From contig JAIRNA010000027.1 in the NCBI GenBank assembly GCA_031258305.1, positions 1 through 35,664 of the forward strand: 35,664 nucleotides of DNA, written 5' to 3'. The notes beneath the pieces are model-generated. The model saw only the letters and a program-made list of their open reading frames with translations, made no database searches and was not told the origin of the DNA. The DNA comes from Treponema sp. Its GTDB lineage: Bacteria; Spirochaetota; Spirochaetia; Treponematales; Breznakiellaceae. The translations under genes and the position numbers were made by a program. Below, in pieces: positions 1-35,664 of the stretch. Each line of letters begins with the position of its first letter. The first letter of the stretch is position 1.

Positions 1-73
1 TCGGTTCAATTTCACTCCGTCTGGCCGCGGCAGCTACCTCGGCTTTCGGCTTGTTCGCCCCTCGTTTAACTGA
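1..73 (+). CDS. SUMF1/formylglycine-generating-enzyme-like protein, C-terminal tail only (5' end outside window)
   Basis: Frame 2 is open from the window edge to a TGA at 71-73 and gives 23 residues ending YLGFRLVRPSFN. The context SGRGSYLGFRLVR is the typical last beta-strand of the SUMF1 (FGE-sulfatase) fold, whose members usually end in GFRLVR shortly before the stop. The family contains formylglycine-generating enzymes and many bacterial relatives of unknown substrate, often several per spirochaete genome. Only the tail is visible, so catalytic cysteines and any signal peptide cannot be judged. The gene converges on ftsK, with about 1.1 kb of repeat DNA between them. An alternative is a chance match, since the fragment is short. 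Confidence 0.62.
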   Translation, partial: RFNFTPSGRGSYLGFRLVRPSFN

Positions 74-93
74 CTCTAGCTTTGACGCGCCCG

Positions 94-134
94 GCCCCGC
101 CGGACGGCGGGGCTGACGAACCCCCGGAGGGGGT
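94..134. other. two adjacent GC-rich hairpins at the left edge of the repeat region
   Basis: A perfect 8-bp stem GCCCCGCC/GGCGGGGC (94-101 with 106-113) has a GGAC loop. It is followed by ACCCCC-GGA-GGGGGT (120-134). They lie just after the SUMF1-like stop codon. There is no T-run behind either, so they are not classical intrinsic terminators. They may block 3' exonucleases or act as strand-independent terminators; that is inference. Confidence 0.4.
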
Positions 135-154
135 GAGGAAGAGGGCGCGGAGAG

Positions 155-868
155 GGTGTCAGACACCGCGCCGCTACGGGCTTACCGGGGGTGTCAGACA
201 CCGCGCCGCCGCACGGGCTTACCGGGTGTCTGACGCCGCGCCGCTACGCGGGCTTACCGGGTGTGTCTGACACCACGCCGCCGTTGCGCGGGCTTACCGG
301 GTGTCAGACACCGCGCCGCTACCGGCAGGCTTACCGGGGGTGTCTGACCCGCGCCGCCGCACGGGCTTACCGGGTGTCAGATGCCGCGCCGCTACACGGG
401 CTTACCGGGTGTCTGACACCACGCCGCTACCGGCAGGCTTACCGGGTGTCTGGCACCGCGCCGCTACCGGCAGGCTTACCGGGGGTGTCAGATGCCGGTG
501 TCAGACGCAGCGCCGCCGCGCGGGCTTACCGGGGGTGTCAGACGCCGCGCCGCTACACGGGCTTACCGGGGGTGTCAGACGCCGCGCCGCTACGCGGGCT
601 TACCGGGGGTGTCAAACGCCGCGCCGCTACGCGGGCTTACCGAGTGTCAGACGCCGCGCCGCTACACTGGCTTACCGGGTGTCAGACGCCGCGCCGCTAC
701 GATGGGTTTACCGGGGGTGTCAGACACCGCGCCGCTACGCGGGCTTACCGGGTGTCTGACACCATGCCGCTGCACAGGCTTACCGGGTGTCAGACGCCGC
801 GCCGCTACGCGGGCTTACCGGGTGTCAGACACCGCGCCGCGGCGGGCTTACCGGGGGTGTCAGACGCC
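155..868 (+). repeat. tandem array of about 21 degenerate 36-bp units, each with two possible hairpins
   Basis: Units of 35-38 bp start with GTGTC(A/T)GAC at about 155, 191, 226, 263, 301, 340, 375, 410, 446, 485, 497, 534, 571, 609, 644, 679, 717, 751, 787, 823 and 858. One unit near 485-497 is cut short. Each unit holds an odd palindrome GTGTC-N-GACAC, often weakened to GACGC, then a second stem CCGC-TAC-GCGG, then GGGCTTACCGGG. In several units the second stem is replaced by GCCG-CTAC-CGGC, which still pairs. All three plus-strand frames are open here because the unit contains no stop triplet on that strand, so open frames are not evidence of coding. The array lies between convergent genes. 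It has no unique spacers and so is not a CRISPR. Confidence 0.9.
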
Positions 869-947
869 ATGAGTGCCTTCGCGGTTTTTTGTGGATGTAA
901 TCGGGGGAGGTTCGGCGCTAGGCAGGAATAATCGCTTGTTCCTGGAG

Positions 948-1130
948 GTCAAGGAGACTCTCCCACATGTCCGGGAGTCATTCCCGCATGTCCGGGAGTC
1001 TTTTATACGCACGCTGGAAGCTGTTCCCGAACGTCAGGGAGACTCTCCCGCGGGTCAGGGAGCCGTTCCTACCTGTCCGGGAGACTCTCCCACATGTCCG
1101 GGAGTCATTCCCGTATGTCCGGGAACGGCT
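948..1130 (+). repeat. second tandem array, 21-bp units with GGGAG-N3-CTCCC hairpins
   Basis: Exact 21-bp units lie at 948-968, 969-989, 1033-1053, 1054-1074, 1075-1095 and 1096-1116, with partial units at 990-1001 and 1117-1130. About 30 bp interrupt the array at 1002-1032. Two alternating unit types are seen. Type A contains GGGAGACTCTCCC, a perfect hairpin. Type B contains GGGAGTCATTCCC. The A-B pair at 948-989 recurs at 1075-1116, so the array also has a 42-bp period. The sequence is unrelated to the neighbouring 36-bp array. An open frame crosses it (873-1301), but the composition and unit structure look non-coding. Confidence 0.88.
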
Positions 1131-1180
1131 TATCGTTTAGCAGGGTTACGTCAAAACAGGAGAACGTCTGTCAGAAGGTC

Positions 1181-3655
1181 TCATATGCCTCGCAGTAAAT
1201 CTCTGGGTTTTGAGCCTTTGGCGGGTCCCACTAGACCGCGGTTTTCCATTTCCTCTACGAGGCGTGCGGCGCGGTTGTACCCGATTTTCAGCTTGCGCTG
1301 AATGTAGCTTGCACTTGCCTTTCCTTGTTGAAGCACAATGTCCCATGCCTTTTCATAGAGCGGGTCCTCCCCCTCGGTGAAAAGTTCCTGTTCCGGGCTG
1401 TCATCATCATCAAAGAAGATTTCATCGTCAATATAATCCGGCGCCCCAAGCGTTTTGACGTAATCAACCACCCGCTCGACTTCCTCCTCGGATACGAAAG
1501 CGCCTTGCATACGGATGGGGAAGGGGTCTACAACGCCGGAGTAGAGCATATCGCCTTTGCCAAGCAGTTTTTCTGCACCCACGATGTCTATAATAATACG
1601 GCTGTCCGTCTTGCTTGCCACCATAAAGGCGATGCGGCTGGGGATGTTCGCCTTTATGAGTCCGGTAATGACATCTATGGACGGGCGTTGCGTGGCAAGT
1701 ACGAGGTGAATACCCACCGCACGGCTCATCGCGGCAAGGCGGGCAAATGTTGATTCAAGGTCTTTGCCTGTCGTTACCATGAGGTCCGCGAATTCATCAA
1801 TGACAACCACGATGTAAGGCATATGTTCCGTAGCGATATTACGCTCTCTGATGCGTCTGTTATAGCTTTTGATGTCGCGGACGCCCATCGAGTCCAGGCA
1901 CGCATAGCGCCGCTCCATTTCACATACGCAGTACTGGAGAGCTTGGAACGCCTTTTTCGGTTCTGTGATGACCGGTGTGAGGAGATGCGGAATGTCGTTG
2001 TAGAGTTTGAGTTCTACAATTTTTGGGTCAATGAGGATAAGGCGGACTTCGTTGGGCGAGCGCCGATAGAGGATCGATAGTATTATGGCATTGACGCACA
2101 CGGATTTGCCGGAGCCAGTCGCGCCCGCAATGAGGAGGTGGGGCATTTGGGTCAAATCAATGGTTTGAGCTTCACCGGTGATGTCCTTGCCAAGAACGAC
2201 CGGTATGCCTGTGTGTTTGCCGTTGTTGTCGCTGTTTATGTCACCTTCGATGATTTCCGCGAAGGAGACGATGTTGCGCTTGGCGTTTGGCACCTCGATG
2301 CCGACCGCGTGTTTGCCCGGAATAGGCGCCACGATACGCACTGACGCGGCCGCAAGCCGTAGGGCGATGTTGTCCTGTAGGTTGACAATACGGGACAGCT
2401 TTACACCCGGAGCCGGCAGAATCTCGAACATGGTAATGACCGGTCCCTTGCGTATGCCGGTAACTTCGGCCTGTATCTTAAATTCGCTTAAAGTATCCTT
2501 GAGAGTGGTGGCGGCCGCACGTGTCGCATCGTCAATTATCCAATACTGTCCGTCAGGGTAGTCGTTGAGAATTCCTAAAACCGGTATATGATAGTTTCGC
2601 CATTTACGCGGCAAGCGATCGACCATGTGCGATTTTGAAGGAACGCCTCCTGTCTTTTCGCCGGGGGAATCCCCCTTCCGCGGGTTGGTTATCTCCTGCG
2701 GATCCCGGTCGAAAGGCTCCGGCATGTCTACATACGCGGACGGCGTATACGCCGCAGGCTTCTGCCGTGGCGGCGGCGCTTCTCCCCGCCCGCGCTGTTC
2801 CTCATAATCCATCGTATCCGTTATCTCCCGCGGATCCCGGTCGAAAGGCTCCGGCACGTCTACATACGCGGACGGCGTATACGCTCTCTTGAAGTCTTCG
2901 TTAGATTTTGATAAGGCAGCCTCAAAATCACGAAAAGCTTCTCGGCTACTTAAAGGTTTGAGTTCCGGAAAATCAAAATCTATAGAACCTTCATCGCTAT
3001 ATTTGTTATGTTTCGATTTTATTGGTTCCGCTTCAGCGGGACCGGTCGGTCTTATAACGGTAAGGAGCGGCAGAATCCTTGTCGGCGGGTTTCTGGGACG
3101 AACGGTTCGGCGATGTTCGGGTTTAAAGCTATCACTGTTTTTATGCGGTCCACTCTTTGGCGGAGAATCGCTGCCAGAGAACAGCAGTCCTGTGAGGAAC
3201 ACAATGAAAATAGTTTCCAAGATTATGACAAAAAGTACGATACAGATGAAACCGAATCTTCCGATACTCGCGAGGAAGCCTGAATTCTCCGCAATGGTAT
3301 CAAAATTATGGCTTATATCGCTACTGAGAGCCAGCGTCAAGAAAGGGACGACACAACAGAACAGGACGAACATACGGCTTGGACGATAGACTGGCTCGAA
3401 AAGCAAATAGGCGTTACAGAAGATATATAAAGGAATGGCAAAGGCTAATATTCCATAAGCGTTCGCGAAGAAGTCGCCCAGTCCACCTAAATTAAGGGAG
3501 AAGCCTTCTATGTTGAAGAAAGCGTCTGCTATGGAGAGCCCTAAAACAAGGGCGAAGACAGTCAATGCGCCGGCGCTGATTAAAGACATGGTACGAACCG
3601 TTAAATTTTGAGGCGAGGTATTCTTTTTGTTTCTTTTGAACGACTCAAAATTCAA
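1181..3655 (-). CDS. ftsK: FtsK/SpoIIIE-family DNA translocase
   Basis: A septal DNA pump that moves chromosome ends across the closing septum. The 824-residue product has about four hydrophobic segments in residues 20-165, a charged and proline-rich linker of roughly 200 residues, then the RecA-like motor. Walker A is GATGSGKSV near residue 512 and Walker B is VVVIDEFADLM. The C-terminus (about 760-824) is a winged-helix gamma domain, with YNRAARLVEEMENRGLVG as its core. The length matches compact bacterial FtsK. The start is TTG at 3655, preceded by GGGGAG; it lies inside the last codons of the upstream transglycosylase gene (11-bp overlap), which suggests translational coupling. An ATG at 3589 would remove the first residues and has a poorer ribosome site. 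The linker carries a recent internal duplication (see the repeat entry). Confidence 0.95.
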   Translation of the reverse strand: MNFESFKRNKKNTSPQNLTVRTMSLISAGALTVFALVLGLSIADAFFNIEGFSLNLGGLGDFFANAYGILAFAIPLYIFCNAYLLFEPVYRPSRMFVLFCCVVPFLTLALSSDISHNFDTIAENSGFLASIGRFGFICIVLFVIILETIFIVFLTGLLFSGSDSPPKSGPHKNSDSFKPEHRRTVRPRNPPTRILPLLTVIRPTGPAEAEPIKSKHNKYSDEGSIDFDFPELKPLSSREAFRDFEAALSKSNEDFKRAYTPSAYVDVPEPFDRDPREITDTMDYEEQRGRGEAPPPRQKPAAYTPSAYVDMPEPFDRDPQEITNPRKGDSPGEKTGGVPSKSHMVDRLPRKWRNYHIPVLGILNDYPDGQYWIIDDATRAAATTLKDTLSEFKIQAEVTGIRKGPVITMFEILPAPGVKLSRIVNLQDNIALRLAAASVRIVAPIPGKHAVGIEVPNAKRNIVSFAEIIEGDINSDNNGKHTGIPVVLGKDITGEAQTIDLTQMPHLLIAGATGSGKSVCVNAIILSILYRRSPNEVRLILIDPKIVELKLYNDIPHLLTPVITEPKKAFQALQYCVCEMERRYACLDSMGVRDIKSYNRRIRERNIATEHMPYIVVVIDEFADLMVTTGKDLESTFARLAAMSRAVGIHLVLATQRPSIDVITGLIKANIPSRIAFMVASKTDSRIIIDIVGAEKLLGKGDMLYSGVVDPFPIRMQGAFVSEEEVERVVDYVKTLGAPDYIDDEIFFDDDDSPEQELFTEGEDPLYEKAWDIVLQQGKASASYIQRKLKIGYNRAARLVEEMENRGLVGPAKGSKPRDLLRGI
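2689..2884 (-). repeat. 64-bp direct duplication inside the ftsK linker
   Basis: Copy 1 is 2689-2752 and copy 2 is 2821-2884; by eye they differ at two of 64 positions. The offset is 132 bp (44 codons), so the frame is kept. Each copy encodes AYTPSAYVDVPEPFDRDP or the near-identical version with Met in place of the second Val. The segment between them is rich in Arg, Gly, Pro and Glu. Confidence 0.9.
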
Positions 3656-5867
3656 GTTTCTCCCCTTTTCCCTTGTTTAATATATCGGCAAGAGTTGCCT
3701 CCATTTCCAGTTCATAATACAAATAACCGTAGGCAGCCGCGGCCGCGGATACTCTTTTCCCATATTCGCGAGTTTGAGTTATAGGTACGGTCTCCAAGAA
3801 AAGGTCGTCAGGAAGAGCGGTATCCGCAGAACGCCAGCGCTTCACCCTGTTCGGTCCCCCGTTATAAGCCAAGAGGCTGAACATAAGGCTATCGTCCATA
3901 CTTTTGAGCAAAAACGCCAAATAGAACGAACCTATATGTACATTGGTTTCAGGGTCAGTCAACTGGAGACCACCCGCGATATAATCGGGACCACCCTGTT
4001 TCTTGATACGGAGTGCGGTTTCCTCCGCGGTTTCCGGCATGAGCTGGGACAGCCCAACCGCGCCCGCATACGAAACGACTTCGTTTCTGAACGTGCTTTC
4101 TGTACGGATAAGTCCGAACAGCACCGCAGGATTCACCTTCGTCAGCTCCGCGTATTTCTCTATTGTATCATTAAAAGGACGCGGGTAATAGATTTCCATG
4201 TCCGAATAATTTAACCCTTCTTTTTCCCAAACGGGAATGAGAAATCGTATTGCGTCATGCCAGTATTCTTCTTTATAGAGAAGTCTTGCCATGGCCCGCA
4301 ATTCATCAATTGCGAAACGTGCCGTATTTTCCGACCAAAGTTCCGTCTTTTTTTCTTTCAAGAACTCCTCGATATAGACAGATACGAAACGTGCGGACCC
4401 ATATTCAAAAAAACCCTGTATAAAGGATGGCGTTTTCGCCTCGTTCTTTCCCGACTCTTTAGAGACTTCAACATTTTCTCCTATCTGCCTTGCACTCATC
4501 GCCCGGTAATAAAAAGAAGCGTTCTTCTGGGCAAAAGCGATTCTAAAAAACGCTTTACTTGACCCATCAATAGCGGTAAACGCTCGAACTTCCGCATCAG
4601 GCACGAAGCCTTCCGCAGTGATACGCCCTATAATGTAGGCGTACTTGGCAAAGCTCGCTCCGTCTGCATAGCGCCTGATCGACGGGAAAAGCTCCAGCAT
4701 CCTCGTCCATTTGTGATTCGCAGTCAGATATTGACAAAGCTTATCCAAAATATCCGAAAAATAAAAAGGGTCGCCCCATAGCGGGGCGTATTTTGCGATA
4801 AGAGGAACGACGTCCTCCGGGTTGTCTTTTTGAATCGCATCTAAAAGATACCAGATAGTTGCATCTTTTTGCTCTCTATCCGGTGCAAAAGGAATCGCTC
4901 TCTCGAAAAAAACCGAGGCAGACGCATAATTCTTCCGCTGTCTCTCCATTCTGCCCGCGAAAAGAAGCAGGTAAAACCTAACGAGAGGATCCGTCTCTTT
5001 ACCCACTTGGGCGTCCCATTCCAAAAAGAGATTCACCCCTTCATCAGCGTTCGTATATTGAAAGCATCGTCCCAAATCCGCTATCAGATACGGATATTTA
5101 TAAAAAAATATTTTTTTATCATCTTTATCATCCAAAACCGCTTGGAAACACCGCAGTCCTTCCCGGTAATCAAGTACCGATGTCGCGTAATGCCCGCGCA
5201 AAACCGCAGACTCTTTATCAAAAAACCCGCTTGAGAAGAATTCCGTGTTTCTTATCTCCTCATACGCCCATTTCTGGATTTCTTCGATCGGACCTGCAAA
5301 GAAAAAATCCGTCAATTCTTTAGAAACCGCGCCGCCGCTTCTTATGGTACTAATCAGGAACAACGCTTTATTCCATTTGTCGAATACGGCACCGCTCTTG
5401 TCGTCACCCAACTCTTTCCGCGCTTCGATGAAACGCCCGTCTCGGTAGAGCGTCGCGGCTTTCAGAGTGGAAAACCCCGAAAAGTCTGAAAAACCGAAAG
5501 CGCCATCTTCTATGCGCCGCAAGACGTATTCGGCCACGGTCTCGTCTTCCAAGATGAGGAACAGTAGTTTTCTGCCCGATTCGACTCTCGCCCGTTCCGA
5601 AGAAGAGGCAAGCCCTGCCTCAAAAAGACGCGCCGCACGCAATTTTGGCGCAGTTTCCTGTTCTTCAATTAACAATCCCGCGTAGAATGGAGCGTCTTGG
5701 TTTATACGAGTAACCTGCCCCATATCCTCCGCAGACGCCGATAAGATGAAGGCGACGTCGCCTTTCTTGAGGTTTTCCGCGGCCTGTTCGACGCTTATCT
5801 CAAGCACTTGCTCGGTCTTACACGAGAGAAGATTCAGAAGTACATAAATAAGAGGGTATATTTTCAC
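3645..5867 (-). CDS. Slt-type soluble lytic transglycosylase, lipoprotein-like
   Basis: Cleaves the MurNAc-GlcNAc bond of peptidoglycan with 1,6-anhydro product formation. The 740-residue protein starts with a hydrophobic stretch and LLSC, a plausible spirochaetal lipobox with Cys near residue 16. A long alpha-helical, TPR-like superhelix occupies about 20-570. The C-terminal SLT domain has the catalytic Glu in LIRTES (about residue 590), then AVGLSQLMPETA and LLAYNGGPNRVKRW. This is the Slt70 layout and length. It starts with GTG at 5867, overlapping the stop of the LysM gene by four bases, and overlaps ftsK at its end. The close packing with LysM and FtsK genes suggests work at the division septum, which is inference. 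Confidence 0.92.
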   Translation of the reverse strand: MKIYPLIYVLLNLLSCKTEQVLEISVEQAAENLKKGDVAFILSASAEDMGQVTRINQDAPFYAGLLIEEQETAPKLRAARLFEAGLASSSERARVESGRKLLFLILEDETVAEYVLRRIEDGAFGFSDFSGFSTLKAATLYRDGRFIEARKELGDDKSGAVFDKWNKALFLISTIRSGGAVSKELTDFFFAGPIEEIQKWAYEEIRNTEFFSSGFFDKESAVLRGHYATSVLDYREGLRCFQAVLDDKDDKKIFFYKYPYLIADLGRCFQYTNADEGVNLFLEWDAQVGKETDPLVRFYLLLFAGRMERQRKNYASASVFFERAIPFAPDREQKDATIWYLLDAIQKDNPEDVVPLIAKYAPLWGDPFYFSDILDKLCQYLTANHKWTRMLELFPSIRRYADGASFAKYAYIIGRITAEGFVPDAEVRAFTAIDGSSKAFFRIAFAQKNASFYYRAMSARQIGENVEVSKESGKNEAKTPSFIQGFFEYGSARFVSVYIEEFLKEKKTELWSENTARFAIDELRAMARLLYKEEYWHDAIRFLIPVWEKEGLNYSDMEIYYPRPFNDTIEKYAELTKVNPAVLFGLIRTESTFRNEVVSYAGAVGLSQLMPETAEETALRIKKQGGPDYIAGGLQLTDPETNVHIGSFYLAFLLKSMDDSLMFSLLAYNGGPNRVKRWRSADTALPDDLFLETVPITQTREYGKRVSAAAAAYGYLYYELEMEATLADILNKGKGEKLEF

Positions 5868-6772
5868 TGTAGTCTACTTTTCTGAGGAACCCGGATGATT
5901 GTTCCAGGAATGACGACATTCGGATTACGGAGTCTATTATACCGCGCAAGCCTCTGGTAAAGCCACGGGTCCCCATAAAAAACATCCGCTATGTCCCACA
6001 ACGTGTCCATCCATTTCACTTTATATCTGATTCCCGCTCTCGGTATGGTAGATGGAACAGCGTAGTCTCTCACTGGCGCTTTTTTTGCCGATTCAACGGC
6101 GCTTGCTTCCACAGGCGTAGGAACGACCGTAACGGGCGGCGTGGGCGTTGCCGATTCAACGGCGCTTGTTTCCACAGGCGTAGGAACGACCGTAACGGGC
6201 GGCGTGGGCGTTGCCGATTCAACGGCGCTTGCTTCCATAGGCGTAGGAACGACCGTAACGGGCGGCGTGGGCGTTGCCGATTCAACGGCGCTTGTTTCCA
6301 CGTGAGACAGTCGGCCCCACCAAAGGAAACAGGCTACTGTGGCTAGAACCACAGCAAATCCAATGACAACAGGAACAACGTTGAATTTTTTTTTAGTCTG
6401 AAAGTCAACGAAGACTTGAGAAATCTGTGCTATTTCCGCTTCGTTGACTTCATCTTTTCCAACAACATCCAAAGATACGCTTATTATCCGCGTTTTCCCG
6501 GATTCCTTATCTTGCCCAACAGCTTTGATACCACCCTTGCCATCCGAGGAAACGAACAATTCTATAGAGGGTGTCTCATGGAGGGCGTCAAATGCAAGCT
6601 CGCCTAAAAGAACAGCATCGTCCATAGAATAGCAGTCAGTCTTATACAGGTATATCCGCATATTTTTCTGAGCTTTATGAGCCGCTGAGAGCGTTATTCT
6701 TTTCTTTTGAACAGAATTTTCTTCAATAATTGGATAAAATTCTCCATTTGCGATCTTTATACCTATAGCCAT
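5864..6772 (-). CDS. Hsp70-substrate-domain-like, single-TM, LysM protein
   Basis: A 302-residue protein with four parts. Residues 1-105 resemble the beta-sandwich substrate-binding domain of Hsp70/DnaK: KNMRIYLYK, LLGELAFDAL, then IELFVSSDGKGGIKAVGQDK and SGKTRIISVSL align with the DnaK strands in order. Residues 131-152 form one membrane segment. Residues 159-230 are a Pro/Thr/Val linker made of 21-residue repeats. Residues 250-297 are a LysM peptidoglycan-binding domain (DTLWDIADVFYGDPWLYQRLARYN, NPNVVIPGTIIRVP, given here in parts). The topology suggests a cytoplasmic head and periplasmic LysM. No ATPase domain is attached. Start ATG at 6772 follows AAGGGTTGAT. It is first in the LysM-Slt-FtsK unit. 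The Hsp70 resemblance is my reading by eye and needs a profile search. Confidence 0.8.
   Translation of the reverse strand: MAIGIKIANGEFYPIIEENSVQKKRITLSAAHKAQKNMRIYLYKTDCYSMDDAVLLGELAFDALHETPSIELFVSSDGKGGIKAVGQDKESGKTRIISVSLDVVGKDEVNEAEIAQISQVFVDFQTKKKFNVVPVVIGFAVVLATVACFLWWGRLSHVETSAVESATPTPPVTVVPTPMEASAVESATPTPPVTVVPTPVETSAVESATPTPPVTVVPTPVEASAVESAKKAPVRDYAVPSTIPRAGIRYKVKWMDTLWDIADVFYGDPWLYQRLARYNRLRNPNVVIPGTIIRVPQKSRLQ
6087..6302 (-). repeat. 63-bp tandem repeats (3.4 copies) encoding the LysM-protein linker
   Basis: Nearly identical 63-bp units lie at 6087-6149, 6150-6212 and 6213-6275, with a partial fourth to about 6302. They differ only at one or two positions (for example gcttcc versus gtttcc). 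Each encodes a 21-residue unit built on SAVESATPTPPVTVVPTP. Copy number is likely to vary by slippage without changing frame. Confidence 0.93.
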
Positions 6773-6785
6773 ATCAACCCTTTTT

Positions 6786-6814
6786 ATTCTACTTCAAAGA
6801 CATCAAATAATCAA
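6786..6814 (-). promoter_or_regulatory. sigma-70 promoter for the LysM-Slt-FtsK unit
   Basis: On the minus strand TTGATT (6814-6809) and TAGAAT (6791-6786) are separated by 17 bp. The expected transcript start is near 6779, about seven bases before the ATG, so the ribosome site AAGGG would lie close to the 5' end. It is a match by inspection only. Confidence 0.45.
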
Positions 6815-6866
6815 GCATAATCAAGCGTTTTCAGGATATTTTAAGGAATCGGTGGGACGTAACGAA

Positions 6867-7604
6867 TTAGTTGGGGAGGGTGTCCATCGGGATTTCATCC
6901 CGTTCCCCCAAATACGCCTTTCTCACGTTGTCATCTTTAAGAAGCGTATGCCCCTTTCCTTGCATAGCAACCACGCCTGTTTCCAGTACATAGGCGTAGT
7001 CCGCTATTTCAAGAGCCGCGCGAGCGTTCTGTTCGATGAGCAAAACCGTAGCGCCGTTGCGGTTAATATCGCGGATGACGTCAAAAATCATCTTTGACAC
7101 AATAGGGGCGAGACCCAGTGACGGCTCGTCGAGCATAAGCAATTTGGGGTTGGACATCAGTCCACGTGCAACCGCCAGCATCTGTTGTTCCCCGCCTGAC
7201 AAGGTGCCGGTATTTTGGTGCAACCGCTCTTTAAGGCGTGGAAATAAGGTCAGACAACGTTCCCGGTCCGCTTTCACACCAGCCTTGTCTTTGCGGAAAT
7301 AAGCGCCCAGACGAAGGTTTTCGTCAACCGAAAGATTAGGGAAAACGCGCCTACCTTCAGGCACCAGAACCAGTCCCCTAGACACGATATCTTTTGTCCC
7401 GTATCCGACTATGTTTTCGCTGTTCCATTCGATGTCGCCGTCAGAAGGCTTCACCAGCCCCACGATACTGTTGAGCATGGTACTTTTTCCCGCGCCGTTA
7501 GCGCCGATGAGCGTGATGATTTTCCCGTCCGCGACTTCAAGGTCTATACCTCTAAGTGCATGAATTCCTCCGTAGAACACGGAGAGTTTCTTTATTCTTA
7601 ACAT
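6867..7604 (-). CDS. livF: branched-chain amino acid ABC transporter ATP-binding protein LivF
   Basis: One of the two ATPases that drive LivHM-type import of leucine, isoleucine, valine or related solutes. The protein has Walker A GANGAGKST, signature LSGGEQQM, Walker B LLMLDEPSLGLAP and the H-loop stage reading LIEQN, which is typical of LivF (Q-N instead of H). The C-terminal YLGE is also characteristic. The chosen start is ATG at 7604 with AGGGG nine bases upstream; the TTG at 7610 is too close to that site. LivG lies 157 bp upstream. No LivH, LivM or LivK gene occurs in the window, so the ATPases must serve permeases encoded elsewhere or a different permease. Confidence 0.93.
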   Translation of the reverse strand: MLRIKKLSVFYGGIHALRGIDLEVADGKIITLIGANGAGKSTMLNSIVGLVKPSDGDIEWNSENIVGYGTKDIVSRGLVLVPEGRRVFPNLSVDENLRLGAYFRKDKAGVKADRERCLTLFPRLKERLHQNTGTLSGGEQQMLAVARGLMSNPKLLMLDEPSLGLAPIVSKMIFDVIRDINRNGATVLLIEQNARAALEIADYAYVLETGVVAMQGKGHTLLKDDNVRKAYLGERDEIPMDTLPN

Positions 7605-7730
7605 CTTCAATCACCCCTTCGAGGCGCTTTTCTTAAAACCGCCCACTTTTATTTAGCGTTACTTGAAAAACTTCGGATCCCGAATGACAAATCCTTTATT
7701 TCCCGCGTGTGCTTTTTGTCATCCATTTCT

Positions 7731-7736
7731 ATTATA
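7731..7736 (-). promoter_or_regulatory. possible -10 element in the livG-livF gap
   Basis: A perfect TATAAT on the minus strand (7736-7731) lies about 130 bases before livF, in a 157-bp gap. No convincing -35 is present at 16-18 bp. If used, it would give livF its own transcript with a leader of about 120 nt. I recognised no riboswitch in that leader. Confidence 0.25.
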
Positions 7737-7761
7737 CCCTATGTCTTGTTAAAAACAGCTA

Positions 7762-8517
7762 CTATTCTACTCCCAAATACGCGTCAATCACTTTTTGGTT
7801 TTTTTGGATTTCATCTGGCGTGCCCTGGGCAATGGTTAAGCCGTAGTCCAGAACGTAGAGTCTTTGGCATATACCCATGACAACCTGCATATGATGCTCT
7901 ATCAACAATACGGCTATGTTGAAACGGTTCTTTATATTCACGATAAAGTCCATAAGTTCCTGTGATTCTTGGGGATTCATACCTGCGGCAGGTTCGTCGA
8001 GCAGGAGGAGTTTCGGTTCCGTGGCAAGGGCGCGCGCTATTTCGAGACGCCGTTGTTTGCCGTAGGGCAGGGATACGGCAATGTCGTCAGCGTTGTTTTT
8101 TAGCCCTATGGATTCGAGCAGGTCAAGCGCGAAGACGCGGGCTTTTTTCTCCCGCTCTCTGTAATTCGGCAGGTGCAGAACGGCCTCGAAAAGGCTGGGC
8201 TTCTCTCGTAGGTTACAGGCGACCAGAATGTTTTCAAGTACCGTCATTTCGGAGAAAAGGCGGATGTTCTGAAACGTCCGCGCAATGCCCGTTTCCGTGA
8301 TGGCATGAGGCTTCTTTCCCCCTATATTTTTCCCGTTAAAAATGATATTTCCCCGTGTGGGCGTGTAAACCCCCGTTATCATATTAAAAACCGTTGTTTT
8401 ACCCGCGCCGTTTGGTCCTATAAGTCCCACGATTTCGTTGTTTTCAACCGTCACGGAAAAATCAGCCACCGCGGTCAATCCGCCGAACTGCATAGTAACA
8501 TCTACTGTTTTAAGCAA
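7762..8517 (-). CDS. livG: branched-chain amino acid ABC transporter ATP-binding protein LivG
   Basis: Partner ATPase of LivF. It shows Walker A GPNGAGKTT, the LivG-typical TGIARTFQNIRLF, a signature region with SLPYGKQRRLEIARAL, Walker B LLLLDEPAAGMNP, LIEHHM and a C-terminal AYLG. The start is taken as TTG at 8517 because AAGGAGG lies seven bases upstream and the resulting MLKTVDVTMQFGG matches how LivG proteins begin. The longer ATG start at 8556 would translate a TATAAT-like element (8547-8542) and the ribosome site itself. It is codirectional with apbE upstream (about 96 bp gap) and livF downstream. Confidence 0.93.
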   Translation of the reverse strand: MLKTVDVTMQFGGLTAVADFSVTVENNEIVGLIGPNGAGKTTVFNMITGVYTPTRGNIIFNGKNIGGKKPHAITETGIARTFQNIRLFSEMTVLENILVACNLREKPSLFEAVLHLPNYREREKKARVFALDLLESIGLKNNADDIAVSLPYGKQRRLEIARALATEPKLLLLDEPAAGMNPQESQELMDFIVNIKNRFNIAVLLIEHHMQVVMGICQRLYVLDYGLTIAQGTPDEIQKNQKVIDAYLGVE

Positions 8518-8613
8518 AAGAATATCCTCCTTGATTACGGTATTATATTTCTCCATTTTGTCAATTATAAAAAAGTCTCGGCGCAGTGATTTTATAGCTC
8601 CGCGATTCTCATA

Positions 8614-9660
8614 CTATCTTCCTAAAATCGTCCATTCGTTATCTACGAGAGAAAAACATTCTATCGCGCCTTGGTCGCCACGGATGGTTTTGTCTTCAAA
8701 GATGAAGAGCGCGTCGACTCCGTCCAGCGATTCGGCTAAAGCTATGCCCTTTTCAAAGCCAAGCGCAAATAGAGCGGTGGAGAGGGCATCAGCATCAATA
8801 GAAGAATCCGCTATAACCGTAACGGAAAGCAAGCCGTTCCGTACTGGGAAGCCGTTCTCAGTGGAGAGGATGTGATGGTAGCTGACTCCGTCAACCTCGA
8901 AGAAACGCTCGTAAACGCCTGATGTTACCATAGTTTTGTTACCGACTGTTTCCACGACGCCCACAGAATCACCCCGTTCCGACAGAGGATTCTGCACACC
9001 GATTCGCCAGCTCGAGCCGTCTTTTTTCCTGCCAAACACGAAGATGTTACCACCGAGATCGATGACAGCCCGCTTGACCTTGTTCGCTGTCAAGATACGA
9101 GCGGCTTCATCTGCGGCGTAGCCTTTTACGATGCCGCCCAGATCGAGTGCCATGCCACTTTTGGTCAAGAAAACCCCGTCTGAGTCGATTCTCACGTTTT
9201 GCCAGTTCACGAGCGGGAGAACCGCGTCTATTTCCGTTTGAGATGGTATGTGGGGATCGTCGAAGCCTATACCCCAGAGTTTCACCAGAGGACCAATGGT
9301 AGGGTCAAACGCGCCGACGGAAATTTCAGCGTAACTCAAGCTTTTTTCGATGACCGTAAGGACATCAGCACTCACGCGGACCGGCTCCGCACCGGCTTTA
9401 GCATTGATTTCGTCCACTTCTGTACCGTTTTTGTTCACACTGAATCGGTCTTCAATTTCATGCAACCGGGTAAAGACCGCATTGAAGACTTCCGTCCGCG
9501 CTTTGTCTGGCAGAGTAACACTACACACCGTGCCAAGCGCAAATTCCGACTGGTGCGAAACAGACGGGGTGCAACACGCTAGGGTGAATAGCAAATAGGC
9601 AGAAATGAATGTCACTATGGCTTGCCATGTCAAATTTACTCTGTTTTGTTGAACCATCAT
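8614..9660 (-). CDS. apbE: FAD:protein FMN transferase ApbE
   Basis: Transfers FMN from FAD to Thr/Ser of exported flavoproteins such as RnfG/NqrC-type subunits. The 348-residue protein has a signal ending LFTLACC (Cys 29/30), so it is probably a periplasmic lipoprotein. Family motifs are DPTIGPLVKLWG (120-130), DLGGIVKGYAADEAA (173-187), DLGGNIFVFG (201-210) and the metal-binding DADALSTALFALG (289-301). In Treponema pallidum the homologue is a bifunctional FAD pyrophosphatase/flavin transferase. The ribosome site before ATG 9660 is weak. It follows the TPR-like gene by 21 bp, probably in one transcript. No target flavoprotein gene is visible here. Confidence 0.93.
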   Translation of the reverse strand: MMVQQNRVNLTWQAIVTFISAYLLFTLACCTPSVSHQSEFALGTVCSVTLPDKARTEVFNAVFTRLHEIEDRFSVNKNGTEVDEINAKAGAEPVRVSADVLTVIEKSLSYAEISVGAFDPTIGPLVKLWGIGFDDPHIPSQTEIDAVLPLVNWQNVRIDSDGVFLTKSGMALDLGGIVKGYAADEAARILTANKVKRAVIDLGGNIFVFGRKKDGSSWRIGVQNPLSERGDSVGVVETVGNKTMVTSGVYERFFEVDGVSYHHILSTENGFPVRNGLLSVTVIADSSIDADALSTALFALGFEKGIALAESLDGVDALFIFEDKTIRGDQGAIECFSLVDNEWTILGR

Positions 9661-9681
9661 ATATTCGCATCGCCTCGTGGG

Positions 9682-10725
9682 TTATTGTATGTTAAAATAA
9701 TATCTGTCCAGGTACTTGATACGGTTTTGGGCGTCTGTCCAATGGGAACTCAAAGGGAATTCGGTTACCAGACGCTGGTAATAGTAGCGGGCGGATTTTA
9801 CATCTTTCGTGGGACCGTTTGCCTCGAATGCTCTCGCGTAGAGCCACCAGGCCTCGTCATTGCCTGACGGAAATCGCTCGCTGAATTGGTCTAAAACGCC
9901 CAACACCGAAACGAGGTCGTTTACGTCAAAGGCTTTCCGCGCTTGTTCGAGATAGGCGTCCGGTCCCTCGTTTTCAAGAACGCCTGACTCGGGTGCAGTG
10001 ACTTTGGAAGTCATTGCCAAAACCGCGGATGTCTGCTCTTGAGGAACCGTCTTGCCGTCTACGGCTTGGGACGCTTTTTCTGTGGTCTGAACGGATGGCA
10101 GCTCCGTCGGAGGCAGCGGCATAGCGCCAGCCTTGTCTCCAGCCGCCCAGGCCGATTCCTGCGCTATGGTCGGCCATCGCGGCTGGGCTACCACAGGACT
10201 CCGACTTATTTTAGCGTTTCCATCCGAACCGGCGGACACTGCACTCTCAATAATCACCTTGATGTGGTCATCTATCAAAAAGTCACGAATGAAGTCCTGC
10301 TTATAAAATTCAAGCTCGTAAACGCCGTTTCTTTCGGCTTCAAAAAGAAAAGTCTGTCCCTCCGCGTCAAATCGGTGAGACTGATACGAAACCCCCGTCT
10401 GTCCCGTTTTTTCACCGAGGAAAACCCAGCCATTCCCGCCGAAGGGAATTTCTACCTGCTGTCCGACGTCCGCCTTGACGGTACGAGAATACATGACGGG
10501 CGCGTTGAGTTCCATAAGTTCCGGCAACCTGCGCGCCGAAGACCGAGGTGGCTCTGTTAGAGGGAGCGTTAGCGGCGGAGCTTCCGGAACCTGTCCCTCT
10601 GGCGTTAGTGGCGAGATTTCCGTCTGTTCTTCCATCATCGGGAGCCCATACACGCTCAAAGGAAAAAGTATGAATAAAAAAAATGCGATTTTTTTTATGT
10701 TCTTTAAAATTTTTAAAGAATTCAT
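9682..10725 (-). CDS. exported TPR-like protein of unknown function
   Basis: A 347-residue protein with a signal peptide (hydrophobic core about 13-25, followed by YGLP). A predicted beta-rich domain lies at about 75-165 (VEIPFGGNGWVFLGE, FLFEAERNGVYELEFYKQ), then a Pro/Ser/Thr-rich low-complexity stretch. A C-terminal tetratricopeptide-type region at about 255-347 contains YLEQARKAFDVND, EAWWLYARAFE and SARYYYQRLVTEFPLS, similar to YbgF/outer-membrane-assembly TPRs. I do not recognise the exact family. It overlaps the upstream one-TM gene by four bases (ATGA) and precedes apbE by 21 bp. The beta domain and TPRs suggest a periplasmic envelope scaffold, which is inference. Confidence 0.8.
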   Translation of the reverse strand: MNSLKILKNIKKIAFFLFILFPLSVYGLPMMEEQTEISPLTPEGQVPEAPPLTLPLTEPPRSSARRLPELMELNAPVMYSRTVKADVGQQVEIPFGGNGWVFLGEKTGQTGVSYQSHRFDAEGQTFLFEAERNGVYELEFYKQDFIRDFLIDDHIKVIIESAVSAGSDGNAKISRSPVVAQPRWPTIAQESAWAAGDKAGAMPLPPTELPSVQTTEKASQAVDGKTVPQEQTSAVLAMTSKVTAPESGVLENEGPDAYLEQARKAFDVNDLVSVLGVLDQFSERFPSGNDEAWWLYARAFEANGPTKDVKSARYYYQRLVTEFPLSSHWTDAQNRIKYLDRYYFNIQ

Positions 10726-11192
10726 GGCGTCTTCTCCATTATTTCGTCTACGGTATTTTTTATATTATTCTGCCATTGAGACGGATCGTTCTCAAGAGGA
10801 TTGGTCCAAAAAGGACGAGCATCTTGAGCATCCCACTTCTTCGGCTGTTTCTCCAATATCACATTAGGGAGGAAATCCGGCTCGTCCGGCAGGAAGATAT
10901 CTTCCATCGGGATAGAAGTCGGCTTGCTCTTCTCAACCTGTATCGGAGACCGCGGTTTCTTGGAACGCTCGGCGTTTATTAGCAAAACCACGGCGAACAC
11001 CAGCAAAAGCAGAGCAATAACACCCGCTCCCGTTATAAAAACCCTTCGGTGTTTATGGAACTCCTCAATAATCGTCCGCCCAACCATCCGCTCCGCGTAT
11101 GACGTTTTTGCGGATAACGCTTTTGAAAATACAGTTTGAATTGTTCCTTTGATACGGCTTAAAACATCCGGTAACGAGGAAAAAATTGACAT
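10722..11192 (-). CDS. single-pass membrane protein of unknown function
   Basis: A 156-residue protein with a basic amphipathic N-terminus, one strong membrane segment (about 53-72, VFITGAGVIALLLLVFAVVL) and a 80-residue polar, proline-rich tail presumably outside the membrane. No family recognised. It heads an operon with the TPR-like protein and ApbE (ATGA overlap). The ATG at 11192 lies only six bases after a good -10 element and has no ribosome site, so its mRNA may be leaderless. An internal ATG at residue 36 has only a badly spaced GGAG. Confidence 0.78.
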   Translation of the reverse strand: MSIFSSLPDVLSRIKGTIQTVFSKALSAKTSYAERMVGRTIIEEFHKHRRVFITGAGVIALLLLVFAVVLLINAERSKKPRSPIQVEKSKPTSIPMEDIFLPDEPDFLPNVILEKQPKKWDAQDARPFWTNPLENDPSQWQNNIKNTVDEIMEKTP

Positions 11193-11198
11193 AGAAGT

Positions 11199-11226
11199 AT
11201 TATATCATATAAATCTAATTTGTAAA
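11199..11226 (-). promoter_or_regulatory. sigma-70 promoter, probably giving a leaderless mRNA
   Basis: Minus strand TTTACA (11226-11221), 16-bp spacer, TATAAT (11204-11199). Six bases separate the -10 from the ATG at 11192, so the predicted +1 falls at or one base before the start codon. Confidence 0.62.
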
Positions 11227-11437
11227 GCCCTTTAACCTAATAACAATGTCCCTTTTTGACACAGTTTTTCGGCAAGTTTGAACAATTGGGACAAAAAGTA
11301 ACAGTAAACCGCAAGAATGAACAAGAATGAGTAAAAACAAACGAATTAATCTATAATAAACAGTAAATAAATACATAAAAATGATGTAAAATTTAACAAA
11401 ATTACAATAAAAGGTAATATTATTCACTGTTTTATAT

Positions 11438-11456
11438 TATTATTTAAGAAATAATA
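11438..11456. promoter_or_regulatory. 8-3-8 inverted repeat just upstream of the sigma-54 box
   Basis: TATTATTT-AAG-AAATAATA is a perfect inverted repeat ending five bases before the -24 element. It may be a repressor or activator site, or an AT-rich bend. No family assigned. Confidence 0.4.
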
Positions 11457-11460
11457 GGCT

Positions 11461-11476
11461 TGGCATATTTTTTGCT
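11461..11476 (+). promoter_or_regulatory. sigma-54 (RpoN) promoter of the sigma factor gene
   Basis: TGGCATATTTTTTGCT carries GG at 11462-11463 and GC at 11474-11475 with ten bases between, the defining -24/-12 spacing, and matches TGGCAC-N5-TTGC at nearly all conserved bases. The expected +1 near 11487 leaves a short leader containing AAGGAG. No comparable sigma-70 promoter is seen immediately upstream. Confidence 0.6.
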
Positions 11477-11500
11477 TGTATTATTAAGAAGGAGCATTTA

Positions 11501-12364
11501 ATGACCAAGAACATATATAAGCAGGCTATCAATTCGGATGACAATATCTTGTCCCTATATTTAAAAGAAATCAATCGGATATCGCTTTTGAGCAGAGAAG
11601 AAGAAGACGAGACGGCGCACAAAGCGGCGCGGGGTGACAAGAAAGCCCGTGAAAAGCTCGTGAATGCAAATTTGCGCTTTGTCGTCAATGTGGCGAAAAA
11701 GTATCAAGGGCAAGGACTGCCTTTGTTGGACCTTATAAGTGAAGGCAATATTGGGCTCTTGAATGCCATTGACCGTTACGATGTTAACAAGGGCTATCAC
11801 TTCATTTCCTATGCAGTGTGGTGGATTCGGCAGGCGATTCTCAAGGCGATTTGCGAAAAATCTCGCGCCATAAGACTCCCCTTAAACCGAGCAAATGAGC
11901 TCGTTCAGATAGAAAAAGCGAAGAAATTCATACAACGCGGTTACAACGTAGATGCGGAAATACACGAAATAGCGGCGCTTTTGGGCATGGATAGCGATCA
12001 CGTCGCCGACATCCTCAACATAAGCCGCGAGATGGTTTCTATTAGTACGCCCCTGTCTCCTGACCGAGATTCTGCCGTTTTAGGTGACTTTGTTGAAGAC
12101 AAACATTACGAAGCGCCGGAAGTTTCCGTTATGAACAAGGCGCTTAAGGAAGACATTGAGAACGTACTTGAGACTCTAAGTTCAAAGGAAGCTGACATCA
12201 TCAGGTTCCGCTTTGGATTGGGCAATAGAAAGCCTATGTCCTTGAAAGAAGTGGGTGATCGCTTCAACCTCACTAAAGAGCGGATTCGGCAGATAGAGAA
12301 AAAGGCTATGAAACGGCTTCAACATCCCTCTCGACAACAGATGCTGGAGAGCTACGTTGCCTAA
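11501..12364 (+). CDS. group-2 sigma-70 family RNA polymerase sigma factor (RpoS-like)
   Basis: A 287-residue sigma factor that lacks region 1.1. Region 1.2 includes DNILSLYLKEINRISLLSREEE. Region 2 spans about 45-120, with LISEGNIGLLNAIDRYD and the -10-recognising YAVWWIRQAILKAI. Region 3 is about 125-200, and region 4 ends with MSLKEVGDRFNLTKERIRQIEKKAMKRL (given as the helix-turn-helix). The size and domain set fit RpoS/RpoH-like or group-2 sigma factors, not the 600-residue housekeeping RpoD. AAGGAG lies seven bases before ATG 11501. It sits behind a sigma-54 type promoter and overlaps the following HAD gene by eight bases. Whether it is a true RpoS orthologue cannot be decided here. Confidence 0.92.
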   Translation: MTKNIYKQAINSDDNILSLYLKEINRISLLSREEEDETAHKAARGDKKAREKLVNANLRFVVNVAKKYQGQGLPLLDLISEGNIGLLNAIDRYDVNKGYHFISYAVWWIRQAILKAICEKSRAIRLPLNRANELVQIEKAKKFIQRGYNVDAEIHEIAALLGMDSDHVADILNISREMVSISTPLSPDRDSAVLGDFVEDKHYEAPEVSVMNKALKEDIENVLETLSSKEADIIRFRFGLGNRKPMSLKEVGDRFNLTKERIRQIEKKAMKRLQHPSRQQMLESYVA

Positions 12365-13007
12365 ATTCGCCGGCGCAATATTTGATATGGACGGGCTTAT
12401 GCTTGACACGGAACGCCCTGCCCTGTGCGCCTGGAAACAGGCCGCATTGAAACAGGGCTTCTTTATTTCGGATGCTGTGTTTTTCCGTACCATGGGAGTC
12501 TCCGAACAGGTTTGTCGGCAAGTCTACGCCGATAAATTCGCCGGTGGTTTTCCCTATGAAGAAACGCGGGAACGGGTCAGGCTTATCCTAGATGATGAAT
12601 TTGAGAGAAACGGTATTGCCCTACGTCCAGGGCTGATTCCCTTACTCGACCACCTCGCGGAACTGAATATGCCGCTCGCGGTGGCCACATCTACTCGTGC
12701 GGAACGAGCGTTGTGGAAACTTGAGAAGACCGGCTTGAAAGGACGTTTTTCGGCTTTTGCCTTCGGCGATGAGGTCGAGCGAGGCAAACCCGCACCGGAC
12801 ATATTCCTCCTTGCCATGCAACGGCTTGGAAAGAATCCCGCTGACTGTATCGGTTTTGAGGATTCCCCAGCCGGACTACTCGGTCTCCATTCGGCAGGCG
12901 TTCGTTCCGTATTTGTGAAAGACTTGATTGAGCCGCGTCCCGAAGTTTTGTCCACGGTGTGGCGGCGCTGTGAGAATTTGGCGGCCGCGGTGGAGTTAAT
13001 CGAATGA
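12357..13007 (+). CDS. HAD-superfamily phosphatase, beta-phosphoglucomutase-like
   Basis: A 216-residue HAD hydrolase of subfamily I with an alpha-helical cap. Motif I FDMDG (nucleophile Asp10, Asp12), motif II ATST (Thr111 or Ser112), motif III Lys144 in RGKPAPDIF, motif IV GFEDSPAG (Glu168, Asp169). Family members hydrolyse sugar phosphates or isomerise beta-glucose-1-phosphate; substrate unknown. The start is TTG at 12357, with GGAG seven bases upstream, inside the last codons of the sigma gene. It overlaps the NUDIX gene by ATGA, so all three are likely cotranscribed and coupled. Confidence 0.92.
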   Translation: MPKFAGAIFDMDGLMLDTERPALCAWKQAALKQGFFISDAVFFRTMGVSEQVCRQVYADKFAGGFPYEETRERVRLILDDEFERNGIALRPGLIPLLDHLAELNMPLAVATSTRAERALWKLEKTGLKGRFSAFAFGDEVERGKPAPDIFLLAMQRLGKNPADCIGFEDSPAGLLGLHSAGVRSVFVKDLIEPRPEVLSTVWRRCENLAAAVELIE

Positions 13008-13531
13008 AGTATTGTCCAGAATGCGGTTCCGCAAACGTCAAATTTGAGAACGATCAGAAACTTTCTTGTATGAACTGCGGACTCGTGTATTTTCAGAACG
13101 TTGCGGCCGCAACCGCCTGTATCATAAGTACGGAACAAGGTATACTCTTCGTAGAGCGAAAAAAGGAGCCGGGCAAAGGTAAACTCGGAATGCCGGGAGG
13201 TTTCATAAACCCTCGCGAAAGCGCGGTCCAAGGCGTCAGACGCGAATGCCGCGAGGAAATCGGCTTTGACCCAGGAGCAGACGTGGAATTTTTCGCATCC
13301 TTTCCTAATGTTTACCCGTATAAAAACATCGTCTACCACACGTGCGACCTTTACTTCACAGTCTCGGCGCCTACACTGAAACTATCGGACCTCAAAATCG
13401 ACTCGAAAGAAACAGTCAGCGTCCATTTCATAAAACCAAAAAACATAATTCTTGAAGACATCGCCTTTTATTCCGCCCGTGAAGCCTTAAAAGCCTTCCT
13501 TGAAAAGAGCTCGTTATGGAATATAAAATGA
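13004..13531 (+). CDS. zinc-ribbon NUDIX hydrolase
   Basis: A 175-residue protein. An N-terminal zinc ribbon uses Cys4, Cys7, Cys22 and Cys25 (YCPEC, CMNC). The NUDIX box fits GX5EX7REUXEEXGU exactly at residues 66-88, with GGFINPRE and RRECREEIGF. This is the NudC/NADH-pyrophosphatase-like or ADP-ribose-type layout with N-terminal ribbon; the substrate is a nucleoside diphosphate linked to X but cannot be specified. It overlaps the HAD gene by four bases. Placement behind an alternative sigma factor suggests a stress or house-cleaning role, which is inference. Confidence 0.92.
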   Translation: MKYCPECGSANVKFENDQKLSCMNCGLVYFQNVAAATACIISTEQGILFVERKKEPGKGKLGMPGGFINPRESAVQGVRRECREEIGFDPGADVEFFASFPNVYPYKNIVYHTCDLYFTVSAPTLKLSDLKIDSKETVSVHFIKPKNIILEDIAFYSAREALKAFLEKSSLWNIK

Positions 13532-13575
13532 AAACCCGCCGGCACCATCGTGGTACGGCACTTCCCGGAACCTGA

Positions 13576-13589
13576 GCCGCTTCAGCGGC
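13576..13589. terminator. small hairpin in the NUDIX/OMP convergent gap
   Basis: GCCGC-TTCA-GCGGC, 45 bases after the NUDIX stop. A second, imperfect stem (GCCG..ACCA / TGGT..CGGC, about 13538-13557) lies before it. No T-run follows, so terminator function is uncertain. Confidence 0.25.
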
Positions 13590-13695
13590 GAATCGCTAAT
13601 AGTCAGCGGCAGCTTTTAGCCTCATATAAGCCAACCGCCCCCCGCCATGGATGTCGGAGAGCGGTACGAATTTTTTTATTCCCTAGCAGAAAACT

Positions 13696-13706
13696 GGGGG
13701 GGGGGG
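13696..13706 (+). repeat. homopolymer of 11 G
   Basis: Eleven consecutive G at 13696-13706, in the 189-bp gap between the convergent NUDIX and outer-membrane-protein genes and 14 bases past the OMP stop codon. Long G tracts are slippage-prone and control tpr promoters in Treponema pallidum. Here the tract is downstream of both neighbours, so it cannot switch either reading frame. Confidence 0.9.
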
Positions 13707-13720
13707 ATTCAATTTCCCTG

Positions 13721-14698
13721 CTAAATTTGCGCCCGTATGCCGAGGGTAACGCCGTAGTTCGAGTCCATGAAGTTATACATACCGGTGAGGTCGAATTTCA
13801 TGATAAGCACGTTCAGAGAAACGCCCGCAAAAGCGCGGAAAGCCCATCCGGTAGTGTCGATGATTGACGAAAAGCCAGTCGGGGAGAGCTTGTCAAGACC
13901 CGGAACGCCCGCGGAGGACAAACTGTCCTTGATTTCCTCAATATCGGCGTTATCAATGTATTCTCCTCCGTATTTCAGTCTCGATTCAACCGAATAACCC
14001 GCATTTGACCATGCATAACTCGCCCCAAGCCCGGCGTAAGGCGTAATAATCAGGAAAGATTTGGAAATTTGCGCCTTTATGTCAATACTTTTGGTCTCCC
14101 ACGAGAAGGTCGCCTCAGGTTGGGTAAGTTCAAGCGATTTCCCATCCGTGTTAAAAGAAACGCCGCTACCGAGGGGAGCTGTGAGGGAGCTCTTCAGGAA
14201 GTTGAAACCAATCCCTACAGAGATTTTCGGCAGGACCACGTTGCCTTCCATAACTGCGAAGCGGATGTCCGCGCCTGCGAGCAGGTAGTCAATCTTGAGG
14301 CGATCCCCAAAGTCAACTTGGGGCAGAGCACCGAATTTTACCCCGATATCAAAAGGCAGGAAAAGGCCGCCGAGCCGCCCTTCCACAACATAAGCAGGGA
14401 TGAGCATCTGGTCTATGGGAATAGATAGTCCGAAATTGTCCAGTAAATCACCGAAAGCAACGGAATTCAGGGTGGTGAATCCTCCCGACGCTCCGATACC
14501 GAAATGAGGCGGGACTCCAAGTAATTTGCCGATATATGCGTCGGACCAATTCAAGCCCATACTGGCGTTAAAAGGAAGAGACGCGGCCAGTTTTGCCGAA
14601 AAAGTATCGACATTCTTCTGCAAATCGGCGAGATCATCGCTAAATCCGTTAAAAGCGACCGTCAAGGTAATAGCCGCAATGGTAAAAATTCTTTTCAT
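13721..14698 (-). CDS. predicted outer-membrane beta-barrel protein
   Basis: A 325-residue exported protein. The signal peptide is MKRIFTIAAITLTVAFNGFS, cut before DDLADL. The rest alternates short amphipathic strands with glycine turns (FGIGASGGFTTLN, PKISVGIGFNFLKSSL, LIITPYAGLGASYAWS, FRAFAGVSLNVLIMKFDLTG, YGVTLGIRAQI). It ends in a strand with hydrophobic C-terminal residue, as barrel proteins do. No named family recognised. ATG 14698 is chosen because AAAAAGGAG lies just upstream and the signal peptide starts there; the longer open frame to 14758 adds no plausible signal. It has its own promoter (14776-14804), divergent from the ECF gene. Confidence 0.82.
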   Translation of the reverse strand: MKRIFTIAAITLTVAFNGFSDDLADLQKNVDTFSAKLAASLPFNASMGLNWSDAYIGKLLGVPPHFGIGASGGFTTLNSVAFGDLLDNFGLSIPIDQMLIPAYVVEGRLGGLFLPFDIGVKFGALPQVDFGDRLKIDYLLAGADIRFAVMEGNVVLPKISVGIGFNFLKSSLTAPLGSGVSFNTDGKSLELTQPEATFSWETKSIDIKAQISKSFLIITPYAGLGASYAWSNAGYSVESRLKYGGEYIDNADIEEIKDSLSSAGVPGLDKLSPTGFSSIIDTTGWAFRAFAGVSLNVLIMKFDLTGMYNFMDSNYGVTLGIRAQI

Positions 14699-14775
14699 AG
14701 TAAACTCCTTTTTAGAGAATCTCACGGAATATTCTGAGAGACTTGAACGGTAACGCACAGGTAACCATTCAAACC

Positions 14776-14804
14776 AGTATACAAAAAGACTAAAATATTG
14801 TAAA
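14776..14804 (-). promoter_or_regulatory. sigma-70 promoter of the outer-membrane protein gene
   Basis: Minus strand TTTACA (14804-14799), 17-bp spacer, TATACT (14781-14776). The predicted leader is about 70 nt. The promoter overlaps the upstream region of the divergent ECF gene, whose own -10 may be TAAAAT (14791-14796) with weak -35 TTCAAA (14768-14773), so the two promoters could interfere. Confidence 0.58.
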
Positions 14805-14816
14805 GTCTTATTTGTA

Positions 14817-17021
14817 ATGATAAGCGTCAGAGACCTTTCCTTTAGCTATGGGAAGGAAACAACAGTACTTGAAAAGATTCGTTTTGATATAGATCAAGGC
14901 GAATACGTCGCCTTGATGGGGGAAAATGGATGCGGGAAAAGCACCTTGGTCTCTTGCATAAACGGACTCCTCACGCCGCCGCCCGGTGCGGTGTCGGTAT
15001 ATGGGCTTGACGTGTCAGCCGCGGTTAGCGCGAACAACGACGGCGATAAAGCTTCTTCTTTCGCGGGAGATTTAAGGCAAATTCGTACTCTCGTTGGTAC
15101 CGTGACTCAGAACCCAGATTCGCAAATTATCGGTTCCGCGGTCGAGGAGGATACTACCTTTGGACCGGAAAATCTCGGATTATCGGAGACAGAAATCAAA
15201 GCGCGGGTTGACCGTGCGCTCGCCGCTGTGGGGCTTGAGGGATTACGGGAACGTCCGACGCAAACCCTATCCGGCGGTGAAAAACAACGGCTCGTCATCG
15301 CAGGCGCGCTTGCCGTCGGAAGTCCATGCCTCCTCTTGGACGAGCCTACTTCTATGATAGACCCGGAATCCGCGGAGCGCCTCCTCTCCGTGATAGACGC
15401 CTTGAATGAGGCGGGTACGACCATTGTCCACATTACCCATGACTTAAAACATACCGTACGCGCCCGCCGCTGTCTGGTTCTCCACAAGGGCAGGCTGGTC
15501 TTCGACGGAACACCCGCAGACTTGCTCAAAAACCCGCAGTTGGAACCATGGGGCTTAAAGGCGCGGGCGCCTCTGCCTATAAAGAATTCACCTGCGGACA
15601 ATGCATACAGTATTCGGTTTGAATCCGTGTTCTTTTCGTATTATAGCTATAAAAAGAATCTTTTTTATAAACAGCACGTCCAGGACGCGAGTTCAGGGCT
15701 CTACAATGTTACGGTGAGCATACCGCAAAACAGCCTGGTCGCGGTCATTGGGAAGAGCGGTTGCGGTAAAACGACGTTTCTCAAGCACATAAATGGCTTA
15801 CTTGTGCCGGAGGCAGGAAATGTGAGCGTTGCGGGTAAGGGAGATCTATTCAAGCGGGCCGCGCTCGCTATTCAGTCCCCCGAAAGCGCCTTGTTTGAAG
15901 CCTATGTTGCGGACGATGTGGCGTTTGCGCCGAGAAACGCGGGTATCAAAGGCAAGCCGCTTGTCCAAAGCGTGAAGACCGCGATGGAAGACGCGGGCTT
16001 GCCTTTTGCGGAATTTGCGGAGAGGGAGACGCGGAGCCTGTCCGGTGGAGAGAAACGCCGCGCCGCGCTTGCAGGCGCCCTTGCTATGGACAGTAAGATT
16101 CTCTTGCTAGACGAGCCGTTTGCAGGGCTTGATGCAAAAAACCGCGCCCACATTATGAATATGGTTTTTGAACAGCAGGCGAAGGGTAAAACGATAATTG
16201 TCGTAACCCATTCGCCGGATATGGTCGATGCTTTTGACTTCGTGCTTGCTATGGACAAGGGGCGGATAAGGGCGTTTGGAACACCGGCTGAGGTTCTCGG
16301 CGCCGGGGAGGCAAAGGGGAAAAGGACTTATCCGCAAACAATTCTCGATAATTGCAACCGAAAGGAGGCAAACCCGCTCCCTTCCTTGCGGAACCTTGGT
16401 TCGGGTAAGAAATTGTTACTGCTTTTGGGGCTAGGCGGCGTTGCGCTGGCGGGAAACGTGTTCTTCCCCGCGGGGGTGATGATTTTTGCCTTTCTTGCGG
16501 GCGTGTTTTGGGGACGTGTCTCGGCTCGTTTCCTGCTCAAGAGCGCCTTCTCAAGCCTCCCGCTACTAGGAATAGTCGTGTTTTTTCAGCTTGCGTTCAA
16601 CTGGGTGAATGATGAAAGCAGTGTGTTTGTTGAATTTTTCCACATATCTATCACCACTGCGGAAGTTTATCGTTCGATTTCCATCGTAATCCGCGTATTT
16701 GCGATTGTCGTGTGTTTGACGCTGTATAGCGCGGTAACACCCTTACGGGAGACCCTCCGCGCGGTCAACCACTTCCTAGTCCCTCTGAAGTTTCTGCACG
16801 GACGAGACATTGCTATGGCTTTGGGTATAAGTCTAAGATTTACGCCTATTCTCGCGGGGGAAGCGGAGCGCATCAAAACCGCTCAACGCTCCCGCGGTGG
16901 TAAAAAAGGCGTCAGAGGCGCCTTTGCGGTGATTATCCCCCTGTTACTCCGTGCCCTGGAAAAATCTGAGACATTGGCATCCGCGATGCTCTTGCGCCTC
17001 TACCCTCATCCAGAAGGGTAG
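14817..17021 (+). CDS. single-chain ECF transporter module: EcfA-EcfA-EcfT fusion
   Basis: Energy-coupling module for vitamin or metal uptake, with all three usual subunits in one 734-residue chain. ATPase 1 (about 1-255): Walker A GENGCGKST at 35-43, signature LSGGEKQ, Walker B LLLDEPTSMIDP, ITHD. ATPase 2 (about 268-495): Walker A GKSGCGKTT near 311, LSGGEKRR near 407, LLLDEPFAGLDA, VTHS. T component (about 520-734): several membrane segments and the coupling helix LRFTPILAGEAERIKTAQRSRG (two parts), whose ARS/ARG-type motif contacts the ATPases. Both ATP sites look intact. ATG 14817 has no ribosome site. A substrate-binding S component is not present nearby, so the module may serve several S proteins encoded elsewhere. 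Confidence 0.92.
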   Translation: MISVRDLSFSYGKETTVLEKIRFDIDQGEYVALMGENGCGKSTLVSCINGLLTPPPGAVSVYGLDVSAAVSANNDGDKASSFAGDLRQIRTLVGTVTQNPDSQIIGSAVEEDTTFGPENLGLSETEIKARVDRALAAVGLEGLRERPTQTLSGGEKQRLVIAGALAVGSPCLLLDEPTSMIDPESAERLLSVIDALNEAGTTIVHITHDLKHTVRARRCLVLHKGRLVFDGTPADLLKNPQLEPWGLKARAPLPIKNSPADNAYSIRFESVFFSYYSYKKNLFYKQHVQDASSGLYNVTVSIPQNSLVAVIGKSGCGKTTFLKHINGLLVPEAGNVSVAGKGDLFKRAALAIQSPESALFEAYVADDVAFAPRNAGIKGKPLVQSVKTAMEDAGLPFAEFAERETRSLSGGEKRRAALAGALAMDSKILLLDEPFAGLDAKNRAHIMNMVFEQQAKGKTIIVVTHSPDMVDAFDFVLAMDKGRIRAFGTPAEVLGAGEAKGKRTYPQTILDNCNRKEANPLPSLRNLGSGKKLLLLLGLGGVALAGNVFFPAGVMIFAFLAGVFWGRVSARFLLKSAFSSLPLLGIVVFFQLAFNWVNDESSVFVEFFHISITTAEVYRSISIVIRVFAIVVCLTLYSAVTPLRETLRAVNHFLVPLKFLHGRDIAMALGISLRFTPILAGEAERIKTAQRSRGGKKGVRGAFAVIIPLLLRALEKSETLASAMLLRLYPHPEG

Positions 17022-17042
17022 GCGGGGAGGAAAACGCCCCGC
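17022..17042 (+). terminator. terminator-like hairpin after the ECF gene
   Basis: GCGGGG (17022-17027) pairs with CCCCGC (17037-17042) directly after the stop codon and is followed by TTTGT. The T-run is short. Confidence 0.42.
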
Positions 17043-17058
17043 TTTGTATGGGACATAG

Positions 17059-17103
17059 TTTCAATGTGGATGATATTCTCAAATGAATCCATCTACATTG
17101 AAA
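17059..17103. repeat. 45-bp imperfect palindrome upstream of the TIM-barrel gene
   Basis: TTTCAATGT (17059-17067) pairs with ACATTGAAA (17095-17103). Pairing continues through GGATG/CATC with one G-U, and an inner ATTC/GAAT closes a six-base loop. It lies between the ECF terminator and the next promoter. It could be a second terminator or a protein-binding site. Confidence 0.45.
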
Positions 17104-17173
17104 ATCCCCTAGCTATTTTTGTCAAAATAATAGTACAAAACAGGCGCTGTATAGTCCATAAAAATAACAATAC

Positions 17174-17201
17174 TTGACACTTGTACAAGAATATATATCA
17201 T
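17174..17201 (+). promoter_or_regulatory. promoter with a palindromic operator in its spacer
   Basis: TTGACA (17174-17179), 16-bp spacer, TATCAT (17196-17201). The spacer starts with the perfect 10-bp palindrome CTTGTACAAG (17180-17189), placed where a bound repressor would block RNA polymerase. GGAG precedes the ATG at 17237 by five bases. Confidence 0.52.
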
Positions 17202-17236
17202 AGAACTATAAATATACGGAGAGGCTTGGAGTATTT

Positions 17237-19027
17237 ATGAGTCGTTTTAGCAATTTCACCGTGGCCATATACTGTCCTGCACAGTGGACCGCATATGTGT
17301 CCGAATCGGAACTCGTGGAACAAATCGTTTTTTTCGAGAAATATGTCGGGGTCGACAAGGTTTATCTTGAGACTTTCCGCTCGGAAACCGCGTCAAAAGA
17401 ACAAGTGGATAGGTGCAAGCGAATTTTCGCGGAACATGGCGTTAGGGTTTCGGGCGGCATCACGACCGTTACGGTGGATTTGGACGCCGAAGATAGAAAG
17501 CAACGTAGACGGCTTTTCAACACGTTTTGTTATTCAAATGAAGCAATGCGTCGCCTCCTCAAGGGAAAAGTTGAATATACGGCGAGCTTGTTCGATGAAT
17601 TCATCATAGACGATTTCTTTTTTACGCAATGTACCTGCGCTGATTGCCAAAGAGAGAAGGGAAGTCGCCTATGGGCGGATTTTCGTCTCGAAAAGATGCG
17701 TGAAATATCGGAAAATCTCGTCATAAAACCCGCAAAGGCAGTGAATCCAAAGGTTAATATCATCATAAAATATCCAAACTGGCGAGAGAGCTTTCAAGAG
17801 ACCGGCTATAATCCAGCAATTCAGAAAGATATGTTCGACATGGTTTACACAGGTACGGAAACGCGCCATCCGGTTTTTACCGACCAGCACTTACCTCGCT
17901 ATTTGAGCTACTCTCTTATGCGGTTTATGGGAAATACAGCGCCCGGCAGGAACGGCGGCGGATGGCTCGATCCTTATGAGTGTTACTCCATAGACAATTA
18001 TCTTGAGCAAGCCTACCTTATGGCTTTCTCCAAGCCGTCTGAGATAACCTTGTTCTGTTGGCCTTCGCTTTTCAATAACAAGGTAATAACACCGATGGGC
18101 TTCCGTCTTAAACAGTTGGATGAAATTCTGAACCATCTGGGTAAACCAGTCGGCATACCAGTCTACCTTCCCCACAACAGCCGGGGTGAAGATCACCTCG
18201 AAGATTATCTCGGCATGCTGGGCGTTCCGTTTGATCCATCGCCGGTATTCGCGTCAGAGACAGTCGTTCAGGATCAATCGGTATTCCTCACCGCATCGGC
18301 CCTTTACGACCGCGAAATAATCGCGAAAATCCGTGATTTTTTGAACAACGGCGGAAGAGTCATAGCAAGTTCAGGTTTTGTCTTGGGCGCATTAGATCAA
18401 GGAATCGGTATTGAAGACTTCACATCCATCCGCTACCACGGGCGAACCATTTCTGTGGACGAGTTCCATATCTCGCGCTTAGACCATTCCCGTATGTTCT
18501 ACACAAAATCTACGGAAAAAATTGCATTTCCCTTGCTAGAACACCGTAACAATGCGACATGGTCGCTCGTCAATGCGGGTTCTGGAGACTGCCATTCTTC
18601 GATTCTGATGCGAGATACTTTCGGCAGAGGCGAATTCATCACACTTGTCGTACCGTCTCTGTTTTCTGAAATCAAGAAACTGCCGCCCGAAGTCCTTACC
18701 CGCATACGGGAAGAATTTCATCCCGATATTTTTCTCGAATCTGGCGTTCAGGTTTCCCTTTTCGTCTACGGCAACAGGACTTTCGGACTCTATTCCTATG
18801 TTTCGGGTGATTTTTCAAGCCGTCCTGCTTGGGTAAAGGTTCACATCAAGGGATGTGCAAAGGCGCTGTCTCTGATTCTGCCAGAAACGCGGGAGAACAT
18901 ATTCTCCGCGCCTGCCGGCAGGGATAAACAGCCCTCTAATATGCCACCTCTCTATTCAAACGTAAGGGAAACAGTTTTCGAATTGAGAACCGAGCCGGGC
19001 GAGTTCGCATTTTACAAGATTTTATAG
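17237..19027 (+). CDS. cytoplasmic TIM-barrel glycoside-hydrolase-like protein
   Basis: A 596-residue protein without signal peptide. The first half looks like a TIM barrel of the putative glycosyl-hydrolase (GHL/GH42-like) type: VDKVYLETFR, GVRVSGGITT, FDEFIIDDFFFTQCTCADCQ (near 115-135, an acidic strand end followed by a Cys pair), KYPNWRESF and LFCWPSLF. The second half (about 310-450) has a class-I-glutamine-amidotransferase-like alpha/beta fold, with IRDFLNNGGRVIASSGF, as in GH42 beta-galactosidase trimerisation domains, then a beta-rich C-terminus. Catalytic acids cannot be assigned with confidence. The substrate is probably an oligosaccharide taken up by the cell. It is monocistronic, with a promoter bearing a putative operator. 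Confidence 0.75.
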   Translation: MSRFSNFTVAIYCPAQWTAYVSESELVEQIVFFEKYVGVDKVYLETFRSETASKEQVDRCKRIFAEHGVRVSGGITTVTVDLDAEDRKQRRRLFNTFCYSNEAMRRLLKGKVEYTASLFDEFIIDDFFFTQCTCADCQREKGSRLWADFRLEKMREISENLVIKPAKAVNPKVNIIIKYPNWRESFQETGYNPAIQKDMFDMVYTGTETRHPVFTDQHLPRYLSYSLMRFMGNTAPGRNGGGWLDPYECYSIDNYLEQAYLMAFSKPSEITLFCWPSLFNNKVITPMGFRLKQLDEILNHLGKPVGIPVYLPHNSRGEDHLEDYLGMLGVPFDPSPVFASETVVQDQSVFLTASALYDREIIAKIRDFLNNGGRVIASSGFVLGALDQGIGIEDFTSIRYHGRTISVDEFHISRLDHSRMFYTKSTEKIAFPLLEHRNNATWSLVNAGSGDCHSSILMRDTFGRGEFITLVVPSLFSEIKKLPPEVLTRIREEFHPDIFLESGVQVSLFVYGNRTFGLYSYVSGDFSSRPAWVKVHIKGCAKALSLILPETRENIFSAPAGRDKQPSNMPPLYSNVRETVFELRTEPGEFAFYKIL

Positions 19028-19063
19028 TGATTTTTGAAAAATGAAGTCTTTAATAAACCACTG

Positions 19064-19096
19064 ACCACAGCCCGCCCTGCTATAGGCGACTGTGGT
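19064..19096. terminator. bidirectional terminator-like hairpin between convergent genes
   Basis: ACCACAG (19064-19070) pairs with CTGTGGT (19090-19096), with an inner GCC/GGC (19074-19076 with 19085-19087). It sits midway between the TIM-barrel stop and the SPOR stop, the right place to end both transcripts. T-runs are poor. Confidence 0.45.
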
Positions 19097-19116
19097 TAGC
19101 GATTAAAAAGAAAAAT

Positions 19117-19908
19117 TTATTTTTCGATAACGTAGCTTTCTTTAAAATCATCCAGAGCTTTAATAAGCTTCAACCAAAACTCCGCTTCATCTTTGTTACG
19201 GTGCGGACCGCTACGGAGGCGGAACACAGACTGTTCTCTGACAGTGCTGTTTTCTACTACCACTTTAGGAATACCTTCTCCGTCGAGGAACATTTTAGCT
19301 TTCTCGGCGTTAGCTTTGACGGTGAACGAGCCTGTTTGTATCCAATACTCGGACTTTTCCTGTTGTTTCGGAGCCGTTTTTGCCGCCGGCCTAGTTTGCG
19401 TTTTGGGAGTCGGCATCTTAGCAGACGGTGTGGGCGTGGCGAGTTTCGTTGAAGACGGTGCGGGAGTCGGCGTCTTGACAGTCGGTGTCTTAACAGACGG
19501 TTTTACTTGGGAATTCGGCAAAGTCGCTGTATCTTCCACCACGGATGTGGACTGGGATGGGGCTACAGAAGTCGGCGTCTTGATTACAGTCGCGGACTGG
19601 CTGGGGCTAGCCGGTAAAACATTTATGGTCACAGAACCGTCTGGGTTTTTCGCGCTTTCCACTGCATTAGATTCAGGGCTGTAATTGTTGATGGTGATGT
19701 TCTGGGAGGTGTCCCCTTGTTGAGGAGGAGATGTTACCATTCCCATCACGTCCGCGGACGCGGGAGGGGTATTATAAATTTCAGGCACCACAGCCCTCGA
19801 CGTCGTGGTCGCCTTGCTGTTTGAAAGTAAAACAAGGGGAAACAGTATCACAGCGGCTAAAAATACACCGGTTATAATTGCTATCAGCAGAATTTTCTTC
19901 TTTTCCAT
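19117..19908 (-). CDS. membrane-anchored SPOR-domain protein
   Basis: A 263-residue protein with an N-terminal membrane anchor (about 5-29), a long Thr/Pro/Ser/Lys-rich linker (about 40-183) and a C-terminal SPOR domain (about 187-260) containing YWIQTGSFTVKANAEKAK, VFRLRSGPHRNKDEAE and LKLIKALDDF (in parts). SPOR domains bind denuded septal glycan, so the protein is expected at the division site. The linker repeats KTPTP-like units. Its ATG has AAGG ten bases upstream. It lies 71 bp after coaE on the same strand. It pairs functionally with the amidase/glucosaminidase-type lipoprotein two genes upstream. Confidence 0.9.
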   Translation of the reverse strand: MEKKKILLIAIITGVFLAAVILFPLVLLSNSKATTTSRAVVPEIYNTPPASADVMGMVTSPPQQGDTSQNITINNYSPESNAVESAKNPDGSVTINVLPASPSQSATVIKTPTSVAPSQSTSVVEDTATLPNSQVKPSVKTPTVKTPTPAPSSTKLATPTPSAKMPTPKTQTRPAAKTAPKQQEKSEYWIQTGSFTVKANAEKAKMFLDGEGIPKVVVENSTVREQSVFRLRSGPHRNKDEAEFWLKLIKALDDFKESYVIEK

Positions 19909-19979
19909 AAAATTAAACCTTCATTCATTACACACGCGCCCTTCGAACTTGTCTCGGAATTTTTCGGACGATTGTGTAT

Positions 19980-20588
19980 CTATTCGCCGGGGGGCAGAAG
20001 ATAGTTTAATGCTTCGACAACCTTATCTATCTGCTTTTGCGGCTTTCTACCTGAATTGTTTATAATATAAATAGTCTCTTTATTTTCGGCATTTTTGCGT
20101 ACAGATTTAAGGCAAAAAGAAAAATTCTGACTTTTGAACCGACTGAAAATACTGATCCATGAAAGACGATCCCGGCGTTTCGCCCGAATGAGTCGGATGA
20201 GCAACGGCGCTTTCACCACGATAATGGCGTCAAGTCGGGGAAAAATACTCGTCCGATGTAGCAATGCCGCGTTGATAATGCAGTTCTCGTTTTTTTCTAC
20301 CCAGTCCTCGATAAGCGTATTCACACACGGGTGAATTATCGCCTCCAGCACCGCAAGTTCCATTGGTTTTCCGAAAACCTTCTCGCCGAGCAGTCTATGG
20401 TTTACGCGCCCATCCTTCACTATGTCGTTGCCGAATCGCTCCACAATGGATCTCTGTTCCCGTTCAATGACCTTATGCCCTAGTTTGTCGACATCCAGCG
20501 CGGCGAAACCTCTTTTTACCAAAATTTCAGCAACATGATTCTTCCCCGCACAGTAAAATCCTGTCAAGCCGATGATTCTTTTACTCAT
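19980..20588 (-). CDS. coaE: dephospho-CoA kinase
   Basis: Last step of coenzyme A synthesis: phosphorylation of dephospho-CoA at the 3'-OH. The 202-residue protein has the P-loop GLTGFYCAGKNH (7-18), then LDVDKLGHKVIE (the DxDxxxH region), HP in AIIHPCVN, and an Arg-rich lid at about 135-155. The P-loop is a variant: the usual GGIGSGKS/T is FYCAGKN, with Asn after the catalytic Lys. It overlaps the upstream GH73 gene by ATGA. The length is normal for the family. Confidence 0.9.
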   Translation of the reverse strand: MSKRIIGLTGFYCAGKNHVAEILVKRGFAALDVDKLGHKVIEREQRSIVERFGNDIVKDGRVNHRLLGEKVFGKPMELAVLEAIIHPCVNTLIEDWVEKNENCIINAALLHRTSIFPRLDAIIVVKAPLLIRLIRAKRRDRLSWISIFSRFKSQNFSFCLKSVRKNAENKETIYIINNSGRKPQKQIDKVVEALNYLLPPGE

Positions 20589-21199
20589 TTCTCAAATGCT
20601 TCATCATAGAGGCGCGTAAGTACGCCATTTATCTTCCTATCATAGTCTGGGTCCATCGCCCATTTGCCAGTAAGCCCCTGAATGGTCGGGGCAATGCCCT
20701 TTTTCACCCATTTGTAACGCGGGTCCACCAAATCCTGTTTCAGCGGCTCTTCAGTTGCGTACGCCTTGAGATGCTGAATATGAGCGCGCACGCCGATGCG
20801 GGGGGTAGAGAAACGCTCGCCTGGATGTTCCGCATCTATCGCACCGAGTCCACAAAAGTTGTTCATATCCGGCGTTACCAGATTCCCAAAGCGCAAGAAA
20901 CCTGTCTCAAGGCACATCTGAGAAAACGCCACATCGTGGTTCACCCCTTCGGCGGCCGCCTCTTCCACATAGAAGCGGGACAGATTTTCGACAAATTCAG
21001 TGTCCATCTGCTGATTCACTCCAAGCAGAAAGGCGGATAGTTGCTCGGCGCTGACAAGTCCTCTGCCCATGATATTCTCCGGTATGATCGGCACAATGGG
21101 CTTTGGCGGAACGACCACTTTCTGCCGCGTAGTACATGAAGCAAAAATTACCGCCACGGCTAATGTTGATACAAGAATTACTTTCCTCATTTGACTCAT
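20585..21199 (-). CDS. GH73-type glucosaminidase lipoprotein
   Basis: A 204-residue protein with lipobox VIFASC (Cys 21), a proline-rich spacer and a glucosaminidase (mannosyl-glycoprotein endo-beta-N-acetylglucosaminidase-like) domain. Diagnostic pieces are SQMCLETGFLRFG, with the likely catalytic Glu, NNFCGLGAI, TPRIGVRAHIQHLKAYA and the C-terminal TGKWAMDPDY. Such enzymes cut the GlcNAc-MurNAc bond in peptidoglycan. The start may be ATG 21199 or, nine bases on, ATG 21190; neither has a clear ribosome site. It begins the cluster GH73-coaE-SPOR. Confidence 0.9.
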   Translation of the reverse strand: MSQMRKVILVSTLAVAVIFASCTTRQKVVVPPKPIVPIIPENIMGRGLVSAEQLSAFLLGVNQQMDTEFVENLSRFYVEEAAAEGVNHDVAFSQMCLETGFLRFGNLVTPDMNNFCGLGAIDAEHPGERFSTPRIGVRAHIQHLKAYATEEPLKQDLVDPRYKWVKKGIAPTIQGLTGKWAMDPDYDRKINGVLTRLYDEAFEK

Positions 21200-21375
21200 A
21201 ATACAGAAATTTTACTTGCTTTGCAAGCCCTATCTGACTAAAAATACTGGAGGCATTTTCAGCTCTGAAGTGGAAAACGGTATCGGTCGATAAACGTTGA
21301 AAAAGGATAACAAGTAATTCTAAAGCAAACTACGGAATTTGTAAATATCTTCTTTATCCTCGTTGTTTCACCTTC

Positions 21376-21404
21376 TTGACATTTATCTGCAAAAATGATA
21401 TACT
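21376..21404 (+). promoter_or_regulatory. strong sigma-70 promoter of the BMP lipoprotein gene
   Basis: TTGACA (21376-21381), 17-bp spacer, TATACT (21399-21404). A GAGGAGG ribosome site follows at about 21417-21423. This is the closest consensus promoter in the window and fits an abundant lipoprotein. Confidence 0.7.
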
Positions 21405-21433
21405 TACAATAATTTTGAGGAGGAACATCTCTT

Positions 21434-22567
21434 ATGAAGATATTTTTATCATTAGTGCTTATGGCAGGACTCGTTGTTCTTGGGTCATGCTACAAGAAAT
21501 CTGAATCCACGGATCCCATTCAAGCGTCGCCTGCGGTGCAGGAGCAACAAGCTGGTAAACAAGTTACGGTCAGACTTTTAACTGACGCGACGGGCATTGA
21601 CGATAAGTCGTTCAACGCGGCCGCATGGCGCGGTATTTTGGAATTCTATGGAGATACATGGGACTCTACGCCCAAGCGCGGGACTCTCTATGATGTGGTA
21701 ACTGCCCAGACGCAAGATATGTACGTTCCTAATCTGCGCCAAGCAGTGGATGAACAGTACGGCCTCATCGTCGCGACTGGCTTCACCTTTGCCGATTCCG
21801 TTACTGAAGTGGCAACGGATAATCCTGGGCAGAATTTCCTTATCGTTGACGTTGATTGGATAAATCTTCCCAATGTGTTGAACATCGTCTTTGCAGAGCA
21901 GGAAGGTTCATACCTGGTTGGCACGGTGGCCGCGCTCAAAGCCAAAGCTGACGGTATCGCTGACCCGAAGTTCGGCTTCATAGGCGGTGTGGCAAGTCCC
22001 ACTATCACCAAGTTTGAGGTCGGTTTCATACTTGGCGCGCTTTCTATCCTGCCTAATGCCCAATTTGTAGAATACTATGCAAACGACTGGGGAAGACCTG
22101 ACCTTGCAAAAACTCAGGCAAAAAACTGGTACGATTCTGGTGTCTACGCCATCTATTCGGCCGCGGGCGGCACGGGTAACGGTACCATCGCGCAAGCCAA
22201 AGAATACCGTCTACAGGGGAAGAATGTTTGGGCTATCGGTGTTGACTCAGACCAATATGAGGAAGGTTTGTACAACGATACGGACTCCGCTGTGTTGACT
22301 TCAATGATAAAGCGGGTCGAAACGAGTCTCCTTTACGGGTTGAACGCAGTCAAGAATGACGCCTTCAAGGGCGAAATCATCACCTTGGACCTCAAAGCGG
22401 ATGGCGTGGGTTACGCTCAAACCAACACAAAGGCACTTACCGGAGACATCGTGAACCAAGTAGAAGCCGTAAAACAGCAAATCATTTCTGGAGAAATAAA
22501 GGTCGTTCCTTCTTTAGAAGAAGCTAAAGTCCTTCCGAATTTCCCTCAAGACATCAAAAGTAAATGA
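21434..22567 (+). CDS. pnrA: BMP-family (TmpC/PnrA-like) purine nucleoside-binding lipoprotein
   Basis: A 377-residue substrate-binding lipoprotein. The signal peptide ends VVLGSC (Cys 19). The mature part has the BMP-family features DDKSFNAAAWRG near residues 54-65, GLIVATGFTFADSVTEVA, NFLIVDVDW, GYL-type VGTVAAL, FGFIGGV, AIYSAAGGTGNG and VWAIGVDSDQ. TmpC/PnrA of Treponema pallidum binds purine nucleosides for ABC import; the ligand here is inferred from family membership. It has a strong promoter and ribosome site. The next gene is an ABC ATPase, but of the FecE type (241 residues) and not the double-length ATPase that normally serves BMP systems. Confidence 0.92.
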   Translation: MKIFLSLVLMAGLVVLGSCYKKSESTDPIQASPAVQEQQAGKQVTVRLLTDATGIDDKSFNAAAWRGILEFYGDTWDSTPKRGTLYDVVTAQTQDMYVPNLRQAVDEQYGLIVATGFTFADSVTEVATDNPGQNFLIVDVDWINLPNVLNIVFAEQEGSYLVGTVAALKAKADGIADPKFGFIGGVASPTITKFEVGFILGALSILPNAQFVEYYANDWGRPDLAKTQAKNWYDSGVYAIYSAAGGTGNGTIAQAKEYRLQGKNVWAIGVDSDQYEEGLYNDTDSAVLTSMIKRVETSLLYGLNAVKNDAFKGEIITLDLKADGVGYAQTNTKALTGDIVNQVEAVKQQIISGEIKVVPSLEEAKVLPNFPQDIKSK

Positions 22568-22595
22568 TTTTGTTGAAAAAACCGCCGACTGGCAT

Positions 22596-22610
22596 TTGAA
22601 ATAATTTCAA
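22596..22610. promoter_or_regulatory. 7-1-7 palindrome directly before the FecE-type ATPase start
   Basis: TTGAAAT-A-ATTTCAA is perfect in both arms and ends three bases before the ATG, occupying the ribosome-binding site. The 7-1-7 geometry is that of Fur/PerR/Zur boxes, but the sequence is not their consensus. Confidence 0.4.
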
Positions 22611-22613
22611 CCT

Positions 22614-23339
22614 ATGCTTGAATTGAAAAACCTTTCTGTAGGTTATAAACAAGCTGTCGTCAGCGCCGTGGACTTATCCGTAGGTGAAGGTCAGTTCTTC
22701 GCGTTAATCGGACCAAACGGCGCGGGCAAGACGACTTTGTTGAAAACCATAGCGGGATTTTTGCGTCCTCTCGCGGGTAAGGTACTGATAGACCGTAGAG
22801 ATGTATCGGTAATGAAAGGCAAGGAGAGAGCGGGATATGTCAGTTACCTTCCGCAAATGAACGCCGCCTATTGGTCGTTTACGGTAAGGGAAATGGTCTC
22901 CCAAGGACTGTTCCATAAACAAGGACTCTTTGGTAGGGAAAGCGCTGATGATAGAGAAGCCGTTGAAAAGGCGCTTGAGTCCGCAAACCTTGCTCTTCTT
23001 TCTGAAAAAAAGGTTACCGAGCTTTCAGGGGGCGAATTTCAACGCGTTCTCATAGCGCGTTCAATGGTACAGGGAGCGCGTCTGGTTCTGTTCGATGAGC
23101 CAGTCAACAACTTAGACCCCAAATGGACGCGCCTAACAATGGATCTCGTTAGAAATTTAACAAGAAAAAGTGTTTCCGCGCTTGTAAGTCTCCACAACTT
23201 GCATCTCGCGGCCGTTTACGCGGATAGAACCGCTGTGGTCTCAAACGGCGTTCTCTGGACCATAGCTACGGAACAGACGCAGAACATCGCATTTATGGAA
23301 GAAGTCTTCGGTGGAAGCGTTTTACCAAGAGCGCGGTAA
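22614..23339 (+). CDS. FecE/HmuV/ZnuC-type ABC transporter ATP-binding protein
   Basis: A 241-residue ATPase: Walker A GPNGAGKTT (33-41), Q-loop YLPQMN, signature LSGGEFQRVLIARSM, Walker B LVLFDEPVNNLDP, and SLHNLHLAAVYADR at the H-loop. The ALLP-like Q-loop and signature place it in the class that drives iron-siderophore, haem, cobalamin or metal importers. No permease or matching binding protein is nearby. There is no ribosome site; the 7-1-7 palindrome lies there instead. It is 46 bp after the BMP gene and could be read through from its promoter. Confidence 0.88.
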   Translation: MLELKNLSVGYKQAVVSAVDLSVGEGQFFALIGPNGAGKTTLLKTIAGFLRPLAGKVLIDRRDVSVMKGKERAGYVSYLPQMNAAYWSFTVREMVSQGLFHKQGLFGRESADDREAVEKALESANLALLSEKKVTELSGGEFQRVLIARSMVQGARLVLFDEPVNNLDPKWTRLTMDLVRNLTRKSVSALVSLHNLHLAAVYADRTAVVSNGVLWTIATEQTQNIAFMEEVFGGSVLPRAR

Positions 23340-23635
23340 AGCCACTGCCTTTAGGCGAGGAATATAAGGCGCAAAAATCCGCAAAAAATTTAACAGATTC
23401 ATGTGTTAAAGTCCCAAACCCACGTGGCGACTTGGCGAGTTTCAGCATTTTCTCATTATGTCTTGAAGTCTTTTAAAAAAAAGGAATGCGGCGATTAGCG
23501 TTGCCGGGGCATAAGGGAAGGTCAACTGATTAACACGATGTATGCCGTGGACTCGAATCCGCAATTTTATTGATCAATTATTCGTACAACGTCTAAACTA
23601 TAGCAAAAAGGATCATCTTATGCTATAGTATCAAA
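23340..23635. other. 296-bp intergenic region with inverted repeats, no gene recognised
   Basis: It contains TTTAACA (23389-23395) pairing with TGTTAAA (23404-23410), a run of A at about 23474-23481 and the leader palindrome at 23597-23629. Near 23560 GACTCGAATCC resembles a tRNA T-loop, but no acceptor or anticodon arm can be folded around it. A small RNA is possible but unsupported. Confidence 0.5.
23597..23629 (+). promoter_or_regulatory. leader inverted repeat enclosing a ribosome site and a two-codon ORF
   Basis: ACTATAGCA (23597-23605) and TGCTATAGT (23621-23629) are perfect complements with a 15-base loop holding AAGGAT. An ATG-CTA-TAG mini-ORF (23620-23628) lies in the 3' arm, and the real ATG at 23636 follows seven bases later. 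This could be an operator or a translational control hairpin. Confidence 0.42.
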
Positions 23636-24331
23636 ATGTCCTCTCCATACATATTCGCAGAAACGCCGTCTTACGCGGTGCTTTACAAACCGCCGCGTCT
23701 TCATTCGGTTCCGCTCAAGAATGGCGCCGATCAGGGGCACACTCTACTCGACTGGTATGCGGAGCTTTTTCCGCCGGTTCGGGAGGTACGAGGCGGGAAT
23801 CCTTGGGAGGGTGGTATTGTTCATAGGCTGGACTACGAAACAAATGGACTTGTTCTCGCCGCGAAAACTCAGGCATTTCTCGACCACATTCTCGTTCAGC
23901 AGGAGAAAGATACGTTTATCAAGAAATACTGCGCCGTAACAAGGGTTATTGAAGGATCGTCCACAGATGAATTCCCTAGGGTCATAGAAAGCGCCTTTCG
24001 TCCATTTGGACCTGGGCGAAAGCGGGTGAAACCCGTTCTAAAGCCTTTCCCGAAAAACAAGGATGTTTATCTCGACCAGGGGCGTTATTACCGAACTGAG
24101 ATTATCAATGCATTAGTCGGCAAGGAGGACACAGTTTGTTTCCACTTGCAGATTAAACGGGGGTTTCGGCACCAAATACGCTGTCATTTGGCGTGGATTG
24201 GATTTCCCGTCGTAAACGACACGCTCTATAGCACACTATATCAGAGCGGAACCCTTGACCTCACCGCTGAGGCGTTTTCGTTTTTTGACGTGGACGGTGT
24301 TTCGGTTCATTATTCGATGGAATCGCTCTAA
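23636..24331 (+). CDS. RluA-family RNA pseudouridine synthase
   Basis: A 231-residue enzyme that isomerises uridine to pseudouridine in rRNA or tRNA. The catalytic signature HRLDYETNGLV has Asp66; KPPRLHSVP, FIKKYCAV, and RGFRHQIRCHLAWIGFPVVND are the other family motifs. There is no N-terminal S4 domain, so it is closer to the short RluA/TruC/RluE-like members than to RluC/D. Target site unknown. No ribosome site lies at normal spacing; the only one (AAGGA) is about 25 bases upstream, in the leader hairpin. Confidence 0.92.
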   Translation: MSSPYIFAETPSYAVLYKPPRLHSVPLKNGADQGHTLLDWYAELFPPVREVRGGNPWEGGIVHRLDYETNGLVLAAKTQAFLDHILVQQEKDTFIKKYCAVTRVIEGSSTDEFPRVIESAFRPFGPGRKRVKPVLKPFPKNKDVYLDQGRYYRTEIINALVGKEDTVCFHLQIKRGFRHQIRCHLAWIGFPVVNDTLYSTLYQSGTLDLTAEAFSFFDVDGVSVHYSMESL

Positions 24332-24336
24332 AAAGC

Positions 24337-24363
24337 TTGAGTTTTAGAGCTGTACGGTATAAT
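24337..24363 (+). promoter_or_regulatory. possible promoter of the PilZ gene
   Basis: TATAAT at 24358-24363 with TTGAGT (24337-24342) at a short 15-bp spacer. Confidence 0.3.
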
Positions 24364-24424
24364 ATAGAGAAATTTCCCGGATAATCGCTTGCTATTTTTA
24401 TCTTTTTTTACTATTATTGACGAT

Positions 24425-25246
24425 ATGGACTCCAAACAAAATTTTCTGGGTAAAAAGATTTTTTTTCTTTATCCGCAAATTATTGTGTATAACGAGGTCA
24501 TAACAGATCTTTTTATGCAGGAATATGAAACTTATGCGGCTAACGACCACCTTGCGCTACGCCGAATATTGAGGCGTTTTCCGGATTCCATCGTGTTTGT
24601 CAATATCGACGAGAAACTGTCCGAGGCGAAAACGGCATGGGAAACGTGGGTAGAAAGTGTGATGGACGACGAGACTACCGCATGGGAAGTATGGATACGG
24701 GGTGTGATGAACGATCCAGCTACTGCTCAAGTAAGTATCGGTATTCTTAGTACCGCCAACAATGACGATATCAAAAGAAAGTACCTTACTGAAATCAAGA
24801 TAACAGGCGGCTTTATCCACGTGTCAACTGACGTGAAGAAGTTGATATCGCAAATAACGGAAGTGCTGAAAATCAATAACGCTCAGGGGAGGCGGAAATT
24901 CATTCGCTTCAAAGTGGATGATGAGAAAACAACTACGGTTAATATACCGGTTAACGAAGGATTCATAAACGGCTATATCAAGGATATCAGCGCGGCTGGT
25001 TTTTCCTGTACGTTTCAGGAGGACCCACTTCTCGAAAAGAATTCTCTCATCCATAATATTCAGATTAAATTGCAAAGCGTTCTGCTGAGAGCCGAAGCGA
25101 TTGTCTTTGGATCACGTATGGAAGGGTTGGTGAAAATATATCTCTTTATGTTTACCCCGCAGACGGATTCAAATGCACCCTCCAAGATTCGCTCTTACAT
25201 CCGGGAAAACATTCAGGCGCGTATGGATTTGGAAATGAAGAAATAA
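24425..25246 (+). CDS. PilZ-domain protein with a receiver-like N-terminus
   Basis: Probable cyclic-di-GMP effector, 273 residues from ATG 24425. The N-terminal 130 residues look like a degenerate response-regulator receiver (KKIFFLYPQIIVYNEVIT, DSIVFVNIDE, GFIHVSTDVKKLISQI, in parts) but lack a clear phosphoacceptor Asp context. The PilZ domain (about 155-255) has the RxxxR-type GRRKFIRF and the KDISAAGFSC version of (D/N)xSxxG, both nucleotide-binding elements. A 15-residue near-repeat, TAWETWVESVMDDET followed by TAWEVWIRGVMNDPA, is inserted in the receiver-like part. A TTG at 24389 would add 12 hydrophobic residues; neither start has a ribosome site. Confidence 0.85.
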   Translation: MDSKQNFLGKKIFFLYPQIIVYNEVITDLFMQEYETYAANDHLALRRILRRFPDSIVFVNIDEKLSEAKTAWETWVESVMDDETTAWEVWIRGVMNDPATAQVSIGILSTANNDDIKRKYLTEIKITGGFIHVSTDVKKLISQITEVLKINNAQGRRKFIRFKVDDEKTTTVNIPVNEGFINGYIKDISAAGFSCTFQEDPLLEKNSLIHNIQIKLQSVLLRAEAIVFGSRMEGLVKIYLFMFTPQTDSNAPSKIRSYIRENIQARMDLEMKK

Positions 25247-25290
25247 TCCGAGAACTTCAGCGGCGGTGAACCAATAAAGCAGTCGTAATA

Positions 25291-25309
25291 AGTAAGCAAT
25301 AAACTTACT
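25291..25309. terminator. hairpin overlapping the GH5 stop codon
   Basis: AGTAAG-N7-CTTACT between the convergent PilZ and GH5 genes, including the GH5 TAA. It is a weak candidate for shared termination. Confidence 0.25.
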
Positions 25310-26969
25310 CTCCACCGGACACCGTCTTGATTGCGTCAATATGCAGAGACGCCTGAATGTCGCCATTCTCCGCGGAAAATTGGAGGATGTTTATCTTATC
25401 CCAATCAAATTTTCCTGCGGGATTAAGCCATTGCTCAGTCGCGTTTACCCACGCTCCATGCTCCACCATCTCGGCAAATGGGATGGTGATTTTATGCCAT
25501 TCTGAATCCGGAGGCAACTGTTTTTCATTCACAGTGAACCGCATACGCCACGGTATATCGTCATTTGTTTCTGCATCTATAAAGCGGACGTCAAAGCTGA
25601 CAGGCGCGGATGTTTTTGCCTTAAATTCAAGAACAAATCCATTGTCTTTTAAATAACGCCAATCCACAGGTTTGACAAAACCGAAAGAGAAATTGCCGTA
25701 TTGCGAGACATTCTCCCAAAGAATGGAGAAATCACCTTCTGCCGCATCTTCACTGTAGAGGTCAAAAGTCTCCTCGCCCCAATGGGTAATGGATATGCCA
25801 TGTGCCAGAGAGTCGTCATACAAAACGAAAGGCTCACAGATTTTTGACGATGGCGTTTGCACGGGTGGAGTAAAACCGAGCGCCTTTACGATGTCAATAT
25901 TCAAATCCGCAATATCTCCGCCTGACTCGGTCTTGAATAATCCGAAACCACCCATATAATCCCAACTTGTGCGGGCAATATGCCGCTCGTCCAGTAGTCC
26001 AGTTACCAATTTATACCACCGGACGCGGTCGTCATGCGTACTGTTCCGCATATACACACCGAACTCACCGCAAAACACAGGAACGTTCCGTTCAACCGAA
26101 AACTGCGCGGCTTTATTGAGGCTTGCCGTCAGAGTCTCCTGATCAGAAGCATGTGCATAATCGTTTTTAAGAGAGTTTTCCACCCACGAGCCTTTCAAGT
26201 CAATAGGAATATCGGGCAAGGGTCCCATATTAGACGGGAAAGGTACGCCTTTCAGGTTCACGAGGCTGGGATTCGCCCAACTTGCCCCTTGATGCGTAAA
26301 GAGAAAAGGATCATAGAAGTGGAAAGTGTAGATAAGATTCTTATCGTCGTAAATGGGCAATTTCGCCAATTCGTCAATGGAATTCCATGATGTTCCACCC
26401 ACGATAATAGTATGCTTCCTGTCCTTTGTACGAATCGCCGCTATTACCTGTCCTTGAATCTCTCCCCACCGTTCTGAGGAAATACCGTAAGGCTCATTCA
26501 TCACTTCGTAAAGTATATAATTGCTCCTGTCTTTAAAATGTTCAGCCATTTGCGTCCACATTGGAATAAGAATCTCATCAATGGTCTCCGGTGTTTCACC
26601 GTTAGAGCCGTCAGATGAATGGTTGTCTAAGATGAGGTACATCTCATTTTCTTCTGCATAATCGACAGCTTTGTCGAGAAATTGGAGGAAAAGCGGGTCA
26701 AGCATGTAATTCGGCATTATCATAGCGAAGAGATCTATGGGCAGACGGATGATGTCTATACCGAGCCTTTTTATAGCGGCAAAATCTCCTGATGTGAACA
26801 TATTTGGCGAAATGCCATGCGGTCCGTTGGTGTATTGGAACCAGTTTGTCAGATTGACGCCTTTAGAAAACGGCGCGGATGCCGCTATAACGCCAGGTTC
26901 CATCGTACCGCACATAGAAAATACGGTCACCGCAACGATGGACAGAAAAATTCCTGAGGGATATCGCAT
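25305..26969 (-). CDS. GH5 endoglucanase-like lipoprotein with C-terminal carbohydrate-binding-like domain
   Basis: A 554-residue protein that probably cleaves beta-1,4-glucan or a related plant polysaccharide outside the cytoplasm. The signal ends TVFSMC (lipobox Cys20). The GH5 barrel (about 35-370) has FSKGVNLTNWF, IDIIRLPID, ILDNHSS, the acid/base Glu159 in YEVMNEPYG, FHFYDPFLFTHQG, and the nucleophile Glu302 in VFCGEFGVY. A C-terminal beta-sandwich-like region (about 390-554) starts FVLYDDSLAHGISITHWG and resembles CBM11/CIA30-type modules. AAGGA lies eight bases before ATG 26969. It follows mutL by 74 bp on the same strand, and the function is unrelated, so it may have its own promoter. 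Confidence 0.92.
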   Translation of the reverse strand: MRYPSGIFLSIVAVTVFSMCGTMEPGVIAASAPFSKGVNLTNWFQYTNGPHGISPNMFTSGDFAAIKRLGIDIIRLPIDLFAMIMPNYMLDPLFLQFLDKAVDYAEENEMYLILDNHSSDGSNGETPETIDEILIPMWTQMAEHFKDRSNYILYEVMNEPYGISSERWGEIQGQVIAAIRTKDRKHTIIVGGTSWNSIDELAKLPIYDDKNLIYTFHFYDPFLFTHQGASWANPSLVNLKGVPFPSNMGPLPDIPIDLKGSWVENSLKNDYAHASDQETLTASLNKAAQFSVERNVPVFCGEFGVYMRNSTHDDRVRWYKLVTGLLDERHIARTSWDYMGGFGLFKTESGGDIADLNIDIVKALGFTPPVQTPSSKICEPFVLYDDSLAHGISITHWGEETFDLYSEDAAEGDFSILWENVSQYGNFSFGFVKPVDWRYLKDNGFVLEFKAKTSAPVSFDVRFIDAETNDDIPWRMRFTVNEKQLPPDSEWHKITIPFAEMVEHGAWVNATEQWLNPAGKFDWDKINILQFSAENGDIQASLHIDAIKTVSGGE

Positions 26970-27043
26970 AATTATTTCCTTTTATTGCTATGATAGCGCA
27001 CAAAACAGGATAAAGCAATGGAAAAAAAGAAAATTGGCTTTTC

Positions 27044-28768
27044 TTATTCTCTTTTCACGGCTTTTAGCAAAGCGTCTTTGCCCTCCTTCTCGACCCAGAT
27101 GGGTCTGCCGTGTGGACAATGCGGGTCCGGCAGATCGAATGCCGCTTCCGCTAGGGCAATACAGGCGCTTTGGTCCAGGTAATCGCCGTCCTTGACGGCC
27201 GTATGGCAGGCGAGAGTCGCGAGCCATCGCTCCGCTATGTTTTCACCTGCAATGCGCAAATCCAATAAGTCCCGCACGGTTTCGGCATCTCCTTTCCGCC
27301 AATTCACCGGTAGAGCGTCTATTTGCCATACGCCTTTCTCCCCGCTGATGACGACTCCCAGCCGATCGAGTTCGCGCCTTTTGGCTTCAAGAAACGCATC
27401 GTCTTCCTCGCTATCTGTATTGAAAGTTATATTTACCAACAGCTCTTGTTTAGCGATAGGTTCGGAAAGAAATTTTTCGTAGAGAATACGCTCGTGCGCC
27501 GCGTGTTGGTCAATGAAAAAGAGCCTTCCACCTTTTTCAATTATGATGAAAGGTAAATATCTGCCCACGAACTGTATCTTTTCCTTCTGAATGTCCATCG
27601 ACTTGGTCTCCGGTTCCGGAAGTTCGGCAAATTGCGGACGGTTTTCCAAGAGCGCAGCCATCGCCAAGTGGTTGGTTATTGACTCGGATGTTTTAATTTT
27701 TTCCCGTTGCTCCCAATGCCGTTGGGCAAAAGAATCGAATTCGCGTTCCTGATGGGGCATAGGCGTTTCTGTCGTGGAAAGCCTCAGATGGCGTCCGAAG
27801 TCATGGAGCGCGGTTGTTATCGCGTGATGAATGGCGCCCGCGTGCACGAAACGGGCTTCCCGTTTTGCGGGATGAATATTGAAATCCGCCAGATGCGGCG
27901 CTATTTTAATAAAAATGGCGCCCACCGGATGTGTTCCATTAGGAAAAGCGCCCTGAACTCCGTATTCCAACGCCTGCTGAAGAGAGTAGTCCTGTATACG
28001 TCTACCGTTTGCAAACAAGAACTGTTGTCGTTTATCGGTTCGAGAGATTTCGCTTCCGCCTATGATGATACTGATACTAAAGCCTTCCCCGCTTGTTTTT
28101 ATCTCGTGGAGGAATCGCTCGGAATCTTTCCCGGTGATGAGGCGCGCAAAACGGTCTCTAAAAGAGAACGCGGGCGGCAATACGGTCTTGAGGGTGCCGT
28201 TTTGTGTGAAACGGAAGGCAATTTCTGAAAAACAGAGAGCTTTATCTACGAAAGCCGCGTAGCAGAGGGCGGCTTCGGACGTGGGCCGTTTGAGAAAGCG
28301 TTTGCGTACCGGTATGGTGTCAAAAAGTCCCAAACAACGGACACTGGTTCCTTTGACGCGGCGGGTCTGCTCAAGGCGAGCGGGATGTCCCTGGGGCCCA
28401 ACTTCCAGCCGCCACGCCTCTCTACCGTCAATGCTTGAAAGTATATCGAGTTTGGAGACAGCCGCGGCCGCGGCGAGGGCTTCACCTCGAAAACCAAGGG
28501 TTTCAGCGCGGTTCAGGTCATCTAAAGATGTAATTTTACTCGTGGCGTGTGCATAGTAACAGAGTTCCAAGTCAGCCTTGTTCATGCCGCACCCGTCATC
28601 AAGGACTTCGATACGCCGACTTCCACCTTCCTCGATGAGGAGTTCGATGTTTCTTCCGCCCGCGTCAATGGCGTTATCGAGCAGTTCTCGTACAAGACTT
28701 GCCGGTCTGTCGATGATTTCTCCGGCCGCGATCTTTCGCGCCTCTTCCGGTCGCAAAATGTTTATCAT
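27044..28768 (-). CDS. mutL: DNA mismatch repair protein MutL (endonuclease type)
   Basis: A 574-residue GHKL ATPase that couples MutS to strand incision. The N-terminal motifs are ELLDNAIDAGG (Glu/Asn of the Bergerat fold), DDGCGM, ATSKI and TLGFRGEAL. A linker of about 60 residues follows. The C-terminal domain has the nuclease motif DQHAAHERILYEKF (near 418), ACHTAVK and CPHGRP, which together bind metal in species without MutH. ATG 28768 gives MINILRPEEARKIAAGE, the standard MutL beginning, with GGTGA upstream; the longer frame from 28813 adds 15 unsupported residues. No mutS is in the window. Confidence 0.95.
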   Translation of the reverse strand: MINILRPEEARKIAAGEIIDRPASLVRELLDNAIDAGGRNIELLIEEGGSRRIEVLDDGCGMNKADLELCYYAHATSKITSLDDLNRAETLGFRGEALAAAAAVSKLDILSSIDGREAWRLEVGPQGHPARLEQTRRVKGTSVRCLGLFDTIPVRKRFLKRPTSEAALCYAAFVDKALCFSEIAFRFTQNGTLKTVLPPAFSFRDRFARLITGKDSERFLHEIKTSGEGFSISIIIGGSEISRTDKRQQFLFANGRRIQDYSLQQALEYGVQGAFPNGTHPVGAIFIKIAPHLADFNIHPAKREARFVHAGAIHHAITTALHDFGRHLRLSTTETPMPHQEREFDSFAQRHWEQREKIKTSESITNHLAMAALLENRPQFAELPEPETKSMDIQKEKIQFVGRYLPFIIIEKGGRLFFIDQHAAHERILYEKFLSEPIAKQELLVNITFNTDSEEDDAFLEAKRRELDRLGVVISGEKGVWQIDALPVNWRKGDAETVRDLLDLRIAGENIAERWLATLACHTAVKDGDYLDQSACIALAEAAFDLPDPHCPHGRPIWVEKEGKDALLKAVKRE

Positions 28769-28869
28769 CTTTTCACCATTTGGCGATGTTGCACAGGGCA
28801 TAACGGACCGCACATACGCATGTGGCTATCCTCTGCCCCACCGAGTTATCATACTTTTCTTACCATTAT

Positions 28870-29100
28870 TCATAGCGCATCGAAGAGCAACAATTCTGGT
28901 TTCACACTCGTAGTATCGTCAGGCGCATTCATGAGTATCTCGATACGGGCTTCGACCTTTTCGAGGTCTTTCTCTAGAGTCCGGGCGATTTTAACGCCTT
29001 CTTCAAAAGCCTTAAGCGCTTCGTCAAGCGGAATATCAGACTTTCGTATTTGTTCGCCGAGGCTCTCAAGCCGCTCTAGCCTTTCTTCAAAATTTTTCAT
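28870..29100 (-). CDS. xseB: exodeoxyribonuclease VII small subunit
   Basis: A 76-residue helical protein: FEERLERLESLGEQIRKSDI, PLDEALKAFEEGVKIAR and LEKVEARIEIL match the XseB coiled-coil pattern and size. XseB binds the large catalytic subunit XseA, which is not in the window. It overlaps trpR by ATGA (29097-29100), so it is probably translated by coupling. The mutL start is about 100 bp downstream. Confidence 0.9.
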   Translation of the reverse strand: MKNFEERLERLESLGEQIRKSDIPLDEALKAFEEGVKIARTLEKDLEKVEARIEILMNAPDDTTSVKPELLLFDAL

Positions 29101-29423
29101 GGAAACACTATATCACATTTAGCAGATTTTGTAAAAGAGTTGAGGGAGAGAAATTTCCGAAACACAGAATCTGTTTTCTTGAGTTCCCGTGAGCCGCGGG
29201 TAATTTTGCAAAGAGATACACCCAAGTTCTTGGCGATTTCCCGATGGGGTTTCTTATCGCTCAGTTCCTTAACCAATGCCCATCGTGCGGCAATGTCGGC
29301 AATCTCTGATAAAGTAAGGAGTTCTTTGAGAAAACCCGTGATGAGTTCCGGGTCTTCCGCCTTGGCGAGCGCCTGAGCCAATTCCTCGATATTGTCTTGC
29401 ACACGCGGGTCGTCTGGTTTCAT
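29097..29423 (-). CDS. trpR: TrpR/YerC-family DNA-binding regulator
   Basis: A 108-residue all-helical protein. LLTLSEIADIAARWALVKEL, KKPHREIAKNLGVSLCKITRGSRELKK (in parts) correspond to TrpR helices C-E, with the ITRGS end of the recognition helix typical of the Trp repressor superfamily. ATG 29423 is preferred: it follows AGAGG by six to seven bases and lies 10 bp after the HtrA stop. The longer frame to 29486 overlaps htrA and adds an improbable Cys/Arg-rich start. No trp genes are in the window, so tryptophan as co-repressor is not established. Confidence 0.85.
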   Translation of the reverse strand: MKPDDPRVQDNIEELAQALAKAEDPELITGFLKELLTLSEIADIAARWALVKELSDKKPHREIAKNLGVSLCKITRGSRELKKTDSVFRKFLSLNSFTKSAKCDIVFP

Positions 29424-29433
29424 TTCTCGCCTC

Positions 29434-31224
29434 TTACAGCGTGTCCGGTGAGTCCAGATATGCGGGCAGACGCATAGATGTTTCAAGATAACCCATTCTA
29501 CGTTTCTTCACTTCTATATCCAACAAGGCGAATCCTTCCTTTTCCACGATACGCAAACCTCTGATAGTTATCGGGTCGTTAGCGGACAGTCCTGCGTCAT
29601 CCGCTATGGAACCGCGGACGACCTTCTTCACACGATATACGGACGAAGGCGATTTTCCCAGCGAAGGACTTAAAATAAGTCCGAAGAGCGGCGCTGTGAG
29701 CCGTTCTCGGCTGTCTTTCTTTACCGCGTCCAACAGAGGGACGTTGGGGCGGGATGTTGACATAAGCGTGTAAATTTTACCACCAATAGTTTCAAGAGAC
29801 ACGAGCTCTTTCGGTTTTGTGGAGAATAGAACATCCTGCAACGCGGGAATCAGTCCACCCGGGTTTGCCGTTACTTTTTTATAGTTCACAGATGCGATGA
29901 CACTCCCTTCCAGTACCTGCGCGTCCGCGGCCGGGGTGAATGGCGCAACGTAAATGATTTCCGCACCTGCGGAGGTTTCGCTCAACGTCAATCCCAGCCA
30001 TGGACGTTCCGCCTTACCGTCCTTCAGCATCGCCGGCAGAGCCGCAGCGAGCCGCTCTGATGGAATGGCGAAGTTCAAACCCTGATACATATCTGCGGCC
30101 GCAAAGGCTATACCAACGAGCCTGCCCTGCCTATCCACAACGGGCCCGCCTGAATTGCCGTGGTTGATAGCCGCGTCTATCTGGATCACGTCCCCGATTT
30201 GCAGAAAACGCCTGCCCAATGCAGATACTATGCCCTGGGTAACGGTCTTCTCAAGCCCTGCGGGAGAACCGATGGCGATGATAGAATCGCCGACCGATGG
30301 CACTATCCAGTCCACAACGGAAAAAACGTATTCCGGTGCCATTTCCGCTTTCAGCAACGCTAAGTCCAAGGCCCGGTCGTACCCGACGACTTTCACAGGC
30401 AGGCGCGGACTTGAGGCGCCTCCCATGCGAATATAGGCTCTGGAGTAGCCCTCGTATTCCGGGTCAACCTCGCTTGAAATAACATGGTAGTTAGTGACGA
30501 GGTAACCGTCCGCATCCACGAAAAAAGCTGACCCCAGCATAGTCGCGGGAAAAGCACGCCCTTTCTCGATTTTCACGCCTTGGTCCACCAAAACCGTGGC
30601 CACACCTTTCACCATGTCTCGCGGCAGGTCCTGCCCCCTCGCATATTCGGTGATTTGCGGGGCGATATATCCCTGCCCATCAATAATAGAAAGAAAAAAA
30701 GCCGCGGTACGGCGCTGTCCTATAGCAACCGCCCTTTCGAGAAAGGGCAGAGCATCCGCAAACGAAAGCGGCTTAAAGCTGTTTGCGTGAACCGCTGATA
30801 GGAACGCCGCAAGGTCGTTTCCTTGTGCGAGTTGTTCCTTCGCGTCCGCGAGCAGGAATTCGGTCTCTCTATCTGCCTCCGCGCCTGTATTAGCGGCTCC
30901 AATGTTGGCGAGGGAACGCGCTATGCTTGCCGCATCATCAAAACGCTTCTCAAGCACGGCTTTTTCCTTGAGTGCCTTCATATTCTCGATAGCCGTTTCT
31001 TTTATCACCGCGATCTCTTCGGCTTTTGCGCCCGGATAACTGGCTTCAAACATACCAATAAGATGAATCGCTTTTATCGGCTCTTCGGAAACAGCTTCTT
31101 TTATATTGTCAAGACGGAATTCCACCGTAGGCTTCCGCGGTGCAAGTCTCTCTTCTTTCACTGAAGGAGATATGCATGCAGCCAATGATAATACCGCAAC
31201 TATCGTATATTTTATTAACGTCAT
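29434..31224 (-). CDS. htrA: HtrA/DegP-like serine protease lipoprotein
   Basis: A 596-residue periplasmic quality-control protease. Lipobox SLAAC (Cys17). A helical N-terminal region (about 40-200) precedes a trypsin-like domain with the triad His (NYHVIS, about 247), Asp (RALDLALLK, about 285) and Ser (NHGNSGGPVV, about 357). Two beta-rich regions follow, at about 405-480 and 510-590; the last (KKVVRGSIADDAGLSANDPI) looks like a PDZ domain, the first is more diverged. The helical N-terminal extension is unusual for DegP. AGAGG precedes ATG 31224. The TrpR-like gene follows after 10 bp, giving a tight htrA-trpR-xseB-mutL series. Confidence 0.92.
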   Translation of the reverse strand: MTLIKYTIVAVLSLAACISPSVKEERLAPRKPTVEFRLDNIKEAVSEEPIKAIHLIGMFEASYPGAKAEEIAVIKETAIENMKALKEKAVLEKRFDDAASIARSLANIGAANTGAEADRETEFLLADAKEQLAQGNDLAAFLSAVHANSFKPLSFADALPFLERAVAIGQRRTAAFFLSIIDGQGYIAPQITEYARGQDLPRDMVKGVATVLVDQGVKIEKGRAFPATMLGSAFFVDADGYLVTNYHVISSEVDPEYEGYSRAYIRMGGASSPRLPVKVVGYDRALDLALLKAEMAPEYVFSVVDWIVPSVGDSIIAIGSPAGLEKTVTQGIVSALGRRFLQIGDVIQIDAAINHGNSGGPVVDRQGRLVGIAFAAADMYQGLNFAIPSERLAAALPAMLKDGKAERPWLGLTLSETSAGAEIIYVAPFTPAADAQVLEGSVIASVNYKKVTANPGGLIPALQDVLFSTKPKELVSLETIGGKIYTLMSTSRPNVPLLDAVKKDSRERLTAPLFGLILSPSLGKSPSSVYRVKKVVRGSIADDAGLSANDPITIRGLRIVEKEGFALLDIEVKKRRMGYLETSMRLPAYLDSPDTL

Positions 31225-31301
31225 TTCAACCTCTTTTTCAAATTAGGGAATGAAGGGGCTTACCGCTTGGCGTGGTTTATTAAACACCATCCTCACGATC
31301 G

Positions 31302-31332
31302 CGTCTGAGGTCGCTCCATCAGACCTCAGACG
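31302..31332. terminator. 11-bp perfect stem-loop after the TPR/acidic-loop gene
   Basis: CGTCTGAGGTC (31302-31312) and GACCTCAGACG (31322-31332) with a nine-base loop, starting three bases past the stop codon of the upstream gene. No U-run follows on either strand, so it may stabilise a 3' end or attenuate read-through into htrA instead of being a classical terminator. Confidence 0.45.
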
Positions 31333-31335
31333 TGC

Positions 31336-32748
31336 TTAAAATACCCGCTTGGTTTCCATTATACCGTCCAAATCAAGGTCGATTACTTCGCTTATCGGTC
31401 TTCCTGCTCGGAACATGGTTTCGGAAACGATGCGTCCGTCTAAAAATTCACGGGACCGTATTGGAATCCCGTTCTCTATTTCGATACGCTCAATGGCGCC
31501 GATAAATTCTTTGCTGTCTCTTTCTATGAAGAGCGCCTCGGTAGCCAAGGCTTTCTCGATAAGAACCGCTTGGGTGATTTCCGGGTACAAAATTCCGATG
31601 ATGCCGTTTAGTTTCAGAGGCATAAAGAAAAAATCATTCGGCTTCAAGATATAGCGTGACCCATCTACGAAAACACTCATTACAGCCGGATATTGCTCCC
31701 AAATTACCTGCATATCCTTGATTTCGGCTCTAACAGGAATACTGTTTTCAAAAGAGATGACCATTTCAAAAATACCGTCAAAATCTCTATCATATGAGAA
31801 TCCCATAATTCGTCCGACTTCGTATTTTACCTGAGACTCGCTGAAGCCGTCCATGTCTTTGTCTTCCGTGATGATTCCCGAATAGGACAAAAAGCAACGC
31901 CGCATTTGCTCGCGGCTGTTATTGTCGCGGAGCAACGACCACACCGACAGAACGAGGGTTTTGTCTATAATTTCGGCGCGGAAAAGCTCATCTATGGCGG
32001 TTTTCTCATCAATAACCCCAAAGTTCAAGGCAACGGAGATGGATGCAGGTGTAGGTTCATTCATAGAGCGGTATGCCGCTACTAATCGCCGCGCTTCATC
32101 AGTATCAGACATAAACGGCGCCGCAATAGAGGCAAGCTCCGGGTCGGTTTTGAGCAGTATAGGTAAGCGCTTGAGTATTTTTTCAATCAGAGGGCGCTGT
32201 GGCTCAGGAAACTTTGCTTCCAAAAGAATACGGGCTATGCGGACATCCCGTGGGTACTTCTCAAGCGCCGTGGACGCGATTGTCGTAAAACGGGACCAAT
32301 CTTCAAGCCCTTTATACGCGAGAAGCCTGAGGCGTACCTCTTCTGCACTGTCCATGACAGCGTTTAACAGGGAGAGAGCGCCCCGGAATCGGTGGAACCC
32401 GATTTCTATCTTTGCCTGCAAAAGCAAACCTTGTTCCCGCGAGTAATGCCGCCATTCATCTGTTTCCACCGCGAATTTCACGGCTGTAAGCGCCGCATCG
32501 CGGGGTTGTTTTTCATGCAGGCGCACGACAGCGGAAAGATATGAAATGTCAGAAGAACATTCCGCGAAATCTGAAGCCCTCTCCAAGCCGATAAAGGCTT
32601 CTCTCCAACGCCCTTCGTCAACGGCTTTTTGCGCCCATTGAAAATATTTTTCAGCGATAGCCGCATCATCCGCATATCCCTGAACGATCAACCCGAAAAA
32701 AGTCGATAGAAACATAAAGAACGCTTTGTTTCCCGTATTTCTCCTCAT
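31336..32748 (-). CDS. exported TPR protein with acidic DxDxDG loops
   Basis: A 470-residue exported protein of unknown function. The signal peptide runs through FFMFLSTFFGLIVQGYA. Helical, TPR-like repeats occupy about 25-290 (AEKYFQWAQKAVDEGRWREA and others). The C-terminal part has three acidic loops, EDKDMDGFSE, YDRDFDGIFE and DLDLDGIMETK, with the DxDxDG spacing of calcium-binding loops. Each is followed by a beta-rich stretch, suggesting a repeated module. Similar loop-bearing proteins are common in treponemes (general knowledge). ATG 32748 follows AAGGAG by eight bases; the open frame to 32802 is longer but lacks support. It has its own promoter. Confidence 0.82.
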   Translation of the reverse strand: MRRNTGNKAFFMFLSTFFGLIVQGYADDAAIAEKYFQWAQKAVDEGRWREAFIGLERASDFAECSSDISYLSAVVRLHEKQPRDAALTAVKFAVETDEWRHYSREQGLLLQAKIEIGFHRFRGALSLLNAVMDSAEEVRLRLLAYKGLEDWSRFTTIASTALEKYPRDVRIARILLEAKFPEPQRPLIEKILKRLPILLKTDPELASIAAPFMSDTDEARRLVAAYRSMNEPTPASISVALNFGVIDEKTAIDELFRAEIIDKTLVLSVWSLLRDNNSREQMRRCFLSYSGIITEDKDMDGFSESQVKYEVGRIMGFSYDRDFDGIFEMVISFENSIPVRAEIKDMQVIWEQYPAVMSVFVDGSRYILKPNDFFFMPLKLNGIIGILYPEITQAVLIEKALATEALFIERDSKEFIGAIERIEIENGIPIRSREFLDGRIVSETMFRAGRPISEVIDLDLDGIMETKRVF

Positions 32749-32797
32749 CAAAACCACTCCTTGCGGCTGTTCCACACAGGAAGATAAAACATATCCT

Positions 32798-32827
32798 ATC
32801 ATACTATCTTAGAATACCCGTTGTCAA
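32798..32827 (-). promoter_or_regulatory. sigma-70 promoter of the TPR/acidic-loop gene
   Basis: Minus strand TTGACA (32827-32822), 18-bp spacer, TATGAT (32803-32798). The predicted leader is about 45 nt and includes AAGGAG. Confidence 0.58.
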
Positions 32828-32887
32828 GTGTTTATACCGAAACTATGGTTAATCAATGATAATTTCACCCCTTGTTGTACGGTACGG

Positions 32888-32902
32888 CGGTTCCGCGAAC
32901 CG
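32888..32902. terminator. hairpin directly after the LacI-family gene
   Basis: CGGTTC-CGC-GAACCG begins two bases past the stop codon of the regulator on the minus strand. No U-run follows; a possible 3'-end structure of the GH42-lacI transcript. Confidence 0.35.
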
Positions 32903-32903
32903 T

Positions 32904-33938
32904 TCAGGCTGACTTACGCACTACCAAGTTTACTGGCAGCAAGACTGACATGGCGTGTTCGTTCTGACCGGCGGTGCGGTTCACGATCATTTCTACGGCG
33001 TGGCGACCCATGGCGCGTTTTTGCACGTTTATGGTAGTAAGCGGCGGGGCGGCGTATTCGGCAATTTCGAGGTTGTCGATACTGATGACCGCGACTTCAC
33101 TGGGCACGGCGATGCGCTGTTCGTGGAGGTAGAGGAGAAGTCCCATGGCGACTTCGTCCGAACCGGCGAGGATCGCGCGGGGCAGGGCGGCGCGGCTTTG
33201 GTGCAGACGATGGACGGCCTCGTAGCCGGAAGGCATATCCGCCGCGTCATCAATGGAGAGACCGGCAAGATCCTCGCGCCCGCGCTCCAGAAAAGCCTGC
33301 CGGAACCCGGAAACCCGCTGATCCAACTCACCGAGGTAAACGATGTCTTTATAGCCCTGATTAAAAAGATAGGACACCGCCTGAAAAGCCGCGTCTTGCC
33401 GGTCAAACGATACCGAGGACAGTCCCGGCATCTGCCATTCCACACAGACAATCTGGTCGATCCGCCCACGAATCTCCTCGATGATCTGACGGTCTTCGGG
33501 GGTTTTAAGGCTTTGGTCCAGGGCTACCAGCAGGAGACCGCAGATTTCCTCGCTGTGAATCAACTGGTTGCAGAGGACGGGATCTTTCAGATCGTCGAAA
33601 AAACGGATGAAGCGTATGTGAAAGCCTTTTTCGTGGGCTGCCGAGTGAATCCCCGCGAGGATCTCCGCATAGTAAGGCCGTAGAAACATCTCCGCGCTAC
33701 ACAGCACGATGCCGATATGCCGGTCGGCCAGAGAACGCCCGTTTCCCATGCTCAGAGCCTGGGCGTATTTGTTAGGCCGGTATCCCAGTTCATCAATGGC
33801 ATCAAGGATCTTTTGCCGGGTTTCCGGGGCTACGGTACGTCCGTAACCGTTAAGCACATAGGACACCATGCTCCGGCTGACTCCGGCGCGTTGGGCTACG
33901 TCATTTTGAGTAATTTGAGATTTCGGGGCGCTTTTCAT
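32904..33938 (-). CDS. LacI-family transcriptional regulator
   Basis: A 344-residue repressor-type protein. The N-terminal helix-turn-helix and hinge helix are QNDVAQRAGVSRSMVSYVLN, then APETRQKILDAIDELGYRPN. A periplasmic-binding-protein-like effector domain follows (about 60-344), with HIGIVLCS, GLLLVAL, VSFDRQDAA, RAILAGSDEVAMGLL and VAVISIDNLEIAEYAAPPLTTI. ATG 33938 is chosen; a GTG at 33947 is also possible. It overlaps the 3' end of the GH42 gene by roughly 40 bp, so both are on one transcript. It presumably controls GH42 in response to a galactoside; its operator would lie outside the window. Confidence 0.92.
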   Translation of the reverse strand: MKSAPKSQITQNDVAQRAGVSRSMVSYVLNGYGRTVAPETRQKILDAIDELGYRPNKYAQALSMGNGRSLADRHIGIVLCSAEMFLRPYYAEILAGIHSAAHEKGFHIRFIRFFDDLKDPVLCNQLIHSEEICGLLLVALDQSLKTPEDRQIIEEIRGRIDQIVCVEWQMPGLSSVSFDRQDAAFQAVSYLFNQGYKDIVYLGELDQRVSGFRQAFLERGREDLAGLSIDDAADMPSGYEAVHRLHQSRAALPRAILAGSDEVAMGLLLYLHEQRIAVPSEVAVISIDNLEIAEYAAPPLTTINVQKRAMGRHAVEMIVNRTAGQNEHAMSVLLPVNLVVRKSA

Positions 33939-35664
33939 CGGTACCACTTTGTTTTTTTAGTATTGCCGCACCGTACGGCGGCAATGTTAGTGTACCATAA
34001 ATAAGCTTCCTGTTCAATAGGTCGCGGTAAACGTCTTCGCCCATGGGAACCTCGGTTCCCACAGAAACACGGGCTTCGGCCGAATTGAAATTCATCACAA
34101 ACAGCATCCCACCCCGCTTTTGGACTGAAACGCCCGTCGGTATATCCCATAGAACGCAGGGAGAGATACCGTATTTTTTGCAAAGCCCCCGGTAAAAATG
34201 ATCCAGAAACATATCCCCGGCGCGGGCGCAAATGTAATAGGCGGACCCTTCGCCGTATCGGTTGGCGGTTACTGCGGGAAGCCCCGCCGGATATTCGGCA
34301 TCCGGCCCTGTGAAGATGCCGGGCGTATCCGCGCCCAGCAGCCGGACGCGGTCGGCGTAATGGCTTGCCCGCCAGTTTTGCCCGTCCAGCGTGAATTGCC
34401 AGTCTTCATAGTCGGCGATGCTGTCGGTGTCCTCCACGGCAATACCGAACATATCGGTAAGGCCGCCGGGAGTTCCCCCCAGATAGCAGAGGTCGCTTTC
34501 GTTGGCTATCCCGGTTAGGTACGTGGCAACAGCGACACCCCCCTGCCGCACATAGAGCTTGATTTTTTCCGCCGTTTCTTCCCTCAGCATGTAGAGCATG
34601 GGAAAGACGATGAGCCGATACCGCCTGAAATCGGCGTATTCTTGGCCGATCACGTTGCAGGGGATGTTGGCCCTCCAGAACGCGCCGTAGTGGGCGATAC
34701 ATTCCCGCTGGTAATTTTTTTCGATGTTCCGGGGAAGCTGTGCGTTGTCCAGGGCCCAGCCGTTCTGAAAATCGTAGACCACCGCCGCCCGCGCTTCGTC
34801 CCCATCCCCGGCAACTTCGTCGCCACAGGCAACCTCGCCCAGCGTTCGCAACATCACGCCCAGTTCCGCGACTTCGCGGAAGATGCGGGTCTTGTTGTCA
34901 CCGATGTGGGTGATCACCGCGTCATGGAATTTTTCCGCGCCTCCCTGACTCTGCCGCCATTGGAAGTACTGCACGGAACCGGAACCGTGGGCAACGGCTT
35001 GCAGCGAGGAAAGCAGGTGCATACCCGGCTTCTTTTTCTTGCTCACCCCCTGCCAACTGGTTGCGCCCGGCGAAGATTCCATCATCAGGAAGGGACTGCT
35101 TTTGTAGGAACGGTGGAGATCGTGGAAAAACGCCGCCTTGACCGCTACGCCCTCATCGTCCGGATAACGGTGCCATTCGGGGTAGTTGTCCCAACTGACA
35201 ATATCGACATGCCGGGCGAACTCGTGGTAATCAAGCCCGACATCGGGCATGTGGAAGTTCGTGGTAACGGGGATTCCGGGCGTGATGCGGCGCAGGGGCG
35301 CGCTTTCGGCCAGGAAAAAGCCGATGGTTTGATCGCTGGTAAAGCGCTGCCAGTCCAGCATCATGCCGTGGATCGAAACGTCATTGGGAAAAATCTGTTC
35401 CCACGAGGTAAAGCGGTGGCTCCAAAAGGAGGTGTACCATGCGGCGTTCAGGGTGTCAAGGCTTGCGTAGCGTTTTTTAAGCCAGCCTCGAAATGCGGAC
35501 AGGCATTGGGGGCAGTAGCAGGGCATACCGTTGTACTCGTTGGACACATGCCAGAGAATCAGCGCCGGGTGCGTCCCATAACGTTCCGCCAGTCTCGTGT
35601 TGATCCGTACACAGGCTTCGCGGTATTTGGCGGAAGTCCTGCAATGATTGTGCCGTCCCTCGTG
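33901..35664 (-). CDS. GH42 beta-galactosidase, 5' end outside the window
   Basis: The frame is open from the window edge through 587 codons to a TGA/TAG-type stop at 33901-33903. Visible residue 43 is the acid/base Glu in ILWHVSNEYNG, and residue 196 is the nucleophile Glu in FLMMESSPG, both GH42 hallmarks. GRHNHC at 3-8 and CYCPQC (Cys49, 51, 54) reproduce the zinc-binding cysteine cluster of Thermus-type GH42 enzymes. A trimerisation (glutamine-amidotransferase-like) domain follows at about 290-490, with YRLIVFPMLYMLREE and YVRQGGVAVATYLTG, then the small C-terminal beta domain. About 100 N-terminal residues are missing. No internal stops. Local sequence appears more GC-rich than the rest of the window. 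It cleaves terminal beta-galactosides in the cytoplasm. Confidence 0.93.
   Translation of the reverse strand, partial: HEGRHNHCRTSAKYREACVRINTRLAERYGTHPALILWHVSNEYNGMPCYCPQCLSAFRGWLKKRYASLDTLNAAWYTSFWSHRFTSWEQIFPNDVSIHGMMLDWQRFTSDQTIGFFLAESAPLRRITPGIPVTTNFHMPDVGLDYHEFARHVDIVSWDNYPEWHRYPDDEGVAVKAAFFHDLHRSYKSSPFLMMESSPGATSWQGVSKKKKPGMHLLSSLQAVAHGSGSVQYFQWRQSQGGAEKFHDAVITHIGDNKTRIFREVAELGVMLRTLGEVACGDEVAGDGDEARAAVVYDFQNGWALDNAQLPRNIEKNYQRECIAHYGAFWRANIPCNVIGQEYADFRRYRLIVFPMLYMLREETAEKIKLYVRQGGVAVATYLTGIANESDLCYLGGTPGGLTDMFGIAVEDTDSIADYEDWQFTLDGQNWRASHYADRVRLLGADTPGIFTGPDAEYPAGLPAVTANRYGEGSAYYICARAGDMFLDHFYRGLCKKYGISPCVLWDIPTGVSVQKRGGMLFVMNFNSAEARVSVGTEVPMGEDVYRDLLNRKLIYGTLTLPPYGAAILKKQSGTDEKRPEISNYSK

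Follow-up and report, generated by a model that had tools for sequence, protein, structure and literature searches.

A single-chain EcfA1-EcfA2-EcfT module in Treponema sp. and its probable partnership with a PanT-like S component

One gene of Treponema sp. (GenBank assembly GCA_031258305.1, contig JAIRNA010000027.1) encodes a complete EcfA1-EcfA2-EcfT module of an ECF transporter as one chain, which most likely works chiefly, and probably exclusively, with a PanT-like S component in the import of pantothenate. The gene lies in the window, i.e., the whole stretch of 35,664 nucleotides that was analysed. The system is best read as an ECF-PanT transporter whose genes were joined step by step; it varies a machine already known and is not a new kind of system.

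The gene reads as one open frame of 734 codons plus a stop, with an ATG start (Table 1). Pfam places two ABC_tran matches in it (best stretch, residues 18-179), together with a CbiQ match at residues 549-729 that scores far above the cut-off of 25 bits; the NCBIfam scores for the whole protein are sums over both ATPase domains. Motifs, Pfam matches and the open frame agree with what had been claimed from the letters alone, namely that two intact ATPases and the T protein are fused in one chain. Both ATPase domains are of the EcfA/CbiO kind and carry complete catalytic motifs (Walker A, signature, Walker B and H-loop), with the H-loop His at residues 205-209 in the first and 462-466 in the second. 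The catalytic Glu and the H-loop His of both domains, as well as the Walker B Asp and Glu of the first, are present in 37 of 37 spirochaete engines. The T component belongs to the EcfT/CbiQ family and has two Arg motifs in its coupling helices; all 37 spirochaete and all 17 other sequences compared keep Arg-Gly in the first of these motifs and Arg in the second. The ECF Q-helix motif is defined as X-P-D/E-X-Q-hydrophobic (PMC6828968), to which the first ATPase conforms (NPDSQI), whereas the second reads SPESAL, with Ala in place of Gln. This Ala is found in 36 of the 37 spirochaete engines, fused or unfused, in contrast to Gln in 17/17 of the others.

Table 1. Features of the fused gene (window coordinates; residues are those of the fused protein)
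Feature	Position	Strand	Basis
Fused A-A-T gene	14817..17021	+	Open frame; full-length one-frame orthologues in sister species
First ATPase domain, EcfA1-like, residues 2-247	14820..15557	+	TIGR04520 best stretch 2-252; EcfA1 structures
Walker A, first ATPase, GENGCGKST, residues 35-43	14919..14945	+	Motif reading
Q-loop and canonical ECF Q-helix motif, first ATPase, VTQNPDSQI	15102..15128	+	Definition from PMC6828968
ABC signature, first ATPase, LSGGEKQR, residues 151-158	15267..15290	+	Motif reading
Walker B and catalytic Glu, first ATPase, LLLDEPT, residues 172-178	15330..15350	+	Motif reading
Linker between the ATPase domains, residues 248-293, disordered in model	15558..15695	+	pLDDT below 50
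Second ATPase domain, EcfA2-like, about residues 284-498	15666..16310	+	EcfA2 structures; second ABC_tran stretch
Walker A, second ATPase, GKSGCGKTT, residues 312-320	15750..15776	+	Motif reading
Q-loop and altered Q-helix, second ATPase, AIQSPESALF, usual Gln replaced by Ala	15867..15896	+	Alignment
ABC signature, second ATPase, LSGGEKRR, residues 408-415	16038..16061	+	Motif reading
Walker B and catalytic Glu, second ATPase, ILLLDEPFAG, residues 428-437	16098..16127	+	Motif reading
Linker from second ATPase to T domain, residues 497-528	16305..16400	+	pLDDT below 50 at 497-522
T domain, EcfT/CbiQ, residues 529-729	16401..17003	+	CbiQ 89 bits; profile; T-only model
First coupling-helix Arg motif of T, RSRGG, residues 691-695	16887..16901	+	Motif reading
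Second coupling-helix Arg motif of T, LLRLY, residues 725-729	16989..17003	+	Motif reading

The full-length structure model (pLDDT 78.6, pTM 0.76) shows two well-predicted ATPase domains, a helical membrane part and two disordered linkers (residues 248-293 and 497-522). The first ATPase domain is modelled with high confidence and is matched by solved EcfA1 chains over residues 2-247, and solved EcfA2 chains match residues 295-498. Since ATPase matches dominated the full-length structure search, the T domain was also folded alone. The resulting model (mean pLDDT 78) retrieves 12 EcfT/CbiQ entries at Z 11.4-13.8, with an rmsd of 5-7 Å over 194-213 residues, before the next unrelated row falls to Z 5.0, and Foldseek agrees. 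Likewise, a T-domain profile built from nine fused proteins matches five distinct sequences in the PDB, all of them EcfT or CbiQ, the best being EcfT 4huq_T (E=5.3e-39).

Within the genus of the window, the A-A-T frame occurs in 11 of 12 genomes, the twelfth being 57% complete. Fused frames are also found elsewhere in the same family (G013, G015, G016, G022, G024, G026, G028, G033 and G244) and in another family (G049, G052, G055, G058, G162, G197 and G232). Gene order differs among the relatives. In ten genomes from two other families of the order the ATPases are fused and the order is AA, T, S, with the T and S genes following AA and mostly overlapping; six genomes of the window's own family have the order AAT, S; and in the window's genus and a third family AAT occurs with S elsewhere. 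A tree of concatenated domains, made by a quick method, divides the spirochaete AAT chains into two clades with AA+T forms between them; because the fork that orders these clades is weakly supported (51), one and two spirochaete fusions are indistinguishable. The fusion is also present in Actinobacteria, in Actinomyces, Corynebacterium and relatives, with CbiQ above the Pfam cut-off in the four proteins scanned. In the tree a very long branch (2.0 changes per column) sets these chains apart, and fusion therefore happened at least twice overall; the starred branches of the domain tree force at least two changes. The sequence-only reading had considered that the fusion might prove common across Firmicutes and spirochaetes, and this holds for one side only: it is frequent in the spirochaete order, whereas the Firmicutes sampled have mostly three separate genes.

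A 596-aa open reading frame with no Pfam or NCBIfam match lies downstream of the fusion (window 17237-19027, + strand), and a divergent DUF6588 gene with outer-membrane-like features occupies 13721-14758 on the - strand, its orthologue (78-79% identical) also adjoining the fusion in G009 and G011. Most of the genus has a YicC-like gene upstream of the engine: a gene of about 307 aa stands directly upstream in six genomes (L118:2009-2929 and G001, G002, G003, G005 and G007), and the one scanned (L118) is a YicC-like endoribonuclease, which is absent upstream in the window. The YicC-like gene, an AI-2E transporter (G022) and NUDIX genes (G052, G058) were considered as functional clues and set aside as neighbours without a shared theme.

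The source genome is a draft of 158 contigs, and an assembly or sequencing artefact that masks stop codons or frameshifts could in principle mimic a fusion. This explanation is practically eliminated by the orthologues in sister genomes, which align over residues 1-732/733 in one frame without stops (G011 and G009, with 71% and 69% identity, respectively), and by the 27 spirochaete loci in the sample that hold A-A-T in one open frame, including that of the closed-looking genome G244, a single contig of 3,239,340 bases. The places near residues 260 and 515 where missed frameshifts had been suspected coincide with the two low-confidence linkers. A different question is whether the translated chain stays whole, given that one polypeptide might be cut in its linkers, or that internal starts might yield free A2-T or T, in which case the module would not be covalently 1:1:1. 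The predicted disorder of both linkers would permit this, as would the strong variation of linker lengths between genera, with fused frames ranging from 709 to 991 aa. The fusion has been retained over long divergence, and nothing direct points to cleavage of the chain, which makes a divided module quite improbable and an uncleaved one the reading adopted here.

No S protein is found among the main open reading frames of the window, as had been remarked from the sequence, and only three S components are detectable in the whole source genome. One of them, on contig C24, is of the riboflavin type (NF010182, 218 bits, cut-off 99) and adjoins its own AA and T genes. This locus (L114:742-4072) is the genome's second ECF system, with a fused AA, a separate T and the riboflavin-type S. 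Another is BioY, on contig C86. Contig C52 has an ATPase gene and a T gene whose counterparts in G009, G010 and G011 (81-83% and 67-73% identity, respectively) adjoin BioY. These orthologues in the sister genomes identify the C52 pair as BioM and BioN, and BioY was accordingly rejected as a client of the fused engine. BioM/BioN (L115:5817-7159) and BioY (L139:947-1504) thus lie on separate contigs here and are contiguous in three sister genomes. The remaining S component is a PF12822 protein (G000:C95:3035-3637), the candidate membrane-embedded partner whose interaction with the engine is predicted. In 16 genomes an orthologue of it immediately follows the engine (10 with AA, T, S and 6 with AAT, S), so that A, A, T and S share one operon in these relatives, the arrangement of group I ECF systems with their dedicated modules; this is not so in the window's genome, where the PanT-like S gene and the engine are on different contigs and the linkage is seen through relatives only. 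In the sister genome G011 the orthologue is within 4 kb of the engine, and in the f3 clade (G049, G052, G055 and G058) S is likewise unlinked.

This distribution bears on whether the engine is dedicated or, as had been proposed from the sequence alone, shared. If the engine were broadly shared, any genome that retains a client S would be expected to retain it as well. BioY is present in 52 of the 60 relatives, some 21 of them lacking the fused engine. Engine and PanT-like S are together present in 32 of the 60, together absent in 24 and discordant in four (Fisher p about 3e-12, uncorrected for shared ancestry). Among the discordant genomes, G010 is 57% and G001 80% complete, G023 carries S beside a T fragment where a contig ends, and G004 (92%), with an engine and no detected S, is the one clear exception. 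The near one-to-one occurrence, together with the separate engines of the two other S components (adjacent for one, seen through sister genomes for the other), favours a dedicated engine, and the proposal of a shared one is not supported. A group II engine powering several S components would nevertheless fit some features: the nearest matches of the T and S sequences are group II EcfT and PanT, most orthologues of the S partner have a group II small-xxxA-type motif in helix 1, and by gene order alone the unlinked S of the window's genome gives a group II look, as is usual for that group (PMC11521937). Against the inventory and co-occurrence above, this possibility appears unlikely.

The substrate suggested for the dedicated engine is pantothenate. 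When a profile of the C95 S protein was compared with the PDB, the only plausible matches were two PanT chains, 6zg3_C from L. delbrueckii (E=1.5e-11) and 4rfs_S from L. brevis (E=5.1e-8); every other row has E >= 0.35. Residues R101(95), N139(131) and W69(64) are important for pantothenate binding (PMC7755397). In the S orthologues the Arg is kept in 30 of 30 and the Asn in 29 of 30, and the Trp is replaced by Phe in all. The searches detected neither PanB nor PanC in the source genome, which is 93% complete, so that a gap in the assembly could hide them; among 14 control genomes the same searches recovered PanB in 11 and PanC in 9. PanT homology, the conserved Arg and Asn and the absence of PanB and PanC together point to pantothenate, with the Trp-to-Phe exchange as a reservation. 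This exchange, at a position held by Trp in both solved PanT proteins, and weak matches of two S orthologues to the ThiT model, far under its cut-off, would be in line with a dedicated importer of another substrate. Such an importer is improbable, given that the two PanT chains are the only well-matched PDB sequences, that the site retains its Arg and Asn and that both pantothenate-synthesis genes are missing. No riboswitch that would name the substrate was found, in that neither the window nor the surroundings of the engine and S loci give an Rfam match at gathering score. A TPP-riboswitch-like match at G000:C83:18966-19066 (L141), the sole one in the genome, scores 53.8 bits and so falls slightly short of the gathering score (54.3). 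CoaE (dephospho-CoA kinase), which carries out the last step from pantothenate to CoA, is encoded about 3 kb from the fusion (window 19980-20588, - strand), an adjacency that may be due to chance.

The fused engine has counterparts among known systems. In ECF-PanT of Lactobacillus delbrueckii (6ZG3) and Levilactobacillus brevis (4RFS), EcfA1, EcfA2 and EcfT work with a PanT S component, as is proposed here, and the T-domain and S profiles match chains of these complexes; their A1, A2 and T are separate proteins, whereas here they form one chain. The L. delbrueckii module also serves FolT2 (PMC7755397), while no second client was found for the fused engine. The fusion of two ATPases is already known (YkoD; PMC5037267, PMC6828968): the group I thiamine/HMP importer YkoEDC likewise has both ATPase domains in one chain, YkoD, and one dedicated S (PMC5037267). 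Its T component, YkoC, is separate and its S belongs to another family, whereas in the fused engine T is joined as well and S is PanT-like. The A-A-T architecture itself is already present in public genomes, including those of cultured Actinobacteria; Actinomyces, Corynebacterium mendelii, Pseudoglutamicibacter albus and others have the same ABC_tran-ABC_tran-CbiQ order in one chain of about 750-810 aa, fused separately from the spirochaete chains and far apart from them in the tree. No description of a single A-A-T chain was found among the open-access papers searched.

In the proposed working cycle, the S protein would bind pantothenate outside and dock onto the T domain at its coupling helices. 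Held by their flexible linkers, the two ATPase domains would next close, with ATP, around the T-domain Arg motifs, S would topple and release the vitamin inside, and hydrolysis would reset the module and free S. Release of the S component is held to be part of the ECF cycle. More tentatively, gene fusion might have given rise, on two or more occasions, to an ECF module that is covalently closed and works by an altered mechanism: A1, A2 and T would be inseparable, S would still have to dissociate, and the two ATPase sites would couple unequally to T. In this reading the unequal coupling would follow from the second ATPase having lost its Q-helix Gln across the spirochaete order. The altered mechanism is conceivable and rather doubtful at present; the more probable reading remains that of an EcfA1-EcfA2-EcfT module joined in one chain and serving a PanT-like S.

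In this lineage a three-gene motor for vitamin import has become one polypeptide, which could simplify expression for structure work. As a natural single chain it offers a fixed stoichiometry, so that in experiments the release of S could be separated from the disassembly of the module. Additionally, the lineage keeps the intermediate orders, from AA, T, S through AAT, S to AAT with S elsewhere, making the route of the fusion traceable. Finally, the findings suggest that spirochaetes of this lineage depend on their surroundings for vitamin B5.
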